Origin: Demequina activiva
GTDB lineage: Bacteria > Actinomycetota > Actinomycetes > Actinomycetales > Demequinaceae
Assembly: GCF_016862815.1 (NCBI RefSeq)
Contig: NZ_BONR01000002.1
Span: 434,001 to 498,000, forward strand
Reading direction: 5' to 3'
DNA length: 64,000 bases
This document shows positions 1-64,000 of the stretch, piece after piece. The notes below the pieces were generated by a model. It had not been told where the DNA came from, searched no databases, and was given only the letters and a program-made list of their open reading frames with translations. The position numbers and the translations under genes were made by a program. Every line of letters starts with the position of its first letter. The first letter of the stretch is position 1.

Positions 1-741
1 CTCGACACATGGTTCTACGGACGCTACGCCGAGCAGGCGTTCGTGCTGCTGGCAGTGATCGGAGCGGCGGCACTCGTCAGGGTGAGGTGGGCCGCACTGT
101 CGGCCGCTGTGGTGCTCATCACGGCCGCCGTGAGCATCGTGTTCCTCGTGCTCACCGTTCCGCGCATGCCGGTGGGCGGGTACTTCATCGATATCCACGT
201 TCCGGGTGTCTCGCACTACTTGAGCCTCGACACGATCATCGCGGGAGAGTCGGAGCCGTGGGCTCTGATCTGCGGAGCGACCGTCCTGGTGGCGCTGCTG
301 GTCGTCATCGCATCGTGGGTGCGCTCCGCAGGGATCCTCGTCCTCGCGCTGTATTGGGGCGCGCTCTCACTCGCGAACGACGCGACCCGGATCGATCCCC
401 GCGACGACTACTACCGTGAGACCGCAGCGCTCGGCGAAGCAAGCGCCTACCTCCCCGCGGACGTCACGGTCGGAGCTGACATCACGTATGCCGAGGGCAC
501 CAACTTCTATGTGTTCTGGAACACCCCTCGCAGGCTGACCCTCATCGCCGTCGGCGAAGGTCTGCCTCATCCCGACGTGGTGCTGACGACGATCGGCAAT
601 CCCGTTCCGGCACAGGCGGGGGCAAAGCTCCTGCCCGAGGGTGACTATGCCGGTCTCGGGTACTGGATCTACCCCGGCGATCTCCAGGACTCGCTCAGCG
701 AGGCCGGACTGCTGGTCGACGCACCCACCCCCGCCGGCTGA
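1..741 (+). CDS. Polytopic membrane protein, C-terminal part (start outside window)
   Basis: The frame is open from the first base and reads plausible protein (LDTWFYGRYAEQ...), so the true start lies upstream; 246 codons are visible. An internal GTG at 43 is not needed as a start. Four hydrophobic segments lie at about visible residues 12-30, 32-54, 82-100 and 104-120, followed by a soluble tail of about 125 residues that should face outside or inside as one domain. I see no catalytic motif and do not recognise the family. The layout, helices followed by a C-terminal extracytoplasmic domain, is common in envelope glycosyltransferase-like proteins, but that is only a resemblance. It converges on the pilus operon and ends just before a perfect inverted repeat. 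Confidence 0.75.
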   Translation, partial: LDTWFYGRYAEQAFVLLAVIGAAALVRVRWAALSAAVVLITAAVSIVFLVLTVPRMPVGGYFIDIHVPGVSHYLSLDTIIAGESEPWALICGATVLVALLVVIASWVRSAGILVLALYWGALSLANDATRIDPRDDYYRETAALGEASAYLPADVTVGADITYAEGTNFYVFWNTPRRLTLIAVGEGLPHPDVVLTTIGNPVPAQAGAKLLPEGDYAGLGYWIYPGDLQDSLSEAGLLVDAPTPAG

Positions 742-755
742 CGCGCCCGGAGGGC

Positions 756-785
756 GCCGCCGCAGCCACCGGTGGCTGCGGCGGC
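756..785. terminator. Bidirectional hairpin between membrane protein gene and pilO
   Basis: A perfect 15-bp inverted repeat without spacer (left arm GCCGCCGCAGCCACC) lies between two convergent genes. There is only a TTCG after it on the plus strand and no T-run, which is usual for high-GC terminators. Confidence 0.6.
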
Positions 786-845
786 TTCGCACGCAAGGCG
801 GGCGGGCGGGCGAGCTTCACGATGGGCCCGGCCGCCCGCTTGCGC

Positions 846-1664
846 CTAGCTTGCGCCCGGCTGCGGGTCCGCCCCGCCTACCTCCGCGAAGGGAGAGTCG
901 CCTGTCAGTGGAGCGGGCTCGAGCACGCCTTCGTCGACCACGGTGTAGTCCGGATTCTGGAGATAGAACGCTCCGGTGGCGGTCACCTGCACATCTCCAT
1001 CTGCGGATTGCGAGACACCGGTGAGCGGTGAAGAATCCGACTGGCGAGCCTCGAGCTGCACGTTGTACAGCTGGAACAGCTGTTGAGCAGGGTCGGCCAG
1101 GAGCTCGAAGAACTCGAGCGCCTCCTCAGGCGTCCCCGCCACGCTCAGCGTGACGGCGACCTCGACCAGGCCGTCGGTGACGACGACGTCGGCGGTGGGC
1201 GGCGTCACAGCAGGCTGGAACTCGGAGGTCTCGCCGGTCTCAGGCAACGGCCCGGTCACGAAGAGGCCTGCGATCTGCGTCGAGACGAGTGCCCCTGGCG
1301 CGACGGTCCAACCCTCGACCGTGGCACTTCCCGCCTGGCTCAGACTCACGATCTCCACGCCCGACTCCTCGACCGCTGTCGCCAGTCGGGCCCGGATGAC
1401 CGGCTCGTCGAAGACGGAAGGAGCGTTGAGTGCGACCGCGTCCGAGTAGTCCGGGGCAGCCTCCAACTCGCTTGCGTAGGCGTCCAACTGAGCGGAGGCA
1501 GTCTCGATGAGCACCGTGTTCCCCTCGACCTCCTCGGCTCGGTCCGCGAGCTCCCCAGTCTGCTTGATCTGCGGGCTCACGGCGAGGAACCATCCCAGCG
1601 CCAGGACGATGATGATCGCGACGACGGTCAGCGCGATGATGGGTGCGTACTTCGAGTTGAGCAT
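846..1664 (-). CDS. pilO: Type IV pilus alignment protein PilO-like
   Basis: PilO partners PilN in the inner alignment complex that connects cytoplasmic PilM to the growing pilus. The 272-residue product has one membrane helix at about residues 8-29, a short cytoplasmic N-terminus, a heptad-rich stretch after the helix (about 33-70) and an extracytoplasmic C-terminal domain that could take the ferredoxin-like PilO fold. Sequence similarity to characterised PilO is weak; the call rests on topology plus its place directly after pilM and pilN. The ATG overlaps the pilN stop (ATGA), so translation is probably coupled. It is the last gene of the minus-strand pilus operon and is followed by a hairpin. 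No PilP gene follows. Confidence 0.75.
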   Translation of the reverse strand: MLNSKYAPIIALTVVAIIIVLALGWFLAVSPQIKQTGELADRAEEVEGNTVLIETASAQLDAYASELEAAPDYSDAVALNAPSVFDEPVIRARLATAVEESGVEIVSLSQAGSATVEGWTVAPGALVSTQIAGLFVTGPLPETGETSEFQPAVTPPTADVVVTDGLVEVAVTLSVAGTPEEALEFFELLADPAQQLFQLYNVQLEARQSDSSPLTGVSQSADGDVQVTATGAFYLQNPDYTVVDEGVLEPAPLTGDSPFAEVGGADPQPGAS

Positions 1665-2452
1665 CAGCCCTCCTCCTCCGTAGTCTCCTCCGCGGCGGCG
1701 GACGGGCTGGGCTCAGCGCTCGGCTCGGGCGAAGGTGCGACGCCTGGGTCTACGGCGACGATGACCTCACCCACCGAGATTCCTGTCACGGAATCCTCAG
1801 GCACCAGGCGACCAGTGAGGACGCCTTCCGTGAGCACCGCTCGTCCGGTGACGAGCCAGAACACGTCAGCTCCGTCGGTGCCGTAGGCCTCGGTCGTCGC
1901 AGAGACGTTGGCGATCCCAGGAAGAGCCTCGATGCGCTCGAGATGCGCGTTCGCGTCCTCGAGAGACAGAGCACGGGAGATGAACTCGACGGTTCCCACT
2001 CCCCCTCCGACCACCGGGTCGACGATGACGTTGCCGAGCCCCTGAGCGCTGGGGCCGAAGAACGCCACGCTGTCGAAGCTGGTGTCCTCGTCCGCCGTCG
2101 CGAGGATCGAGGAGGACAGAGCGGAATAGGCAATCTCTCCGTAGCCCACCTGCGCGAGCCCGAACTCCTGCTCCTCTCGCTCACGGTAGGCCTCGTACAC
2201 GACGACCTTCGCATCCCGCTCCGCGATCGCCTCAGCTTCAGCGGCAACAGCGTCATCGACGTTGTCCTGCGCGAGCCCGCGCGCGCCCCATGCCAGGAAC
2301 CACGCGACCGCTACGACACCGATGGCGATGAGCACCGCGAACAGCGCGGTGACCTGCACGGCCCGCAAGGCCCGCTTCTCTGCGATGTCCTTGGGTATCA
2401 GATTGACGGCCGGCAGCGGTGACGCGCCGATGCGCTTGGCAAGCTCGTTCAC
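1664..2452 (-). CDS. pilN: Type IV pilus assembly protein PilN-like
   Basis: PilN binds the PilM groove through a short N-terminal peptide and pairs with PilO outside the membrane. The 262-residue product shows the expected order: a VNLIP motif at residues 16-20 (the PilM-binding motif in PilN), a membrane helix at about 33-55, a charged coiled-coil-like stretch to about 100, then an extracytoplasmic domain. The last 30 residues are a Pro/Ser/Glu/Thr tail (APSPEPSAEPSPSA then EETTEEEG) not present in proteobacterial PilN, perhaps a cell-wall spacer. The GTG start sits in a GTGA overlap with the pilM stop. Confidence 0.85.
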   Translation of the reverse strand: MNELAKRIGASPLPAVNLIPKDIAEKRALRAVQVTALFAVLIAIGVVAVAWFLAWGARGLAQDNVDDAVAAEAEAIAERDAKVVVYEAYREREEQEFGLAQVGYGEIAYSALSSSILATADEDTSFDSVAFFGPSAQGLGNVIVDPVVGGGVGTVEFISRALSLEDANAHLERIEALPGIANVSATTEAYGTDGADVFWLVTGRAVLTEGVLTGRLVPEDSVTGISVGEVIVAVDPGVAPSPEPSAEPSPSAAAEETTEEEG

Positions 2453-3507
2453 GCCGCACCTCCCATCGCGAGTCCGACGACCGTCGCGAGCGTTGCCTCA
2501 CGGCCTCGAAACTGCTGGGCGTCGACCTTCTTGGACACCACCGCTCCTTGCATAGGGTCGCCGATCATCACCGGCAGGCGCGTAGCACTCGAGAGTGCCT
2601 GGCCGAAGCCCGCCATGTACGCTCCACCGCCGGAGAGCACGATGCGCTCCGCGCCCGCGCCCGGGTTGGACGAGGCGAAGTACACGAGCGTGTTGCGAAT
2701 CGAGTCGATCAGAGGCGACATGACATGAGCCACGGCCTCGGCGACGGGGCGCTGCTCCGTGCCGACGTTAGGGTTCATGCCGATCTGGAACTTGAGTGCC
2801 TCAGCGTCGATCGACGCGCCCTTGAAGGCGCTCGCGATGGCCTTGGTCGCGTCCGAACCACCCTGGGGAAGCACTCGCACGAGTCGTGGGGATCCGTGCT
2901 GCGAGACCACCACCGTCGTGGTCTCCGCGCCCACATCCACCGTGGCGACGTTGGACGTCATGAGCTCACCACGCACGGTGCCCCGCCAGAGTGCGAATGC
3001 CTTGTGGTCGATGCGTGCGGGACCGATGCCCGCTTCATCGAGACCGGAGATGAGGCCGCGCACGAACTCGCGAGGCGCCGCGACCAGCAGACCGCGGAGC
3101 ATGGGTCCCGACTGCGTCTCGATCTCGACGCTCGGGTAGAAGTCCAACAGCGCGTCGTCGACGGCCATCGGGAGCGAGTCCTGAACGTGGAACGCGAGCG
3201 ACGCCCTGACCTCGCTCATCGATTGGGTGGGCACGTCCACCTCGCGCACCACCACGCTCGGGTGGCCGATCGCCAGGATCGCCTTCTTCGGCTTCACCTT
3301 CGCGGCGCTCAGAGCCTCCTTGACGGCGCTCGAGAAGGCGCCAGGCTCCTCGACCTGCCCCTCACGCATGACGCCAGCCGGAAGTGCGCGCTCGGCGTAC
3401 GCCGTGAGCGCCGCTCCGGCTCGAGGATCGTCGCCGCCGCGCAGCTCGACCTCTGCCACGCGCACGACGGTCGCTCCCACGTCGATCGCTACTTGTCTGG
3501 TCGCCAC
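2449..3507 (-). CDS. pilM: Type IV pilus assembly ATPase-fold protein PilM
   Basis: PilM is an actin/FtsA-like cytoplasmic protein that links PilN to the assembly motor. The 352-residue product carries the three nucleotide-site motifs in order: AIDVGAT (7-13, phosphate 1), VATVDVGAETTT (187-198, phosphate 2) and IVLSGGGAYMAG (289-300, adenosine site). A middle region of about residues 80-175 fits the 1C domain. The GTG start at 3507 is supported by a strong ribosome site, AAAGGAGG, seven bases upstream. The gene follows the prepilin peptidase by about 60 bases and is coupled to pilN. Length is normal for the family (about 350). Confidence 0.92.
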   Translation of the reverse strand: MATRQVAIDVGATVVRVAEVELRGGDDPRAGAALTAYAERALPAGVMREGQVEEPGAFSSAVKEALSAAKVKPKKAILAIGHPSVVVREVDVPTQSMSEVRASLAFHVQDSLPMAVDDALLDFYPSVEIETQSGPMLRGLLVAAPREFVRGLISGLDEAGIGPARIDHKAFALWRGTVRGELMTSNVATVDVGAETTTVVVSQHGSPRLVRVLPQGGSDATKAIASAFKGASIDAEALKFQIGMNPNVGTEQRPVAEAVAHVMSPLIDSIRNTLVYFASSNPGAGAERIVLSGGGAYMAGFGQALSSATRLPVMIGDPMQGAVVSKKVDAQQFRGREATLATVVGLAMGGAA

Positions 3508-3568
3508 AGCGGCCCCTCCTTTAATGTTTCAGGTGAAGTATCGGCACCCTTGTCGGAAGACTCAAGGC

Positions 3569-4357
3569 TCATGAGAGACCCGTCACACTCAGGTACCACT
3601 CGGCGATCGGCGGCCCCAAGATCACCCCTGTCCACGCCCCAGCGAACATCCACGGCCCGAACGGAATGCGCACACCCGTGGCCCGGCGAGCCACGATCAT
3701 CGCGCCCACGCCCACGATCGAACCCCACACGAACGCAGCGAACCCTCCGACGGCCAGCTCGGCCCAACCGAGCCACGCGAGAACGCCACCGAGGATGAAG
3801 GCCAGCTTGACATCGCCCAGCCCCATGCCCTTCGGATACACCAGCACTGCGGCGAAGTAGAAGGCGCCGAGCACGGCCGCGCCGGCCAGTGCACGCGCTG
3901 CACTCCACCAGTCCCCTGACACGGCTGCTGCCGCCACGATGAGGACCCCAGCGATGATCGCGAAGGGAAGCGTGAGGGCGTCCGGCAGCCGCATGGTGTC
4001 GAGATCCACCAGCGTCAGGACCACGCTGAAGAAGGCCAAGGTGAGCAGCAAGGGCAGCGCCCACGTCACACCGGCGCCCCAGGCGACCGCGCCGAAGATC
4101 ACGCCCATCGCGAGCTCCACCAACGGATAGCGACCACTGATGGGTGCCGAGCAGTCCGCGCACCTGCCACGCAGCCACAGCCACCCGATGACGGGGACGT
4201 TGTGCTGGGGGCGGATCCGCCCCCCACACGACGGGCACGCGCTGGGAGGCGACACCACCGACAGGCCTGCCGGCACGCGGTAGATCACGACGTTCGCGAA
4301 CGACCCGAGGAGCAGTCCGAGCACCGTGCAGAGTGCGACCACCAAAGCGCTTGTCAC
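3569..4357 (-). CDS. pilD: Prepilin peptidase / N-methyltransferase (PilD type)
   Basis: This membrane aspartic protease cuts class III signal peptides of prepilins at Gly|Phe and methylates the new N-terminus. The 262-residue product has the N-terminal methylase domain with the paired zinc cysteines C41-C44 and C66-C69, then the protease part with the two conserved aspartate motifs, DLDTMRLPD (118-126) and GLGD (179-182). About seven to eight hydrophobic segments are visible. The full two-domain form is the bacterial PilD type rather than the short archaeal/Tad type. The ATG overlaps the stop of the pilX-like gene (ATGA). Substrates are probably the four pilin-like proteins encoded just upstream. 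Confidence 0.93.
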   Translation of the reverse strand: MTSALVVALCTVLGLLLGSFANVVIYRVPAGLSVVSPPSACPSCGGRIRPQHNVPVIGWLWLRGRCADCSAPISGRYPLVELAMGVIFGAVAWGAGVTWALPLLLTLAFFSVVLTLVDLDTMRLPDALTLPFAIIAGVLIVAAAAVSGDWWSAARALAGAAVLGAFYFAAVLVYPKGMGLGDVKLAFILGGVLAWLGWAELAVGGFAAFVWGSIVGVGAMIVARRATGVRIPFGPWMFAGAWTGVILGPPIAEWYLSVTGLS

Positions 4358-6219
4358 CCGCGAATGTCGAACCGCGAGCTCAGCCGCATGTCGGCCTCAT
4401 CATCGAGGTCGGGAACGGTCGTCACGAGCGACGGCACGGGCATGGAGAACATCTCCTGCTCCCAACCGTTGGTCTGCGCCAACGACCCCGCGTAGACCTG
4501 ACCCTTGAAGGGATCGGACGACGCCGGGATGGAGTTCTGAGACTCGAACTTGCAGGGCGTGTAGATCAGTTGCGCCACGTCCTGAATGTTCTGGAACTTC
4601 GCCATCCAGATGCTGCCGTCCGCCCAGCCGTCGGAACCGTTGTCCGAGCATGTGGGCGTCTCCTGCCCCTGGGTGAAGGTTCCCGTGGCCCACGAGACGC
4701 CGGGAGCGTCGGCGGGCACGATCCAGTAGAGAAGACGCTCGGAGCCGTCTGCCGAGCGCACACGCAGGTCGTTGCGCGAGCGGAACCCTGTGTTCGACAC
4801 CATTGCCACGTCCGACGTGAGCACCAGGTTCGCGTTGTCGAACTGAACCGGGGTGTTGGGTGGGCAGTTGAAGATGATCAGTCGGGGTCCCACCACGGTC
4901 CCCGCGTTGTTGACGATCGCGGTCGAGCCAGCGGTGCTGCAATCGGTGGCAGTGACGAGGGTGTACCCGGCATCGTCGGTCCACCGCGAGATGTCTGCGG
5001 CCGTCATGGTGATCTGGTCCATGGGCACGCGTCGCGGCGCCTGGATGCGGCTGGGGTAGCCCACTGCGTCATTGAAGGACGCGCTCGCGGTGGAGGGGTT
5101 GGAGGGATCCGGGGTTCCCACGGCCATGCCGGGGTGTCGGTTCGCGGGCGTGATGTTGAGCTGGGGGTGAATGGCACCGGACGCCCATGCCTGGCCATCG
5201 ACATACGCCTGGTTGTTGCGTACCGACAGGTTGCCTGACCGCACGATGACATCCTTGGAGATTCTGGTCGCCTCCATCTCGACGCCCGTCTGGACGTACA
5301 GACTGCCGTCGATGGTGGCCTGCTGCGACTTGAAGCCATGCAGGAAGGAGAAGGCGATGCCTCCGATGCCGCCCTGCGGTGCCTTCGAGTTCTGCAGGAG
5401 GATGCCGCCGTTCGTGAGGGCCGAACCGGTGATCCGCGAACCGGAGTTCTTGATCGCGATGCCCCACTCGGCGGCGTCTCCCGCAGCGTAGACGTTGCCG
5501 TCGATGTCCGCGCCCGAGGAATCGATGATGACGCTCCCCGATGCCCAGACGTCACTGAAGATGTCGCAGGTGTTCTCGAGCCTCACGTCGCCATGCGCAG
5601 CGACGATGGAGCCCTCGATGTGCTCGTTCGTCGAGCAGGTGATGCCGCCGTTGGAGTAGACGTGCGCGTCACGAGCGTTGACGGTGCTCTCGAGCAGGTC
5701 CGTGTTGTTGCGCATCGTCAGGGTCGCCTCGGAGAACAGCGCCTTGTCGAGGATGCCCGGCGGGATCGTGGGCGAGAAGCTCGCGGCGACGGTGCGCTGC
5801 ACCGGGTCGCCATCCAGCACGACGGGCGGGGTGGTCGCCGTCGCGGTCACCACCAGCCTCGTGGTCAGGTCGCCCGGCCCCGGGCACGCCTTGGTCGACG
5901 TGGTGGTGCCGTCCGAGACGGTGAACTCATAGGCCAGTGCGACATCGTCGCCGTTCATGACGAGGCTGTTGTTCGAGCAGATCGAGGAGAGCTCGTCGTA
6001 CTGAAGCCCCTCGAGGCTCGTGAAGATGAGATCGATGCCCGCGTCGGCGCTCGCGTAGGCGCGCTCCTCGACGCGAGTCTGCTGCGTGCGCTCCACCGTG
6101 AACATGGTGGCGGCGGCCACCGTGGTCATGATGACGGCGCCTACGAGCATGATCCCCAGCACCATGACCATGGCGACGCCCTCGTCGGACTCTCGCCAGG
6201 AACGGTTGCGATCCATCAT
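4354..6219 (-). CDS. Large PilX-like minor pilin with beta-helix-like repeats
   Basis: The 621-residue product starts with a PilX-type N-terminus: a charged leader ending in ESDEGVAMVMV, a hydrophobic helix at about 14-38, then an ERTQQTRVEERAYASADAG stretch typical of PilX. Unlike proteobacterial PilX (about 200 residues), the rest is very long. Residues from about 155 to 350 are rich in short Gly/Asn/Ser/Ile turns (for example GSIVAAHGDVRLEN, GNVYAAGDAAEWG), a pattern seen in right-handed beta-helices and in bactofilin-like or autotransporter-like folds. Ten or so cysteines suggest disulfides. It lies in the minor pilin block between the pilW-like gene and pilD. A role at the pilus tip, as priming subunit or adhesin, is inferred. 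Confidence 0.8.
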   Translation of the reverse strand: MMDRNRSWRESDEGVAMVMVLGIMLVGAVIMTTVAAATMFTVERTQQTRVEERAYASADAGIDLIFTSLEGLQYDELSSICSNNSLVMNGDDVALAYEFTVSDGTTTSTKACPGPGDLTTRLVVTATATTPPVVLDGDPVQRTVAASFSPTIPPGILDKALFSEATLTMRNNTDLLESTVNARDAHVYSNGGITCSTNEHIEGSIVAAHGDVRLENTCDIFSDVWASGSVIIDSSGADIDGNVYAAGDAAEWGIAIKNSGSRITGSALTNGGILLQNSKAPQGGIGGIAFSFLHGFKSQQATIDGSLYVQTGVEMEATRISKDVIVRSGNLSVRNNQAYVDGQAWASGAIHPQLNITPANRHPGMAVGTPDPSNPSTASASFNDAVGYPSRIQAPRRVPMDQITMTAADISRWTDDAGYTLVTATDCSTAGSTAIVNNAGTVVGPRLIIFNCPPNTPVQFDNANLVLTSDVAMVSNTGFRSRNDLRVRSADGSERLLYWIVPADAPGVSWATGTFTQGQETPTCSDNGSDGWADGSIWMAKFQNIQDVAQLIYTPCKFESQNSIPASSDPFKGQVYAGSLAQTNGWEQEMFSMPVPSLVTTVPDLDDEADMRLSSRFDIRG

Positions 6220-6231
6220 CGTGTCACGTCC

Positions 6232-6876
6232 TCAGTTGCAGGCAGGGACGGTGTTGCCCTGCGGTCGTACGGTGATGCTCTTGCTGAATTCCACGGGCTT
6301 GTGCCCGTTCTCGGTGTCGACGGCAAGGTTGATGCGCAGCAGCTTCGACACGCCCAGGACGCCGTCGGTGCTCGTGTCGATCAGACCATCCGCGACCCCG
6401 AATGCTCGCGAGGAGCTTCCCTCGCTGAACCCATCGCGGACCACGGGCCACGTCGACGTCGCTCCGGCAGCGGATCCGCTCGCCGCCGCCGTGAGAGCGG
6501 CGCGCGTGGGCGCGCCGTCCGCGCCGATGTAGCGGCGGAGCTCGCCGTCCGAGTCGGACATGTAGTAGCCCACGCACACCCAGGTGCTGCTCGCGGCATC
6601 GGCATTCGTGGCGATGCGCGACTGGGTCACCATGAGCTGGCCGTCGTCCGCGACCTCGGTGAAGGCCGCGTTGCGAAGGTCCGCCTCGACCTCCTTGAAC
6701 GTCACCTGCGCGATGTTGTTCGCATGGGCCGCATCGATGGTGTCGCGCTGCACGGTGATGACGCGGATGAACAGTGTCGCTGCGATGCCCATGATCATGA
6801 TGAGCAGCAATGAGTAGACGATCAGCTCCGCGAGCGTGAAGCCATCGTCGTCGAGCCGACGTGAATGCCGCATCAT
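6232..6876 (-). CDS. Minor pilin, PilW-like
   Basis: A 214-residue protein with a class III signal peptide: leader MMRHSRRLDDDG, cut site G12|F13, and TLAE placing Glu at position 5 of the mature protein, followed by a 25-residue hydrophobic helix. The soluble part has a cysteine pair region (WVCVGYY and a terminal VPACN) and a moderately beta-rich composition. Size and gene order (V, W, X) match the minor pilin set that primes pilus assembly. Its ATG overlaps the stop of the pilV-like gene by four bases; the pilX-like gene starts 12 bases after its stop. Confidence 0.85.
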   Translation of the reverse strand: MMRHSRRLDDDGFTLAELIVYSLLLIMIMGIAATLFIRVITVQRDTIDAAHANNIAQVTFKEVEADLRNAAFTEVADDGQLMVTQSRIATNADAASSTWVCVGYYMSDSDGELRRYIGADGAPTRAALTAAASGSAAGATSTWPVVRDGFSEGSSSRAFGVADGLIDTSTDGVLGVSKLLRINLAVDTENGHKPVEFSKSITVRPQGNTVPACN

Positions 6877-7304
6877 GCGTCGAACTTCACGTAGATGTTG
6901 GACGTGAGCGTGATGTCAGCCACCTCGAGGTCCGCCACTTGAGGCGTGACCACGACCGTGACCAGCGCGAGCTTGGGCTCGAGCTTGGGGTCCGGGCCGG
7001 TCTGCACGCAGTTCGTGAGCGTCCCGGTGATCTCCAACGGCACGCCACGGCCGTCGACGACGGTCTCGGTCGCCTCGACAGCATCGCGCACGTTGTCGCA
7101 GTCGCCGGTTGCGGCCTTCGCCCGCGCCACCTCCATGCGTTGGGTCGCCAGCTCCGTGGCGCTCGCACGCGTGGATGACTCGCCCACCGCGGTGATGGCG
7201 GTGATGAGGAGGGAGAGGATGGCCATCATCACGATCGCCAGGAGCAGCATCGAGACCATGATCTCGGTCAGGCCGAAGCCGTCGTCCTTGCCGTTGCTCT
7301 TCAT
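6873..7304 (-). CDS. Minor pilin, PilV-like
   Basis: I chose the ATG at 7304 because GAGGGG lies six bases upstream and the product then has a short, normal prepilin leader, MKSNGKDDG, with cut site G9|F10 and Glu at mature position 5 (FGLTE). The longer frame reaching 7388 would run through the pilA terminator hairpin. The 143-residue product has one hydrophobic helix (about 10-33) and a small soluble domain with two cysteines (GDCDN, LTNCVQ). It is the first gene after the hairpin behind pilA and begins the minor pilin block. Confidence 0.85.
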   Translation of the reverse strand: MKSNGKDDGFGLTEIMVSMLLLAIVMMAILSLLITAITAVGESSTRASATELATQRMEVARAKAATGDCDNVRDAVEATETVVDGRGVPLEITGTLTNCVQTGPDPKLEPKLALVTVVVTPQVADLEVADITLTSNIYVKFDA

Positions 7305-7336
7305 CTCACTCCCCTCAGCCTTCTCAGAATACGCGG

Positions 7337-7378
7337 CTGCGGTGGGATCGGGAATATGCACTCCCGACCCCACCGCAG
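7337..7378 (-). terminator. Hairpin directly after pilA
   Basis: Two 17-base arms (7337-7353 and 7362-7378) pair with a single mismatch around an 8-base loop, 16 bases after the pilA stop and 33 bases before the pilV-like start. There is no clear T-run. It may terminate most pilA transcripts while letting some read into the minor pilin genes, or protect the pilA message 3' end. Confidence 0.6.
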
Positions 7379-7394
7379 TTTCACTCACCTGCGA

Positions 7395-7796
7395 TTAGCA
7401 GGAGGTGGAACCCTCGTGCAGGGTGCCGTCAGCGTCGATCGACCAGTCCTCGATGTCTCCACCGGCGACCGAGGCGCCGATGCAGAAGCCACCACCGGTC
7501 ACGGTCACCGAGCTCGTGGCCCAGCTCACACCGGGCGAGGTGGTGAAGCCCGAGATCGTCACGGAGGTCGCGGTCGGGTTCTCGACGAGCGCGCTCGCGA
7601 CCTCGATCTGAGCGTTCTTGAGGTCCGACTGAGCGGCCGAGTCCTTGGCCTTCGCCTGCTGGTTCAGGTACAGCGGGATGGCGATGGCGGCGAGGATGCC
7701 GATGATGATGATGACCACGAGGAGCTCGACGAGCGTGAAGCCCTTGTCGGTGCCCTCGAGCTTCTCCTGCATGCGCTTCTGGATGCGTGCAATCAT
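7395..7796 (-). CDS. pilA: Major type IV pilin
   Basis: The ATG at 7796 has a GAAAGG ribosome site about eight bases upstream and gives a 133-residue prepilin; the frame upstream to 7895 has no such support. The leader of 19 residues ends in G19, cut before F20, and FTLVE puts Glu at mature position 5. The helix GFTLVELLVVIIIIGILAA is a textbook pilin signature. C105 and the last residue, C133, probably form the D-loop disulfide. The mature subunit would be 114 residues, small for type IVa. A hairpin lies in the leader region and a strong one follows the stop, so expression may differ from the neighbours. It is the fourth gene of the cluster, after pilC. Confidence 0.95.
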   Translation of the reverse strand: MIARIQKRMQEKLEGTDKGFTLVELLVVIIIIGILAAIAIPLYLNQQAKAKDSAAQSDLKNAQIEVASALVENPTATSVTISGFTTSPGVSWATSSVTVTGGGFCIGASVAGGDIEDWSIDADGTLHEGSTSC

Positions 7797-7847
7797 GGTG
7801 ATGCCTTTCGGTGTCTTGTTTTCTCTTTCAAGCCCGAACCCACGGAT

Positions 7848-7877
7848 GTGAGTCCGGTCACGGCCGAGGAGACTCAC
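7848..7877 (-). other. Hairpin in the pilC-pilA gap
   Basis: The 128-base gap between the pilC stop and pilA holds a 7-bp inverted repeat (GTGAGTC and GACTCAC) enclosing a GC-rich core. On the minus strand it lies in the pilA leader. It could be a processing or stabilising stem; no clear promoter was found in the gap. Confidence 0.3.
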
Positions 7878-7924
7878 GTCACGCCCAGTAGACACCTGGG
7901 GCCCTCAGCCACGTCTGTGTGTAG

Positions 7925-9154
7925 TTATCCGATCAGGTCGAAGACCTTGAAGATCGGCATGTAGAGAGCGATGACCATTCCGCCGATCATGCCTCCCAGC
8001 ACTGCGATCATGATGGGCTCGATCAGGCTGGTCAATTGCTCTGTGGTGGATTCCACTTCTTGGTCGTAGAAGTCCGCGATCTTGTCGAGCATCTCGTCCA
8101 GCGCACCCGTGTCCTCGCCCACCGCGATCATCTGGACGACCATGGGCGGGAAGACAGGATGCTGCGAGAGAGGCTTCGCCAGCGACTCGCCCTTGCGCAC
8201 CGACTGCTGCACAGCGCGTGTGGCATCCTCGATGACGATGTTGCCTGAGGCCTGGCCCACGATGTCGAGCGCCTGGAGGATCGGCACGCCGGAGCGGACC
8301 ATCGAGCCGAAGTTGCGTGAGAAGCGCGCGACCGCGATTTTCTGCACGAGCGGACCGAACACGGGTGCCTTGAGGAACGCCGGCTGATACTTGCGGCGCA
8401 CGCTCTCCTTGTGCTTGTTCTTGCCCCACCACACGCCGAACATGATGAGGGCGATGATCAGCGGCACCGCACCGATCTTCATGATGTTGGAGGCGTAGAC
8501 CAGTATCTGCGTCGCGAACGGCAGCTCTCCCCCGAGTCCCTCGAACATATCCGCGAACACGGGCACGATGAAGATCAGCATCGCGGCTGTCGCGAGGATC
8601 GCGATGAAGAACACCACCACGGGGTAGGTCATCGCGGACTTGATCTTCCCGCGCAGCTTGACCTCGTTCTCGAAGTTCTCGGCGATCGAGACCAGCACCG
8701 TGTCCAGGAATCCGCCTACCTCACCCGCCTTGACCATGTTGATCATGATGGGCGGGAAGACCTGCGGGTGCCGGCCCAGGGACTTCGAGAACGACTGGCC
8801 CGTCTCGACATCACCGCGGACCTCGGCCACGACCTTCTGCAGGGCCTTGTTCTCCGTCTGCTCGGCAAGGATCGACAGCGATCGCAGGAGCGACAGACCT
8901 GAGGAGATCATGGTGGCGAGCTGACGCGAGAGGATCGCGATGTCCTTGAGCCCGATCTTCTCCCCCATGCCAGGGATCGTCAGCTCGGTGTTCAGACCCT
9001 TGCCACCGGTCTCAGCGACCTGCAGCGGTGTGAGCCCCTTCTCGCGCAGTCGCGATGCGACGGCAGCGCTGGTGGGCGCCTCCATCGTTGACTTGTGCGT
9101 CTTTCCCTGCATGTCGCGGGCAGTGAACTCGAACTGCTTGGTAGGCGTCGCCAT
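7925..9154 (-). CDS. pilC: Type IV pilus platform protein PilC (GspF family)
   Basis: PilC is the membrane platform that the motor ATPases turn to add or remove pilins. The 409-residue product starts with the short N-terminal domain (FEFTARDMQGKTHK), then two GspF repeats at about 70-195 and 270-395, each with the LSRQLATMISSG / FSRNFGSMVRSG helix start and the KAGE or AVGE-DTG motif. Three membrane helices are visible near 171-195, 225-245 and 375-400. Length and architecture are normal. It lies between pilT and pilA; the stop of pilT is 15 bases upstream of its ATG. Confidence 0.95.
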   Translation of the reverse strand: MATPTKQFEFTARDMQGKTHKSTMEAPTSAAVASRLREKGLTPLQVAETGGKGLNTELTIPGMGEKIGLKDIAILSRQLATMISSGLSLLRSLSILAEQTENKALQKVVAEVRGDVETGQSFSKSLGRHPQVFPPIMINMVKAGEVGGFLDTVLVSIAENFENEVKLRGKIKSAMTYPVVVFFIAILATAAMLIFIVPVFADMFEGLGGELPFATQILVYASNIMKIGAVPLIIALIMFGVWWGKNKHKESVRRKYQPAFLKAPVFGPLVQKIAVARFSRNFGSMVRSGVPILQALDIVGQASGNIVIEDATRAVQQSVRKGESLAKPLSQHPVFPPMVVQMIAVGEDTGALDEMLDKIADFYDQEVESTTEQLTSLIEPIMIAVLGGMIGGMVIALYMPIFKVFDLIG

Positions 9155-9169
9155 CGTGGATACCGTCCC

Positions 9170-10690
9170 TTAGTACTTGGAAGCGCCAGCGCGCCCGCAC
9201 AGCCGGTTGAACTCTTCATACGAGTGACACATCTCGACCGCCACGTCATAGGAGATGGTGCCGGCCTTGACCAGCTCCGCGAGGTGCTGATCCATGGACT
9301 GCATGCCCAGCGACGCACCTGCCTGCAGCGAGGTGTAGATCTGGTGGGTCTTCCCCTCGCGGATCAGGTTGCGAATCGCCGGCGTGGCGACCATCACCTC
9401 GACGGCGACAGCTCGGCCGGGTCCGTCTGCGCGCGGCAGCAGGGTCTGGCACAGCACGCCCTGGATCGCGGTCGCCAACTGCACGCGCACCTGCCCCTGC
9501 TGCTCGGACGGGAACACGTCGATGACGCGGTCGATGGTCTGCGCGGCGTCCTGCGTGTGCAGGGTGGCGAACACGAGGTGACCGGTCTCGGCAGCGGTCA
9601 GCGCGACGGAGATGGTCTCGAGGTCGCGCATCTCGCCGATGAGGATGATGTCTGGGTCCTGGCGCAGCACGTGCTTGAGCGCGCGGCCGAAGGACTTCGT
9701 GTCCGCGCCCACCTCCCGCTGGTTCACCAGCGAGCGCTTGTGGCGGTGGAGGAACTCGATGGGGTCCTCCACGGTCATGATGTGACCGGAGCGGGACCGG
9801 TTGGCGAGGTCCACGAGGGAGGCCAGAGTGGTCGACTTGCCTGAGCCGGTGGGGCCCGTCACGAGCACGAGGCCTCGTGGCAGGGTCGCGAAGTTCGCGG
9901 CGGCCTGCGGGATGCCCAGAGACTCCAGCGGCTTGATCTCGTAGGGGATCACGCGGAACGCGGCGCCGACGGACTCACGCTGACGGTAGAGGTTGACGCG
10001 GAAGCGCGCCTCGCCGACCAGCGCGTACGAGAAGTCCAGCTCCAGCTCCTCCTCGAACTTCTCGCGCTGCGCCTGCGTCAGGATCTGATAGAGCGTGCGC
10101 TGCAGGCTCTCCGGCATGAGCTTGGCGAAGCCCTCCAGCGGCTGAAGTCCTCCGTCGACGCGCACCATGGGCGGCGCACCGCTCGTCACGTGGAGGTCGG
10201 AGGCGCCCAGCTTGAGCATGCCGCGGAGCGCCTCTGTGATGTCGAGGTCGCCTTCCTGCGCGTCCTGACTCATCCCGATGCGCTTGTGCGCGGCCGGCTG
10301 AGCCTGCGGCATGGTCCCCGAGGTGGGTGCGGATGCAGTGGTGGGACGCGAGCCGGCGACCGGCGTCGCGGGCTGAGCAGGCGCGCCGGGCGCGGCCTGC
10401 CGCGGAGGCATCATGGGCTGGCGCTGCGCTGGCGCCGCACCAGGCTGACCCGGTGCCTGCTGCCCGGGCATGGCCTGTGACGGAGCGGGCTGGCCCGGCA
10501 TGGCCTGGGCGGGAGCCGGTCGCTGCGGCTGAGCGGGGGCGAAGTGGTTCGAGGGCACCTGCGGGACGGAACCGGACATCGGTGCCGAGCCCGGGACACC
10601 GGACTGCGCAGGTCGCTGGACGGCCGGCTGGCCGGCTGGCGCAGGCTGCTGCGGCGGTCGCGGAGTCTCCTCCGGCATGAACTGCGTCAT
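9170..10690 (-). CDS. pilT: Pilus retraction ATPase PilT with long Pro/Ala/Gln-rich N-terminus
   Basis: PilT is the hexameric ATPase that depolymerises pili, driving twitching and DNA uptake. Residues from about 146 to the end form a complete PilT: PAS-like N-terminal domain (GMLKLGASDLHVTSG, about 157-171), Walker A GPTGSGKST (279-287), Asp box and Walker B (IILIGEMRD, about 348-356), the His box, and the PilT hallmark AIRNLIRE (438-445). Residues 1-145 are a low-complexity Pro/Ala/Gln/Met tail with MPGQ-type repeats, absent from the usual 340-370 residue PilT. The frame and the ATG with MTQFMPEETPRPP are continuous, so the tail appears real. A possible promoter lies upstream. Confidence 0.93.
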   Translation of the reverse strand: MTQFMPEETPRPPQQPAPAGQPAVQRPAQSGVPGSAPMSGSVPQVPSNHFAPAQPQRPAPAQAMPGQPAPSQAMPGQQAPGQPGAAPAQRQPMMPPRQAAPGAPAQPATPVAGSRPTTASAPTSGTMPQAQPAAHKRIGMSQDAQEGDLDITEALRGMLKLGASDLHVTSGAPPMVRVDGGLQPLEGFAKLMPESLQRTLYQILTQAQREKFEEELELDFSYALVGEARFRVNLYRQRESVGAAFRVIPYEIKPLESLGIPQAAANFATLPRGLVLVTGPTGSGKSTTLASLVDLANRSRSGHIMTVEDPIEFLHRHKRSLVNQREVGADTKSFGRALKHVLRQDPDIILIGEMRDLETISVALTAAETGHLVFATLHTQDAAQTIDRVIDVFPSEQQGQVRVQLATAIQGVLCQTLLPRADGPGRAVAVEVMVATPAIRNLIREGKTHQIYTSLQAGASLGMQSMDQHLAELVKAGTISYDVAVEMCHSYEEFNRLCGRAGASKY

Positions 10691-10759
10691 CGTCGTTCCT
10701 CCCGTGCGCCGCGATCGTGGAACCGCGACGTCTCGTCAGTGAGAGTGGTATCGGCACAC

Positions 10760-10790
10760 ACTATGACGCGCTTCACCACAAATCGGTCAA
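10760..10790 (-). promoter_or_regulatory. Possible sigma-A promoter for pilT
   Basis: On the minus strand, TTGACC (10785-10790) is followed after 19 bases by CATAGT (10760-10765), about 70 bases before the pilT ATG. The -35 box is good; the spacer is two bases long. The 117-base pilB-pilT gap otherwise holds no feature I can name. Confidence 0.4.
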
Positions 10791-10807
10791 AAAACCTGTG
10801 GGATGCG

Positions 10808-12475
10808 TCACTTCGCCACACGGAACAGCTCCTCGACCGACGTCGTGCCGTTCAGCACCTTCGCCCAGCCGTCCATGAGCAGCGTCTCCATGCCGTTCGC
10901 GCGGGCGGCCCTGCCGATCTCCGCTGCCGACGCGCGTGCGACCGCGAGACGCTCGATCTCCTCGTTCACCACCATGATCTCGTGGAGCGCGACGCGCCCG
11001 CGGTAGCCGGTGTTCGAGCATCGCTGGCAGCCCTCGGGCCGGAACACGGTGGGCGGAGGCTGGGTGGCGTCCCACGTGATCGAGTCCGGGATCTCCTCCC
11101 GGGTCATCGTGTACTCGACCGCGCAGTGCTCGCACAGGCGACGCGCGAGACGCTGGGCGACCACGGCGTCGATCGCGGAGCCCACGAGGAACGGCTCGAT
11201 GTCCATCTCGATCAGGCGCGTCAGCGCGGACGGCGCGTCGTTCGTGTGCAGGGTCGACAGCACGAGGTGACCGGTGAGCGCCGCCTCGATCGCGATCTGC
11301 GCGGTCTCGTGGTCGCGGATCTCACCGACGAGCACCACGTCCGGGTCGGCACGCAGGATAGACCGCAGCGCCGCTGCGAAGGTCAGCCCGGCCTTGGGGT
11401 TGACCTGCACCTGGTTGATGCCGGGGATCCGGTACTCGACCGGGTCCTCGACCGTGATGACGTTGATCTCGGGACGGGTGATCTGGTTCAGGGTCGCGTA
11501 CAGCGTGGTGGACTTTCCCGAGCCCGTGGGGCCGGTCACGAGGATCATGCCGTACGGCTTGGTGAAGGTCTCCGCGTACGCCTCGTAGTTCTTCTCGCGG
11601 ATGCCCAGGTCCTCGAGGTCGAGGGTCGCCGTCGAGTTGTCGAGGATTCGCATCACGACCTTCTCGCCCCACACTGTGGGCAGCGTCGCGACTCGCAGGT
11701 CGATCTTGCGGCCCTGGTGGTTGACGGACAGACGTCCGTCCTGCGGCTTGCGCCGCTCCGCGATGTCGATGTCGGACATGATCTTGAGACGGCTGGTCAC
11801 GCCATTGGAGATCGCCTTCGAGGCCCGCTGCATCTCATGGAGCACGCCGTCGATGCGGTACCGCACCCTGAGGTCCTTCTCCGTGGGCTCGATGTGGATG
11901 TCCGAGGCACGGTCCTGGACTGCTTGGGAGATCAGCAGGTTCACGAACCGCACGATGGGTGCGTCATCCTCCGAGATCGCGCCGGACAGCGCCTCGTCGT
12001 CGAGGTTGACCTCGGACTCGGAGAGCTCCTCCTGGAGGTCCTCCAGCTCGGCGTCGGAGCGGCAGTAGCGGTCGATCGCCGTCATCACGTCGTCGTGCGT
12101 CGCCACGACGGGGATCACCTGGAGGCCGGAGATGGTGCGGAAGTCGTCGACCGCGACCACGTTGCCTGGATTGGACATCGCGACCTTCAGGATGCCGTCC
12201 TGGAGAGCGATCGGCAGAGCGCTGTGGCGCCGGCACACGGCCGCCGAGACCATCGAGACGGCGGAACGGTCCACCGGGAACTCATTGAGCTCCACGAACT
12301 CCATCCCGACCTGCGACGCGAGCGCACGGACCAGCTGGCCCTCGGAGATCAGGCCGAGCTCGACCAGCGTCCGTCCCAGCGACTGGCCGCGCGACTGCTG
12401 CTCGTCGATGGCATCCATCAGCTGCTCTTCCGTGAGCACGCCATCCTCGAGCAGGATCGAACCGAGCTGCTTCAC
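10808..12475 (-). CDS. pilB: Pilus extension ATPase PilB (GspE family) with MshEN domain
   Basis: PilB powers pilus polymerisation. The 555-residue product begins with a MshEN-type domain: two similar motifs at residues 4-27 (LGSILLEDGVL...) and 33-55 (LGRTLVELGLI...), the arrangement that binds cyclic di-GMP in MshE. The ATPase part has Walker A GPTGSGKST (315-323), Walker B VVLVGEIRD (380-388), a His box TLHTNDA, and a zinc site C448-x2-C451 with C483-x2-C486. The GTG start at 12475 has GAGGGAG six bases upstream. It is the first pilus gene in transcription order, 95 bases after aroE; the gap holds an AT-rich patch but no promoter I would defend. Confidence 0.95.
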   Translation of the reverse strand: MKQLGSILLEDGVLTEEQLMDAIDEQQSRGQSLGRTLVELGLISEGQLVRALASQVGMEFVELNEFPVDRSAVSMVSAAVCRRHSALPIALQDGILKVAMSNPGNVVAVDDFRTISGLQVIPVVATHDDVMTAIDRYCRSDAELEDLQEELSESEVNLDDEALSGAISEDDAPIVRFVNLLISQAVQDRASDIHIEPTEKDLRVRYRIDGVLHEMQRASKAISNGVTSRLKIMSDIDIAERRKPQDGRLSVNHQGRKIDLRVATLPTVWGEKVVMRILDNSTATLDLEDLGIREKNYEAYAETFTKPYGMILVTGPTGSGKSTTLYATLNQITRPEINVITVEDPVEYRIPGINQVQVNPKAGLTFAAALRSILRADPDVVLVGEIRDHETAQIAIEAALTGHLVLSTLHTNDAPSALTRLIEMDIEPFLVGSAIDAVVAQRLARRLCEHCAVEYTMTREEIPDSITWDATQPPPTVFRPEGCQRCSNTGYRGRVALHEIMVVNEEIERLAVARASAAEIGRAARANGMETLLMDGWAKVLNGTTSVEELFRVAK

Positions 12476-12570
12476 AACACTCCCTCATTCGCCATCGAGT
12501 GCGCGATGCGCACCTTGCGAAAAATAACATCGGCATCGGCATGAGGGCAGACCAGTGTTACCGATCTCAC

Positions 12571-13395
12571 TCAGGCAGCCAGCACCGCCTCGAGCGCCGT
12601 CACGGGCGCCGCTCGTCCCGTCATGAGCCGTACCTGCTCGAGGGCCTGATGGAGCAGCATCCGGGTTCCGGGAACCAGCACTCCCCCGGCCCCGCGCCAC
12701 GCCGCGCCCAGCGGTGTCACGAGCGGCTCGTACACCACGTCCAGCAGCACCGCGCCAGGCTGAACCGAGCCGAGCATGTCTCCCAGCAGGGCGCCGGCGT
12801 CGGCGGGGATGGTGGACACGACCGCCTCGGCGGCCGCCATCGCCTGCGGCGCATCCTCGAGGCTCACGAATCGCGGCTCGACGCCCATCTTGGTGGCCGC
12901 GCGCATCAGTGCGCCAGCGCGCGCACGGTTGCGGACCGCGACCAAGGGCCGGGTCACGCCGAGGCGTCCCAGCGCGGCGAGCGCGGACGTCGCCGTCGCT
13001 CCCCCGCCGAGGATCACGCCGCTGGTCGCACGCTCCACGCCGCCCTCGGCCAGCGCCGCCACCACTCCGTGCACGTCCGTGTTCGCGCCCACGAGCTGAC
13101 GGTGGCCCGCGACGGGCTGCACCACCACGGTGTTGATCGCACCGACGAGCTTGGCCATGGGCTCGATGAAGTCGACGAGGGGCATCGCTGCGACCTTGAG
13201 CGGCATCGTCAGGCTGAGTCCGGCCCAGTCGTCGTCGAGCTCCGCCACGAAGGCCGGGAGCCGGTCCTCCGTGACGTCGAAGGCCCGATAGTCCCAGTCC
13301 AGACCCAACTCCTGGTACGCCGCACGATGCAGCGCCGGCGACAGCGAGTGCGCGATGGGATGTCCCAGCACGCCCGCACGGCGCGTCGACGTCAT
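12571..13395 (-). CDS. aroE: Shikimate dehydrogenase
   Basis: AroE reduces 3-dehydroshikimate to shikimate with NADPH in the aromatic pathway. From the ATG at 13395 the product is 274 residues and starts MTSTRRAGVLGHPIAHSLSP, which is where the family starts; a longer frame to 13443 overlaps mltG and adds a basic, unconserved stretch. Visible motifs are the shikimate-binding HSLSPALH, the catalytic-lysine motif LTMPLK, GANTD, and the NADP site LGGGATATSA. The ribosome site is weak, and the gene starts 7 bases after the mltG stop, so translation is probably coupled. aroC, aroK and aroB, which often follow in actinobacteria, are not here; the pilus genes follow instead. Confidence 0.92.
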   Translation of the reverse strand: MTSTRRAGVLGHPIAHSLSPALHRAAYQELGLDWDYRAFDVTEDRLPAFVAELDDDWAGLSLTMPLKVAAMPLVDFIEPMAKLVGAINTVVVQPVAGHRQLVGANTDVHGVVAALAEGGVERATSGVILGGGATATSALAALGRLGVTRPLVAVRNRARAGALMRAATKMGVEPRFVSLEDAPQAMAAAEAVVSTIPADAGALLGDMLGSVQPGAVLLDVVYEPLVTPLGAAWRGAGGVLVPGTRMLLHQALEQVRLMTGRAAPVTALEAVLAA

Positions 13396-13402
13396 GGTGG
13401 GG

Positions 13403-14557
13403 TCAGCCGTCCGAGCCCTCAGCGGCCTCTTCCTCAGCGGCACGGGCCTGTGCCCACTCGCGCAGCTCGGCCACGTTCACACCGTGCTGCTCGAAGGTCT
13501 CCGCGTACTTGGTCTCGCCGGTGTCGGTGTTGACCGTCACGAAGAACAGGTAGTCGTGATCGGCGGGATTCATGGCCGCGATGATCGAGGCCTCACCCGG
13601 GGCCGCGATGGGCGTGGGCGGCAGACCCGGGTACATGTACGTGTTGTACGGCGAGTCGATCGCGCGGTCCTCAGCGGTGGTGAACACGCCCTCGGTGGGG
13701 TTGAGGTACTTGACGGTGGAGTCGAGCTCGAGCGCCATGTCGATGTCGAGGCGGTTGTGGATCACGCCGGAGATCATGGGACGGTCCTCGTCCAGACGCG
13801 CCTCGCGCTCGATCAGCGAGGCGATCGTCAGCACCTCCTGGCGATCGCCCTCGGGAACATCGTTGCGGTCCAGCACCGTCACGGTGGTGTCCACCATCTC
13901 GGCGAGGATGTCCGCAGGCTGCGCGTCGGGGTTGAACCGGTACGTCAGGGGGAACAGCCAGCCCTCGAGGTTGCCGTCAGCCTCGGCGGGGAGCCCCAGC
14001 GCCTCGGTGTCAGCCGCTGCCGCCTCGACCTCCTCGATGGTCGCGTCCGTGAGGTTCGCGATGGCCTGGAGGTAGAACTCCAGCGTCTTGCCCTCGGGGA
14101 TGGTGAGGGTGAGCTCGTTGCGGTTGTTCGGGTCGAGCAGGGCGAGCAGCGCGAACTCGGCCTTCATCTCGCGCTGCATGAAGTAGTAGCCGGGCGTGAT
14201 GCCCGCGGCGGCGGGGTTGTTGCGCGCCTCGCTGATGAACGCCTCGGGAGAGGCGACCACGCCAGCCTCGTACAGCGTCTGCGCGATGTCGGAGCCGGTG
14301 TCACCCTGCTCGACGACCACCTGCACCACGCCCTGTCCGGCGCCCTCGTAGTCCTGCGCGACGTTGGCGGAGTCCGTCTCGAAGGACTGGACGAAGTTCC
14401 ACGCGATGGATCCGCCGATGGCGAGCAGCACCACGGCGACGGCGGAGACCACGAGGGTCCACTTGCGTCGGGTCGCACGGCGCTGCTGCCGCTGCAGGCG
14501 GCGCATGTCGAGCGACGTGGTCGTCGTCGCCTCGGCCTCGAAAAGGTCAGTCATCAT
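13403..14557 (-). CDS. mltG: Endolytic peptidoglycan transglycosylase MltG
   Basis: MltG is a membrane-anchored lytic transglycosylase that cuts nascent glycan strands and sets their length. The 384-residue product has a basic cytoplasmic N-terminus (about 1-32), one membrane helix (about 33-55) and the YceG domain: LTIPEGKTLEFYLQAI, the LEGWLFPLTYRF motif, the catalytic-glutamate motif LTIASLIEREA, and the C-terminal SPYNTYMYPGLPPTPIAAPG signature. A second ATG three bases in is better spaced from GAGGGG, so either Met may start. The gene overlaps the ruvX end by about ten bases and is followed by aroE, the usual actinobacterial order. Confidence 0.94.
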   Translation of the reverse strand: MMTDLFEAEATTTTSLDMRRLQRQQRRATRRKWTLVVSAVAVVLLAIGGSIAWNFVQSFETDSANVAQDYEGAGQGVVQVVVEQGDTGSDIAQTLYEAGVVASPEAFISEARNNPAAAGITPGYYFMQREMKAEFALLALLDPNNRNELTLTIPEGKTLEFYLQAIANLTDATIEEVEAAAADTEALGLPAEADGNLEGWLFPLTYRFNPDAQPADILAEMVDTTVTVLDRNDVPEGDRQEVLTIASLIEREARLDEDRPMISGVIHNRLDIDMALELDSTVKYLNPTEGVFTTAEDRAIDSPYNTYMYPGLPPTPIAAPGEASIIAAMNPADHDYLFFVTVNTDTGETKYAETFEQHGVNVAELREWAQARAAEEEAAEGSDG

Positions 14558-15006
14558 TCCCCTCGGGGATCGGCTCGTAGGTCACCCTATCGAGGTTTCC
14601 CTGTCGTTCAATGTCCAACGCGCTCTCGAGGATCACCACAGCGGCGGCCTGATCGATGACCTGGCGTTGCTGTCGTGAGCTCCTGCCGGCCTGGCGCATG
14701 GCGTGCTGCGCCGTGGCGGTCGAGAATCGCTCGTCCACCAAACGAACCACTGCGTCGCATCGTTCCGACAGCTGCGCTGCGAACGCGTGGGCCATCGCCG
14801 CGCTGTCGCCATCCTTGCCCGAGAGCTTCCGGGGAAGCCCCACGAAGACCCTGGTGGCACCGCGCTCGCGCACGATCTCGACCACCTGGTCGACGTCGCC
14901 ATCGCCGCGTGGGACGGTCGTGACGGGGAACGCGAGCACGCCTTCGGGGTCCGAGGCGGCCACGCCGATGCGGACGGTGCCCACATCGACCGCCAGCCGC
15001 ACTCCT

Positions 15007-15014
<8 letters not shown>
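14547..15014 (-). CDS. ruvX: RuvX / YqgF RNase H-fold nuclease
   Basis: This family (pre-16S rRNA nuclease, also named Holliday junction resolvase homologue) has an RNase H fold. The GTG at 15014, overlapping the alaS stop, gives 155 residues, the usual size; a GTG at 15002 is an alternative with a ribosome site too close to it. Motifs: VDVGTVRIGVAASD near the start with the first catalytic Asp, VGLPRKLSGKDG in the middle, and VRLVDERFSTATAQ with the second acidic pair. Order alaS-ruvX-mltG-aroE is conserved in actinobacteria, and the tight overlaps suggest one operon. Confidence 0.9.
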
Positions 15015-17676
<2,662 letters not shown>

Positions 17677-17749
17677 CCTGTCCTCCATGTCCTGCCGGCC
17701 TGGTGAGCCGGGTGGACGGCGCATCGGCCGCCCGTACTCATATGACAAC

Positions 17750-17786
17750 GCCGCCGGGCCCTGGCGCGTGCCAGGGGCCCAGCGGC
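17750..17786 (-). terminator. Terminator after rpsD
   Basis: A long GC-rich hairpin lies 36 bases after the rpsD stop: outer arms GCCGC/GCGGC and inner arms GGGCCCTGGC/GCCAGGGGCCC around a GCGT loop. The DNA after it on the minus strand (GTTGTCA) is only weakly T-rich. Confidence 0.65.
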
Positions 17787-17821
17787 CATTGTGAAAGGGC
17801 TCGATCAGAGCCTCGTGTGCA

Positions 17822-18448
17822 TCAGCGAGCGTAGAACTCGACCACGAGCTGCACCTCGCAGGTCACGGGGACCTCGGCGCGCTTGGGGCGACGGACCAGC
17901 TTCGCGGACAGCTTCTCGAGCTGAACGTCGAGGTAGTCGGGCAGCTCGGGCAGCACGTCGCGGTGAGCGCCGGCCGCAGCGGCCATGTAGGGCTCCATGG
18001 TGACGGCCTTGGGCTTGACCTGGATGGTCTGGCCGGGCTTCACGCGGAACGACGGGCGGTCGACGATCTGGCCGTCCACCATGATGTGGCGGTGCAGCAC
18101 TGCCTGGCGCGCCTGCAGGACGGTGCGGGCGAAGCCGGAGCGCAGCACGAGCGCGTCGAGACGCATCTCGAGCAGCTCGACGAAGGCCTCACCGGTCAGA
18201 CCGGGCTCCTTGCGAGCCTCCTCGAACACACGCGTCATCTGCTTCTCGCGCAGGCCGTACTGAGCGCGAAGACGCTGCTTCTCGCGCAGACGAACGGCGT
18301 AGTCGCTCTCCTTGCGGCGCGCGGTACGACCGTGCTCGCCGGGCGGGTAGGGGCGCTTCTCGAAGTGCTTGACTGCCTTGGGGGTCAGGGCGATCCCCAG
18401 GGCACGGGACAGGCGCACCTGGCGGCGCGCACGCTGGACTGAAGTCAA
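17822..18448 (-). CDS. rpsD: 30S ribosomal protein S4 (TTG start)
   Basis: S4 is a primary 16S rRNA binder in 30S assembly. The long frame from 18508 adds 20 unconserved residues; the conserved part starts ...SVQRARRQVRLSRALG. A TTG at 18448 has AAGGA six bases upstream and yields 208 residues beginning TSVQRARRQVRLSR, which matches actinobacterial S4 length and N-terminus. No ATG or GTG fits. The S4 RNA-binding domain is at about 95-155 (LDALVLRSGFARTVLQARQAVLHRH). There are no N-terminal cysteines, so this is the zinc-free form. The gene looks monocistronic, with its own promoter, a leader of about 105 bases and a terminator. Confidence 0.95.
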   Translation of the reverse strand: MTSVQRARRQVRLSRALGIALTPKAVKHFEKRPYPPGEHGRTARRKESDYAVRLREKQRLRAQYGLREKQMTRVFEEARKEPGLTGEAFVELLEMRLDALVLRSGFARTVLQARQAVLHRHIMVDGQIVDRPSFRVKPGQTIQVKPKAVTMEPYMAAAAGAHRDVLPELPDYLDVQLEKLSAKLVRRPKRAEVPVTCEVQLVVEFYAR

Positions 18449-18561
18449 AATGAATCCTTGAGGTTGGTCAACCGGTGTTGAACGCGCCTGGGCGTGTTCG
18501 TCTGCCAATTCTTACGTTGTGGTCGCGGAAGCAGCAGCCAACCGTCCGCGAGGGCCTTGCA

Positions 18562-18591
18562 ATACTAGCAGAACCACGCTGTTCTCGTCAG
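18562..18591 (-). promoter_or_regulatory. Promoter of rpsD
   Basis: On the minus strand CTGACG (18586-18591) and TAGTAT (18562-18567) are separated by 18 bases. The -35 box overlaps the rarA stop codon. The transcript would have a leader of about 105 bases before the TTG start, long enough for S4 autoregulation, though I cannot show a binding site. Confidence 0.5.
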
Positions 18592-19946
18592 AGCCCGGGC
18601 CCGGCGGCGTCGTCGCGACCCAGCATCTCCCTGATCCTGGCCAGCCGCTCCGTCACCGTGCGCTCGAACCCGAACTCCGTGGGCCGGTAGTACCGGCTGC
18701 CCTGGAGCGGCTCGGGAAGGTAGTCCTGGGCCGCCACCGCGCCCGGCGCGTCGTGAGAGTACTCATAGCCCTTCCCATGGCCGATGCGCTCGGCGCCCGA
18801 GTAGTGGGCGTCTCGCAGGTGCGCGGGCACCACGCCGGCCTTGCCTGCGCGGACATCGGCGATCGCCGCATCGAGCGCCTTGTAGGAGCGGTTGGACTTG
18901 GGGGCGGTCGCGAGGTACGTGGTCGCCTCGGCCAACGGGATGCGCCCCTCCGGCATGCCGATGAAGCTCACGGCATCCGCCGCTGCCTGCGCGATCACCA
19001 GGGCCTGGGGGTCAGCCATGCCGATGTCCTCGGCAGCGAGGATCACGAGTCGCCTGGCGAGGAAGCGGGGGTCCTCCCCCGCCACGACCATCCGGGCCAG
19101 ATAGTGCAGCGCGGCGTCGACGTCGGAGCCGCGCACCGACTTGATGAACGCACTGATGACGTCGTAGTGCTGGTCGCCGGACTTGTCGTACGCCACGAGC
19201 GCGGAGTCCATCGCGCGCTCCGTGAGCTCTCCCGTGATCTCGGGTGCGTCGCCCCCAGCGCCAACGGCCGCGTCCGCCACCGCCTCGAGCAGCGTCAACG
19301 CCTTGCGCGCATCGGCCCCGGCAACCCTGAGCATGTGCGCACGCGCCTCCGGGGCAAGGGCGACCCTGCCTGCGAGTCCGCGCTCGTCCTTGACCGCGCG
19401 GTCCAGCAGCGCGCCCAGGTCCTCGCTGGCCAACGGCTGCAGCGTGAGCAGGAGCGAACGCGACAGCAACGGGCCCACCACTGAGAAGCTCGGGTTCTCC
19501 GTGGTGGCGCCGATGAGCGTGACCCAACGGTTCTCGACTGCGGGCAGCAGCGCATCCTGCTGTGTGCGCGTGAAGCGGTGGATCTCGTCGATGAAGAGGA
19601 CGGTCTCGCGCTCGCCTGTCGCGACCCTGCGGCGCGACGCGTCGATCACCGCGCGGACATCCTTGATGCCGGCCGTCACCGCGGAGAGCTCGACGAACGG
19701 TCGCGACCCCGCCACGAGGTACGCCAGCGTGGTCTTGCCGGTGCCTGGCGGTCCCCACAGGATCACCGAGGTCGCCGAGGATCCCTCCTGCACCAGCCGG
19801 CGCAGCGGCGAACCCTCCGTCAGCAGGTGCGACTGACCTACGACCTCATCGAGCTGGCGCGGGCGCATCCGGACCGCGAGCGGCGCGTTGGGCCCCGGCT
19901 CGGGAACACCGGATCCCGAGCGCTCGGTCGACTCGAAGAGGTCCAT
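18588..19946 (-). CDS. rarA: Replication-associated recombination protein A (RarA/MgsA, AAA+ ATPase)
   Basis: RarA is a clamp-loader-like ATPase that acts at stalled forks. The ATG at 19946 ([11 protein letters not shown]) gives 452 residues and lies seven bases after a TAGGCT -10 box, so the message is probably leaderless; the longer frame to 20063 would run into the mmpL promoter. Motifs: [21 protein letters not shown], Walker [15 protein letters not shown], Walker [12 protein letters not shown], sensor 1 [11 protein letters not shown], and the C-terminal MgsA tetramer domain with [10 protein letters not shown]. It precedes rpsD in the same direction and is divergent from mmpL. Confidence 0.94.
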
Positions 19947-19953
19947 GCACCCC

Positions 19954-19959
19954 AGCCTA
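19954..19959 (-). promoter_or_regulatory. -10 box of a leaderless rarA transcript
   Basis: TAGGCT is followed by exactly seven bases and the rarA ATG, so transcription would begin at or next to the start codon. No ribosome site is present. Confidence 0.55.
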
Positions 19960-20014
19960 GGCGGCGACGGTGACGTCGCCTGTCCCCCGCCCGACGCCTC
20001 ACCTGGGGTATCTC

Positions 20015-20020
20015 TACGAT
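20015..20020 (+). promoter_or_regulatory. -10 box of a leaderless mmpL transcript
   Basis: TACGAT is followed by seven bases and the ATG at 20028. It sets the mmpL start at 20028 rather than the ATG at 20019, which would lie inside the promoter. Confidence 0.55.
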
Positions 20021-20027
20021 GGGTCCC

Positions 20028-22343
20028 ATGTTCGCCGGCCTCGCGCGTCTCAGCTCCAGCCATCCGATCGCCGTGGTCGTGGGCTGGGCGCTCGCCGCGA
20101 CCGGCATGCTCACCGTCGCCATGGTGGGCGTGGGCGACGGCGGGCTCTTCGAGCGCACCGCGACCGGAGTGCCCACGGTCGACGGTGCGGACAGCACGTT
20201 CGTGTACGAGGTGGTCGAGCTCAGCGCTCCGCAGGACCAGGGGCCGTCGCTCTGGGTCGAGGTCAGTGGCGTGGAGCCCAGCGATGCGTCGCTCGAGCAG
20301 TCACTGGGCGCCGCCGCCACCGAGGTAGCCGCCCGTCCCGACGTCGCGGCCGTCGCGACGCCCTGGGCATTCACCCCCGGCACGGCCTTCGACCCGGCGC
20401 GCTACCAGGAGGACAGCGGCACTGCGGATGCCCCCGTCGCGTCCGAGGCGTCCCCGCTGACGTCGGCTGATGGCGATGCGCTGCTGATCACCGTCGACTA
20501 CGGGCCCATCGACGGCGACGCCGCAGCCGAGCACCACGAGGTCACCGCGATCGTGACCGACGCCGCCGTGGCCGCCGTCCCAGAGGCCTCCGTGCTCGCC
20601 TACTCGGACCCCCTGCTGTTCGAGGACTTCGACCATCAGATCGAGCGCGACCTCATCACCGGCGAGGCCATCGCGCTGCCCGTCGCATTGCTGGTCATGG
20701 TGCTCGTGTTCGGCGGCTTCCTGGCGGCGAGCGCGCCCATGGTGGGCGCGATCGCATCGATCGCCGGCGGCATGGCGGTGCTGTTCGGCTTCAGCTACAT
20801 CGTGGACCTCGACCAGTCCGCGATCAATGTCGTGACCGTCCTCGGCATCGGGCTGTCGATCGACTACGGGCTGCTCATCGTGTCGCGCTACCGGGAGGAG
20901 CTGTTCAGACGAGCGGACTCCGCCGAGCACGACACCCGCGCTGATGCGCTGCACGCCACCCTCACCACCGCTGGCCGCACCGTGTTCTTCTCCTCCATCA
21001 CGGTGGCGATCTCCGTGGGCGGCATGCTGATCTTCGATGCGGAGATCATCCGTGGAATCGGCGGCGCCGCGCTGGGCGTGACCGTGATGGCGCTGCTGAC
21101 GGCGCTGACGCTCGTGCCAGCCGTGCTGCACCTCTACGGACACCGGCTCGCACGCCCCTCGGTCCTCGATCGCGTCCCCGGAGTGCGGGCCGTGCTGCGA
21201 CACACGTCAGATGTCTCGCGCGACGAAGGCGCGTTCTCCACGCTCGCGCGCCGTGTGCAGCGCCGTCCCTGGCTGGTCGTGATCGGCACCGTGGCGCTCC
21301 TGCTGCTGCTCGCCAGCCCCCTCATGAGTCTCGAGGTACGCAACTCGCAGCTCGAGCTGCTGCCCGCGGACAACGAACGCCGTCAGTTCTTCGACGGCTT
21401 CGAGGGGCGCTACCCGGCCCTCGCCTCGCCCGACCTCACGGTGGTGGCTGCGGCGTCCCCCCAGGAGCTCGATGCCTGGCTCGCCGGGGAGCCGGCGGCT
21501 CTCGAGCACGTGACCGGGGTCGTGCCCGCGGAGCCGATCGAGCTCGTGCCGAACAGCGATGGCGAGATCCCGGTGCAGCCTGGCGCGGAGACGGCCGCCG
21601 CGCCGTCGCTGTCCGTCGCGCGCATCTCCACCGACATCGAGGACCAAGGGTCGGCGGCCGCCACCGACCTCGTGCGCGACCTGCGGGCGCTCGACGCGCC
21701 CTTCGACATGTACGTCGGCGGCACGGCGGCCATCCAGGTCGACTTCGTCGACACGCTCATCGCGGGTGCGCCGTGGGCGGCGGCGCTCGTGATCGTGGCG
21801 ACCTTCGTGCTGATGTTCCTCATGACCGGCTCGCTGCTGGTGCCGCTCAAGACGCTGGCGATCAACGCGCTGTCGCTCGCGGCGGCGCTGGGTGTGCTCA
21901 GCTGGATCTTCACCGAAGGGCACCTCGAGGGTGCGCTCGGCTTCGTCTCGGCAGGGGGCGTCGAGACCTACGTGCTCGTGATGGTGCTGGCGTTCGGCTT
22001 CGGCCTCGCGATGGACTACGAGGTGTTCCTCATCGCGCGCATCAAGGAGCTGGTCGATGCTGGCGTGCCCAACGACGAGGCAGTGCGCCTGGGCCTTCAG
22101 CGGTCGGGACGCATCATCACGTCCGCTGCGGCCGTCATCGTGCTCGTCTTCCTGGGCTTCGCAGCCGGCGAGCTGCTGGTCGTCAAGCAGGTCGGGGTCG
22201 GGCTCGCCTTCGCGGTGTTCCTGGACGCCACCGTGGTGCGCATGCTGCTGGTGCCCGCCACCATGACTTTGCTGGGCGAGTGGAACTGGTGGTCCCCTGC
22301 GCCGCTGCGCCGGCTCCACGAGCGGGTATCCCTGCGTCACTGA
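20028..22343 (+). CDS. MMPL-family RND transporter
   Basis: MMPL proteins are RND-fold exporters that move lipids or other hydrophobic compounds with the proton gradient. The 771-residue product shows two repeats: a first membrane helix (about 13-37), an extracytoplasmic loop (about 40-210), five helices to about 370, then the same again with a loop at about 435-575 and helices to about 760. The [17 protein letters not shown] and [18 protein letters not shown] motifs carry the Asp-Tyr pairs of the proton relay. It stands alone, divergent from rarA, with no lipid synthesis genes next to it, so the substrate is unknown. Length fits the shorter actinobacterial members. Confidence 0.92.
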
Positions 22344-22441
22344 TCCCGCCGCGCATCACCCCCACCTCCCAGAATTTGGCACCATTTTCATCTGCTGAGC
22401 GCCTTCGTGAGGAAGGATCTTCCACCGCTGCTCCCGCGACA

Positions 22442-22463
22442 CGGCCGATGCGCGCATCGGCCG
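22442..22463. terminator. Perfect palindrome between mmpL and aspS
   Basis: A 22-base perfect palindrome, CGGCCGATGCG joined to its reverse complement, lies about 100 bases after mmpL in a convergent gap. The same 11-base arm recurs in the ohr terminator at 52401 and singly in other gaps. Confidence 0.5.
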
Positions 22464-22478
22464 GCCGCACGAGGGCCC

Positions 22479-22496
22479 CGCCACCGCGGGGTGGCG
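22479..22496 (-). terminator. Hairpin after aspS
   Basis: CGCCACC and GGTGGCG pair around a GCGG loop, 17 bases after the aspS stop. There is no T-run. Together with the palindrome it fills the convergent mmpL-aspS gap. Confidence 0.45.
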
Positions 22497-22512
22497 CGGC
22501 CGTCGCGTCGTC

Positions 22513-24288
22513 TCAGCGTGCGGCGGGCTGGTCCTGCTCGGGCTCCGGCACGAAGTCGACCCCGGCCTCGGCGCGCTGCTCGTCCGTGATGGGTGCGGGC
22601 GCAGCGGTGAGCGGGTCGTATCCGCCGCCCGACTTGGGGAACGCGATGACGTCGCGAATCGAGTCCGCTCCTGCCAGCAGCGCGACCACGCGGTCCCAGC
22701 CGAAGGCGATGCCGCCGTGCGGCGGGGCGCCGAAGGAGAACGCCTCGAGCAGGAAGCCGAACTTCTCCTGCGCCTCCTCCTCGCCGATGCCCATGACCTT
22801 GAAGACGCGCTCCTGCACGTCCTGGCGGTGGATACGGATGGATCCGCCGCCGATCTCGTTGCCGTTGCACACGATGTCGTAGGCGTACGCCAGCGCCTCG
22901 CCGGGGACCTGCTCGAAGTTCTCGAGGTACTCGGGCTTGGGCGACGTGAAGGCGTGGTGCACCGCGGTCCAGGCGCCGGAGCCGACGGCGACGTCGTCGT
23001 CCGCGGCGTCGACTGCCTTGAACAGTGGCGCGTCCACGACCCACACGAACTCGAAGCGATCCTCGTCGATGAGGCCCACGCGGCGGCCGATCTCCAGGCG
23101 AGCGGCGCCCAGCAGCGCGCGTGACGCCTCGGGCTTGCCCGCGGCGAAGAACACACAGTCGCCGGGCTGAGCGCCCACGGCGTCCGCGAGGCCCGCACGC
23201 TCCGCATCCGAGAGGTTCTTGGCCACCGGCCCGGTCAGCTCGCCGTCCTCGCCGATCAGCACGTAGGCCAGCCCGCGAGCACCGCGCTGCTTGGCCCACT
23301 CCTGCCATGCATCCAGCGTGCGACGAGGCTGGTCGCCGCCGCCAGGCATCACCACGGCGCCCACGTAGTCGTTCTGGAAGACCCGGAACGGGGTGTCCTT
23401 GAAGTACTCGGTGAGCTCCGTGAGCTCGAGGCCGAACCGCAGGTCCGGCTTGTCCGAGCCGAAGCGTGACATCGCCTCGGCATAGGTGATACGCGGGATG
23501 GGCAGTGACACCTCGTAGCCGATCAGCGACCACAGCTCCTTGACGATCTCCTCGCCCAGCGCGATCACGTCGTCCTGGTCCACGAAGCTCATCTCGACGT
23601 CGAGCTGCGTGAACTCGGGCTGGCGGTCCGCGCGGAAGTCCTCATCGCGGTAGCAGCGAGCGATCTGGTAGTACCGCTCCATGCCGGCCACCATGAGCAG
23701 CTGCTTGAACAGCTGCGGCGACTGCGGCAGCGCGTACCACGAGCCCGGTGCGAGGCGTGCGGGCACCAGGAAGTCGCGGGCACCCTCGGGGGTCGATCGC
23801 GTGAGCGTGGGCGTCTCGATCTCGAGGAACTCGTGCTTGTCGAGGACGCGCCGCGCTGCCTGGTTGGCCCGGGAGCGCAGCACGATGTTCGCGCGCGGCT
23901 GCGGGCGGCGCAGGTCGATGTAGCGGTGCTTGAGGCGTGCCTCCTCGCCCACCGTGACGTGCTCGTCGACGGGCATGGGCAGCGGAGCGGACTCGTTGAG
24001 GATGGTGACGTCGGACACCACCACCTCGATCTCGCCGCTGGGCAGGTTGGGGTTCGCGGAGCCCTCGGGACGCTCGCGCACCTCGCCGGTCACCTGGATC
24101 ACATACTCGTTGCGCAGCGAGTGGGCGACCTCCTCGCGGATCACCACCTGCGCGAAGCCGGAGGCGTCACGCAGATCGATGAAGGCCACGCCCCCGTGAT
24201 CGCGACGGCGGCCCACCCACCCGGCGAGGGTGACGGTCGAACCGGCGTCGGTGGCGCGGAGGTTTCCTGCGAGGTGGGTGCGAAGCAC
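22513..24288 (-). CDS. aspS: Aspartyl-tRNA synthetase
   Basis: A class IIb synthetase of 591 residues, the bacterial length, which charges tRNA-Asp. The N-terminal OB domain (about 1-105, [19 protein letters not shown]) binds the anticodon; the catalytic core has motif 2 ([21 protein letters not shown]) and motif 3 ([14 protein letters not shown]), with the bacterial GAD insertion between them. It starts with GTG at 24288 behind AGAAAGG. Whether it discriminates tRNA-Asp from tRNA-Asn cannot be read here. It ends with a short acidic tail ([11 protein letters not shown]). A TAGACT -10 box lies about 60 bases upstream. Confidence 0.97.
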
Positions 24289-24345
24289 AGTCGAGCCTTT
24301 CTGAGGCGCGCTAGACGGGCGCGCCGGATAGGGGTGTCGGGGTCA

Positions 24346-24351
24346 AGTCTA
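24346..24351 (-). promoter_or_regulatory. Possible -10 box of aspS
   Basis: TAGACT on the minus strand would start a transcript about 50 bases before the aspS GTG. The same hexamer stands before relA and yebC. No clear -35 box is seen. The aspS-hisS gap also holds one CGGCCGATGCG word at 24387-24397. Confidence 0.4.
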
Positions 24352-24402
24352 GCGGCGCACGCGCCGCGATCAGGCGTTCGTGGAGACGGCCGATGCGCAG
24401 GT

Positions 24403-25749
24403 TCAGACCGTGCGGACGACGAGCGGGCGGGCGTCATCCGCAGGTGGCTCCCAGGTGCTGGCGTCCGCCTGGACCTGCTCGCCCGAGCGGATGTCCTTGA
24501 CCTCGCCGTCGCCGTCGTCGCCGGGGAACCAGACGAACGGGATGCCGCGCTTGTCCGCGTACTGGATCTGCTTGCCGAACTTCGCGGCGGTGGGAGCGAC
24601 GTCGGCGGCGATGCCGCGTGCGCGCAGCGCGTCCGCGACGCGCGCCGAGCCGGTGCGCGATGCCTCGTCCGTCACGGCGACCAGCACTGCGGTGGGGACT
24701 CCTCGTGACGCGCTCAGCACGCCAGCTCCGAGCATGCGGCTCACGAGCCGGCTCACGCCGATCGACATCCCCACGCCGGGAAAGCCGCCGCCGGCCACCA
24801 AGGAGTCGTAGCGGCCGCCGGAGCAGATGGAGCCGAGGTCCTCGTGGCCCTCGAGGAAGGTCTCGTAGACAGCGCCGGTGTAGTAGTCGAGTCCGCGCGC
24901 GATACGGAGGTCCGCCACCGCCGTGCCGGGCACTGCAGCGTTGACGCCCTCGACGAGGGCCACCAGTGCTTCCAGGCCCGCCCGCAGCTCGTCCTGGGCT
25001 CCGTCCACATCGTCCACGGTCACGGTCGTGGCCCAGAGGTCCTCCACCGCTTCCACGAACCCTGCATCGGGGGCGCTGATCCGTGCGAGCTCGAGCACCG
25101 CATCGGCCGCTGTCGCGGGCACGCCCTGCGCCACGAGCTCGGCACGCACGCCGTCGGGACCGATCTTGTCGAGCTTGTCGACGCTGCGCAGCGCAGCCGC
25201 GACATCCTCGATGCCCACCCCCCGGTAGAAGCCCTCCACCAGGCGCCGGTCGTTGACGCGCATCGTCACGCCGGGCAGCGGCAGCGCCGCCAGCGCGCGC
25301 GCCATCACCACGGCGACCTCGACCTCGAGGTGCGCGGGCAAGGTCTCGCGCGCGACCACGTCGATGTCCGCCTGGTAGAACTCGCGGAACCGGCCCTCCT
25401 GCGGACGCTCGCCGCGCCAGACCTTCTGGATCTGGAAGCGCTTGAACGGGAAGGCGAGCTCGTTCTGGAACTCCTCGACGTAGCGAGCGAACGGCACGGT
25501 CAGGTCGAAGTGCAGCCCCAGGCGGGCATCGGCAGCGTCCTCGGCGTTCAGTCGCGTGAGGGTGTAGATCTCCTTCGCCGCGTCCGACTTCCCCGCGAGG
25601 CGTTCCACGGTCTCCACGGCGCGAGTCTCCACCTCGGCGAAGCCGTGGAGGCGGAACGTCTCCTTCAAGGCCTCGATGAACGAGGCCTCCACGACCCGCT
25701 GGGAGGGGGTCCACTCGGGGTATCCGGACAGGGGTCGCACGCGTGCCAT
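24403..25749 (-). CDS. hisS: Histidyl-tRNA synthetase
   Basis: HisRS of 448 residues, class IIa. Motif 1 lies near FIEALKETFRLHGFAEVET, motif 2 is RFQIQKVWRGERPQEGRFREFYQADIDV, and the histidine motifs are LDYYTGAVYE (histidine A) and the later SICSGGRYDSLV. The C-terminal anticodon domain ends VKDIRSGEQVQAD. The N-terminus (MARVRPLSGYPEWTPSQR) matches the actinobacterial form that opens with a short SGYPEW-type segment. An AACAAT box six bases before the ATG suggests a leaderless message. It is divergent from the DUF349 gene and upstream of aspS. Confidence 0.96.
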   Translation of the reverse strand: MARVRPLSGYPEWTPSQRVVEASFIEALKETFRLHGFAEVETRAVETVERLAGKSDAAKEIYTLTRLNAEDAADARLGLHFDLTVPFARYVEEFQNELAFPFKRFQIQKVWRGERPQEGRFREFYQADIDVVARETLPAHLEVEVAVVMARALAALPLPGVTMRVNDRRLVEGFYRGVGIEDVAAALRSVDKLDKIGPDGVRAELVAQGVPATAADAVLELARISAPDAGFVEAVEDLWATTVTVDDVDGAQDELRAGLEALVALVEGVNAAVPGTAVADLRIARGLDYYTGAVYETFLEGHEDLGSICSGGRYDSLVAGGGFPGVGMSIGVSRLVSRMLGAGVLSASRGVPTAVLVAVTDEASRTGSARVADALRARGIAADVAPTAAKFGKQIQYADKRGIPFVWFPGDDGDGEVKDIRSGEQVQADASTWEPPADDARPLVVRTV

Positions 25750-25755
25750 GCGCCC

Positions 25756-25761
25756 ATTGTT
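25756..25761 (-). promoter_or_regulatory. Possible -10 box of a leaderless hisS transcript
   Basis: AACAAT is followed by six bases and the hisS ATG, with no ribosome site between. Confidence 0.35.
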
Positions 25762-25807
25762 CCATCAGCGCAGGCAGGCACCCCTCACACGTGCCGCTGC
25801 GCGTGAG

Positions 25808-25813
25808 TATTGT
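25808..25813 (+). promoter_or_regulatory. Possible -10 box of the DUF349 gene
   Basis: TATTGT lies about 90 bases before the ATG at 25902, in the divergent hisS gap. The rest of the gap carries no recognised element. Confidence 0.35.
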
Positions 25814-25901
25814 GGGGGGCGTTGCCCATGCCGGACTCCCGTTGGGCCAGCCCCGGAGGACGCCCGGCATCGTCCTCCGCCGTGAACGAGGTGCTCGCGT
25901 C

Positions 25902-27266
25902 ATGTCCACCCCCAAGCCCAAGCCCATCCCCAAGCCCGCTCCCCCGTCGAAGGTCCCCAGCCCGGCCGTGATCGCGGCCCACCCCAAGCACCCCGTCAAG
26001 GTGCCTGTCGTCGCGGATGTCACCCCGGAGGAGCTCGCCGCCGCCGCCGAGTTCGGGGCGGTCGAGGGCGAGACCGTCACGGTCAAGGACGGCGAGTCGA
26101 CGCGCGAGGTGGGTCCCGCTCGAGGCGAGGACCCGGTCGCCCCCTACGCGAAGGCCTACTACGAGCTCAAGGCATCGATCGAGCGGTTCCACGCCCGCCT
26201 CGAGTCCGCCGAGCTGTCTCCCAAGGACATCGACGACGCGCTCACGGGACTCGGCGAGTCTCTTGTCGAGCCCAAGGTCGTGGGCGACCTGCCGGCGTTG
26301 CGCACCCGTCTCGACGAGGTCACGGCAGAGGCCACCGAGGTACGCGAGCGGCTGCAGGCCGCGCGCAAGGCCGCACGCGAGGAGGCACTCGCCGCACGCG
26401 AGGCGATCGTGGTGCAGGCAGAGGAGATCGCAGCCCGCGACGAGTCCCAGGTCCACTGGAAGAACGACACCGCCACCCTGCGCTCGCTCCTCGACGAGTG
26501 GAAGGATGCACAGCGCAGCCAGGCCCGCATCCCCAAGGACGCGGAGAAGGCGCTGTGGAAGCGGTTCACGGGCGCGCGCTCCGCATTCGAGAAGGCGCGC
26601 AAGCACCACTTCGCAGAGCTCGACAAGGAGAACTCCTCCGTGGCGGGCCGCAAGGAGGACCTGGTGGCCCAGGCCGAGCGGCTCGCCGAGTCCACGGACT
26701 GGGACCGGACCGCTCGGGCATTCCGTGACCTCATGGGCGAGTGGAAGCGTGCCGGACGCGGGCGCCGCAGCGTGGACGACGCCCTGTGGAAGAGGTTCCA
26801 GACCGCCCAGGATGCGTTCTTCGAGTCGCGCCGAGCGGCATCCGACGCCGAGGACGAGGCCCTCGCGGGCAACGTCGAGGCCAAGGAGGCCGCTGTGGTC
26901 GAGGCGGAGTCCATCCTGCCGATCACGGACCTTGGCGTCGCCAAGCAGGCGCTGCGCGCCGCCCAGGACCGCTTCGAGGCCGCGGGTCGCGTGCCGCGCG
27001 GGGACGTGGCTCGGCTCAACAAGCGCATCGGCGCCGTGGAGCAGGCCGTACGCGACGCCGAGGACAAGCAGTGGAACTCGCGCAATCCGGAGATCGAGCG
27101 CCGCGCCACGGGCGCGGCCGCCCAGCTCCAGGCCGCGATCGATGACCTCGAGAAGGACCTGGCCGCCGCGAAGGAGGCCAAGGACAAGCGCGCCGTCAAG
27201 GAGGCCGAGGAGGCCCTGGCGGCCCGCCGCAGCTGGCTCGAGCAGATCCAGGGAGTGGTGTCCTAG
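25902..27266 (+). CDS. DUF349 coiled-coil protein
   Basis: The ATG at 25902 gives a 454-residue protein starting MSTPKPKPIPKPAPPSK; the longer frame to 25743 is an unconserved extension over the promoter. After a Pro/Lys-rich head come repeated DUF349 units of about 75 residues from roughly 135 on, each with a W-K and K-x-LWKRF pattern (LLDEWKDAQRSQ..KALWKRFTGARSAFEKARK, LMGEWKRAGRGRRSVDDALWKRF). These units are helical and charged. The C-terminus is a long coiled coil rich in Glu, Ala and Lys. DUF349 proteins are widespread and uncharacterised in actinobacteria; I assign no function. It ends just before an inverted repeat holding a DnaA box. Confidence 0.88.
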   Translation: MSTPKPKPIPKPAPPSKVPSPAVIAAHPKHPVKVPVVADVTPEELAAAAEFGAVEGETVTVKDGESTREVGPARGEDPVAPYAKAYYELKASIERFHARLESAELSPKDIDDALTGLGESLVEPKVVGDLPALRTRLDEVTAEATEVRERLQAARKAAREEALAAREAIVVQAEEIAARDESQVHWKNDTATLRSLLDEWKDAQRSQARIPKDAEKALWKRFTGARSAFEKARKHHFAELDKENSSVAGRKEDLVAQAERLAESTDWDRTARAFRDLMGEWKRAGRGRRSVDDALWKRFQTAQDAFFESRRAASDAEDEALAGNVEAKEAAVVEAESILPITDLGVAKQALRAAQDRFEAAGRVPRGDVARLNKRIGAVEQAVRDAEDKQWNSRNPEIERRATGAAAQLQAAIDDLEKDLAAAKEAKDKRAVKEAEEALAARRSWLEQIQGVVS

Positions 27267-27287
27267 CGACGCCTCCCCCACGACCAC

Positions 27288-27326
27288 GACGGCGCATGTT
27301 GTCCACAGGGTGGAGCGTGCGCCGTC
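27288..27326 (+). repeat. Inverted repeat with a DnaA box in the loop
   Basis: GACGGCGCA (27288-27296) and its exact reverse complement (27318-27326) flank a 21-base loop that contains TTGTCCACA (27299-27307), the DnaA box form preferred in high-GC actinobacteria. It could be the terminator of the DUF349 gene, a DnaA titration or regulatory site, or both. A second small hairpin, GTGCC/GGCAC, follows at 27334-27350. Confidence 0.5.
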
Positions 27327-27359
27327 GGTCTCTGTGCCGTTCCGTGGCACGCTCGGCGC

Positions 27360-27944
27360 ATGCTGCTCGTCACCCCCGCGTCCGTGGGCGAGACCGGCTA
27401 CGCCCGCATGGCCCGCGAGGGCGTGATCGCGCCCCTGCTCCGCGGCGTGGGACTGCCCCGCGACATCGCACCCGCCCCCGCCCTGCGGCGGCTCGCGCTC
27501 GCCTCGATCATCCCCGCCGGATCACAGGCCACGGCGCTTGCCGCCCTGTGGGGCCACGGCTGCGGACCGCCACCGACGGTGATCGACGTGCGTTGCACCG
27601 CGGGCACGGTGGCGCCGGCGCAGACGTCACGCTCGGGCGCGGGCGTGGTGACGCACGTGATCACGGCCTGGCCGTCCCACGGCAGCCCACCCGTCGCTGC
27701 ACCTCTCGCCGCGGCGGTGGACGCGCTGGTGTGGTCACCCCTGGACCTCGCGGTACCGACGGTCCTGTGCGCCGTGGATGCTGGCCTGCTCGAGGTGAGG
27801 GACCTGCGCGCAGCATCCCGTGACCGCGACGACACGGGCCTCGCTCAGGTGGAGCGTGCACTGGAGTGGCGGGCGCAGGTGGCGCCGCCGGTCCGGGGCG
27901 TGGGTCAGGCGCGCTTGGAGCCTGTGATGCGACGCGCGTCGTAG
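27360..27944 (+). CDS. Hypothetical protein, weakly AbiEi-like
   Basis: A 194-residue protein I cannot name with confidence. The layout resembles actinobacterial orphans annotated as AbiEi-type antitoxins: an arginine-rich N-terminal part (ALRRLALASIIP), a central AGSQATALAALWGHG segment where the family has its S-x-x-TA-x-x-HG motif, a VDV/IDV strand, and a V-DALVWSPLDLAVPTVLCAVDAG helix pair. No winged-helix is obvious and no toxin gene is adjacent. Its 3' end overlaps the relA 3' end by 40 bases in convergent orientation. A DnaA box stands 53 bases upstream. There is no ribosome site; it may be leaderless or a decaying gene. Confidence 0.5.
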   Translation: MLLVTPASVGETGYARMAREGVIAPLLRGVGLPRDIAPAPALRRLALASIIPAGSQATALAALWGHGCGPPPTVIDVRCTAGTVAPAQTSRSGAGVVTHVITAWPSHGSPPVAAPLAAAVDALVWSPLDLAVPTVLCAVDAGLLEVRDLRAASRDRDDTGLAQVERALEWRAQVAPPVRGVGQARLEPVMRRAS

Positions 27945-30136
27945 ACGCCGTCGATCCGGCGCACGGCCGCGATGACCGCGCCGAGGTGCGACGGGTCCGC
28001 CATCTCGAACGTGAAGGTGTTGAGCGCCACGCGGTCCTGGTTGGTGGACACATTCGCGCCGAGGATGTTGACGTGATAGTCGGACAGCGCCTTCACCACG
28101 TCGCTGAGCAGCCTGCTGCGGTCGAGCGCCTCGACCTCGATCTGCACCAGGAAGGCCGCGCTCGACTGGCCGGTCCATTGGACGTCGATGAAGCGTTCCT
28201 CCTGCTCCACCAGAGCGCCGAGGTTCTGGCAGTCCGTGCGGTGGACGCTCACGCCGTTGCCGCGGGTGACGAACCCTCGAATGGGGTCGCCCGGCACCGG
28301 CGTGCAGCACTTCGCGAGCTTGACGACCACATCGGACAGGCCGTGCACGGAGATTCCTGGGTCGCCCTTGCGTGCACGCGAGGCCGAGGTCCCTGGCCGG
28401 GTGATCTCGGTGACGTCCTCGTCGGCGCCCTCCGTGCCGCCCACCGCCTCGACCATCCGGCCCACCACGTCCGCCGCCTGCTCCTTGTGCTCGCCGATCG
28501 CGGCGTACAGGGAGTCCACGTCCTCGTAGTGCATCTCCTTGGCCAGGGCCAGGAGGGTCGACTTCGACATGAGCCGTTGCATGGGCAGGTGCTGGCGGCG
28601 GATGGCGCGCGCCAGCATGTCGCGACCGGTCTCGACGGACTCCTCGCGGCGCTCTCGCGTGAACCATTGGCGGATCTTGTTGCGGGCGCGGGTGGACTGC
28701 ACGAAGTCGAGCCAGTCGCGCTTGGGGTGCGCGTTCTCGTCGGAGGTCGTGAGCACCTCGACCGTGTCGCCGTTGTCGAGAGTCGAGTCCAGAGGGACCA
28801 GCCGGCCGTTCACCTTGGCGCCGATGGTCTTGTGTCCCACCTCGGTGTGAACGGCGTACGCGAAGTCGACGGGAGTGGCGCCCTGCGGAAGAGCGAGCAG
28901 CTTGCCCCGCGGCGTGAACACGTAGACCTCGGCCCGCGAGATCTCGCCGCGCAGGGAGTCGAGGAACTCGGAAGGGTCAGCGGTCTCCTGCTGCCAGTCG
29001 GCGATCTGGCGCAGCCAGCCCATGTCGCTGCTCGACGTCGTGCCCGACTGCTTGTACCGCCAGTGCGCCGCCAGCCCGTACTCGGCGCGGCGGTGCATCT
29101 CATGCGTGCGGATCTGGAGCTCGACGGGCTTGCCCGAAGGCCCGATCACCGTCGTATGCAGGGACTGGTAGAGGTTGAACTTGGGCATCGCGATGTAGTC
29201 CTTGAACCGGCCGGGGACCGGCTGGTACTGCGCGTGCATGGCGCCCAGGACGGCGTAGCAGTCGCGCACGGACTCGACGAGGATGCGAATGCCCACCAGA
29301 TCGTAGATGTCGCTCAGGTCGCGGCCCCGCACGATCATCTTCTGATAGACGCTGTAGTAGTGCTTGGGGCGGCCGGTGATGACTCCGCGGATCTTCATCG
29401 CCTTGAGCTCGCGGTCGATCTCCGCGGTGATCTCCGCCAGGGACCGCTCGCGCTCGGGCGCGCGCTCCGCGACCACGTCCACGATCTCCTGGTAGATCTT
29501 GGGGTAGAGCGTCTTGAAGGAGAGGTCCTCGAGCTCCCACTTGATCGCGTTCAGACCCATGCGGTGCGCCAGCGGCGCATAGATCTCGAGGGTCTCCTGG
29601 GCCTTGCGGCGGGCGCTCTCGGGCGAGACGTGCTTCCACGTGCGGGCATTGTGCAGGCGGTCCGCGAGCTTGAGCACCAGCACACGGATGTCCTTGGCCA
29701 TCGCCACGACCATCTTGCGCACGGTCTCCGCCTGGGCGGCGTCGCCATAGTGGACCTTGTCCAGCTTGGTGACGCCATCGACGAATGACGCGACCTCGTC
29801 GCCGAACTCGTCACGCAGCTGCGTGAGCGGGTACTCGGTGTCCTCCACCACGTCATGCAGCAGCGCCGCCGCGATCACGGTGTCCGGCAGTCCCATGTCC
29901 GCGATGATCTGCGCGACCGCGATGGGGTGGATGATGTACGGCTCGCCGCTCTTGCGCTCCTGGCCCTCATGCGCCGTGGCAGCGACGCGGTACGCCTGTT
30001 CGATCAGCGCGGTCTTGGCGCGCGGGTACATGCGCCGGTGCGTGTCGAGCAGCCCGTCGATCGCCGTGGGCTCCTTGGAGGGGCGCTTGAGGAAGGACAG
30101 CGGGCCGGAGGGCGCCGACGCTCGCGTCTCCGTCAT
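27905..30136 (-). CDS. relA: Bifunctional (p)ppGpp synthetase/hydrolase (RelA/SpoT, Rsh)
   Basis: This enzyme makes and breaks the alarmone (p)ppGpp. The 743-residue product has the full long-RSH order: HD hydrolase (about 45-200, with HDVVEDT at 94-100), synthetase (about 250-365, GRPKHYYSVYQKM and ..DLVGIRILV), TGS (about 410-475, VFTPRGKLLALPQGATPVDFAY), a helical/zinc-finger-like stretch with CCTPVPGDPIRGFVTRGNGVSVHRTDC, and a C-terminal ACT domain. Both active sites keep their motifs, so it should be bifunctional. AAGGAGG stands eight bases before the ATG, with a TAGACT box about 31 bases upstream. It is the last gene of the long minus-strand run after secD-secF. Confidence 0.96.
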   Translation of the reverse strand: MTETRASAPSGPLSFLKRPSKEPTAIDGLLDTHRRMYPRAKTALIEQAYRVAATAHEGQERKSGEPYIIHPIAVAQIIADMGLPDTVIAAALLHDVVEDTEYPLTQLRDEFGDEVASFVDGVTKLDKVHYGDAAQAETVRKMVVAMAKDIRVLVLKLADRLHNARTWKHVSPESARRKAQETLEIYAPLAHRMGLNAIKWELEDLSFKTLYPKIYQEIVDVVAERAPERERSLAEITAEIDRELKAMKIRGVITGRPKHYYSVYQKMIVRGRDLSDIYDLVGIRILVESVRDCYAVLGAMHAQYQPVPGRFKDYIAMPKFNLYQSLHTTVIGPSGKPVELQIRTHEMHRRAEYGLAAHWRYKQSGTTSSSDMGWLRQIADWQQETADPSEFLDSLRGEISRAEVYVFTPRGKLLALPQGATPVDFAYAVHTEVGHKTIGAKVNGRLVPLDSTLDNGDTVEVLTTSDENAHPKRDWLDFVQSTRARNKIRQWFTRERREESVETGRDMLARAIRRQHLPMQRLMSKSTLLALAKEMHYEDVDSLYAAIGEHKEQAADVVGRMVEAVGGTEGADEDVTEITRPGTSASRARKGDPGISVHGLSDVVVKLAKCCTPVPGDPIRGFVTRGNGVSVHRTDCQNLGALVEQEERFIDVQWTGQSSAAFLVQIEVEALDRSRLLSDVVKALSDYHVNILGANVSTNQDRVALNTFTFEMADPSHLGAVIAAVRRIDGVYDARRITGSKRA

Positions 30137-30166
30137 GCTCGTCCTCCTTCCCTCAGGGTGAGGACC

Positions 30167-30172
30167 AGTCTA
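30167..30172 (-). promoter_or_regulatory. Possible -10 box of relA
   Basis: TAGACT stands in the 54-base gap after secF, in the setting CAGTAGACTGG. It would allow relA to be transcribed apart from secDF, with a leader of about 25 bases that holds the ribosome site. Confidence 0.45.
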
Positions 30173-30190
30173 CTGGCGCGATCGACGTCC

Positions 30191-31273
30191 CTAGCGACGC
30201 TTGCGCTTGGGCTGGGCGCCCACTCCGCGGTGCTCGCCGGGCTGCAGCGCGCCCACCCGGACGCTGCCGTCCTCGCGCGTCACCACGTCCGCCTCGCCCG
30301 ACTCTCGCAGCGCCAGCACCTTGGCCGTGTGCTCGACGATCGCCTTCTCGCGGCGGCGCAGGGCCACCTCGAGCGGCGTCGCGACGAAGATCGACGAGTA
30401 GGTGCCGACGGCCATACCCACGAACAGCGCGAGGGCGATGTCCTTGAGCGTGCCCGCGCCCAGCAGGAAGGAGCCGATGAAGAGGATCGACGCCACGGGC
30501 AGCAGAGCCACCACCGAGGTGTTGATGGACCGCACCAGCGTCTGGTTGACGGCGAGGTTGGCGAGCTCGCCGTAGGTGTAGCGGTGCTGCGCGTGCAGGT
30601 TCGCCGTGTTCTCGCGCACCTTGTCGAACACCACCACCGTGTCGTAGAGCGAATAGCCCAGGATGGTGAGGAATCCGATCACCGTCGCGGGCGTGACCTC
30701 GAAGCCCGACAGCGCATAGATGCCTGCCGTGAACAGCAGGTCGTGGATGAGCGCCAGGATGGCGGCGGCCGCCATGCGCCACGCACGGAAGTACACGGCG
30801 ATGACGCCGAACACCAGCAGCAGGAAGATCACCAGGCCCTGGACGGCGGCCTCTCCCACGGCGGCTCCCCAGGTGGGACCGATCTGGTCGAAGCTGATGT
30901 CCTCCTGAGGCACGTCGTACGCCTCGGCGAGCGCTGACGTGAGGTCGCGCTGCTGGTCCTGGTCGAGGTCGCCCAGCTGGACGCGGATGTCATCCTCGCC
31001 CAGCACCGTGACGCGCGGCTCCTGCCCCGGCGCGACCTCGGCGACGGACTCCTCGGCCGGCGTCGTCGACACGTTCGCGACGTTGGGCACCACGTACTGG
31101 GTGCCGCCCGTGAAGTCGATGCCGAGGTTGAGGCCCTTGAAGACCAGCAGCCCCACGGCCAGCAGCATCAGCACCGCCGAGATCGCGAACCAGCGCGCGC
31201 TCTGAGCGACGATCGGATAGGTCTTCTCACCCGAGTGGAGCCTGTTGCCCCACGTCGCGAGGTTGCCCTTCAT
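30191..31273 (-). CDS. secF: Protein translocase subunit SecF
   Basis: SecF joins SecD to pull exported proteins out of the Sec channel with the proton gradient. The 360-residue product has a first membrane helix (about 31-50), the SecF signature GLNLGIDFTGGTQYVVPN, an extracytoplasmic domain to about 145, and five further helices; TVIGFLTILGYSLYDTVVVFDKVREN is the conserved membrane motif. The basic tail (GAQPKRKRR) is cytoplasmic. Its ATG overlaps the secD stop (ATGA). Confidence 0.96.
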   Translation of the reverse strand: MKGNLATWGNRLHSGEKTYPIVAQSARWFAISAVLMLLAVGLLVFKGLNLGIDFTGGTQYVVPNVANVSTTPAEESVAEVAPGQEPRVTVLGEDDIRVQLGDLDQDQQRDLTSALAEAYDVPQEDISFDQIGPTWGAAVGEAAVQGLVIFLLLVFGVIAVYFRAWRMAAAAILALIHDLLFTAGIYALSGFEVTPATVIGFLTILGYSLYDTVVVFDKVRENTANLHAQHRYTYGELANLAVNQTLVRSINTSVVALLPVASILFIGSFLLGAGTLKDIALALFVGMAVGTYSSIFVATPLEVALRRREKAIVEHTAKVLALRESGEADVVTREDGSVRVGALQPGEHRGVGAQPKRKRR

Positions 31274-33198
31274 CGTGCGTCACCCTTCGTCTCGGAGTTC
31301 GCCGCGTCGACGGCATCGGCCTCATCGTCGACGGCCGTCACGTCCTGGGGAGATGGCTCTCCTGCGGCTGCGCGCTTGGCTGCCGCCTTGCGCTCCGCAA
31401 GGGTCAGACCATCGCTCGAGGGGGCGCTCGCCGTGGAGCGCACCCGCCCGCGGCCCTTGTACAGCGCCTCGCGCCCCAGCTGACGCGGGTCGAGGCCGGA
31501 CAGCGGGTGTCCCTCACCGAAGAAGCGGGTCTTCGCCAGCAGCACCATGACAGGGTGCGTGAAGAGGAAGACGACCAGCACGTCGATGACGGTGATCAGT
31601 CCCAGCGTGAAGGCGAAGCCACGCACGCCGCCCACGGCGAGGATGTAGAGCACCACGGCCGCGAGCAGCGAGATGGCGTCGGAGACCAGGATGGTGCGGC
31701 GTGCGCGGGTCCAGGCATGGTCGACGGCCGATGCGAGGGAGCGGCCCTCGCGCAGCTCGTCCCTGATGCGCTCGAAGTAGACGATGAACGAGTCCGCGGT
31801 GATACCGATCGAGACGATCACGCCCGCGACGCCGGCGATCGACAGGCGGTAGTCGAGCCCCCACGACAGCAGCGAGATCACGCCGAAGGTCGTGGCGCCG
31901 GCGATCAGCAGCGAGGAGATCGTGACGAAGCCGAGCGCTCGGTACTGCAGCAGCGAGTACAGGGCGACGAGCACCAGCCCGATCGCGCCGGCGAGGAGAC
32001 CCTTCTGGAGCTGGTCCTCGCCCAGCGTCGCCGAGATCTGCTGGTTCGACTGGACCTCGAGGCTCAGCGGCAGCGCACCGAAGCGCAGCTGGTTCGCGAG
32101 CTGCTCGGCCTGCTCCTGCGTGAAGCCGCCGGAGATGGATGCCTCGCCGTTCGAGATGCGCTGGTTCACGGTGGGGTGCGAGATGACGGTGCCGTCGAGG
32201 ATGATCGCGAACTGGTTGCGCGGGTCCTCGAGGTTCACCAGACGGGTGGTGACCTCATCGAACTTCGCGGCACCGGCGTCGTTGAACGTGAGCCGGACCT
32301 CGTAGTCGCCCGTGAACGAGCCCGCCTGGTTCTGGCGGGGGCCCGAGCTCGCGGTCTCCAGGTCATCGCCCGTGACCTCGACCGGGCCCATCGCGAGCTT
32401 GGCGGGGCCGGTGGGGTCGAGCGCGCACGCGGAGTACCCGGTGTTCGGGTCGCCCATCGTGCGGCCCGCGTAGTTCTCCGGGTCGAGGCAGTCGAGCGCG
32501 TTGAAGTCGGCCATCGCCTCAGGCGTCAGCCAGTCGAAGGACGAGCCATCCGTCGTCTCGCGATCAGGGGTCGTGGTCGCCTCGGTGGGGGCAGGCGTGG
32601 GTTCCGTCGCGGGCTGCTCGGCGTCGGTCACGACGGCCGAGCCTGACGGGCTCGGCTCGGGCTCGGGCTCGGTGCCGGTGACGACGCTGGCGACGCTCGA
32701 CGCGCTCGGGGACGGCGTGGGGGTCGACTCGACGCTGTCGAGCTGCTCAGCGTCGTCGCCGGCGCTGGGCGCGGGCGTGGGCTCGGCCGTTCCACCGGTG
32801 GGGTTCGGATCGCCCACGATCAGCACGGCGCGGAACTGCAGCTGCGCGGCCTGCGCCACCAGATCGATGGTCTCGTCGCTGGGGTTGCCCGGCAGCCCGA
32901 TGACGATGTTGTCGCCCTGGGTCGTGATCTCAGCCTCGGCGACGCCGGAGGCGTCGACGCGCTGGCGGATGATCGACACCGCCTGATCGAGATCCGTCTG
33001 CTCGATCTCCTGCTCGCTGCCCTCGTCGAGCACGGGCGTCAGGATGATCTGGCGGCCGCCCGCGAGGTCCAGGGCCAGGCCCGGGGTCAGCGTGGTCTTG
33101 CCGGTCGCGACGCCCACGGCGAGGAGGGCGTAGATGGCAACGAGAATGACGGCGAGCCAGATCAGCGACTTGCGCGCGCCCTTGGTGACTTTCGACAC
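31270..33198 (-). CDS. secD: Protein translocase subunit SecD
   Basis: SecD is the larger half of the SecDF motor. The 642-residue product has a first helix (about 11-33), LTPGLALDLAGGRQIIL, the P1 domain, and five C-terminal helices with GVIVSIGITADSFIVYFERIRDEL. The P1 region is split by about 100 residues of Pro/Thr/Ser/Glu low complexity (roughly 125-225, EPTPAPSAG, STPTPSPSASS, EPEPEPSPS), longer than in most SecD. The GTG start at 33198 has AAGGA five bases upstream. yajC, which usually lies between ruvB and secD in actinobacteria, is missing; only 78 bases separate the two genes. Confidence 0.95.
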   Translation of the reverse strand: MSKVTKGARKSLIWLAVILVAIYALLAVGVATGKTTLTPGLALDLAGGRQIILTPVLDEGSEQEIEQTDLDQAVSIIRQRVDASGVAEAEITTQGDNIVIGLPGNPSDETIDLVAQAAQLQFRAVLIVGDPNPTGGTAEPTPAPSAGDDAEQLDSVESTPTPSPSASSVASVVTGTEPEPEPSPSGSAVVTDAEQPATEPTPAPTEATTTPDRETTDGSSFDWLTPEAMADFNALDCLDPENYAGRTMGDPNTGYSACALDPTGPAKLAMGPVEVTGDDLETASSGPRQNQAGSFTGDYEVRLTFNDAGAAKFDEVTTRLVNLEDPRNQFAIILDGTVISHPTVNQRISNGEASISGGFTQEQAEQLANQLRFGALPLSLEVQSNQQISATLGEDQLQKGLLAGAIGLVLVALYSLLQYRALGFVTISSLLIAGATTFGVISLLSWGLDYRLSIAGVAGVIVSIGITADSFIVYFERIRDELREGRSLASAVDHAWTRARRTILVSDAISLLAAVVLYILAVGGVRGFAFTLGLITVIDVLVVFLFTHPVMVLLAKTRFFGEGHPLSGLDPRQLGREALYKGRGRVRSTASAPSSDGLTLAERKAAAKRAAAGEPSPQDVTAVDDEADAVDAANSETKGDAR

Positions 33199-33240
33199 TG
33201 GAATCCTTAGAAGTTCATGGTGCTCAGGAGAGCCCCGCCG

Positions 33241-33270
33241 ATTCTAGGGCGCTGCGGGGTCTGAGTCGAA
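33241..33270 (-). promoter_or_regulatory. Possible promoter of secD-secF
   Basis: TAGAAT (33241-33246) matches the -10 consensus at five of six positions; TTCGAC (33265-33270) stands 18 bases before it. It lies in the ruvB-secD gap. A four-codon open frame, ATG AAC TTC TAA, follows in the leader, and its stop overlaps the secD ribosome site. Confidence 0.5.
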
Positions 33271-33276
33271 TACGCG

Positions 33277-34329
33277 TCAGTCGAACAGGCGGCGCGTCGT
33301 CTCGCCCGCCAACGCGTCCGCAGGCGGCTGGAGACCCAAGTGGACCCACGCATCGGCCGTCGCTACCCTCCCGCGAGGCGACCGGCTCATCAGGCCTTCG
33401 CGCACCAGGAACGGCTCAGCCACGGTCTCCACCGTCTCGGACTCCTCGCCCACCGACACGGCGAGCGTCGACAGCCCCACCGGGCCTCCCCCGAATCGGG
33501 TGCACAGGGCGCCCAGCACCGCGCGGTCCAGCCGGTCGAGTCCGCGCTCGTCCACTTCGTAGACCGTGAGCGCCTGGCGGGCCGCCGCGAGATCCGCGCG
33601 CCCGGAGCCGTGGACCTGCGCCCAGTCGCGCACGCGTCGCAGCAGCCGGTTCGCGATGCGGGGCGTGCCGCGCGAGCGACCCGAGATCTCCGCCGCGGCG
33701 TCGCCGTCCAGCGCGAGCCCGAGCTTGCCGGCCGAGCGCTCGAGGATCGCCCGCAGCTCGTGCGGCTCGTAGAAGTCCAGATGGGCCGTGAAGCCGAACC
33801 GGTCGCGCAGCGGAGCGGGAAGCAGGCCAGCCCTCGTGGTGGCGCCCACGACCGTGAACGGCGGCAGGCTCAGGGGAATCGACGTGGCGCCGGCCCCCTT
33901 GCCCACCACCACGTCGACGCGGAAGTCCTCCATCGCCAGGTACAGCATCTCCTCGGCCGGGCGCGCCAGTCGGTGGATCTCGTCGAGGAACAGCACGTCT
34001 CCCTCGTCGAGCGAGCTCAGGATCGCGGCGAGGTCGCCTGCATGCTGGATCGCCGGACCGGAGCTCACGCGCAGAGTGGCGCCCATCTCGTGCGCGACGA
34101 TCATCGCCAGCGTGGTCTTGCCCAGTCCGGGCGGGCCCGACAGCAGCACGTGATCAGCGGTGGCTCCCCGCGCCGACGCCGCCTTCAGGACCAGGTCGAG
34201 CTGGTCGCGCACCACGCGTTGGCCCACGAACTCGTCGAGGGTCCCTGGCCGCAGCGCCGCCTCCGCCGACCGTTCCAGAGCATCAGCGTCGGGATCCACC
34301 AGGCGCTCGTCCACCGTCTCGTCAGCCAC
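33277..34329 (-). CDS. ruvB: Holliday junction branch migration helicase RuvB
   Basis: RuvB is the AAA+ motor that moves Holliday junctions with RuvA. The GTG at 34329, in an 8-base overlap with the ruvA end, gives 350 residues, the family length; the frame to 34668 is an artefact inside ruvA. Motifs: [11 protein letters not shown] near residue 30, Walker [12 protein letters not shown], Walker [12 protein letters not shown], sensor 1 [21 protein letters not shown], arginine finger and C-terminal winged helix ending [16 protein letters not shown]. Order ruvC-ruvA-ruvB is standard. Confidence 0.97.
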
Positions 34330-34924
34330 GGGTGGACCCCATCGCCTGCAGCGCAGCCCGCAGCGTCGCCGGCACGTCCTGCTCGGTGATCGGAGCAGGC
34401 GCGACCTTCTCGACCGCTCCCGAAGCCGCCTTGGCGTTCCATCCGAGCCCCACCAGCGCCTCCTCGACCTGCCCGCGGGCATCCTGGGCGGACCGGGACG
34501 CACCGTCGGCGCCTGCGGGCTCGGGAAGCGACAGCTTCCCTCCCAGCTCGAGCAGCAGTCGCGCCGCGACCTTGGCGCCGATGCCGGGCACCTTCTCGAG
34601 CGCCTTGCGGTCGCCATCCGCCACGGCGCGGGAGAGCGCCTGCGGCGTGTGCACGGCGAGCATGGCAAGCGCCAGGCGGGGTCCCACGCCCTGGACCGAC
34701 TGGAGGGCCTCGAACGTGTCGCGCTCGGACTGCGCCGAGAAGCCGTAGAGCGTCAGCGACTCCTCGCGCACCACCAGGGTCGTGTGCAGCCGCACCTCCT
34801 GGCGCGCGTGCAGCTCCGCCAGCGTTCCCGGGGTCGACTGCACGAGCATGCCGACGCCTCCGACCTCGATCACGAGCGAGGTGGCGCCCACGGACAGGAC
34901 CGTGCCGGCCAGCTGTGCGATCAC
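34322..34924 (-). CDS. ruvA: Holliday junction DNA-binding protein RuvA
   Basis: RuvA is the tetrameric junction-binding partner of RuvB. The GTG at 34924 with GGGAG six bases upstream gives 200 residues starting [23 protein letters not shown], the usual beginning; the frame to 35236 runs into ruvC. Domain I is an OB fold (1-62), domain II has two helix-hairpin-helix motifs ([19 protein letters not shown] and [19 protein letters not shown]), and domain III (about 145-200, [19 protein letters not shown]) contacts RuvB. A SOS box lies 13 bases upstream. Confidence 0.96.
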
Positions 34925-34936
34925 GCAGGACTCCCT

Positions 34937-34952
34937 TCGAACATCTGTACGA
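34937..34952 (-). promoter_or_regulatory. LexA (SOS) box in front of ruvA
   Basis: TCGAAC-ATCT-GTACGA on the plus strand matches the actinobacterial SOS box TCGAAC-N4-GTTCGA at 11 of the 12 defined positions. It sits 13 bases before the ruvA GTG in the 100-base ruvC-ruvA gap, where LexA would block a local promoter. A TACAGA sequence overlapping it could be the -10 box. Confidence 0.65.
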
Positions 34953-35024
34953 ATACCGTACGGGACGGCTGTGACGGGACCTGCGGCGACGCGCCGATGC
35001 TGCGTCGGCCTCGGACGGCGGCTG

Positions 35025-35579
35025 TCAGCCTCGCTTGCGCGCGGCCCGCTCGGCGTCCGCCCACCGTCGCTGGGCGGCGGTGGTCGCGTCCGAGCCCGCC
35101 GGGGCCGCTCCCCCGCGCCACGCGTGGGCGATCGCGATCGCCAGGGCATCCGCCGCATCGGCGGGGCGAGGAGGTTCGGCGAGGCCCAGCACGCGCGCGA
35201 CCATGTACCCCACCTGCGGCTTCGCGGCCCGGCCATCGCCGGTCACGGCCGCCTTCACCTCGGACGGGGTGTACAGCGCGACGGGCAGGCCCCTGCGCTG
35301 GGCGGCGAGCATGACCACACCGGAGATCTGGGCCGTGCCCATGACCGTGCGGACGTTCTGCTGGGCGAACACGCGCTCGAGGGCGACCGCGTCCGGGCGA
35401 TGCTGGTCGAGGACGGCGTCAATCGCATTCGCGAGCATGCCGATGCGCACGGCGACGTCCTCGCCAGCGGGCGATGTGGCGGCCTCGACGTGCACCAGGC
35501 TGACCTTGCGCGCGCTCGCGGCGTCGATCACGCCCAGGCCGCACCGGGTCAATCCCGGGTCCACGCCGAGGATGCGCAT
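35025..35579 (-). CDS. ruvC: Crossover junction endodeoxyribonuclease RuvC
   Basis: RuvC cuts Holliday junctions. The ATG at 35579, four bases after the yebC stop, gives 184 residues beginning MRILGVDPGLTRCG with the first catalytic Asp (D7). Further motifs: VALERVFAQQNVRTVMGTAQISGV with the second acidic residue, YTPSEVKAAVTGDGRAAK, and RPADAADALAIAIAHAW with the last acidic pair. The longer frame to 35801 lies inside yebC. The C-terminus is basic (AERAARKRG). Confidence 0.96.
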   Translation of the reverse strand: MRILGVDPGLTRCGLGVIDAASARKVSLVHVEAATSPAGEDVAVRIGMLANAIDAVLDQHRPDAVALERVFAQQNVRTVMGTAQISGVVMLAAQRRGLPVALYTPSEVKAAVTGDGRAAKPQVGYMVARVLGLAEPPRPADAADALAIAIAHAWRGGAAPAGSDATTAAQRRWADAERAARKRG

Positions 35580-35583
35580 GGCG

Positions 35584-36339
35584 CTACTCGGCGGAGGCGG
35601 CCTCGAGCACCTCGTCCGAGGCGTCCATGTTGGCGAACACGTTCTGCACGTCGTCGCAGTCCTCGAGCGCGTCGATGAGGCGCAGCATCTTCCTGGCTCC
35701 GTCGACGTCCAGGTCCACGCGCAGCGACGGCACCCATGCAGCCTCGGCTGAGTCGTAGTCGATGCCGGCCTGCTGGAGCGCGGTGCGCACGGCGACCACA
35801 TCGGTGGCCTCCGAGGTGATCTCGAACACCTCGCCGCCGTCCTCGACCTCCTCGGCGCCCGCCTCGAGGGCGACCATCATGACGTCGTCCTCGGTGGTCC
35901 CCTCCTTGGGCACCACCACCTGGCCCTTGCGGGCGAAGAGGTAGGCGACCGAGCCGGGGTCGGCGAGCGTGCCGTTGTTGCGGGTGAGCGCCGTCCGAAC
36001 CTCCATCGCGGCACGGTTGCGGTTGTCCGTGAGGCACTCGATGAGCATCGCGACGCCGTTGGGTCCGTAGCCCTCGTACATGATGGTCTCGTACTGGGCA
36101 CCGCCGGCCTCCTGGCCGGAGCCGCGCTTGACGGCGCGGTCGATGTTGTCGTTCGGGACCGAGGACTTCTTGGCCTTCTGGATCGCGTCGTACAGCGTGG
36201 GGTTGCCGGCCGGGTCGCCGCCGCCGGTCCGTGCCGCGACCTCGATGTTCTTGATCAGCTTGGCGAACAACTTGCCGCGCTTGGCGTCGACGACGGCCTT
36301 CTTGTGCTTCGTGGTTGCCCATTTGGAGTGGCCGGACAC
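35584..36339 (-). CDS. yebC: YebC/PmpR-family regulator
   Basis: YebC-family proteins (TACO1 in mitochondria) act in transcription control or as factors that help ribosomes through proline runs. The 251-residue product opens [36 protein letters not shown], the family hallmark, and keeps [24 protein letters not shown] in the middle. The GTG at 36339 has GAGGAG six bases upstream. It precedes ruvCAB as usual. A TAGACT box lies about 40 bases upstream of the start. Confidence 0.95.
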
Positions 36340-36378
36340 GTGTGCTCCTCAGACTGCTGCGGTTCAGGACTGCCGTCC

Positions 36379-36384
36379 AGTCTA
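36379..36384 (-). promoter_or_regulatory. Possible -10 box of the yebC-ruvC operon
   Basis: TAGACT on the minus strand in the setting GGGTAGACTGG, about 40 bases before the yebC GTG, close in sequence to the relA box. Confidence 0.4.
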
Positions 36385-36389
36385 CCCAG

Positions 36390-36404
36390 GGCGGGTGCCC
36401 CGCC
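36390..36404 (-). terminator. Small hairpin after the TPR gene
   Basis: GGCGGG and CCCGCC pair around a three-base loop, 13 bases after the TPR gene stop and just before the yebC -10 box. No T-run. Confidence 0.3.
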
Positions 36405-36416
36405 GGCTCACTCCGG

Positions 36417-36902
36417 TCAGCGTCGAGCCGCGTATCGTGCCACGGCCCCGCGGTACTGCCCGAGCGTGGGGGCGAGCGCGGTCAACGCCACCGTGAGCGC
36501 CTCCTCCGCCCTGCCCAGGTCGCGCAGCGCGAGCGCGCGGAAGGCCTGCGCGGCAGGCCGCATGGCCTCGGTGACCTCGTGATCGTCGAGGACCACGATC
36601 GCCGCGTCCGGATCGCCGACGGCGCGCAGCGAGCTGGCGAGCTGGACGACCACCTCGTCGCGCCGACGGCCTGCCACGCCGCGCTCGAGCGATCGGCGAT
36701 ACAGCGGGATCGCGTCGGACTCGCGTCCCACGAAGTCGTGCGCGCCCGCCCATTCGGCCAGCGCATCGGCGTCCTGCTCGCCGCGTCGTCGCCACAGCAC
36801 GCGCATCCCGTCGAGCACCTCCGCTGGGCGGGAACGATCCGCGCGCTGCCACAGCTCCGCGACGTCGGCCTCCCACCGCTCGGCTCCCGCGGTGCCGGTC
36901 AC
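36417..36902 (-). CDS. Small tetratricopeptide-like protein
   Basis: The GTG at 36902 overlaps the pdxT stop (GTGA) and is preceded by GAGGCGAG; the product is 161 residues. It is all helical, with TPR-like pairs: LWQRADRSRPAEVLDGMRVLW, DAIPLYRRSLERGV, VVQLASSLRAVGDPDAAIVVLDDH, and AFRALALRDLGRAEEALTVALTALA. Proteins of this size and composition are common near pdxT or yebC in actinobacteria. It probably binds a partner protein; the partner is unknown. No signal peptide or membrane helix. Confidence 0.85.
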   Translation of the reverse strand: MTGTAGAERWEADVAELWQRADRSRPAEVLDGMRVLWRRRGEQDADALAEWAGAHDFVGRESDAIPLYRRSLERGVAGRRRDEVVVQLASSLRAVGDPDAAIVVLDDHEVTEAMRPAAQAFRALALRDLGRAEEALTVALTALAPTLGQYRGAVARYAARR

Positions 36903-37495
36903 CTCGCCTCGTCCACCAGCTGAAGCAGCAACGAGTGCACGCGCGCGTCCGACGAGATCTCGGGATGGAACGCCGTGGCGATCGCTCGCCCATGCCTCAC
37001 GGCCACGGGATGGCGAGAGCCGTCGGGACCCTCGGCTGTCGCCAGGACCTCCACGCTCGCGCTGTGAGCCTCGACCCATGGCGCCCTGATGAAGGTCGCG
37101 TGCATGCCGGAGCCATCCGGCTCCCACACCAGCTCGACCTCCGCGGAGTCCACCTGCCGCCCGAACGCGTTGCGGCGCACCGTCATGGGGATCGCACCGA
37201 GGGTCTGCTGGCCCTCGATGCCGCCGATCACCTCCGTCGACAGCAGGATCATCCCCGCGCAGGAGCCCAGCACGGGCAGGCCCGCGTGGAGACGCTCGAC
37301 CAGCGTGTCGCGCAGGTCGAACGCCCGCAGCAGCTTGTCGATCGTGGTCGACTCGCCACCGGGGATCACGAGCGCATCGACGTCCTCGAGCTCGCTGAGG
37401 CGGCGCACGCGGGTCACGCGGGCTCCGACACTCTCGAGCATCACCTGGTGCTCGCGCACGTCGCCCTGGAGCGCCAGCACTCCCACGTGGGTCAT
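36899..37495 (-). CDS. pdxT: Pyridoxal 5'-phosphate synthase glutaminase subunit PdxT
   Basis: PdxT hydrolyses glutamine and passes ammonia to PdxS for PLP synthesis. The ATG at 37495 overlaps the NUDIX stop (ATGA) and gives 198 residues. Motifs: VGVLALQGDVREH at the start, VIPGGESTTI, the nucleophile elbow PVLGSCAGMILL with the catalytic Cys, and the C-terminal FHPEISSD with His and Glu of the triad. The frame to 37882 overlaps the NUDIX gene and is not real. pdxS lies two genes upstream, with a NUDIX gene in between. Confidence 0.95.
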   Translation of the reverse strand: MTHVGVLALQGDVREHQVMLESVGARVTRVRRLSELEDVDALVIPGGESTTIDKLLRAFDLRDTLVERLHAGLPVLGSCAGMILLSTEVIGGIEGQQTLGAIPMTVRRNAFGRQVDSAEVELVWEPDGSGMHATFIRAPWVEAHSASVEVLATAEGPDGSRHPVAVRHGRAIATAFHPEISSDARVHSLLLQLVDEAR

Positions 37496-38007
37496 TCGCG
37501 TGCCTCCCCCAGCTCGACGAGCGTGCCGTCCCATGCGAGGAACGCCTCCCACGGTTCGCGCAGCTGCGCGGGGAACACCTCGATGGGCGCCTGCGCGAGC
37601 TGCTCCTGGGTCATCCACGCGAGGTCGTCGATGGTGTCGACCTCGACAGCGGTCCACGCGGTCGAACCGGCAGGCTCGAGGTCCTCGACACGAGCGACGA
37701 AGAACACCTCGTGCTGCACGTAGGGGCGCGACTGGAAGTCGAAGAGCGCGGTGCGGTCCCACACCGGCCCCTCGAGCTCGTCGGGGTCGATCACGTATCC
37801 CGTCTCCTCGCGCAGCTCTCGAGCCGCGCACTCGCGCGCGCTCTCCCCCGGATCGATGCCGCCGCCTGGGGTGAACCACCACGAGCGCTCGGGCCGGTGC
37901 GAGTCATGCGCCCGCAGCACGAGCAGACGCCCGTCGCGATCGAGCAGGAGCACGCGCGCGCCCTCGCGCTCGATCCGGACGGCCGATGCGCCGGTCGCCT
38001 CGGTCAC
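37492..38007 (-). CDS. NUDIX hydrolase
   Basis: A 171-residue NUDIX protein that should cleave a nucleoside-diphosphate-linked substrate. The NUDIX box is present: GGGIDPGESARECAARELREETG, which matches Gx5Ex7REUxEExGU (shown across about residues 48-70, with GE-x7-RE-x2-EE visible). It sits between pdxS and pdxT, 20 bases after pdxS. Starts with GTG at 38007. Substrate cannot be read; a link to vitamin B6 metabolism is only suggested by position, though a NUDIX gene is often found here in related genomes. Confidence 0.9.
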   Translation of the reverse strand: MTEATGASAVRIEREGARVLLLDRDGRLLVLRAHDSHRPERSWWFTPGGGIDPGESARECAARELREETGYVIDPDELEGPVWDRTALFDFQSRPYVQHEVFFVARVEDLEPAGSTAWTAVEVDTIDDLAWMTQEQLAQAPIEVFPAQLREPWEAFLAWDGTLVELGEARE

Positions 38008-38027
38008 CGTGTCGCCGTCAGCGCCCG

Positions 38028-38936
38028 CTACCAGCCGCGCTCGGCGAGGCGGTGCGGCTCCGGGACGTCGTCGACGTTGATGCCCACCATCGCCTCGCCC
38101 AGACCGCGCGACACCTCCGCGATCACCGCGGGGTCGTCATAGAACGTGGTCGCCTTGACGATGGCCTTGGCACGCGACGCCGGGTCACCGGACTTGAAGA
38201 TGCCAGAGCCCACGAAGACGCCCTCCGCTCCCAGCTGCATCATCATCGCGGCGTCCGCGGGGGTCGCGATGCCACCAGCGGTGAACAGCACCACCGGCAG
38301 CTTGCCGGTCTGCGCGATCTCCTTGACCAGCGGCAGCGGCGCCTGAAGCTCCTTGGCCGCGACGTACAGCTCGTCCTCGGGCAGCGCGGTGAGCGCCTTG
38401 ATCTCTGCGCGGATCTTGCGCATGTGCGTGGTCGCGTTGGACACGTCGCCCGTGCCGGCCTCTCCCTTGGAGCGGATCATCGCCGCTCCCTCCGAGATGC
38501 GGCGCAGCGCCTCGCCCAGGTTGGTCGCACCGCACACGAACGGCACGGTGAAGTTCCACTTGTCGATGTGGTGGGTGAAGTCCGCGGGGGTCAGGACCTC
38601 GGACTCGTCGACGTAGTCGACACCCAGGCTCTGCAGCACCTGCGCCTCCACGAAGTGGCCGATGCGCGCCTTCGCCATGACGGGGATCGACACCGCGTCG
38701 ATGATGCCCTGGACCAGGTCGGGGTCGCTCATGCGGGCCACGCCTCCCTGGGCGCGGATGTCTGCGGGGACCCGCTCGAGCGCCATGACGGCGACCGCTC
38801 CAGCGTCCTCGGCGATCTTGGCCTGCTCCGGGGTGACCACGTCCATGATCACGCCGCCCTTGAGCATCTCGGCCATGCCGCGCTTGACCAGGTCCGTGCC
38901 GACCTGGGGTGTGCTGCTCTGGGGGCTGTCAGTCAT
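38028..38936 (-). CDS. pdxS: Pyridoxal 5'-phosphate synthase lyase subunit PdxS
   Basis: PdxS builds PLP from ribose 5-phosphate, glyceraldehyde 3-phosphate and ammonia. The 302-residue TIM barrel starts after a short Ser/Gln-rich head with [18 protein letters not shown]; the ribose-binding lysine is in [15 protein letters not shown], the second catalytic lysine in [13 protein letters not shown], and the phosphate loop in [30 protein letters not shown]. Length and motifs are fully typical. Its ATG overlaps the pimA stop (ATGA), tying PLP synthesis to the PIM operon. Confidence 0.97.
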
Positions 38937-40084
38937 GCGGATGCGTCCTTAGGTGTGTGGGGATGGAACTCTGCGTCCATTCTAATCGCGTCACGGTACG
39001 TCTCCTCGATGCGGGGAGCGACCTGGCGCCAGTCGAAGGTGCCAGCGCGGTCCTGACCGCGCAACGCGAGGTCGCGACGCGCCTCGGGGTCATCGAGCAG
39101 GGCGTTGACGCGCGCGGCGAGCTCGACGGAGTCGCCCACGGTATGCAGCGCCACGCAGGCCTCTCCGTCGGAGTCGGTGGCGACGTCGCGGAAGGCGATG
39201 AGGTCGCTCGCGACCACGGCAGCTCCGGCCGCCATGGCCTCCACCAGGACGATGCCGAAGCTCTCGCCTCCCAGATTGGGCGCGCAGTACACGTCTACCG
39301 AGGACATGAACCTCGCCTTCATGCCCTCGTCGAGCTCCCCCACGACCTCGGCGCCTGCTCGCGCCGCCTTGGCCGCCACGCGGTCCGAGAACCGGCCCGC
39401 GACCAGGAACCGCGCGCGCGGGTAGCGCTTGCGCACGTAGGGAATCGCGGCGAGGTACTCGTCGAGTCCCTTGCGGGACTCGTCCATGCGCCCCAGGATC
39501 CCGATGGTCGGGGCGTTCTTGGTGCCGCACCACACCTTCACCGGCTCGGCGTCGACATACTCCTGCGTGTCGACCCCGTTGGGGATGATGTGGGTGGCGG
39601 CGACCCGGAGGTGCTCCTTGATGGTGCGGTCCGCGGACGGAGAGACCGCGATGCGGGCGTCCAGCTCCTCGTAGCCGGGCTTGATGAAGGGCTTGGCGTT
39701 GCGCATGATGCGCGAGTGCTCGTTGGACGTGTGGAACGTCGCGACCGTGGGTCCCAGGCGAGCCCACATCGCGATCACGGACAGCGACATCGTGCCTGGC
39801 TCATGCAGGTGCACCACGTCGAAGCGTCCGTCTCGCAGCCAAGCGCGCACCCTCATCGCGGCGACGAAGCCGAACGTGACCCGCGCGACGGAGCCGTTGT
39901 AGTGGACGGGGATCGACCGGCCCGCCGTGGTGACGTACTCCGGAACCTCGGTCTTGGGTGCGGCCGGCGCGAGCACGGAGACCTCGTGCCCGCGCGCCAG
40001 CAGCGCCTCCGCGAGGTCCATGACGTGCAGCTGGACTCCTCCGGGACGGTCCAGGGAGTACGGACAGACGATCCCGACCCTCAT
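38933..40084 (-). CDS. pimA: Phosphatidylinositol alpha-mannosyltransferase (PimA-like, GT4)
   Basis: PimA moves the first mannose from GDP-mannose onto phosphatidylinositol at the inner membrane leaflet. The ATG at 40084 overlaps the acyltransferase stop and gives 383 residues beginning [20 protein letters not shown], with the acceptor-site GGVQ loop. The GT-B fold has a C-terminal half with [26 protein letters not shown] and the GT4 glutamate motif [21 protein letters not shown]. Order pgsA, acyltransferase, pimA is the classical PIM cluster. Confidence 0.93.
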
Positions 40085-40968
40085 GCGACCCACCCGAAGC
40101 GCTGCAGCATGTGCCAATCCTCGGGGTGGTGCGCGACCTGCTCGCCCAGCCACGCCGTCCACGCACGGGTCATCGCCTCGACGCGATCCTGTCCTGGGTA
40201 GTCTCCCGGATCGATCACGGGGCCGAAGGACAGCACCACGCCCCAGCGCGCGCGAGCCCGACGGCGCTGCTCACCGTGCAGCCGTTCGTAGCGCACCATC
40301 ACGGGGATGAGCATCGCCCCGGTCGCGGCCGCCAGCGCTCCTGGTCCGGGTGCGACCTTCACCTCGTGTCCCCACATCCGGGTGGCGACGCCGCTTCCCG
40401 ACAGGTCGCGGTCGGCGAGCAGGCAGATCAGTCGTCGGTCGCCGCGCGCGAGTCGGATGAGCTCGCGGAACGTCGAGCTGCCCTCGTGTCCCAGCACGGA
40501 GATGCCCACCTGCTCGCGCACGGCGACGAACTGGTCGAAGACCTCACGCGGCTCGAGCACCTCTGCGACGGCCGTGACCGGGATGAGGTTCCTGGAGGCC
40601 CACGCCCCCGCGAGGTCCCAGTTGCCGTTGTGACCGAGCACGGCGATCTTTGCGCCCTCGGACGCGAGCAGCGCGCGCATCGGCTCGTCCGCGTCCAGGC
40701 GCACGCGGGCGTCGACCTGCTCCTCGGTCATGCGGCTCAGCTCGAGGACCTCGGCGTAGTAGCGGGCCACGGAGGCCATGCCGCGCCGGCCCACCCGGCG
40801 CAGCGCTCGTCCCTCGAGGCCTGTCACCCGCGCGAGATTCTCCTCGAGCCTGACGGCGGGCTTGGCTCGCGTCGCCCACGCCGTCCACGCCAGGGTGCCG
40901 GCCGCGGCGCGCACCACGCCGGTGGGCAGATGGTCGGCGTTGCGCCACGCGAAGAGGAACGCGTTCAT
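40081..40968 (-). CDS. Phosphatidylinositol mannoside acyltransferase (LpxL/HtrB family)
   Basis: A 295-residue acyltransferase of the lysophospholipid family, expected to add an acyl chain to PIM (PatA role). The catalytic motif HNGNWDLAG (about residues 105-115) is the HX4D/E box; a later ICLLADRDLSGSGVATRMWGHE holds the second conserved block, and VAPGPGALAAATGAMLIPVMV the third. The N-terminus starts MNAFLFAWRNADHLP. The ATG overlaps the pgsA stop; the gene overlaps pimA by four bases. The assignment to PIM follows from the neighbours. Confidence 0.9.
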   Translation of the reverse strand: MNAFLFAWRNADHLPTGVVRAAAGTLAWTAWATRAKPAVRLEENLARVTGLEGRALRRVGRRGMASVARYYAEVLELSRMTEEQVDARVRLDADEPMRALLASEGAKIAVLGHNGNWDLAGAWASRNLIPVTAVAEVLEPREVFDQFVAVREQVGISVLGHEGSSTFRELIRLARGDRRLICLLADRDLSGSGVATRMWGHEVKVAPGPGALAAATGAMLIPVMVRYERLHGEQRRRARARWGVVLSFGPVIDPGDYPGQDRVEAMTRAWTAWLGEQVAHHPEDWHMLQRFGWVA

Positions 40969-41678
40969 CGACCGCCCGGCTCGTCCACATCGTTCGCGGC
41001 AGGCTCTCCCGGGTGGTGATCGGGATGATCGGCATAGTCCAGCGAGTCACGATGATGGTCCTCGTGGTCGCGCAGGTCCTCTCGGTTCGCGCGCACCACC
41101 GCCATGGTGCGCTGCACCACGGTGATCGCCGCCAGCACCGCGAGCAGGAACAGCGTCCAGGTGAGCACCCACACCGGCAGCCCCAAGCCCACGAGGCCAG
41201 TCGCGACCAGCGCGATGACCAGGCGGTCGGAGCGCTCGGCGATCCCGCCGGATGCCTCGACCCCCAGCGACTCCGCCTTGGCTCGGGCGTACGGCACGAA
41301 CGATCCGAACGCGAGGCACAGCAGCGCCGCCAGCGACGTGGCGGGCTCGTCGACGCGGAACGACCACACGAGCGCACCGAAGATCGCCGCATCGGCCACC
41401 CGGTCGAGCGTCGAGTCGAGGTATGCGCCCAGGCGGGAGGTCTTGCCCGACAGCCGGGCCATGGTGCCGTCGAGCATGTCCGTGATCACGAAGAAGGTGA
41501 TGACGAGCACGCCCCAGAACAGCATCGCGCCGCCCTGAGGGAAGAAGAAGCACGCACCGAACACCACGCCGATGGTGCCGGCGATGGTGACCGCGTTGGG
41601 GTGCACACCCATGCTGAGCAGGCCCTTCGCGGGTGCCTGCCAGATCGCGGCCATCAGGGGCCGCAGCTTGCCGAACAT
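40965..41678 (-). CDS. pgsA: CDP-alcohol phosphatidyltransferase, phosphatidylinositol phosphate synthase (PgsA1-like)
   Basis: This membrane enzyme joins CDP-diacylglycerol with inositol phosphate. The ATG at 41678 behind GGGGAG gives 237 residues; the longer frame lies in the HIT gene. The CDP-alcohol signature D-G-x2-A-R-x8-G-x3-D-x3-D is present as DMLDGTMARLSGKTSRLGAYLDSTLDR. About six membrane helices follow the N-terminal amphipathic stretch. The tail (about 195-237) is charged and His/Asp-rich (DHEDHHRDSLDYADHPDHH), unusual for the family and of unknown use. It opens the pgsA, acyltransferase, pimA set. Confidence 0.93.
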   Translation of the reverse strand: MFGKLRPLMAAIWQAPAKGLLSMGVHPNAVTIAGTIGVVFGACFFFPQGGAMLFWGVLVITFFVITDMLDGTMARLSGKTSRLGAYLDSTLDRVADAAIFGALVWSFRVDEPATSLAALLCLAFGSFVPYARAKAESLGVEASGGIAERSDRLVIALVATGLVGLGLPVWVLTWTLFLLAVLAAITVVQRTMAVVRANREDLRDHEDHHRDSLDYADHPDHHPGEPAANDVDEPGGR

Positions 41679-41686
41679 CGTCTCCC

Positions 41687-42244
41687 CTACTTCTGCTGCT
41701 GCCAGGCCTCGCTGAGGCGACGCCAGGTGTCGCCGAGCATCTGCGGCACTGCCTTGGTCTTGGCGATGATGGGGAGGAAGTTGGAGTCCCCCGTCCACCG
41801 TGGCACCACGTGCTGGTGGAGGTGCTCGGAGATGCCGGCTCCCCCGACGGCACCCTGGTTCATGCCGATGTTGAAGCCCTGGGTGCCGGAGACCTCCGTC
41901 AGCACGCGCATCGCCTGCTGGGTGAGGACGCCCATCTCATCGCGCTCCGCATCCGTCGCCTCGGTGTACCAGCCGATGTGCCGGTACGGGCACACCATGA
42001 GGTGTCCAGGGTTGTACGGGTAGAGGTTGAGCACCACGTAGCAGTGCTCGCCGCGGTGCACCACGAGCGCCTCGCGATCCGACCTGCCGACCTTGGTGCA
42101 CAGCGGGCACGCGGTCTCGTCGTACGACGCCCGCGCCTTGCCGTCCTCGATGTACGCCATGCGGTGCGGGGTCCAGAGCCGCTCGAAGCCGTCGGGCACT
42201 CCGCCCATCATCTCCGCCGCGGTGCTGTCCCCCGTCTCCGACAT
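41687..42244 (-). CDS. HIT-family protein (histidine triad hydrolase)
   Basis: HIT proteins split or transfer nucleotidyl groups. From the ATG at 42244 the product is 185 residues; a GTG nine bases upstream (42253) is an alternative start, close after the thrS stop. The actinobacterial AP4A-type hallmark FERLWTPHRMAYI is present (about 20-32), then a zinc Cys pair ACPLCTK, and the triad HLHQHVVPRW (His-x-His-x-His). It lies between thrS and pgsA, its usual actinobacterial neighbourhood. Confidence 0.92.
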   Translation of the reverse strand: MSETGDSTAAEMMGGVPDGFERLWTPHRMAYIEDGKARASYDETACPLCTKVGRSDREALVVHRGEHCYVVLNLYPYNPGHLMVCPYRHIGWYTEATDAERDEMGVLTQQAMRVLTEVSGTQGFNIGMNQGAVGGAGISEHLHQHVVPRWTGDSNFLPIIAKTKAVPQMLGDTWRRLSEAWQQQK

Positions 42245-42258
42245 CTCGCTCACGCCGA

Positions 42259-44250
<1,992 letters not shown>

Positions 44251-44332
44251 CGGATCTCCTTAGGGGTCATGCGCGCGGCTCGCGCGCGGGTCACCCGACG
44301 ATGCTACCGAGTCGAGCCCTCCCCGGAGGAAC

Positions 44333-44354
44333 CTGCTCCCCCACCCCCGAGCAG
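44333..44354 (-). other. G-rich hairpin upstream of thrS
   Basis: On the minus strand CTGCTC and GAGCAG enclose a ten-base G-rich loop (GGGGGTGGGG), about 80 bases before the thrS start. It may end the APH-like gene transcript or form a G-rich structure. The rest of the 195-base gap shows no named element. Confidence 0.3.
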
Positions 44355-44445
44355 CGGAGGACCGCCCGCCTCACACGCCGGGCGTCGCCATGACGGAGGG
44401 AGGGCAGTCCGCGAGGCCGACAGGAGGGCCGATGCGCGCGCCGGC

Positions 44446-45654
44446 TCAGACGAGTGCGCGCCGCTCCGCCACGGCCTCGGCGACACCGAGCCACGCCTGC
44501 GCGTGCCCGGAGTCGTCCGTGCCCGCGGCCAGAGAGAGCACGTTGGCGGCGACCCGCGCACGCAGCTCGCGCTCATCGTGGCGCTGCGCGAACGCACGAT
44601 AGATCCGCTCGGTCTCGCGCGGGACGCAGGTGTAGCCCGTGGCGTCGAGCTCGGGCAGCACGAGCAGATGCGCGATCATGCACGCGCAGTCGTCGATGGC
44701 GCGACCGGGGCCCAACGTGTCGAGATCGATGAGCGCCACGACGCGCGTGGGGTCCGTGGCGCTGTCGAGATAGAGGTTGGCCGGGTGCAGATCGCCATGG
44801 GTCGGCACGGGCAGCGTGGTCGGCACCACGTCCAGCACCGCGTCGATGCGTGACCTCAGAGCCGTCACGCGCGCGGCGTCGAGCCCATCGTCGATCGCCA
44901 TGGTCGCGTACTCGCCCACGCGGTCCGCGACGGCGGGGCGGGGCGACAGAGCCAACGCGTCGTGTGGCAACGAGTCCATGGCGGCAAGGATGGCCGCAGG
45001 ATCGATGCGGGCGGCATCGGAACCGTCGGGACGGTGCAGCGCCCGTGTCATGGGCACTCCGGAAGCCTCCTGCACCACCACGATGCCGTCGCCGGCATCG
45101 ACGGCGAGCGGAGCGAGCTCGCACATGCGGTGGCGCCGGAGCATCGCCTCGGCTCGCTCTGGTCTGACCACCTTGACATACCAGGTGCGACGCCCGTCCT
45201 CGGCCGTGGTCCGAGCACGCAGGACCGCCCTGCGCATGGGCCGTAGCACCAGCATGTCGAGCGACTCGATGGTGATGGTCCTGCCCGTGGCGGCGGACAG
45301 GCGCGGCGCGAGGTCCTCGGGGACGGACGCTGCCGCGAGGCCCGGCAGGTAGGGGTCCGCAGGGTGGCGCCAGACGTGCACCTCGCCCACCTCGGAGGAC
45401 AGCCGCACCGCCTTGCAGGCCTGACGCTGCTCGTCCGTCAGCGCGACGGTGCTTGCCACGAGGTAGATGCGCTCCCCGCCGGCGACCACGTCGAAGCCGG
45501 CGGAGGTCTCGGCTCCCGGGCGGGCGTTGACGGCGTCGAGGGTCCAGCTGTCGAGCGCGGTGTGAGAGGTGGCGAGGGCGGCCGCGAGTATGCCTTCTGC
45601 TTCAGGCCCCGTCAGCATCGTCGCCGCCGCGTTCTCCTTCGCCATAGCCAACAT
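44446..45654 (-). CDS. APH-like phosphotransferase (kinase fold)
   Basis: The ATG at 45654 (AGGTGG upstream) gives 402 residues; the frame to 46263 runs antisense through the ZIP gene and is not real. The C-terminal half has the aminoglycoside/choline kinase motifs VPTHGDLHPANLYLD (Brenner's catalytic Asp and Asn, about residues 298-312) and VVALIDLDTLGPGRAIDD (metal-binding Asp). The ATP-binding half has YVKVVRPERAEAMLRRHRM with the lysine, and IVVVQEASGVPMTRAL. The first 130 residues are an extra domain I cannot name. Substrate unknown; resistance is not implied. It is read toward thrS. Confidence 0.85.
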   Translation of the reverse strand: MLAMAKENAAATMLTGPEAEGILAAALATSHTALDSWTLDAVNARPGAETSAGFDVVAGGERIYLVASTVALTDEQRQACKAVRLSSEVGEVHVWRHPADPYLPGLAAASVPEDLAPRLSAATGRTITIESLDMLVLRPMRRAVLRARTTAEDGRRTWYVKVVRPERAEAMLRRHRMCELAPLAVDAGDGIVVVQEASGVPMTRALHRPDGSDAARIDPAAILAAMDSLPHDALALSPRPAVADRVGEYATMAIDDGLDAARVTALRSRIDAVLDVVPTTLPVPTHGDLHPANLYLDSATDPTRVVALIDLDTLGPGRAIDDCACMIAHLLVLPELDATGYTCVPRETERIYRAFAQRHDERELRARVAANVLSLAAGTDDSGHAQAWLGVAEAVAERRALV

Positions 45655-45817
45655 CACACCACCTACGACGCCGTTTCGTCGGATTCGTGCCTGTTCGTGC
45701 GCGGCGTGTCCCCTGCCCGCGCGCACCGGTTGCCGCCAGGAGCGACCGGGTGGAGGATGTGGCGGGACAGCACGCTCGCATCGCTGGGTCACGGCGACGG
45801 AGCGAGGGAGGGCGCGG

Positions 45818-46519
45818 ATGAGCGGACTCTGGGATGCCTTCGGCGTGGGCCTGCTGGCCCAGTCGTCGCTGCTGCTGGCCGGCGTCGTCGTGTGCTGGAT
45901 CAGGTTCTCGAGTCGCGTGGTGGGCCTGCTCGCCGGGTTCGGCGCTGGCGCGCTGATCGCGGCCATCGCGTTCGACCTGCTGCCCGAGGCGGGGACGCTG
46001 AGCGGGTGGCAGCTGACCCTCGGGATGCTCGCGGGTGTGGCGATCTTCCTCGCCGGCGACCGGATCGTCGAGAAGCGGTTCGGCGACCGCGGCGAGGGCG
46101 GCGCGATGGGGATCGTGGTGGGCTCGGTGGTCGACGGCGTTCCGGAATCGGTGATCATCGGCATACAGATCGCGAGCGGCAATCCTGTCGGCGCAGCGTT
46201 CATCGGTGCGGTCTGGGTGTCGAACGTCCCCCAGGCGATCGCTCCGTCAGCGGAGCTCGCCAAGAATGGCTGGAGCGCGTGGCGCCTGGGCCGACTGTGG
46301 GCGCTGGTGGTCCTGGCCTGCGGCGTCGCTGCTGCCGCGGGCTACGCAGTGACCGAGCTGACCGGGACGGCGACGGGAGCGTGGATGGCCGCGATCGCGG
46401 CGGGTGGCCTGCTCGCGATGCTCACGGATTCGCTCATCCCCTTCGCATACGAGCGCGGCAAGGACCTGGCCGGCGCGGCGACCGTGCTCGGGTTCTGCCT
46501 CGCGTTGGGTGGCTCCTGA
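45818..46519 (+). CDS. ZIP-family metal transporter
   Basis: A 233-residue membrane protein with about eight hydrophobic segments. The ATG at 45818 has GGGAGG upstream. Family features: AGFGAGALIAAIAFDLLPEA in an early helix and the central pore motif GSVVDGVPESVIIGI (about residues 107-121), where ZIP transporters have H/D-x-x-P-E-G. The first metal-binding residue is Asp and the Gly of PEG is Ser here, so metal choice may differ from zinc ZIPs. It is divergent from the kinase gene; the 163-base gap shows no clear promoter. Confidence 0.82.
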   Translation: MSGLWDAFGVGLLAQSSLLLAGVVVCWIRFSSRVVGLLAGFGAGALIAAIAFDLLPEAGTLSGWQLTLGMLAGVAIFLAGDRIVEKRFGDRGEGGAMGIVVGSVVDGVPESVIIGIQIASGNPVGAAFIGAVWVSNVPQAIAPSAELAKNGWSAWRLGRLWALVVLACGVAAAAGYAVTELTGTATGAWMAAIAAGGLLAMLTDSLIPFAYERGKDLAGAATVLGFCLALGGS

Positions 46520-46545
46520 GGGGCCGCCGCTGTGCCTGGAAGCAC

Positions 46546-46580
46546 GAATCCCGCCCGGCCGGGACGGCCGAGCGGGATTC
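46546..46580. terminator. Bidirectional terminator between ZIP gene and tRNA-Val
   Basis: GAATCCCGC and GCGGGATTC enclose a second stem, CGGCC/GGCCG, around a five-base loop, giving about 14 paired bases. It lies 27 bases after the ZIP stop and 3 bases after the tRNA end on the other strand. Confidence 0.7.
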
Positions 46581-46582
46581 CT

Positions 46583-46657
46583 TGGTGGGCGATACTGGGA
46601 TCGAACCAGTGACCTCTTCCGTGTGAAGGAAGCGCGCTACCACTACGCCAATCGCCC
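46583..46657 (-). tRNA. tRNA-Val (anticodon CAC)
   Basis: On the minus strand a 75-base cloverleaf: acceptor GGGCGAT/ATCGCCC, anticodon loop TTCACAC with anticodon CAC reading GUG, T-arm GGTTCGATCC, and an encoded CCA end. It differs from tRNA-Val(GAC) at 50581 at only four positions. Confidence 0.97.
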
Positions 46658-47047
46658 CGAGCGGGTTCCATAGTAGCGCCTCCAGAGCGGGCCGGTGGAC
46701 ACCCTGCACGACGGTGCAGCGGAAGATGACAGAAGTCTCATCCGCTGGTGTGTCAGCGGGTGTCGCACCGACGCCATGTCTGGCGATCCCCGAGCCAAGG
46801 CTGGCGGCAGGCGCCGGAGCCTGAGTTCGGTGCGGGCGGGGATCCTCGCAATCGTGATGGGCGAGACGGTCGAGCTCACCTCGACCCTGAGCGCGTCGCG
46901 CGCGGCAGGGTCGACGGTCCCTCCGTCGAGCTCGACGTCGGGTCCGAGGTCGTCCCGGCCGTCGCCCGAGTCCGCGATCGCGGCGCCAGCGCCGATCGCC
47001 ACGATGCCCAGCGCTCCGGTCACCATCCAGATGGTCTGCTTTCCCAT
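46643..47047 (-). CDS. Small secreted protein, uncertain C-terminus
   Basis: The start is well supported: ATG at 47047 with AGGAG five bases upstream. The product begins MGKQTIWMVTGALGIVAIGA then GAAIADSGDG, a clear Sec signal peptide or anchor, followed by an acidic region (DDLGPDVELDGGTVDPAARDALRVEVSS). After about residue 60 the composition turns Arg-rich and the frame runs 15 bases into tRNA-Val before a stop, for 134 residues in total. The second half may be a shifted frame, so the gene may be broken or the true end earlier. No family recognised. Confidence 0.5.
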   Translation of the reverse strand: MGKQTIWMVTGALGIVAIGAGAAIADSGDGRDDLGPDVELDGGTVDPAARDALRVEVSSTVSPITIARIPARTELRLRRLPPALARGSPDMASVRHPLTHQRMRLLSSSAAPSCRVSTGPLWRRYYGTRSGRLA

Positions 47048-47131
47048 GATCGTGCTCCTGTTCCTGTCCCGCGGTCGCGGGCTCGTGTGAACAAGACTGG
47101 GCGGCCCGCATGAAACCACGAGGAGAGTCCG

Positions 47132-48322
47132 ATGAGGGTCCTCTCATCGACTGGCGCGCACGGAAGCCTGGCTATCCACCCCGGCGCATGGCACCATTCG
47201 TCTGTGACCACCCTCGTGATCGGTCCCACCACACTTCGCGACACGGATGACGGTCGTGTGCGCGCGTCCAGCGTCATCGCCGGGCTGGACGAGCCCCTCG
47301 AGCTGTGGGTGGACCTGCACCCCTCGCTGCGCGACGCCGTACCGGACCGCGCTGACCCCTGGCTGCCCGCGACCGCCCTGCTCGCCTCGCGCCTGGGCGC
47401 CACCGTGCGAGCGGAGTCGCCCGTCACCGCACCGTTGGTTCGCTCGGCTCGCGGTGTCACTCAGCTGCTCAGCGAGTGGTTCCCCGCGGAGATGTCGCGC
47501 GTCGATGTCTCGGCGACGACCGCTGGGCGCGTGGCGCCCTGGCGGCGCCACCCCGGGAGCAGCGCGATGTGCTTCACCGGTGGCGTCGACTCGTTCTACT
47601 CGCTCCTGCGCGCGCAGGATTCTCCCGACTATCTGGTGAACGTCTCTGGGCTCGATGTCACCAGCCGCTGGCCCGAGATCGAGAAGGCGACTCGTCTGAG
47701 GCTTCTCCGCGTCGCGACGGACTTCGACGCGCGGCTCGTCACGCTGCGCTCGAACGTTCGCACCGTGATGCTCGATCACGGGTTGCGGTGGGGCGACCAT
47801 GCCCACGGATCGGTGCTCGCGGGGTTCGGCCATCTGCTCTCAGGGCGCCTGGGCACCTTCATGATCCCCGCCACTCACTCGAAGGCGAGCGTCCAGCCTT
47901 GGGGCTCGCACCCTCGCCTGGATCCGCAGTGGAGCAGCGACGCGCTTCGAGTGGTCCACCACGGCTTCGAGGCCTCACGGGTCGACAAGACCGCGGCCAT
48001 CGCGCGCGACCCCCGAGCCGTGGACTCCCTGCGGGTGTGCCTGCGCCACAACAGCGACGAGAACTGCGGCGAGTGCAGCAAGTGCCTGCGCACCATGGCC
48101 ACGCTGGCGTTCCTGGGGGAGCTCGACTCCACGAACCGCTTCCCGACCGACCTCACACCGTCGCTCTTCGAACCGATCACCGTGTCCAAGCAGCAGGACC
48201 TCAACCACTTGATCGCGGCGCGCGATCTGGGGCTGCGGACCCAGCGCCGGCCGGACATCGTCGAGGCGCTCGACGGCGTGATCGCCCGCAGCGAGGCACA
48301 GATTCACGCAGCCTCCCCGTGA
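47132..48322 (+). CDS. QueC-like PP-loop ATPase-family protein of unknown function
   Basis: A 396-residue protein with the PP-loop ATP pyrophosphatase motif FTGGVDSFYSLL (about residues 148-159) and, near 300-325, the zinc pattern C-x8-C-x2-C-x2-C (CLRHNSDENCGECSKC) placed as in the preQ0 synthase QueC. Around these are conserved-looking blocks HGSVLAGFGHLLSG, IPATHSKASVQPWGSHPRLDP and CLRTMATLAFLG. Its first 140 residues are not part of QueC. It resembles an uncharacterised actinobacterial family, sometimes found in surface polysaccharide loci. The ATG at 47132 has GAGGAG seven bases upstream; a GTG at 47204 lacks one. No queuosine genes are nearby, and it meets pabC 4 bases apart. Confidence 0.75.
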   Translation: MRVLSSTGAHGSLAIHPGAWHHSSVTTLVIGPTTLRDTDDGRVRASSVIAGLDEPLELWVDLHPSLRDAVPDRADPWLPATALLASRLGATVRAESPVTAPLVRSARGVTQLLSEWFPAEMSRVDVSATTAGRVAPWRRHPGSSAMCFTGGVDSFYSLLRAQDSPDYLVNVSGLDVTSRWPEIEKATRLRLLRVATDFDARLVTLRSNVRTVMLDHGLRWGDHAHGSVLAGFGHLLSGRLGTFMIPATHSKASVQPWGSHPRLDPQWSSDALRVVHHGFEASRVDKTAAIARDPRAVDSLRVCLRHNSDENCGECSKCLRTMATLAFLGELDSTNRFPTDLTPSLFEPITVSKQQDLNHLIAARDLGLRTQRRPDIVEALDGVIARSEAQIHAASP

Positions 48323-48326
48323 CGGA

Positions 48327-49199
48327 TCAGCGCCGATGCGGGACGGGCGGGTCCGCGTCCTTCTCGGCGGCGAGCTCGTAGACCGCACTGAGCTTGCGCA
48401 GCAGCGCTCCCGGCAGCAGCTCGGTGCCGTCGAGGCTCGATACGTGCTGAACGCCGCGCGTCGACGACGTCACGGCGAGGTGAGCGCGGCCCTCGATCGC
48501 CTCGTCGAGGACCGCCATGGTGAGCTCCCCGGGAGCCGTGACGCGGATCGGGAGGGCGGCGCGTACGGCCCATTCGAGCGCCAGGCCCCGGGTGATGCCG
48601 GCCAGGCAGCCGGATGCCAGCGGCGGGGTGAGAATCTCGCCGTCGCGCTCGACGAACACGTTGGTCGCGGTGCCCTCGCACAGATTGCCGTAGGTGTTGG
48701 CGAGGATGGCCTCGTCCGCGCCCTTCGAACGCGCGTACTCGACCATGACGACGTTCTCGGCGTAGGACGTCGACTTCACGCCGGCCAGCGCCGAGCGCTC
48801 GTTGCGCTTCCAGGGAGCGCGCACCGCGTGGCAGACGCGTGGCCGCGGGGCAGCGACGCCCGTCACGATCAGCGTCGCGGGACCGCTGCCACGGGCGGAG
48901 CCCATGGGGCCCTCACCCGACGTGACCGTCACGCGGATACGCGTGAGCGCGCCCTCGCCGGCCTTCAGGACCGCCGCGACGGCGTCGCGGACCTGCTCGA
49001 CCTCCGGAGCCGCCAGGCCGATCCGATCCGCCGAGTACTCGAGCCGAGCAAGATGGCGCGAGAGGGCGAACGGCACGCCGTCACGAACCGCGATGGTCTC
49101 GAAGATCCCGTCTCCCACGGTGAGCCCATGATCCGTCGCCGAGACCACCGGCTCGCCCGGCTCCCGGAGCGCGCCCCCCGCCCACACGATCGGATTCAT
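48327..49199 (-). CDS. pabC: Aminodeoxychorismate lyase (class IV aminotransferase fold)
   Basis: PabC turns aminodeoxychorismate into p-aminobenzoate for folate. The 290-residue product begins MNPIVWAGGALREPGEPVVSATDHGLTVGDGIFET, the class IV pattern, with the PLP lysine in SALAGVKSTSYAENVVM and a phosphate-binding end (VTSSTRGVQHVSSLDG). Its ATG overlaps the pabB stop (ATGA), which supports PabC over a branched-chain aminotransferase. pabA is not in the window. Confidence 0.88.
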   Translation of the reverse strand: MNPIVWAGGALREPGEPVVSATDHGLTVGDGIFETIAVRDGVPFALSRHLARLEYSADRIGLAAPEVEQVRDAVAAVLKAGEGALTRIRVTVTSGEGPMGSARGSGPATLIVTGVAAPRPRVCHAVRAPWKRNERSALAGVKSTSYAENVVMVEYARSKGADEAILANTYGNLCEGTATNVFVERDGEILTPPLASGCLAGITRGLALEWAVRAALPIRVTAPGELTMAVLDEAIEGRAHLAVTSSTRGVQHVSSLDGTELLPGALLRKLSAVYELAAEKDADPPVPHRR

Positions 49200-50284
49200 G
49201 GCTGCATCCTTTCAGCGGATGCCAGGGCGATCAACCGTCTGGCCTTCAGTTCCGTCTCACGCCACTCGCCCTCGGGGTCGGAGCCCCAGGTGATTCCCGC
49301 GCCGGTGCCGAACCTCAGCTCGCCGTCGCGCCACCAGAAGGTGCGGATCCCCACCGCCAGCTCGGCGGTGCGCGCGTCCGCGTCCACCCACCCGATCGCG
49401 CCGCAGTAGGGACCGCGAGGCGCGGTCTCCTCGCGCGCGATGATCCGCAGCGCAGCGGACTTGGGCGCGCCGGAGACCGACCCGGGCGGGAAGGTGCCGT
49501 CGAGCAGGGAGCGCCACATCGATGGCGTCCAGCGCGCGTCGTCCGCGAGCGTCACCTCGACGGTCGATTCGAGATGCGTGAGGCCGGGATGGTCGTGCTC
49601 GGCCAGCAGCTCGGGCACCCGCACCGATCCGGGCCGCGCCACGTGAGACAGGTCGTTGCGCACGAGATCAGTGATCATGACGTTCTCGGCCACGTCCTTG
49701 TCGAGCATGGACTCGCCCGGGGCTGCGGTGCCCTTGATAGGCGACGACCGCACGCGGTCGCCGTCCACGGCGAGGTACAGCTCGGGCGACGCGGACACGA
49801 TCCATGCGCCGGGGTCTCCTCCGGAGCCACGCGGGATCACGATGCGCGAGGCGTACCGCGCCGGATTGCCGAGCGCGAGCCGTTCGCTCAGCGCCACCGC
49901 GTCAGGGCCGTTCTGCGGTGCAGGCATGGGCGCGCTCAGCATGCGGCACAGGTTCACCTGATAGACGTCTCCGTCACGGATGTCCTCCCGGATCCGCTCG
50001 ACCCCGCGCAGATACTCGTCACGTGTGAGCGAGCTGGCCCACGCATCGGCCTCGGGACCCGACCAGGTGCGCCCAGTCCTGACGGGCGGCGAAGCGTCCC
50101 GCTCCACCTCGGCCATCCGCCAGGCGTCCACGCGGCCGTCGAAGTCGCCCACGACCACCCAGAAGCCCGCCTCCGCGAGCCGGTGCCCCTCGCGACGGGC
50201 GTCGATGTGCTCGAGGACGCCATGGGCGCGCACGCCGCGAAACTCCGCGCTCGCACGGTTGTGCCCCGCGCCACCTGGGTCCAT
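49196..50284 (-). CDS. pabB: Aminodeoxychorismate synthase component I
   Basis: PabB makes aminodeoxychorismate from chorismate with ammonia from PabA. I place the start at the ATG at 50284 because TAGCGT stands exactly seven bases before it (leaderless); three extra codons to 50293 are possible. The product is 362 residues, short for PabB (about 450), with a reduced N-terminal part. The chorismate-binding core is intact: IREDIRDGDVYQVNLCR, PIKGTAAPG, ENVMITDLVRNDLSHVARPGSV, and GTFPPGSVSGAPKSAALRII, and GAGITWGSDPEGEW at the end. Confidence 0.88.
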   Translation of the reverse strand: MDPGGAGHNRASAEFRGVRAHGVLEHIDARREGHRLAEAGFWVVVGDFDGRVDAWRMAEVERDASPPVRTGRTWSGPEADAWASSLTRDEYLRGVERIREDIRDGDVYQVNLCRMLSAPMPAPQNGPDAVALSERLALGNPARYASRIVIPRGSGGDPGAWIVSASPELYLAVDGDRVRSSPIKGTAAPGESMLDKDVAENVMITDLVRNDLSHVARPGSVRVPELLAEHDHPGLTHLESTVEVTLADDARWTPSMWRSLLDGTFPPGSVSGAPKSAALRIIAREETAPRGPYCGAIGWVDADARTAELAVGIRTFWWRDGELRFGTGAGITWGSDPEGEWRETELKARRLIALASAERMQP

Positions 50285-50291
50285 GCGCTCC

Positions 50292-50297
50292 ACGCTA
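50292..50297 (-). promoter_or_regulatory. -10 box of a leaderless pabB-pabC transcript
   Basis: TAGCGT, then seven bases, then the pabB ATG at 50284. The setting CACTAGCGTGGAG recurs before the PPK2 gene. Confidence 0.55.
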
Positions 50298-50400
50298 GTG
50301 GGCCGACACGCCGCGCACGCGCAGGGCGGCGCGTTCGTTTTGGTATCCGGGCCAACTATCGGCTACAGTCATTCCCTGTTCGGAACTGCGGTTTCGACAT

Positions 50401-50473
50401 GCGGACGTGGCTCAGTTGGTAGAGCATCACCTTGCCAAGGTGAGGGTCGCGGGTTCGAGTCCCGTCGTCCGCT
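50401..50473 (+). tRNA. tRNA-Gly (anticodon GCC)
   Basis: A 73-base cloverleaf with acceptor GCGGACG/CGTCCGC, anticodon stem TCACC/GGTGA, loop TTGCCAA and T-arm GGGTTCGAGTCCC. CCA is not encoded. Confidence 0.97.
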
Positions 50474-50508
50474 CGGAGGGCCGATGCCTCCTGCGGTGTT
50501 GGTACTAC

Positions 50509-50579
50509 GGTGGGTTGGCCGAGAGGCGAGGCAGCGGCCTGCAAAGCCGTATACACGGGTTCGAATCCCGTACCCACCT
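50509..50579 (+). tRNA. tRNA-Cys (anticodon GCA)
   Basis: A 71-base cloverleaf with acceptor GGTGGGT/ACCCACC, anticodon loop CTGCAAA and T-arm GGGTTCGAATCCC. CCA is not encoded. One base separates it from the next tRNA. Confidence 0.97.
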
Positions 50580-50580
50580 C

Positions 50581-50655
50581 GGGCGATTGGCGCAGCGGTA
50601 GCGCGCTTCCCTGACACGGAAGAGGTCACTGGTTCGATCCCAGTATCGCCCACCA
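50581..50655 (+). tRNA. tRNA-Val (anticodon GAC)
   Basis: A 75-base cloverleaf with acceptor GGGCGAT/ATCGCCC, loop CTGACAC with anticodon GAC and an encoded CCA. Near-identical inverted partner of tRNA-Val(CAC) at 46583-46657. Confidence 0.97.
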
Positions 50656-50666
50656 CGCACGACTGA

Positions 50667-50686
50667 GGCCGCCCTTCGGGGCGGCC
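50667..50686 (+). terminator. Terminator of the tRNA cluster
   Basis: GGCCGCCC and GGGCGGCC pair around a TTCG tetraloop, followed by TTCGTCGT, 11 bases after tRNA-Val. Confidence 0.8.
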
Positions 50687-50704
50687 TTCGTCGTCTGCGC
50701 AGCT

Positions 50705-51295
50705 CTACGGGCTCAGCTCCCCGACGTCGACCCGGGCCTCGAGCCGATTCCCCGGTCCGGGGAGCGGGCACACCCAGTCGCTCGAGTAGGCGCACGAGGG
50801 CTGGAATGCGAAGTTCAGGTCCACCACGAGAGCGGCGCGGTCACCGCCCAGATCCGCTCCCTTGACGCTGTCGAGCACGTATCGACCCCCGCCATAGGTG
50901 CTCTCCCCCGCGCCTGCGTCGCGCAACGGGAGGAACACGCCGCCGCCGTAGGAGTCGAGCCACCACACGTCGAGGCTTCCGAGCCCTGGCAGCTCGACAC
51001 GACCCACGCGCTCGAACGGCACCAGGCCATCGGTGGGCGTGGGCACCTCGCGGCGCTCCGGGTCCGCGGCGAGCACCGGGACCTCGAAGCGGAACTCGGG
51101 ATCGTACGGGGCGACGTTCGCGCGGAAGCCGTCCCGCGCATCTGCCGGGACGGCTGTCGCAGGATGCGTGGACAGCAGCACGTCGCGACGATCCCGCCAG
51201 AGTCGATGCGCCTGTGCGGGGTCCGGCTCCGCCCGCACGGCGGCATAGAGGTCGAACATCTGCCTGCGCCAGTCGCGCACGTCCCACGAATCCAT
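50705..51295 (-). CDS. DUF1684-family protein
   Basis: A 196-residue protein of the DUF1684 family, typical of actinobacteria and some others. Recognised by the head (WRRQMFDLYAAVR.., LWRDRRDVLLSTHPATAV), the central LDVWWLDSYGGGVFLPLRDAG, GGGRYVLDSVKGADLG, and the tail VVDLNFAFQPSCAYSSDWVCPLPGPGNRLEARVDVGE, where the two cysteines and Asn-Arg are conserved. Function unknown. The ATG at 51295 stands seven bases after TAGCGT, so the message is probably leaderless and separate from the TetR gene upstream. Confidence 0.9.
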   Translation of the reverse strand: MDSWDVRDWRRQMFDLYAAVRAEPDPAQAHRLWRDRRDVLLSTHPATAVPADARDGFRANVAPYDPEFRFEVPVLAADPERREVPTPTDGLVPFERVGRVELPGLGSLDVWWLDSYGGGVFLPLRDAGAGESTYGGGRYVLDSVKGADLGGDRAALVVDLNFAFQPSCAYSSDWVCPLPGPGNRLEARVDVGELSP

Positions 51296-51302
51296 GTCCT
51301 CG

Positions 51303-51308
51303 ACGCTA
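51303..51308 (-). promoter_or_regulatory. -10 box of a leaderless DUF1684 transcript
   Basis: TAGCGT followed by seven bases and the ATG, in the 23-base gap after the TetR gene. Confidence 0.55.
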
Positions 51309-51318
51309 CCTTCCCGTC

Positions 51319-51876
51319 TCAGGCAGCGGCGACCAGCGCGGCGACGCCCTTCTCGAGCTCCGCCGCGACGCGGTCGGGATGACCGTCCACATATCCCTCG
51401 ACGAGCGCGCCGTCGCGCATCATCATGATGTGCCGCGCGACGCCGTCGGCATCGGCCACGTCGCGCACAGCAAGGGCCGCGGCGATCGTCTGCGTCATCC
51501 AGGCCCTGAAGCGGGTGACGACCTCGCGCACGGGATGCTCGGCGTCCGGGTACTCCGCAGCCGCGTTGATGAATGGGCAGCCGCGAAAGTCCGGGCGGCA
51601 GATCTCCTGGGCGAGCGCATGCGCGAGCGTCGTCGTGGTGCCGGCGCCTGCGGCGTTCGCCACCACGGCCTGGACCCGTGCGAGCTCGGCCTCGAGGTAT
51701 GCCACCACCAGCGCCTCCTTCGAGGGGAAGTGCCGGTAGAAGGTGACCTTGGACACGCCTGCGAGGGCGATGACGCGATCGGCGCTGACAGCACGGATGC
51801 CGAGTGCGTTGAACTGTGGGATCGCGGCCGCCAGGATCGCCTCCCGCGCATGGCCGCGGATGGTGGTGTCCGTCAT
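51319..51876 (-). CDS. TetR-family transcriptional regulator
   Basis: A 185-residue repressor-type protein. The N-terminal helix-turn-helix reads ILAAAIPQFNALGIRAVSADRVIALAGVSKVTFYRHFPSKEALVVAYL (about residues 13-62), the TetR consensus. The C-terminal part has a cysteine in DFRGCPFINAAAEYPD, a segment found in the TetR subgroup with the C-x-F motif, often near thiol or oxidant stress genes. GAGGAGG stands before the ATG. It is divergent from ohr with an 84-base gap, so ohr and itself are the likely targets. Confidence 0.9.
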   Translation of the reverse strand: MTDTTIRGHAREAILAAAIPQFNALGIRAVSADRVIALAGVSKVTFYRHFPSKEALVVAYLEAELARVQAVVANAAGAGTTTTLAHALAQEICRPDFRGCPFINAAAEYPDAEHPVREVVTRFRAWMTQTIAAALAVRDVADADGVARHIMMMRDGALVEGYVDGHPDRVAAELEKGVAALVAAA

Positions 51877-51960
51877 ACGTCCGCCTCCTCGGAATCGATG
51901 TCAGGCTACTCGCGTTCGACGTAGACGTACTAGTAACTCAATGAACGAGGGAGCCATTCC
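51877..51960. promoter_or_regulatory. Divergent TetR-ohr control region
   Basis: The gap holds TAGCCT (51903-51908, minus strand) as a likely TetR gene -10 box and, on the plus strand, a direct ACGTAGACGTA followed by the palindrome TACTAGTA (51929-51936) close to the ohr start. The palindrome is a candidate operator centre. The ohr ribosome site GAGGGAG lies at 51948-51954. Confidence 0.4.
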
Positions 51961-52395
51961 ATGTCCACCAAGCCCACGGTCTTCTACACCGCTCACGCCA
52001 CCGCCACCGGGGACGGTCGCAACGGGCACGTCGCCACCGACGACGGGCTCGTCGATCACGACCTCGCCACGCCCAAGCCGTTCGGCAAGCCGAGCAAGAC
52101 CAACCCGGAGCAGCTGTTCGCCGCGGGCTACTCCGCGTGCTTCAACTCCGCGATCGGGCAGGCCGCGAAGTCGCTCAAGGTCGACGTCGAGGAGAGCGCG
52201 GTGACCGCTCATGTGGGGATCGGTCCCATCGGCCTGCGAGGCGGGTTCGGGCTTGCGGTGACCCTCGACGTGCATCTGCCGGGCCTCGATGAGGAGACCG
52301 CGCGTGCTCTCGCCGCCAAGGCGCACGAGATCTGCCCGTACTCCAACGCCACTCGGGGGAACATCGAGGTCGATCTCAACGTCTCCACGTCATGA
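51961..52395 (+). CDS. ohr: Organic hydroperoxide resistance protein Ohr
   Basis: Ohr reduces organic hydroperoxides with two cysteines. The 144-residue product has the OsmC/Ohr fold and both catalytic cysteines: C60 in EQLFAAGYSAC and C125 in EICPYSNATRGN. R20 and E50, which hold the peroxidatic Cys reduced, are in place (GDGRNG, TNPEQLF). VDHDLATPKPFG fits Ohr rather than OsmC. It starts 84 bases from the divergent TetR gene and ends before a strong hairpin. Confidence 0.95.
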   Translation: MSTKPTVFYTAHATATGDGRNGHVATDDGLVDHDLATPKPFGKPSKTNPEQLFAAGYSACFNSAIGQAAKSLKVDVEESAVTAHVGIGPIGLRGGFGLAVTLDVHLPGLDEETARALAAKAHEICPYSNATRGNIEVDLNVSTS

Positions 52396-52400
52396 TCGAA

Positions 52401-52433
52401 CGGCCGATGCGCGGCCTCGCCGCGCATCGGCCG
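52401..52433 (+). terminator. Terminator of ohr
   Basis: A perfect 14-bp stem (left arm CGGCCGATGCGCGG) around a CCTCG loop, 5 bases after the ohr stop. The arm contains the same 11 bases as the mmpL-aspS palindrome. Confidence 0.7.
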
Positions 52434-52502
52434 TCCCGAAACCTCAGCGTCACGCCGATCTGCGAGGATGGCGGTGACCGTAACGAATGGGGACGCGACT
52501 CG

Positions 52503-55016
52503 ATGTCAGAGACCAGTCACGAACGCACGCGCCGGCACGGCCACCGCGCCGATGCTCCAGTGCCAGGATCGACGTACCGCCTGCAGCTGAGCGCGGACTT
52601 CACGTTCGCGGACGCAGCGGAGCGGCTCGACTACTTCGAGGCGTTGGGCGTGACGCACCTCTACCTCTCCCCCGTCCTCGAGGCCGCCCCAGGGTCGACG
52701 CACTTCTACGACGTGGTCGACCACTCCCGCATCGCCGCGTCCCTGGGAGGCGTCGAACAGCTTCGGGAGCTGTCGTGGAAGGCGGGCGAGCGCGGCATCG
52801 GCCTCATCGCGGACGTGGTTCCCAACCACATGGCCGTCCCCACCCCGGCGTATCACAACACCGCATTGTGGTCGGTGCTCGCCGAAGGCGAGGAGTCGGA
52901 CCATGCCCACTGGTTCGACGTGGACTGGTCCAGCGGCGACCCGGTCCTCATGCCTGTGCTGGGACAGCGCATCGGCACCGTGCTCGCGGCAGGCGAGCTC
53001 TCGCTCGACACGATGGTGGTGCCGGGCTTCGAGGAGCGCGGCGAGGTCCCCGTGCTGCGCTACTACGAGCACGTGTTCCCCGTGCGCGAGGGCACGGAGA
53101 ACCTGCCCATGGCAGACCTCGTGGACCAGCAGCACTACCGGCTCGCCTACTGGCGAGTGGCGAACGAGGAGCTCAACTACCGGCGCTTCTTCGACGTCGG
53201 GTCCCTCGTCGCCGTGCGCGTCGAGGACGAGGACGTGTTCGAGGCCACGCACCGCGTGATCGTCGACCTCGTGAAGGACGGCACCCTGCAGGGCCTGCGG
53301 ATCGACCACCCGGACGGCCTCGCGGACCCTGCCGGCTACCTCGCACGCCTCCACGACGCCACCGACGGCGCGTGGATCGTGGTCGAGAAGATCCTCGAGG
53401 GCGACGAGCAGCTGCCCAAGTCCTGGAAGACCGCCGGCACCACGGGCTACGACGCCGCGTGGCGGGTGGGAGCTCTGCTGCGGGACCCCGCCGGCTCCTC
53501 GCCCCTGGCCGCGACGCTGCACCGCGTCACCGGCGATGCCATGGGCACGCTGCCGGAGATGATCAACGAGGCCAAGCGAGAGATCGTCAAGGACTCGCTG
53601 TCATCGGAGGTCCACCGACTGGCCTCCATCGCGCACGAGATCTGCCACTCCGACGTGCGCCTGCGCGACCACACCTGGCGGTCGCTCTATGACTGCATCC
53701 GCACCCTCCTCGTCACCTTCGATCGCTATCGCGCCTACGTGGTCGCTGGCGTGCCGCCCAAGCAGCCCTCCCTGGAAGCGATCGACCACGCGGTCGAGCG
53801 CGCGTTGGTGCAGCTCGACGACGAGCGCCACGAGACCCTCGAGGTGCTCGTGGACCTGCTCAAGGGGGCCGAGGTGGGCAGCGCCGGGCGCACCGGCGAC
53901 GCGAACCGCCGGGAGCTCATCACCCGCTTCCAGCAGGCCTGCGGAGCGGTGATGGCGAAGGGCATCGAGGACACCGCGTACTACCGCTGGACTCACCTGC
54001 TGCCTCTGTGCGAGGTGGGCTCGCCCGCAGGCCGCTTCGCCTTGCCGCCCGCAGGGTTTCACGCATGGGCTGACGAGCAGCAGCACTCCTTCCCCCACGC
54101 CATGACCTCGCTCACCACGCACGACACCAAGCGCTCCGAGGACGTGCGGGCACGCCTGTCGGTGCTCTCGGAGGCATCCGAGGAGTGGGACGCCACCGTG
54201 ACCCGGCTTCAGGACGCGACCGCGCGGATCCGCCCCGCCCTGCTGGACGGACGCACGGAGAACCTGTGGTGGCAGACGCTGGTGGGGACCTCGGACGAGC
54301 GCGAGTTCATGGAGTGGGACAGGCTCGAGGGCTACCTCATCAAGGCCATGCGCGAAGCCAAGACCGCCACCACCTGGACGGGGGTCGACACGGACTACGA
54401 GTCCGCCGTCCTGTGGTTCGCGCAGTCCAGTCATGCCGATACGCAGGTGCGCGAGATCGTGCGCGGGTGGCACCGCTCGGTCGCCGCAGGCGTGCGAGCA
54501 GGAGTGCTCTCGATGAAGCTCATCCAGCTCACCATGCCTGGGGTGCCCGATGTCTACCAAGGCACTGAGATGCTCGCTCCATCGCTGGTGGATCCGGACA
54601 ACCGCCGGCCCGTGGACTTCGACGCCCGCGCGCAGGCACTCGCGCGGCTCAGCGGCCGGGCGCGCCCCAAGACGCTGAGCGAGGAGAAGCTGCTGGTGAC
54701 CGCCCGGGCGCTGCACCTGCGCCGCGACCACCCCGAGGCCTTCATCGGCGATGCCGCCGGCTATCACCCGCTGCCATCGTCCTCGGGTCACGCGGTGGTG
54801 TTCGCGCGCACCGTGGATGACGAGGCTCGCGTCATCACCGTCGCGACGCGGCTGGGTCTGGATCTCGAGCAGCTGGGCGGCTGGCGCGAGCACACGGTGA
54901 CCCTGCCGGACGGCTCCTGGACGGACGTCCTCAGCGGGCGCACCTTCGAGGGAGGTGCGGTGGATCTGAGCGAGCTGCTGCCATCGCTGCCCGTCGCCTT
55001 GCTGGTGACCGACTGA
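52503..55016 (+). CDS. treY: Maltooligosyl trehalose synthase
   Basis: TreY (GH13) rearranges the reducing-end alpha-1,4 bond of glucans to alpha-1,1. The ATG at 52503 (GGGGAC upstream) gives 837 residues; the frame to 52392 runs through the ohr terminator. Motifs: STYRLQLSADFTFADAA, YFEALGVTHLYLSPVLEAAPGSTH, region I LIADVVPNHMA, region II GLRIDHPDGLADP with the nucleophile Asp, IVVEKILEGDEQLP with the acid/base Glu, and TTHDTKRSEDVRAR. C-terminal LPVALL domain is short. treZ follows with a one-base overlap. The debranching enzyme TreX is not in the window. Confidence 0.96.
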   Translation: MSETSHERTRRHGHRADAPVPGSTYRLQLSADFTFADAAERLDYFEALGVTHLYLSPVLEAAPGSTHFYDVVDHSRIAASLGGVEQLRELSWKAGERGIGLIADVVPNHMAVPTPAYHNTALWSVLAEGEESDHAHWFDVDWSSGDPVLMPVLGQRIGTVLAAGELSLDTMVVPGFEERGEVPVLRYYEHVFPVREGTENLPMADLVDQQHYRLAYWRVANEELNYRRFFDVGSLVAVRVEDEDVFEATHRVIVDLVKDGTLQGLRIDHPDGLADPAGYLARLHDATDGAWIVVEKILEGDEQLPKSWKTAGTTGYDAAWRVGALLRDPAGSSPLAATLHRVTGDAMGTLPEMINEAKREIVKDSLSSEVHRLASIAHEICHSDVRLRDHTWRSLYDCIRTLLVTFDRYRAYVVAGVPPKQPSLEAIDHAVERALVQLDDERHETLEVLVDLLKGAEVGSAGRTGDANRRELITRFQQACGAVMAKGIEDTAYYRWTHLLPLCEVGSPAGRFALPPAGFHAWADEQQHSFPHAMTSLTTHDTKRSEDVRARLSVLSEASEEWDATVTRLQDATARIRPALLDGRTENLWWQTLVGTSDEREFMEWDRLEGYLIKAMREAKTATTWTGVDTDYESAVLWFAQSSHADTQVREIVRGWHRSVAAGVRAGVLSMKLIQLTMPGVPDVYQGTEMLAPSLVDPDNRRPVDFDARAQALARLSGRARPKTLSEEKLLVTARALHLRRDHPEAFIGDAAGYHPLPSSSGHAVVFARTVDDEARVITVATRLGLDLEQLGGWREHTVTLPDGSWTDVLSGRTFEGGAVDLSELLPSLPVALLVTD

Positions 55017-56752
55017 TGCGGCTCCAGGTCTGGGCCCCCACGGCCGATGCGGTGGTCGCCGTGATCGGCGAGCCCGACGGCGAGCGTGACCGTGCCGTGC
55101 TGACGCGCGGTGACGACGGATGGTGGACGGGCCCGGAGGTGCCGCCTGGCACCGACTACGCGTTCGAGGTCGACGGCGAGGGTCCCTGGCCGGACCCGCG
55201 CAGCGCGGAGCAGCCGTACGGCGTCCACGGTCCGTCGCGAGCCTTCGATCCGGGACGCCACCGCTGGCAGGACTCCGGATGGGGCGGTGTGGACGCGCTG
55301 GGATCGGTCCTCTACGAGCTCCACGTGGGCACGTTCACTCCCACCGGCACGCTCGACGCTGCGATCGTCCAGCTCCCCGATCTCAAGGCCACCGGGATCG
55401 ACATCGTGGAGCTCATGCCGCTCGCCCCCTTCCCGGGCAGGCGCGGCTGGGGCTACGACGGGGTCTCGCTCTACGGCGTGCACGAGGCGTACGGCGGGCC
55501 CGAGGCCCTCCAGCGCTTCGTGGACGCCGCGCACCGCGCCGGCCTGGGCGTCTGCCTCGACGTCGTGTACAACCACCTGGGACCGGACGGCAACTACCTC
55601 TCGAAGTTCGGTCCGTACTTCACGGATGCGCATGACACCCCGTGGGGCTGGGCGGTGAACGTCGACCAGGACGAGGCGGATGGCATGCGCCGCTTCATCT
55701 GCGACAACGCGCTACGGTGGTTCGAGGACTTCCACGTGGACTGCTTGCGTCTCGATGCGGTGCATGAGATCCGCGACGACTCGCCACGCCACATCCTCGC
55801 GCAGCTCTCGGACGAGACGGCCGCGCTGTCAGAGCGGCTGGGGCGACCGCTGTCTCTGGTCGCGGAATCGGACCTGAACGACGCGCGCATGGTCACGCCC
55901 ACCTCGCAGGGGGGACTGGGCATGACGGCGCAGTGGAACGACGATGTGCACCACGCGATCCACGCGTACCTCACGGGCGAGCGACACGGATACTACGTCG
56001 ACTTCGGCTCCGTCGAGGCGCTCGACAAGGTGTTCCGCTCCGTGTTCTGGCACGACGGCACGCACTCGCCGTTCCGGGGCCGCACCTGGGGCGCGCCCGT
56101 CGCGCCGGAGGTGGACCGTCGCCGCTTCGTGGTGTGCGCCTCGAACCACGATCAGGTGGGGAACAGGGCCATCGGCGACCGCCCCTCCTCCTCGCTCTCC
56201 CCTGGTGCGCAGGCGACGTCGCTCGCGCTGGTGCTGCTGTCGCCGTTCACCCCCATGCTGTTCATGGGCGAGGAGTACGGCGAGACCCGGCCCTTCATGT
56301 TCTTCACCGATCACGACGAGCCGCTGGGCAGCGCCGTGAGCGAGGGGAGGATGAGCGAGTTCGGCGGGCACGGCTGGGAGGAGCTCTATGGGGGCTCGGT
56401 GCAGGTGCCAGACCCCCAGGACCGCCTCACCTTCCTGCGTTCCAAGCTCGGTTCCGGCATCGGTGCCGCGAGCGCTGGCCACGACGCGATCCGCGCCTGG
56501 GTCGCGGACCTGATGGCGCTGCGCCCGCTCATCGGCCCTCGCGAGGCGTGGGAGGCGCACCCGCCGGCGATCTCCGAGTCCGCGCCCCGCGCGCTCACCC
56601 TGCACGGTCCCGTGACCGTGCATGCGAACCTGACCGATGCGCCCATCACCGTCGAGGGATCGTCTCCCCTGGCGACATTCGGCGAGGTCTCGCACCACGA
56701 CGGCGCTCTCACTCTCGCTCCGGACGCGGTCGCGGCTGTCGCCGCGGCCTGA
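55016..56752 (+). CDS. treZ: Maltooligosyl trehalose trehalohydrolase
   Basis: TreZ (GH13) releases trehalose from the TreY product. The 578-residue protein begins MRLQVWAPTADAVVAVIG, the E/CBM48-like N-terminal domain with no extra head, then region I CLDVVYNHLGPDGNYL, region II VDCLRLDAVHEI, the Glu motif LVAESDLNDARM, and CASNHDQVGNRAIGDRP, a TreZ marker. PFMFFTDHDEPL is also typical. TGATG links it to treY, so the two are co-translated. Confidence 0.96.
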   Translation: MRLQVWAPTADAVVAVIGEPDGERDRAVLTRGDDGWWTGPEVPPGTDYAFEVDGEGPWPDPRSAEQPYGVHGPSRAFDPGRHRWQDSGWGGVDALGSVLYELHVGTFTPTGTLDAAIVQLPDLKATGIDIVELMPLAPFPGRRGWGYDGVSLYGVHEAYGGPEALQRFVDAAHRAGLGVCLDVVYNHLGPDGNYLSKFGPYFTDAHDTPWGWAVNVDQDEADGMRRFICDNALRWFEDFHVDCLRLDAVHEIRDDSPRHILAQLSDETAALSERLGRPLSLVAESDLNDARMVTPTSQGGLGMTAQWNDDVHHAIHAYLTGERHGYYVDFGSVEALDKVFRSVFWHDGTHSPFRGRTWGAPVAPEVDRRRFVVCASNHDQVGNRAIGDRPSSSLSPGAQATSLALVLLSPFTPMLFMGEEYGETRPFMFFTDHDEPLGSAVSEGRMSEFGGHGWEELYGGSVQVPDPQDRLTFLRSKLGSGIGAASAGHDAIRAWVADLMALRPLIGPREAWEAHPPAISESAPRALTLHGPVTVHANLTDAPITVEGSSPLATFGEVSHHDGALTLAPDAVAAVAAA

Positions 56753-56765
56753 CGCGAAGCGAGGC

Positions 56766-56948
56766 TCAGGCGCCGAGCGCCTGAAATCCCTCGTAGACCA
56801 TGAACGCCGGCCACACCAGGCCCTGGAAGAATGCGCCTACGTGCTCCCAGAAGCCGTCGGCGACCTGCCAGTAGTACACGATCGCACCAAAGATGCCGAT
56901 CCCGTAGATGGCGCCTCCACCCGCTGCTGCCGAACCGCCGTTGCTCAT
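56766..56948 (-). CDS. Small membrane protein (60 residues)
   Basis: The ATG at 56948 has GGAGGGACAGG directly upstream. The 60-residue product has a Gly/Ala-rich head (SNGGSAAAGGGA), one hydrophobic stretch AIYGIGIFGAIVYYWQVA (about 13-30) and a second, WEHVGAFFQGLVWPAFMVYEGFQAL, that may lie along or through the membrane. This size and pattern are found in many actinobacterial genomes without known function. It is divergent from the PPK2 gene and convergent with treZ. A hairpin TCAGGCGC/GCGCCTGA covers its stop codon. Confidence 0.75.
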   Translation of the reverse strand: MSNGGSAAAGGGAIYGIGIFGAIVYYWQVADGFWEHVGAFFQGLVWPAFMVYEGFQALGA

Positions 56949-57028
56949 GTCCTGTCCCTCCGTCGGGCCGCTCGCTGACGATCCCTGTCTAGCAGTGCGC
57001 ACGCCGCACCGCGCGGCGTGCGGTGCAC

Positions 57029-57034
57029 TAGCGT
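57029..57034 (+). promoter_or_regulatory. Possible -10 box of the PPK2 gene
   Basis: TAGCGT in the setting CACTAGCGTGGAG, identical to the one before pabB, about 38 bases before the ATG, which here has its own ribosome site. Confidence 0.45.
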
Positions 57035-57071
57035 GGAGGCACCATCACGCACGGCCAACGAGGAGCCGCCC

Positions 57072-57941
57072 ATGGGCAAGAGATCGCACTGGCGCGAGCA
57101 CCCGGCGCACGCACTGCGCGTCGACCACGGCTTCCGCCTCGAGAGCTTCGATGCCGCCGCGACGCCGGGTTTCGAGGGCGCGCAGAAGCATGCCGAGCGT
57201 CTGATGGAGCGGCGAGGCGCGGACCTCGCCGAGCTGCAGGAGCGGCTGTACGCCCACGGCCGTGCGGGCGGGGATCGCTCGATGCTGCTCGTGCTGCAGG
57301 GCATGGACACTGCGGGCAAGGGCGGGATCGTCCGCCACGTTCTCGGCATGGTCGATCCGCAGGGCGTGGCGAGCAGAGGGTTCGGCGTGCCCACCGAGGA
57401 GGAGCGCGCGCATCACTTCCTGTGGCGCATCGACCGAGCGCTGCCGCAGGCCGGGCGCATCGGCGTGTTCGACCGCTCGCACTACGAGGACGTGCTGGTG
57501 GTGCGGGTCCACGGTCTGGTGCCCGAGGCCGTCTGGCAAGGCCGCTACTCGGAGATCAACGAGTGGGAGGCGCAGGTGGCTGAGCGGGGCACGACCATCG
57601 TGAAGTGCGCGCTCATGGTGTCGCCGGAGGAGCAGCTGAACCGCATCGAGGAACGCCTGGAGCGCCCGGACAAGCACTGGAAGTACAACCCTGGCGACCT
57701 GGACGAGCGCGCGCATTGGCCCGCGTACATGGAGGCCTACCAGGCTGTGCTGGACCGGACCTCGACGCCGAGCGCGCCGTGGCACGTGATCCCTGCGGAC
57801 AACAAGTGGTACGCGCGACTCGCCGTCACGGAGCTGCTGGCCTCGGCACTGGAGTCACTCGAGCTCGGGTGGCCGCAGGCCGACTTCGACGTTCAGGCGG
57901 AGCGGGAGCGGATCGCGCGGCTGCGCTCCAAGGAGGTCTGA
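57072..57941 (+). CDS. Polyphosphate kinase 2 family protein
   Basis: PPK2 enzymes move phosphate between polyphosphate and nucleotides. The ATG at 57072 with AGGAG eight bases upstream gives 289 residues. Motifs: Walker A LQGMDTAGKGGIVRHVLG (about residues 79-96), the lid and Asp block RIGVFDRSHYEDVLVVRVHG, the KHWKYNPGDLDER loop, and the final PWHVIPADNKWYARL. Single-domain form. Sequence alone does not settle whether it prefers NMP or NDP. It stands alone between the small membrane protein and zapE. Confidence 0.93.
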   Translation: MGKRSHWREHPAHALRVDHGFRLESFDAAATPGFEGAQKHAERLMERRGADLAELQERLYAHGRAGGDRSMLLVLQGMDTAGKGGIVRHVLGMVDPQGVASRGFGVPTEEERAHHFLWRIDRALPQAGRIGVFDRSHYEDVLVVRVHGLVPEAVWQGRYSEINEWEAQVAERGTTIVKCALMVSPEEQLNRIEERLERPDKHWKYNPGDLDERAHWPAYMEAYQAVLDRTSTPSAPWHVIPADNKWYARLAVTELLASALESLELGWPQADFDVQAERERIARLRSKEV

Positions 57942-58016
57942 GGGCCCGTTGCCCCGTCGGGCCGCCTGAACCTCGGTGGTGACGCTGCCGGACCGCATGC
58001 CCCACGGGCCCGTGAC

Positions 58017-59000
58017 CTACTCCCCCGCGACCATCGCGAGCAGGCGGCTCAGCGCGCGGTAGTACTTCTTGCGGAATCCGCCTCGAAGCATGTCCTGCGA
58101 GAAGATCTCCCCCAGGGAATGGCCCGACGCGATGATGCGCACGTCCCGGTCGTACAGACGGTCGACCAACGACACCACGCGCAGCGCCTGAGCCTGGTCG
58201 GGCAAGGGCGTGACGCCGCGCAGCCCGAGCACGGCGACCCCCTCGACGTAGGCGCCGTAGCGGCTCGGGTGGACGTGCGTCAGGTCCTCCATGAGCGCGC
58301 CCCAGTCCTCGCACGCGGCATCGTCCCCGGCACACGCGCTGAGCACCTGGTCCACGGTGGCGGGCGCCGGGAAGGCGAGGTCGCCTCGGCCCCTGTAGTC
58401 CGGGCCGTCGATGGTGATCACCTCGAACACATGCGAGAGGGCCTGGATCTCGCGCTTGAAGTCGTCGGCGGCGAAGCGGCCCTGGCCCAGCGAGCCCGGG
58501 AGGGTGTTGGAGGTCGCGGCGATCGCCACCCCGGCATCGGCGAGCTCGCGCATGAGCCGTGCCATCAGCACCGTGTCGCCAGGATCGTCGAGCTCGAACT
58601 CGTCGATGCACACCACCGAGAAGTCCTGGAGCGCCGCACGGGTGGACTGGAAGCCCAGGGCTCCCACCAGGTGCGTGTACTCGACGAAGGTGCCGAAGAC
58701 CGCGCTCCGTCCCACCTCGTGAGCAAGCGCCGCCAGCAGGTGGGTCTTGCCGACGCCGAATCCGCCGTCGAGGTAGATCCCGCGTCCCCCGCTCGCCCGC
58801 CGCAGCGCGCCCAGCCCGCGGCGCCCCACCCCTTTCGCGAACGCCCTCACCTCGGCGACGGCCGCCTCCTGACTGGGAAAGTCCGGATCCGGGACGTAGG
58901 AGGCGAACGTGGCCTTCGCGAAGTGCGGTGGGGGGACCAGCGCCGCGATGAGAGCCTCGGGCTCGACGTGCGGTCGCCGTCCGACGAGGCGAGCGGTCAT
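58017..59000 (-). CDS. zapE: ZapE / AFG1-like cell division ATPase
   Basis: ZapE-type AAA+ ATPases act near the Z-ring in proteobacteria; AFG1 is the mitochondrial homologue. The ATG at 59000, seven bases after TAGGGT, gives 327 residues; the frame to 59099 overlaps the next gene. Motifs: LDGGFGVGKTHLLAALAHE (Walker A, about 74-92), VVCIDEFELDDPGDT (Walker B), and the family segment AATSNTLPGSLGQGRFAADDFKREIQAL. The end FSQDMLRGGFRKKYYRALSRLLAM is typical. Role in actinobacteria not established. Confidence 0.92.
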   Translation of the reverse strand: MTARLVGRRPHVEPEALIAALVPPPHFAKATFASYVPDPDFPSQEAAVAEVRAFAKGVGRRGLGALRRASGGRGIYLDGGFGVGKTHLLAALAHEVGRSAVFGTFVEYTHLVGALGFQSTRAALQDFSVVCIDEFELDDPGDTVLMARLMRELADAGVAIAATSNTLPGSLGQGRFAADDFKREIQALSHVFEVITIDGPDYRGRGDLAFPAPATVDQVLSACAGDDAACEDWGALMEDLTHVHPSRYGAYVEGVAVLGLRGVTPLPDQAQALRVVSLVDRLYDRDVRIIASGHSLGEIFSQDMLRGGFRKKYYRALSRLLAMVAGE

Positions 59001-59007
59001 GCACCAC

Positions 59008-59013
59008 ACCCTA
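59008..59013 (-). promoter_or_regulatory. -10 box of a leaderless zapE transcript
   Basis: TAGGGT followed by seven bases and the zapE ATG. Confidence 0.55.
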
Positions 59014-59061
59014 CTGACGCGCGAGCGCTCCGCCGGGCACCGAACCCCCGGCCCGGCGCGA

Positions 59062-60276
59062 CTAGTGCCCGGTCTCCGTGGCCTCCGGATAGAACTCACG
59101 GTACTTGCGGCGGTAGTTGAACGTGAGGGCGGCGATGGTCAGGCGCCGGCGCAGCGAACCATCGGCAGGGTTGTGCAGCGGGCGTGCGACGCCGCGCTTC
59201 GCGACCTTCGCCACCCGCGCCCTCAGCGATCCGTCGAGGAGGTAGCGCAGGAGCAGCGAGAGCGGCACGACCGAGTACAGGACCTCGCTCGTGGCACGGA
59301 CGGGCTCGATCTCCTCGCCATCGAGGTCCGCCGTCACGAACCAAGCGGGGTTCGCGCCGGCCGCGGTCACGTACCAGTTGTTGCGGCCGATGCGCGGGTT
59401 GACCTCGAAGAACACATGCTGCCCGGTGCGTGGATCGCGCTTGTAGTCCGCGTTCGCGAAGCCGCGGTAGTCGACGCGTTCGAGGTAGCGCACCATGGCG
59501 TCCATCGCGTCCGAGTACGGCTCGGTGAGGATCGCCGCAGGAACGCCCAGCGTCCCCGGCGTGTGCTCCTCGAGCAGCACGCGGCCCGTGCACAGCAGCG
59601 TGACCTCGCCGCGGGAGTCGCGGTACGCGGTCAGCGAGCGCATCTGCGTCTCGTCGCCAGGGATGAACTCCTGGAGCAGATAGGTGCCGGCGAACTCCGA
59701 CGAGCCGATGCGCGCGAGGAGGTCGTCGACCTCCGCTCGGGTCGCCAGGTGCTGCACCTTGAGCTTCCCCGGATACTCCGCGCGATGGTGCTCGGCAGAT
59801 GAGCTCGCCTTGCCGATCACCGGGTAGGTCAGGGCGTCGAGGTCGCCGTCGGGCACGCCGCGGCCGGAGTCGAAGCGCACCGGAACCGTCAGCGGGACCG
59901 GGATGCCCAGCGCCAGGCAGTCCTCCTGGAACGCCTCCTTCGACTCGACGCGTGCGAACGCGCCCGCGGAGCACAGGGGGATCTCGAAGTGTGGCTCGAG
60001 CTCTGCCCGCCTGGCGATGATCGACTCGACGTACCAATCCGCGTTGGACAGCAGCACGAGCCGCTCTCCCGCGCGCTCCTGAGCGAGCTCGACGAGCGAG
60101 GCGACCAGTGCATCGGCGTCGTCCACGTCTGCGATGCGGACGTCCGCGATGCGCGTGTCCGCGAATGCGCGCGTCTGGAGCCTGGACACCACCACGCCAC
60201 GCACCCCCGAGTGATCGTGGAAAGCGCGCAGCAGCGCGTAGGCGCCGATGTCGCCACCCACCACGACGGGGATCAC
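59062..60276 (-). CDS. ATP-grasp carboxylate-amine ligase
   Basis: The GTG at 60276 (GAGAGGCGG upstream) gives 404 residues beginning VIPVVVGGDIGAYALLRAFHD, a pre-ATP-grasp fold with a Gly-rich turn. The ATP-grasp core shows YPVIGKASSS (lysine), TYLLQEFIPGDETQMRSL, and the metal site HVFFEVNPRIGRNN (Glu and Asn). The protein resembles the predicted ATP-grasp group that includes peptidoglycan cross-bridge ligases such as D-aspartate ligase. The C-terminal 70 residues are basic and helix-forming and may bind the membrane. Substrate is not known from sequence. It follows gnd, 35 bases before the gnd stop overlaps its start region. Confidence 0.8.
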   Translation of the reverse strand: MIPVVVGGDIGAYALLRAFHDHSGVRGVVVSRLQTRAFADTRIADVRIADVDDADALVASLVELAQERAGERLVLLSNADWYVESIIARRAELEPHFEIPLCSAGAFARVESKEAFQEDCLALGIPVPLTVPVRFDSGRGVPDGDLDALTYPVIGKASSSAEHHRAEYPGKLKVQHLATRAEVDDLLARIGSSEFAGTYLLQEFIPGDETQMRSLTAYRDSRGEVTLLCTGRVLLEEHTPGTLGVPAAILTEPYSDAMDAMVRYLERVDYRGFANADYKRDPRTGQHVFFEVNPRIGRNNWYVTAAGANPAWFVTADLDGEEIEPVRATSEVLYSVVPLSLLLRYLLDGSLRARVAKVAKRGVARPLHNPADGSLRRRLTIAALTFNYRRKYREFYPEATETGH

Positions 60277-60311
60277 GCGTGCCGCCTCTCGGTGAGCGCC
60301 AGCGGCGCGGC

Positions 60312-61748
60312 TCAGGCCTCGACCTCGGAGCGATCGCCCGACCACAGCGTGTGGAAGGTGCCCTCGCCGTCGATGCGCTTGTACGTGTGCGCGCCGAAGA
60401 AGTCACGCTGGCCCTGGATCAGTGCGGCCGGCAGGCGCTCCGCGCGCAGCGAGTCGTAGTACGCGAGCGACGAGGAGAAGGCGGGGGCAGGCACGCCCGT
60501 GAGAGCGGACTGCGCGACCACCCGGCGCCACGACGAGACGCCGTTCGCGACCGCGTCGACGAAGTACGGGTCGACCAGCAGGCTGGGAAGGGACGCGTCG
60601 CGCTCGAACGCCTCCGTGATGCGGTCCAGGAAGCGCGCCCGGATGATGCAGCCCTCGCGCCAGATCTTCGCCATGTCGCCCTTGACGATGTTCCAGCCGA
60701 ACTCCTCGGACGCCGCCTGGATCTGGTCGAATCCCTGCGCGTAGGCGACCACCTTCGAGGCGTAGAGCGCGAGTCGCACGTCCTCGACGAACGCCTCGCG
60801 GTCCTCGAGCGCGAACGGCTCGGTGTGCGCGGCGAGCACCCCGCGCGCGGCCTGGCGCTGCGCGACCTGCGAGGAGATGGCGCGAGCGAACGTCGCCTCG
60901 GCGATGCCCGTCACCGGTACGCCGAGGTCGAGCGCGGACTTGACGGTCCAGCGGCCGGTGCCCTTCTGACCGGCCTCGTCCTTGATCACGTCCACGAGCG
61001 CCTTGCCCGTGCGTGCGTCGGTCTGGCGCAGCACCTCGGCGGTGATCTCGATCAGGAAGGACTCGAGGTCGCCCTGGTTCCACTCGGCGAAGATGTCCGC
61101 GATCTCGGCAGGCTCGAGGTCGAGTCCCGTGCGCAGGAGGTCGTAGGCCTCGCCGATGAGCTGCATGTCCGCGTACTCGATGCCGTTGTGCACCATCTTG
61201 ACGAAGTGCCCGGCACCGTCGGGGCCGATGTGCACGCAGCACGGCGTGCCGTCCTCCGCCTTGGCGGCGATCTTCTCGAGGATCGGTCCCAGGGTGACGT
61301 ACGACTCAGCCGGTCCACCAGGCATGATCGAGGGTCCCAGGAGGGCGCCCTCCTCGCCGCCCGAGACGCCCGAGCCCACGAAGTGCAGACCCTTCGCGGC
61401 GAGGTCCTTCTCGCGGCGCATGGTGTCCGTGTAGAGCGCGTTGCCGGCGTCGACGATGATGTCGCCCTGATCCAGCAGCGGGGTGAGCGCGTCGATCACG
61501 GCGTCGGTGGGGCCGCCTGCCTGGACCATCACGACGACCTTGCGCGGCTTCTCGAGCGACGCAACGAAGTCCTCGAGCGACTCCGCGCCGATGAAGTCGC
61601 CCTCGGATCCGTGCTCCTCGACCAGGGAGTGCATCTTCTGGGGCGAGCGGTTGTGCACCGCCACCGTGAACCCGTTGCGGGCGAAGTTGCGGGCCAGATT
61701 GCGGCCCATCACCGCGAGTCCGGTCACACCGATCTGAGCAAGCGCCAT
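60312..61748 (-). CDS. gnd: 6-phosphogluconate dehydrogenase, decarboxylating (NADP)
   Basis: Gnd makes ribulose 5-phosphate, CO2 and NADPH in the pentose phosphate pathway. The ATG at 61748 with AAGGA eight bases upstream gives 478 residues, the long form. Motifs: IGVTGLAVMGRNLARNFARNG with VHNRSPQK (NADP site, Asn-Arg-Ser), FVGSGVSGGEEGALLGPSIMPGG (substrate loop), and FVKMVHNGIEYADMQ with the catalytic lysine. The C-terminal RRDFFGAHTYKRID is characteristic. The ATP-grasp gene follows in the same direction. Confidence 0.97.
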   Translation of the reverse strand: MALAQIGVTGLAVMGRNLARNFARNGFTVAVHNRSPQKMHSLVEEHGSEGDFIGAESLEDFVASLEKPRKVVVMVQAGGPTDAVIDALTPLLDQGDIIVDAGNALYTDTMRREKDLAAKGLHFVGSGVSGGEEGALLGPSIMPGGPAESYVTLGPILEKIAAKAEDGTPCCVHIGPDGAGHFVKMVHNGIEYADMQLIGEAYDLLRTGLDLEPAEIADIFAEWNQGDLESFLIEITAEVLRQTDARTGKALVDVIKDEAGQKGTGRWTVKSALDLGVPVTGIAEATFARAISSQVAQRQAARGVLAAHTEPFALEDREAFVEDVRLALYASKVVAYAQGFDQIQAASEEFGWNIVKGDMAKIWREGCIIRARFLDRITEAFERDASLPSLLVDPYFVDAVANGVSSWRRVVAQSALTGVPAPAFSSSLAYYDSLRAERLPAALIQGQRDFFGAHTYKRIDGEGTFHTLWSGDRSEVEA

Positions 61749-61793
61749 GATTGCGTCCTTCAACGTCAAGGGGGGTCGGGGTACGCGCCTAGC

Positions 61794-61799
61794 CTAGTG
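61794..61799 (-). promoter_or_regulatory. Possible -10 box of gnd
   Basis: TAGGCT on the minus strand, about 45 bases before the gnd ATG in the 107-base divergent gap with the DUF3000 gene. Confidence 0.4.
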
Positions 61800-61843
61800 G
61801 GCGCTCACCGCGTGGCGAACCCGTGGCCGCACAAGCGCACACC

Positions 61844-61849
61844 TAGGCT
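61844..61849 (+). promoter_or_regulatory. -10 box of a leaderless DUF3000 transcript
   Basis: TAGGCT followed by six bases and the ATG at 61856, with no ribosome site. Confidence 0.5.
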
Positions 61850-61855
61850 CAACGC

Positions 61856-62416
61856 ATGGCACGCGACCACGCCTCGGCGCCGCCCCTGTTCCAGGAGGCC
61901 CTGCGGTCGCTTCAGCACGCCCGCACACGCGCCGATGTGACACTGGTCGAGACGCCGGCGCCGTCCCGCATCGCCCCGTTCGCGATCGCGATCGAGGGTG
62001 AGGTGAACGCTCCGGACACGGAGGCGTCAGGGCGGTTCGTCGTGCTGCATGACCCCGACGGCCAGGAGGCATGGGAGGGCGTGCTGCGGATCGTGGCGCT
62101 CGTGAAGGCACAGGTCGAGGACGAGGTGGGCGGCGACGACATGTGGTCTGACGTGGCGTGGTCGTGGCTGGGCGAGGCGCTCGAGGGCGTGCCCCACCAT
62201 GCGCGCAGCGGCACGGTCACGAAGGTGACGTCGCGCTCGTACGGCGATCTCGCCTCGCGACCCTCGCAGGTCCAGGTCGAGCTGCGAGTGTCCTGGACCG
62301 CGGAGGACGCCGACCTGGAGCCCCACATCGTCGCCTGGACGGACCTGCTGGCCGCCTGCGCCGGCGTACCCCCGCTTCCCGAAGGAGTGAGCATGCTGCC
62401 CGGAGCCGCCCGGTGA
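61856..62416 (+). CDS. DUF3000-family protein
   Basis: A 186-residue protein of the actinobacterial DUF3000 family. Recognised by LFQEALRSLQHARTRADVTLVETPAPSRIAPFAIAIEGEV at the start, RFVVLHDPDGQEAWEGVLRIVALVKAQVE in the middle and WLGEALEGVPHHARSGTVTKVTSRSYGDLASRPSQVQVELR, where it matches the family closely. Function unknown; no membrane segment or known active site. The gene directly precedes the RNase D-like gene with a GTGA overlap, a pairing kept in many actinobacteria along with dxs. Confidence 0.92.
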   Translation: MARDHASAPPLFQEALRSLQHARTRADVTLVETPAPSRIAPFAIAIEGEVNAPDTEASGRFVVLHDPDGQEAWEGVLRIVALVKAQVEDEVGGDDMWSDVAWSWLGEALEGVPHHARSGTVTKVTSRSYGDLASRPSQVQVELRVSWTAEDADLEPHIVAWTDLLAACAGVPPLPEGVSMLPGAAR

Positions 62417-63669
62417 CCGAGACGACGCCGGAGGAGGAGACCCCTCCCACTCCCCTGCTCGAACCCGCCGAGGGCGTGCCCGACGTCATCGAGACCGAGG
62501 AGCAGCTGGCCGCGATGGCCGAGCGGTTCGCCGCGGGGCATGGGCCGATCGCGGCGGACGCGGAACGCGCCTCAGGCTTCCGCTACGGACAGGCCACGTA
62601 TCTCGCGCAGTTCAAGCGCGCCGGGGCGGGCATCGCTCTGATCGACACGGACGCGCTCCCCGACCTGTCGTCCCTCAACGCGGCGTTCGGTGACGCCGAG
62701 TGGGTGTTCCACGCCGCCAGCCAGGACCTGCCCGGCATGCGCGACCTGGGCCTGACCCCGGCATCGGTCTTCGACACGGAGCTGGCCGCACGCCTGCTCG
62801 GCTGGCCCAAGGTGGGGCTGGCCGCGGTGGTCGAGCGCGAGCTCGGCTTCGCGCTCGCCAAGGAGCACTCGGCGCAGGACTGGTCCACCAGGCCGCTGCC
62901 GCACTCGTGGCTCGTGTACGCCGCCTTGGACGTGGAGGTTCTGCTGGACCTGCGCGACGGCCTCCACGCACACCTGGTCGAGGCCGGCAAGCTGGAGTGG
63001 GCGCGCCAGGAGTTCGAGGCGGTGCGCACGGCTCCCCCGCCCGAGCCGCGTGTCGATCCGTGGCGGCGCACCTCTGGCTCCCATCAGATCCGCGACCAGC
63101 GTGGCCTGGCGATCGTCAAGTCTCTGTGGGAGGCGCGCGACAAGGATGCGCAGCGTCGGGACGTCTCCCCCGGGCGGGTGCTGCGCGACGCGGCGATCGT
63201 GGCCGCGGCTCAGGCCAGGCCCGCCTCGCTGGATGCCCTGCTGCGCGTGCGCGAGTGGCAGTCCAAGGGCACCAAGCGGCGTGCCCCCCACTGGTATCCC
63301 GCGATCGAAGCGGCCATGGCCCTGCCCGACCGGGAGCTGCCCCCCAAGCGCGGGCCGCGCGGAGACGGTCCTCCGCAGCCGCGCATGTGGCGCGAGAAGC
63401 GGCCCGACGCCGCCGCGCGACTGGCGCATGCTCGTGACGATGTGACCGCGCTCGTCGAGAGGCACGATGTCCCCGCGGAGAACCTCCTGCAGCCCGACGC
63501 CCTGCGCCGATGCTGCTGGGAGTACCGCGGCGGTGGCGAGCAGTGGATTCGCGACTTCCTGGCTGGGCGCGGGGCGCGTCCGTGGCAGATCGACCTGCTC
63601 GCGCCGATGCTCGCGGAGTCCTTCGACGCGGCCGAGGCGGAGTCGGAGGCGGACGCGAGCGAGGACTGA
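62413..63669 (+). CDS. RNase D-like 3'-5' exonuclease with HRDC domain
   Basis: The GTG at 62413 overlaps the DUF3000 stop and gives 418 residues. The exonuclease part has the DEDD residues in PIAADAERASGFRYGQATYLAQF (Asp-x-Glu), the AEWVFHAASQDLPGMRDLG motif (Asp), and SWLVYAALDVEVLLDLRD (Tyr-x3-Asp). The HRDC domain follows at about 210-285 (RGLAIVKSLWEARDKDAQRRDVSPGRVLRDAAIVAAA). It should trim tRNA or other structured RNA 3' ends. The acidic tail (EAESEADASED) is low complexity. Longer than E. coli RNase D by a C-terminal extension. Confidence 0.93.
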   Translation: MTETTPEEETPPTPLLEPAEGVPDVIETEEQLAAMAERFAAGHGPIAADAERASGFRYGQATYLAQFKRAGAGIALIDTDALPDLSSLNAAFGDAEWVFHAASQDLPGMRDLGLTPASVFDTELAARLLGWPKVGLAAVVERELGFALAKEHSAQDWSTRPLPHSWLVYAALDVEVLLDLRDGLHAHLVEAGKLEWARQEFEAVRTAPPPEPRVDPWRRTSGSHQIRDQRGLAIVKSLWEARDKDAQRRDVSPGRVLRDAAIVAAAQARPASLDALLRVREWQSKGTKRRAPHWYPAIEAAMALPDRELPPKRGPRGDGPPQPRMWREKRPDAAARLAHARDDVTALVERHDVPAENLLQPDALRRCCWEYRGGGEQWIRDFLAGRGARPWQIDLLAPMLAESFDAAEAESEADASED

Positions 63670-63676
63670 GCCGACG

Positions 63677-63690
63677 CGGCCTCGGGGCCG
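63677..63690. terminator. Small hairpin between the HRDC gene and dxs
   Basis: CGGCC and GGCCG pair around TCGG in the 33-base convergent gap. Short, and without a T-run. Confidence 0.35.
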
Positions 63691-63702
63691 AGTGCCGCTC
63701 CG

Positions 63703-64000
63703 TCAGTCGAGCGCCGCGATCGCGTCGTCCGCGATCGCCGAGGCGTCCAGGCCTACCTGCTCGATCACCTGAGGGCGCGAGGCGTGCTGCAGGAACTCTC
63801 GCGGCACCCCGCGGTGCAGCCATCGCGCGTCGTTTCCTGCCAGGCGCGCGTACGCTGCCCACTCCTCGCCCATGCCCGCATCGGACAGGCCATCCTCGAC
63901 CGTGACCACCAGCTTCGCGGAGCCCAGGATGTCGAGCAGCCCCGCCGGCACGGGATGCACCCAGTTGGCCGTCGCGGCGACCACGTCGACGCCGTTCGCG
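63703..64000 (-). CDS. dxs: 1-deoxy-D-xylulose-5-phosphate synthase, C-terminal end (cut by window edge)
   Basis: Dxs makes DXP from pyruvate and glyceraldehyde 3-phosphate, the first step of the MEP isoprenoid route. Only the last 98 codons are visible; the frame stays open to the right edge (ANGVDVVAATANWVHPVPAGLLD). The part seen is the transketolase C-terminal domain: HPVPAGLLDILGSAKLVVTVEDGLSDAGMGEEWAAY, then WLHRGVPREFLQHASRPQVIEQVGLDASAIA, which matches the Dxs ending G-P-R-E-F-L-x-H-A-S-R. It converges with the HRDC gene, the conserved actinobacterial arrangement. Confidence 0.9.
   Translation of the reverse strand, partial: ANGVDVVAATANWVHPVPAGLLDILGSAKLVVTVEDGLSDAGMGEEWAAYARLAGNDARWLHRGVPREFLQHASRPQVIEQVGLDASAIADDAIAALD

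Follow-up and report, generated by a model that had tools for sequence, protein, structure and literature searches.

The protein encoded by the QueC/QatC-like gene of the window, meaning here the whole 64,000-nucleotide stretch of the Demequina activiva genome that was analysed, is tentatively read as a glycan amide-type ATP pyrophosphatase of a family standing structurally closest to QatC, a reading to which we give a probability of roughly 0.4; confidence in it would be higher for those members of the family that are paired with a polysaccharide pyruvyl transferase than for the window protein itself. As judged from its modeled Rossmann-like PP-loop fold and intact ATP-site residues, the protein is a member of the N-type ATP pyrophosphatase superfamily, and its sequence suggests that it is probably a working ATP-using enzyme. 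The chemistry of N-type ATP pyrophosphatases (QueC, NASAT, and Cap9) is established: a carboxylate or amide oxygen is adenylated, and a nitrogen nucleophile then displaces AMP.

An earlier note on this DNA had described a QueC-like PP-loop protein, and this description holds, the ORF being exact and the PP-loop and the zinc pattern starting at C303 both being in place (Table 1). The ORF is best taken, on comparative grounds, as a real gene rather than an open frame owed to high GC content, because homologs occur in three congeners (31–37% identity), in plasmids of many phyla (Azospirillum, cyanobacteria, Priestia, haloarchaea, and others), and in the GTDB loci, and because key residues are invariant. 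Throughout the 74 aligned sequences these are G151, D153, C303, N311, C312, C315, K317, and C318, with R283, K286, D264, H276, and W116 conserved in more than 90%. By inference, judged by eye, the GSHPRLD motif occupies the position of the YPDC substrate motif of QueC. The ATG at 47132 is preceded by a fair ribosome-binding site (gaggag), and the first ~24 residues of the 396-residue ORF fall outside the conserved fold; a GTG at 47204, coinciding with the beginning of that fold, is a likely or alternative start.

Table 1 Features of the PP-loop gene, its product, and the borders of its site (window coordinates).
Feature	Coordinates	Strand	Evidence
QueC/QatC-like PP-loop protein, 396 aa	47132..48322, stop included	+	ORF and translation; homologs in 92 GTDB loci and 28 plasmid records
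N-terminal domain (residues 25-142) of four strands followed by helices with two more strands	47204..47557	+	AlphaFold2 model, pLDDT 95; aligns with QatC N-terminal extension; A85 and W116 conserved
PP-loop TGGVDS, residues 149-154, ATP pyrophosphatase motif	47576..47593	+	G151 and D153 invariant in 74/74
GSHPRLD, residues 258-264, family motif	47903..47923	+	D264 96%, P261 85%, H260 78% in family
R283-x2-K286, conserved basic pair	47978..47989	+	R 95%, K 97% in 74 sequences
Zinc site C303-x8-C312-G-x-C315-x-K-C318	48038..48085	+	Four Cys, N311, and K317 invariant
tRNA-Val(CAC), bordering on one side the variable site of the PP-loop gene	46583..46657	-	
Aminotransferase class IV (pabC-like), other border of the site	48327..49199	-	Pfam Aminotran_4, 4e-47; order kept in Demequinaceae bacterium Ww84

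A single-sequence structure prediction of the window protein gave a useless model (pLDDT 40), and the AlphaFold2 model built from the 74-sequence alignment, from which nine plasmid-derived rows were excluded, reached a pLDDT of 95.1 and a pTM of 0.93. The structural comparison with QueC, QatC, and Cap9 that had been suggested for this protein ranked QatC first: the best VIA-align match was QatC (PDB 9y01; Z 14.5, rmsd 4.8, 294 aligned residues, model residues 1–359), followed by QueC (2pg3, Z 12.4 over 183 residues; 3bl5, Z 12.1), Cap9 (9nto, Z 10.6 over 167 residues), and LarE (Z 9.4), the last three matching the core only, as do the ArtA nitrile synthetase and MnmA, likewise at lower Z than QatC. 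The core accounts for only ~214 residues of the model, so that 80 or more of the QatC-aligned residues must fall in the N-terminal domain or the C-terminal helices. Foldseek returned no match to the model at E ≤ 0.001, so that the QatC match rests on VIA-align, and because the rmsd is also high we speak of a shared architecture of the modeled protein and QatC and not of proof of close kinship. The first 140 residues had been described as an extra and novel domain; extra they are relative to QueC, yet their novelty does not stand, since they align with the QatC extension, and the N-terminal domain (~115 residues of the fold), which does not resemble QueC but is conserved in the family, is predicted to be QatC-like and not new as a fold. 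At the sequence level, a PDB search by family profile found nothing beyond marginal matches, headed by QatC (E 0.16), and a profile comparison against a small set of aligned QueC sequences matched just 54 columns, those surrounding the PP-loop.

No name is given to the window protein by Pfam, NCBIfam, or PADLOC at their cut-offs, PF06508 and TIGR00364 included. Nineteen of the 74 family members match PF06508, weakly (best E 4.7e-4), and the family-wide profile scan gave only weak QueC and Asn synthase matches. DUF6395 (PF19932) matches residues ~287–322 of the window protein below threshold (E 4e-4; 20.8 bits against a curated cut-off of 25). The relatives form a widespread family, present in many phyla, that is without a name in the databases searched.

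With QueC (7-cyano-7-deazaguanine synthase) the window protein shares the core fold, the QueC-type SGGxDS loop, in which T replaces S at the first position, and the identical C-x8-C-x2-C-x2-C zinc spacing, features that could mark a deazaguanine enzyme, either a preQ0 synthase or a CDG-using ligase. Such an assignment is very unlikely. Unlike QueC, the window protein has the extra N-terminal domain, and by the motif signatures of QueC, Cap9, and QatC reported previously (PMC13329287) the QueC motifs Y-x-Q-x-H-x2-E and VPxRN are absent from all 84 family sequences, while Y-x-D-C is missing from the window protein and present in only 2/84. The earlier observation that no other deazaguanine gene is nearby can be strengthened, for QueD, TGT, and QueC (over threshold) were found nowhere in the host genome, which is 99.7% complete, although positive controls were recovered in each search. 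QueD is also lacking in 16 of the 37 genomes with a family member and present in the remainder. The known route to the QueC substrate therefore seems to be closed to the host, and the family is not dependent on it.

The likeness to QatC, a component of the qatABCD anti-phage defence system (PDB 9y01 and 9y02), lies in a QueC-type core, an extra N-terminal domain, and C-terminal helices arranged in the same order, with the PP-loop near residue 150 in both proteins. This top structural match, N-terminal extension included, together with the patchy presence of the gene in the genus and its tRNA-bordered variable site, would be in keeping with a QatC-like protein modifier, one that attaches a small molecule to the N-terminus of a partner protein encoded at another site, or alters that N-terminus in some other way, possibly for defence. 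We regard this as distinctly unlikely. The two proteins are only ~11–14% identical and differ in their zinc pattern, C-x19-CGxC in QatC; the extended form C-x19-CGxC-x2-R occurs in none of the 84 family sequences, and among the QatC motifs searched in the window protein HP is present and five others are absent. PADLOC gave no match for the protein and none consistent for the family, and just one of 74 members weakly matches the NCBIfam QatC model. The flanks are housekeeping genes, those scanned containing no QatA, QatB, QatD, or CD-NTase gene, and no match was found in 50,697 phage records. Cap9 of type IV CBASS shares the core fold and zinc site, but is ~185 residues long and retains the QueC substrate motifs (PMC13329287), whereas the window protein has 396 residues, is without Y/FxQ and YxDC, and lacks the Cap9 motif variant. 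The hint of an anti-phage role through Qat or type IV CBASS was therefore not borne out. A phage origin of the gene was likewise rejected, the phage records being without a match and only 4 IMG/VR contigs giving one.

The proposed link to glycans comes from the neighbourhoods of the relatives, in which gene calling relied on a simple measure of codon usage and the nearest genes were scanned with Pfam. Among 228 near neighbours, PS_pyruv_trans is the Pfam family met most often (19), with glycosyltransferases, flippases, and ATPgrasp_ST next. With a home-made profile, seeded from annotated neighbours and with all weaker or odd matches that were rechecked confirmed by Pfam, a pyruvyl transferase was found in 26 of 85 loci and less than 400 bp from the PP-loop gene in 20. 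As the host genomes carry ~1.4 PS_pyruv_trans copies each in ~4 Mb, a hand calculation gives ~0.1 of the 85 loci expected by chance. The linked genes lie nearly always on the same strand, often with gaps below 30 bp, and occur in both gene orders, including isolated two-gene pairs in Azospirillum and, between truA and FMN reductase, in Rhodococcus tibetensis; at least 16 changes of this linkage are placed on the tree. In a Thiomargarita bin (L033:9872-12133), the PP-loop and polysaccharide pyruvyl transferase domains are fused in one ORF of 753 residues. A second PP-loop copy adjoins this fusion on the opposite strand, and a suspected second fusion, in L029, proved to be an over-long ORF. The previously noted occurrence of related proteins in polysaccharide loci is in this way confirmed, the relatives lying often in loci for surface polysaccharides, and the search for conserved neighbours in related genomes, which had also been suggested, yielded the result that bears most on function, the recurrent pyruvyl transferase linkage and the one fusion. 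No pyruvyl transferase lies within 400 bp in the other 65 loci, and some Tomitella and other actinobacterial members are near lipid or unrelated genes.

A glycan context would also suit an amidine synthase that activates the N-acetyl amide of a sugar for addition of ammonia, as is thought for WbpG/NASAT (N-acetyl sugar amidotransferase), by convergent or very distant use of a PP-loop. NASAT is likewise a PP-loop enzyme with zinc in polysaccharide synthesis (PMC10607449), and members of the present family are found in glycan loci; however, the zinc cysteines precede the PP-loop in NASAT and follow it in the window protein, the upstream tetracysteine is absent in 84/84 sequences, and no match to the NASAT family was found in Pfam or NCBIfam, making this an unlikely reading. 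Rather unlikely as well is an enzyme of a small specialised metabolite and not of a glycan, converting a free acid by amide, lactam, nitrile, or thio chemistry. ArtA, LarE, and MnmA do match the core, two Gloeothece members lie beside non-ribosomal peptide synthetases and some actinobacterial ones near lipid genes, and the window gene stands alone; against it, those three matches are confined to the core at lower Z, and the commonest linkage across phyla is with glycan genes. On the Gloeothece plasmids (L010 and L011), the pyruvyl transferase/PP-loop pair and glycosyltransferases adjoin large non-ribosomal peptide synthetase genes and may form with them one glycosylated peptide cluster.

Two to four full-length PP-loop copies are held by 16 of 83 loci (L020, L023, L035, L077, L008, and 11 others), with ATP and zinc motifs intact or near-intact in every copy and truncated further copies in L077; this retention of both motifs suggests distinct substrates rather than redundancy. 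A 2,633-bp circular plasmid record of Priestia megaterium (NZ_CP130479.1, L151) consists almost only of a PP-loop gene and a fragment of a second copy; it may be an assembly artefact or a circle formed by recombination of tandem copies like the ones present in L008. In Brachybacterium halotolerans (L018:10298-11392), and likewise in L093:9800-11120, the PP-loop gene is split across two ORFs, likely by a frameshift or sequencing error.

The locus of the window gene itself is of another kind. Its flanks comprise the tRNA-Val(CAC), a small exported-type ORF, pabC, pabB, a ZIP-like transporter, and ThrRS, with no glycan gene among those scanned. In 25 of 30 sampled Demequina loci, tRNA-Val lies 27–351 bp from pabC (664 bp in one more) without a PP-loop gene; the gap is filled by the PP-loop gene in the window genome and in Ww84, and by a two-component system and small repeat-rich proteins in three close relatives. 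Small exported-type proteins of this kind start with MNKRTxWTVTGALGIIAIG, are rich in SPVSPKSP-like repeats, and have no Pfam match; the window carries a single copy (46643-47119, minus strand), and several diverged copies stand beside the two-component system in the relatives' gap (L131, L132, and L133). Farther out, an APH-type phosphotransferase ORF (44446-46263, minus strand) overlaps the ZIP-like transporter ORF on the opposite strand (45569-46519, plus strand), and its true start is probably further downstream. In the tree, the window protein groups with that of Ww84 and no other (100/99), and this long-stemmed pair stands apart from the actinobacterial clade containing D. phytophila, whose own PP-loop gene shares its locus with a flippase, a pyruvyl transferase, and a chain-length gene. 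The two paired proteins are 34% identical with all catalytic residues in common, and because these are kept at such divergence their function appears from the sequences to be under selection, although this function may have diverged from what the glycan-linked members do. The window genome has two PS_pyruv_trans genes, both away from the PP-loop gene; its stand-alone pyruvyl transferase was considered as a partner and rejected, being absent from Ww84 and not tracking the PP-loop gene across the genus.

In the reaction that we propose for the glycan amide-type enzymes, ATP would be bound via TGGVDS, probably with R283 and K286, the zinc site serving a structural role. A carboxylate (or amide oxygen) of a glycan, of its precursor, or of a substituent on it would be adenylated by the PP-loop protein, with release of PPi, and ammonia or an amine would then displace AMP to yield an amide-type group. 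Substrate selection may be performed by the N-terminal domain together with the HPxLD region. For many relatives, the neighbouring polysaccharide pyruvyl transferase probably makes or shares this substrate, a candidate being the carboxylate that pyruvylation leaves behind. The best fit appears to be amidation, either of a uronic acid or of a pyruvyl ketal carboxylate, and amidine or nitrile formation would fit less well. A glycan is proposed as the substrate because of the gene linkage in the relatives, and transfer of this function to the window gene is weaker because the gene, on a branch shared only with Ww84, sits at a tRNA-Val site and has no glycan gene beside it. The predicted fold, the intact ATP and zinc sites, the lack of the deazaguanine genes, and the genomic linkage in relatives are direct results of the analysis; the chemistry, the substrate, and the sharing by the window protein of the job of its glycan-linked relatives are inferred. 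The wider proposition, that QatC-shaped ATP ligases work with, and can fuse to, polysaccharide pyruvyl transferases, producing amides, nitriles, or amidines from acidic substituents of glycans, and that QatC shares their ancestry, is possible but doubtful.

The fold and the motif set are already known; what may be regarded as new are the family, its QatC-like N-terminal domain outside defence, and its link to the pyruvyl transferase, none of which was found in the open-access papers searched. A survey of the QueC scaffold from 2026 was confined to members of PF06508, a profile below which the family of the window protein falls. The family would add to the QueC/QatC fold a branch that is associated with glycans of the cell surface and does not depend on deazaguanine. 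With the PP-loop protein and the pyruvyl transferase, which one organism carries as a fusion, there is a concrete module of two enzymes in which to look for a new glycan modification, and the family supplies non-defence relatives with which the origin of the QatC architecture and the nature of the QatC reaction can be addressed.
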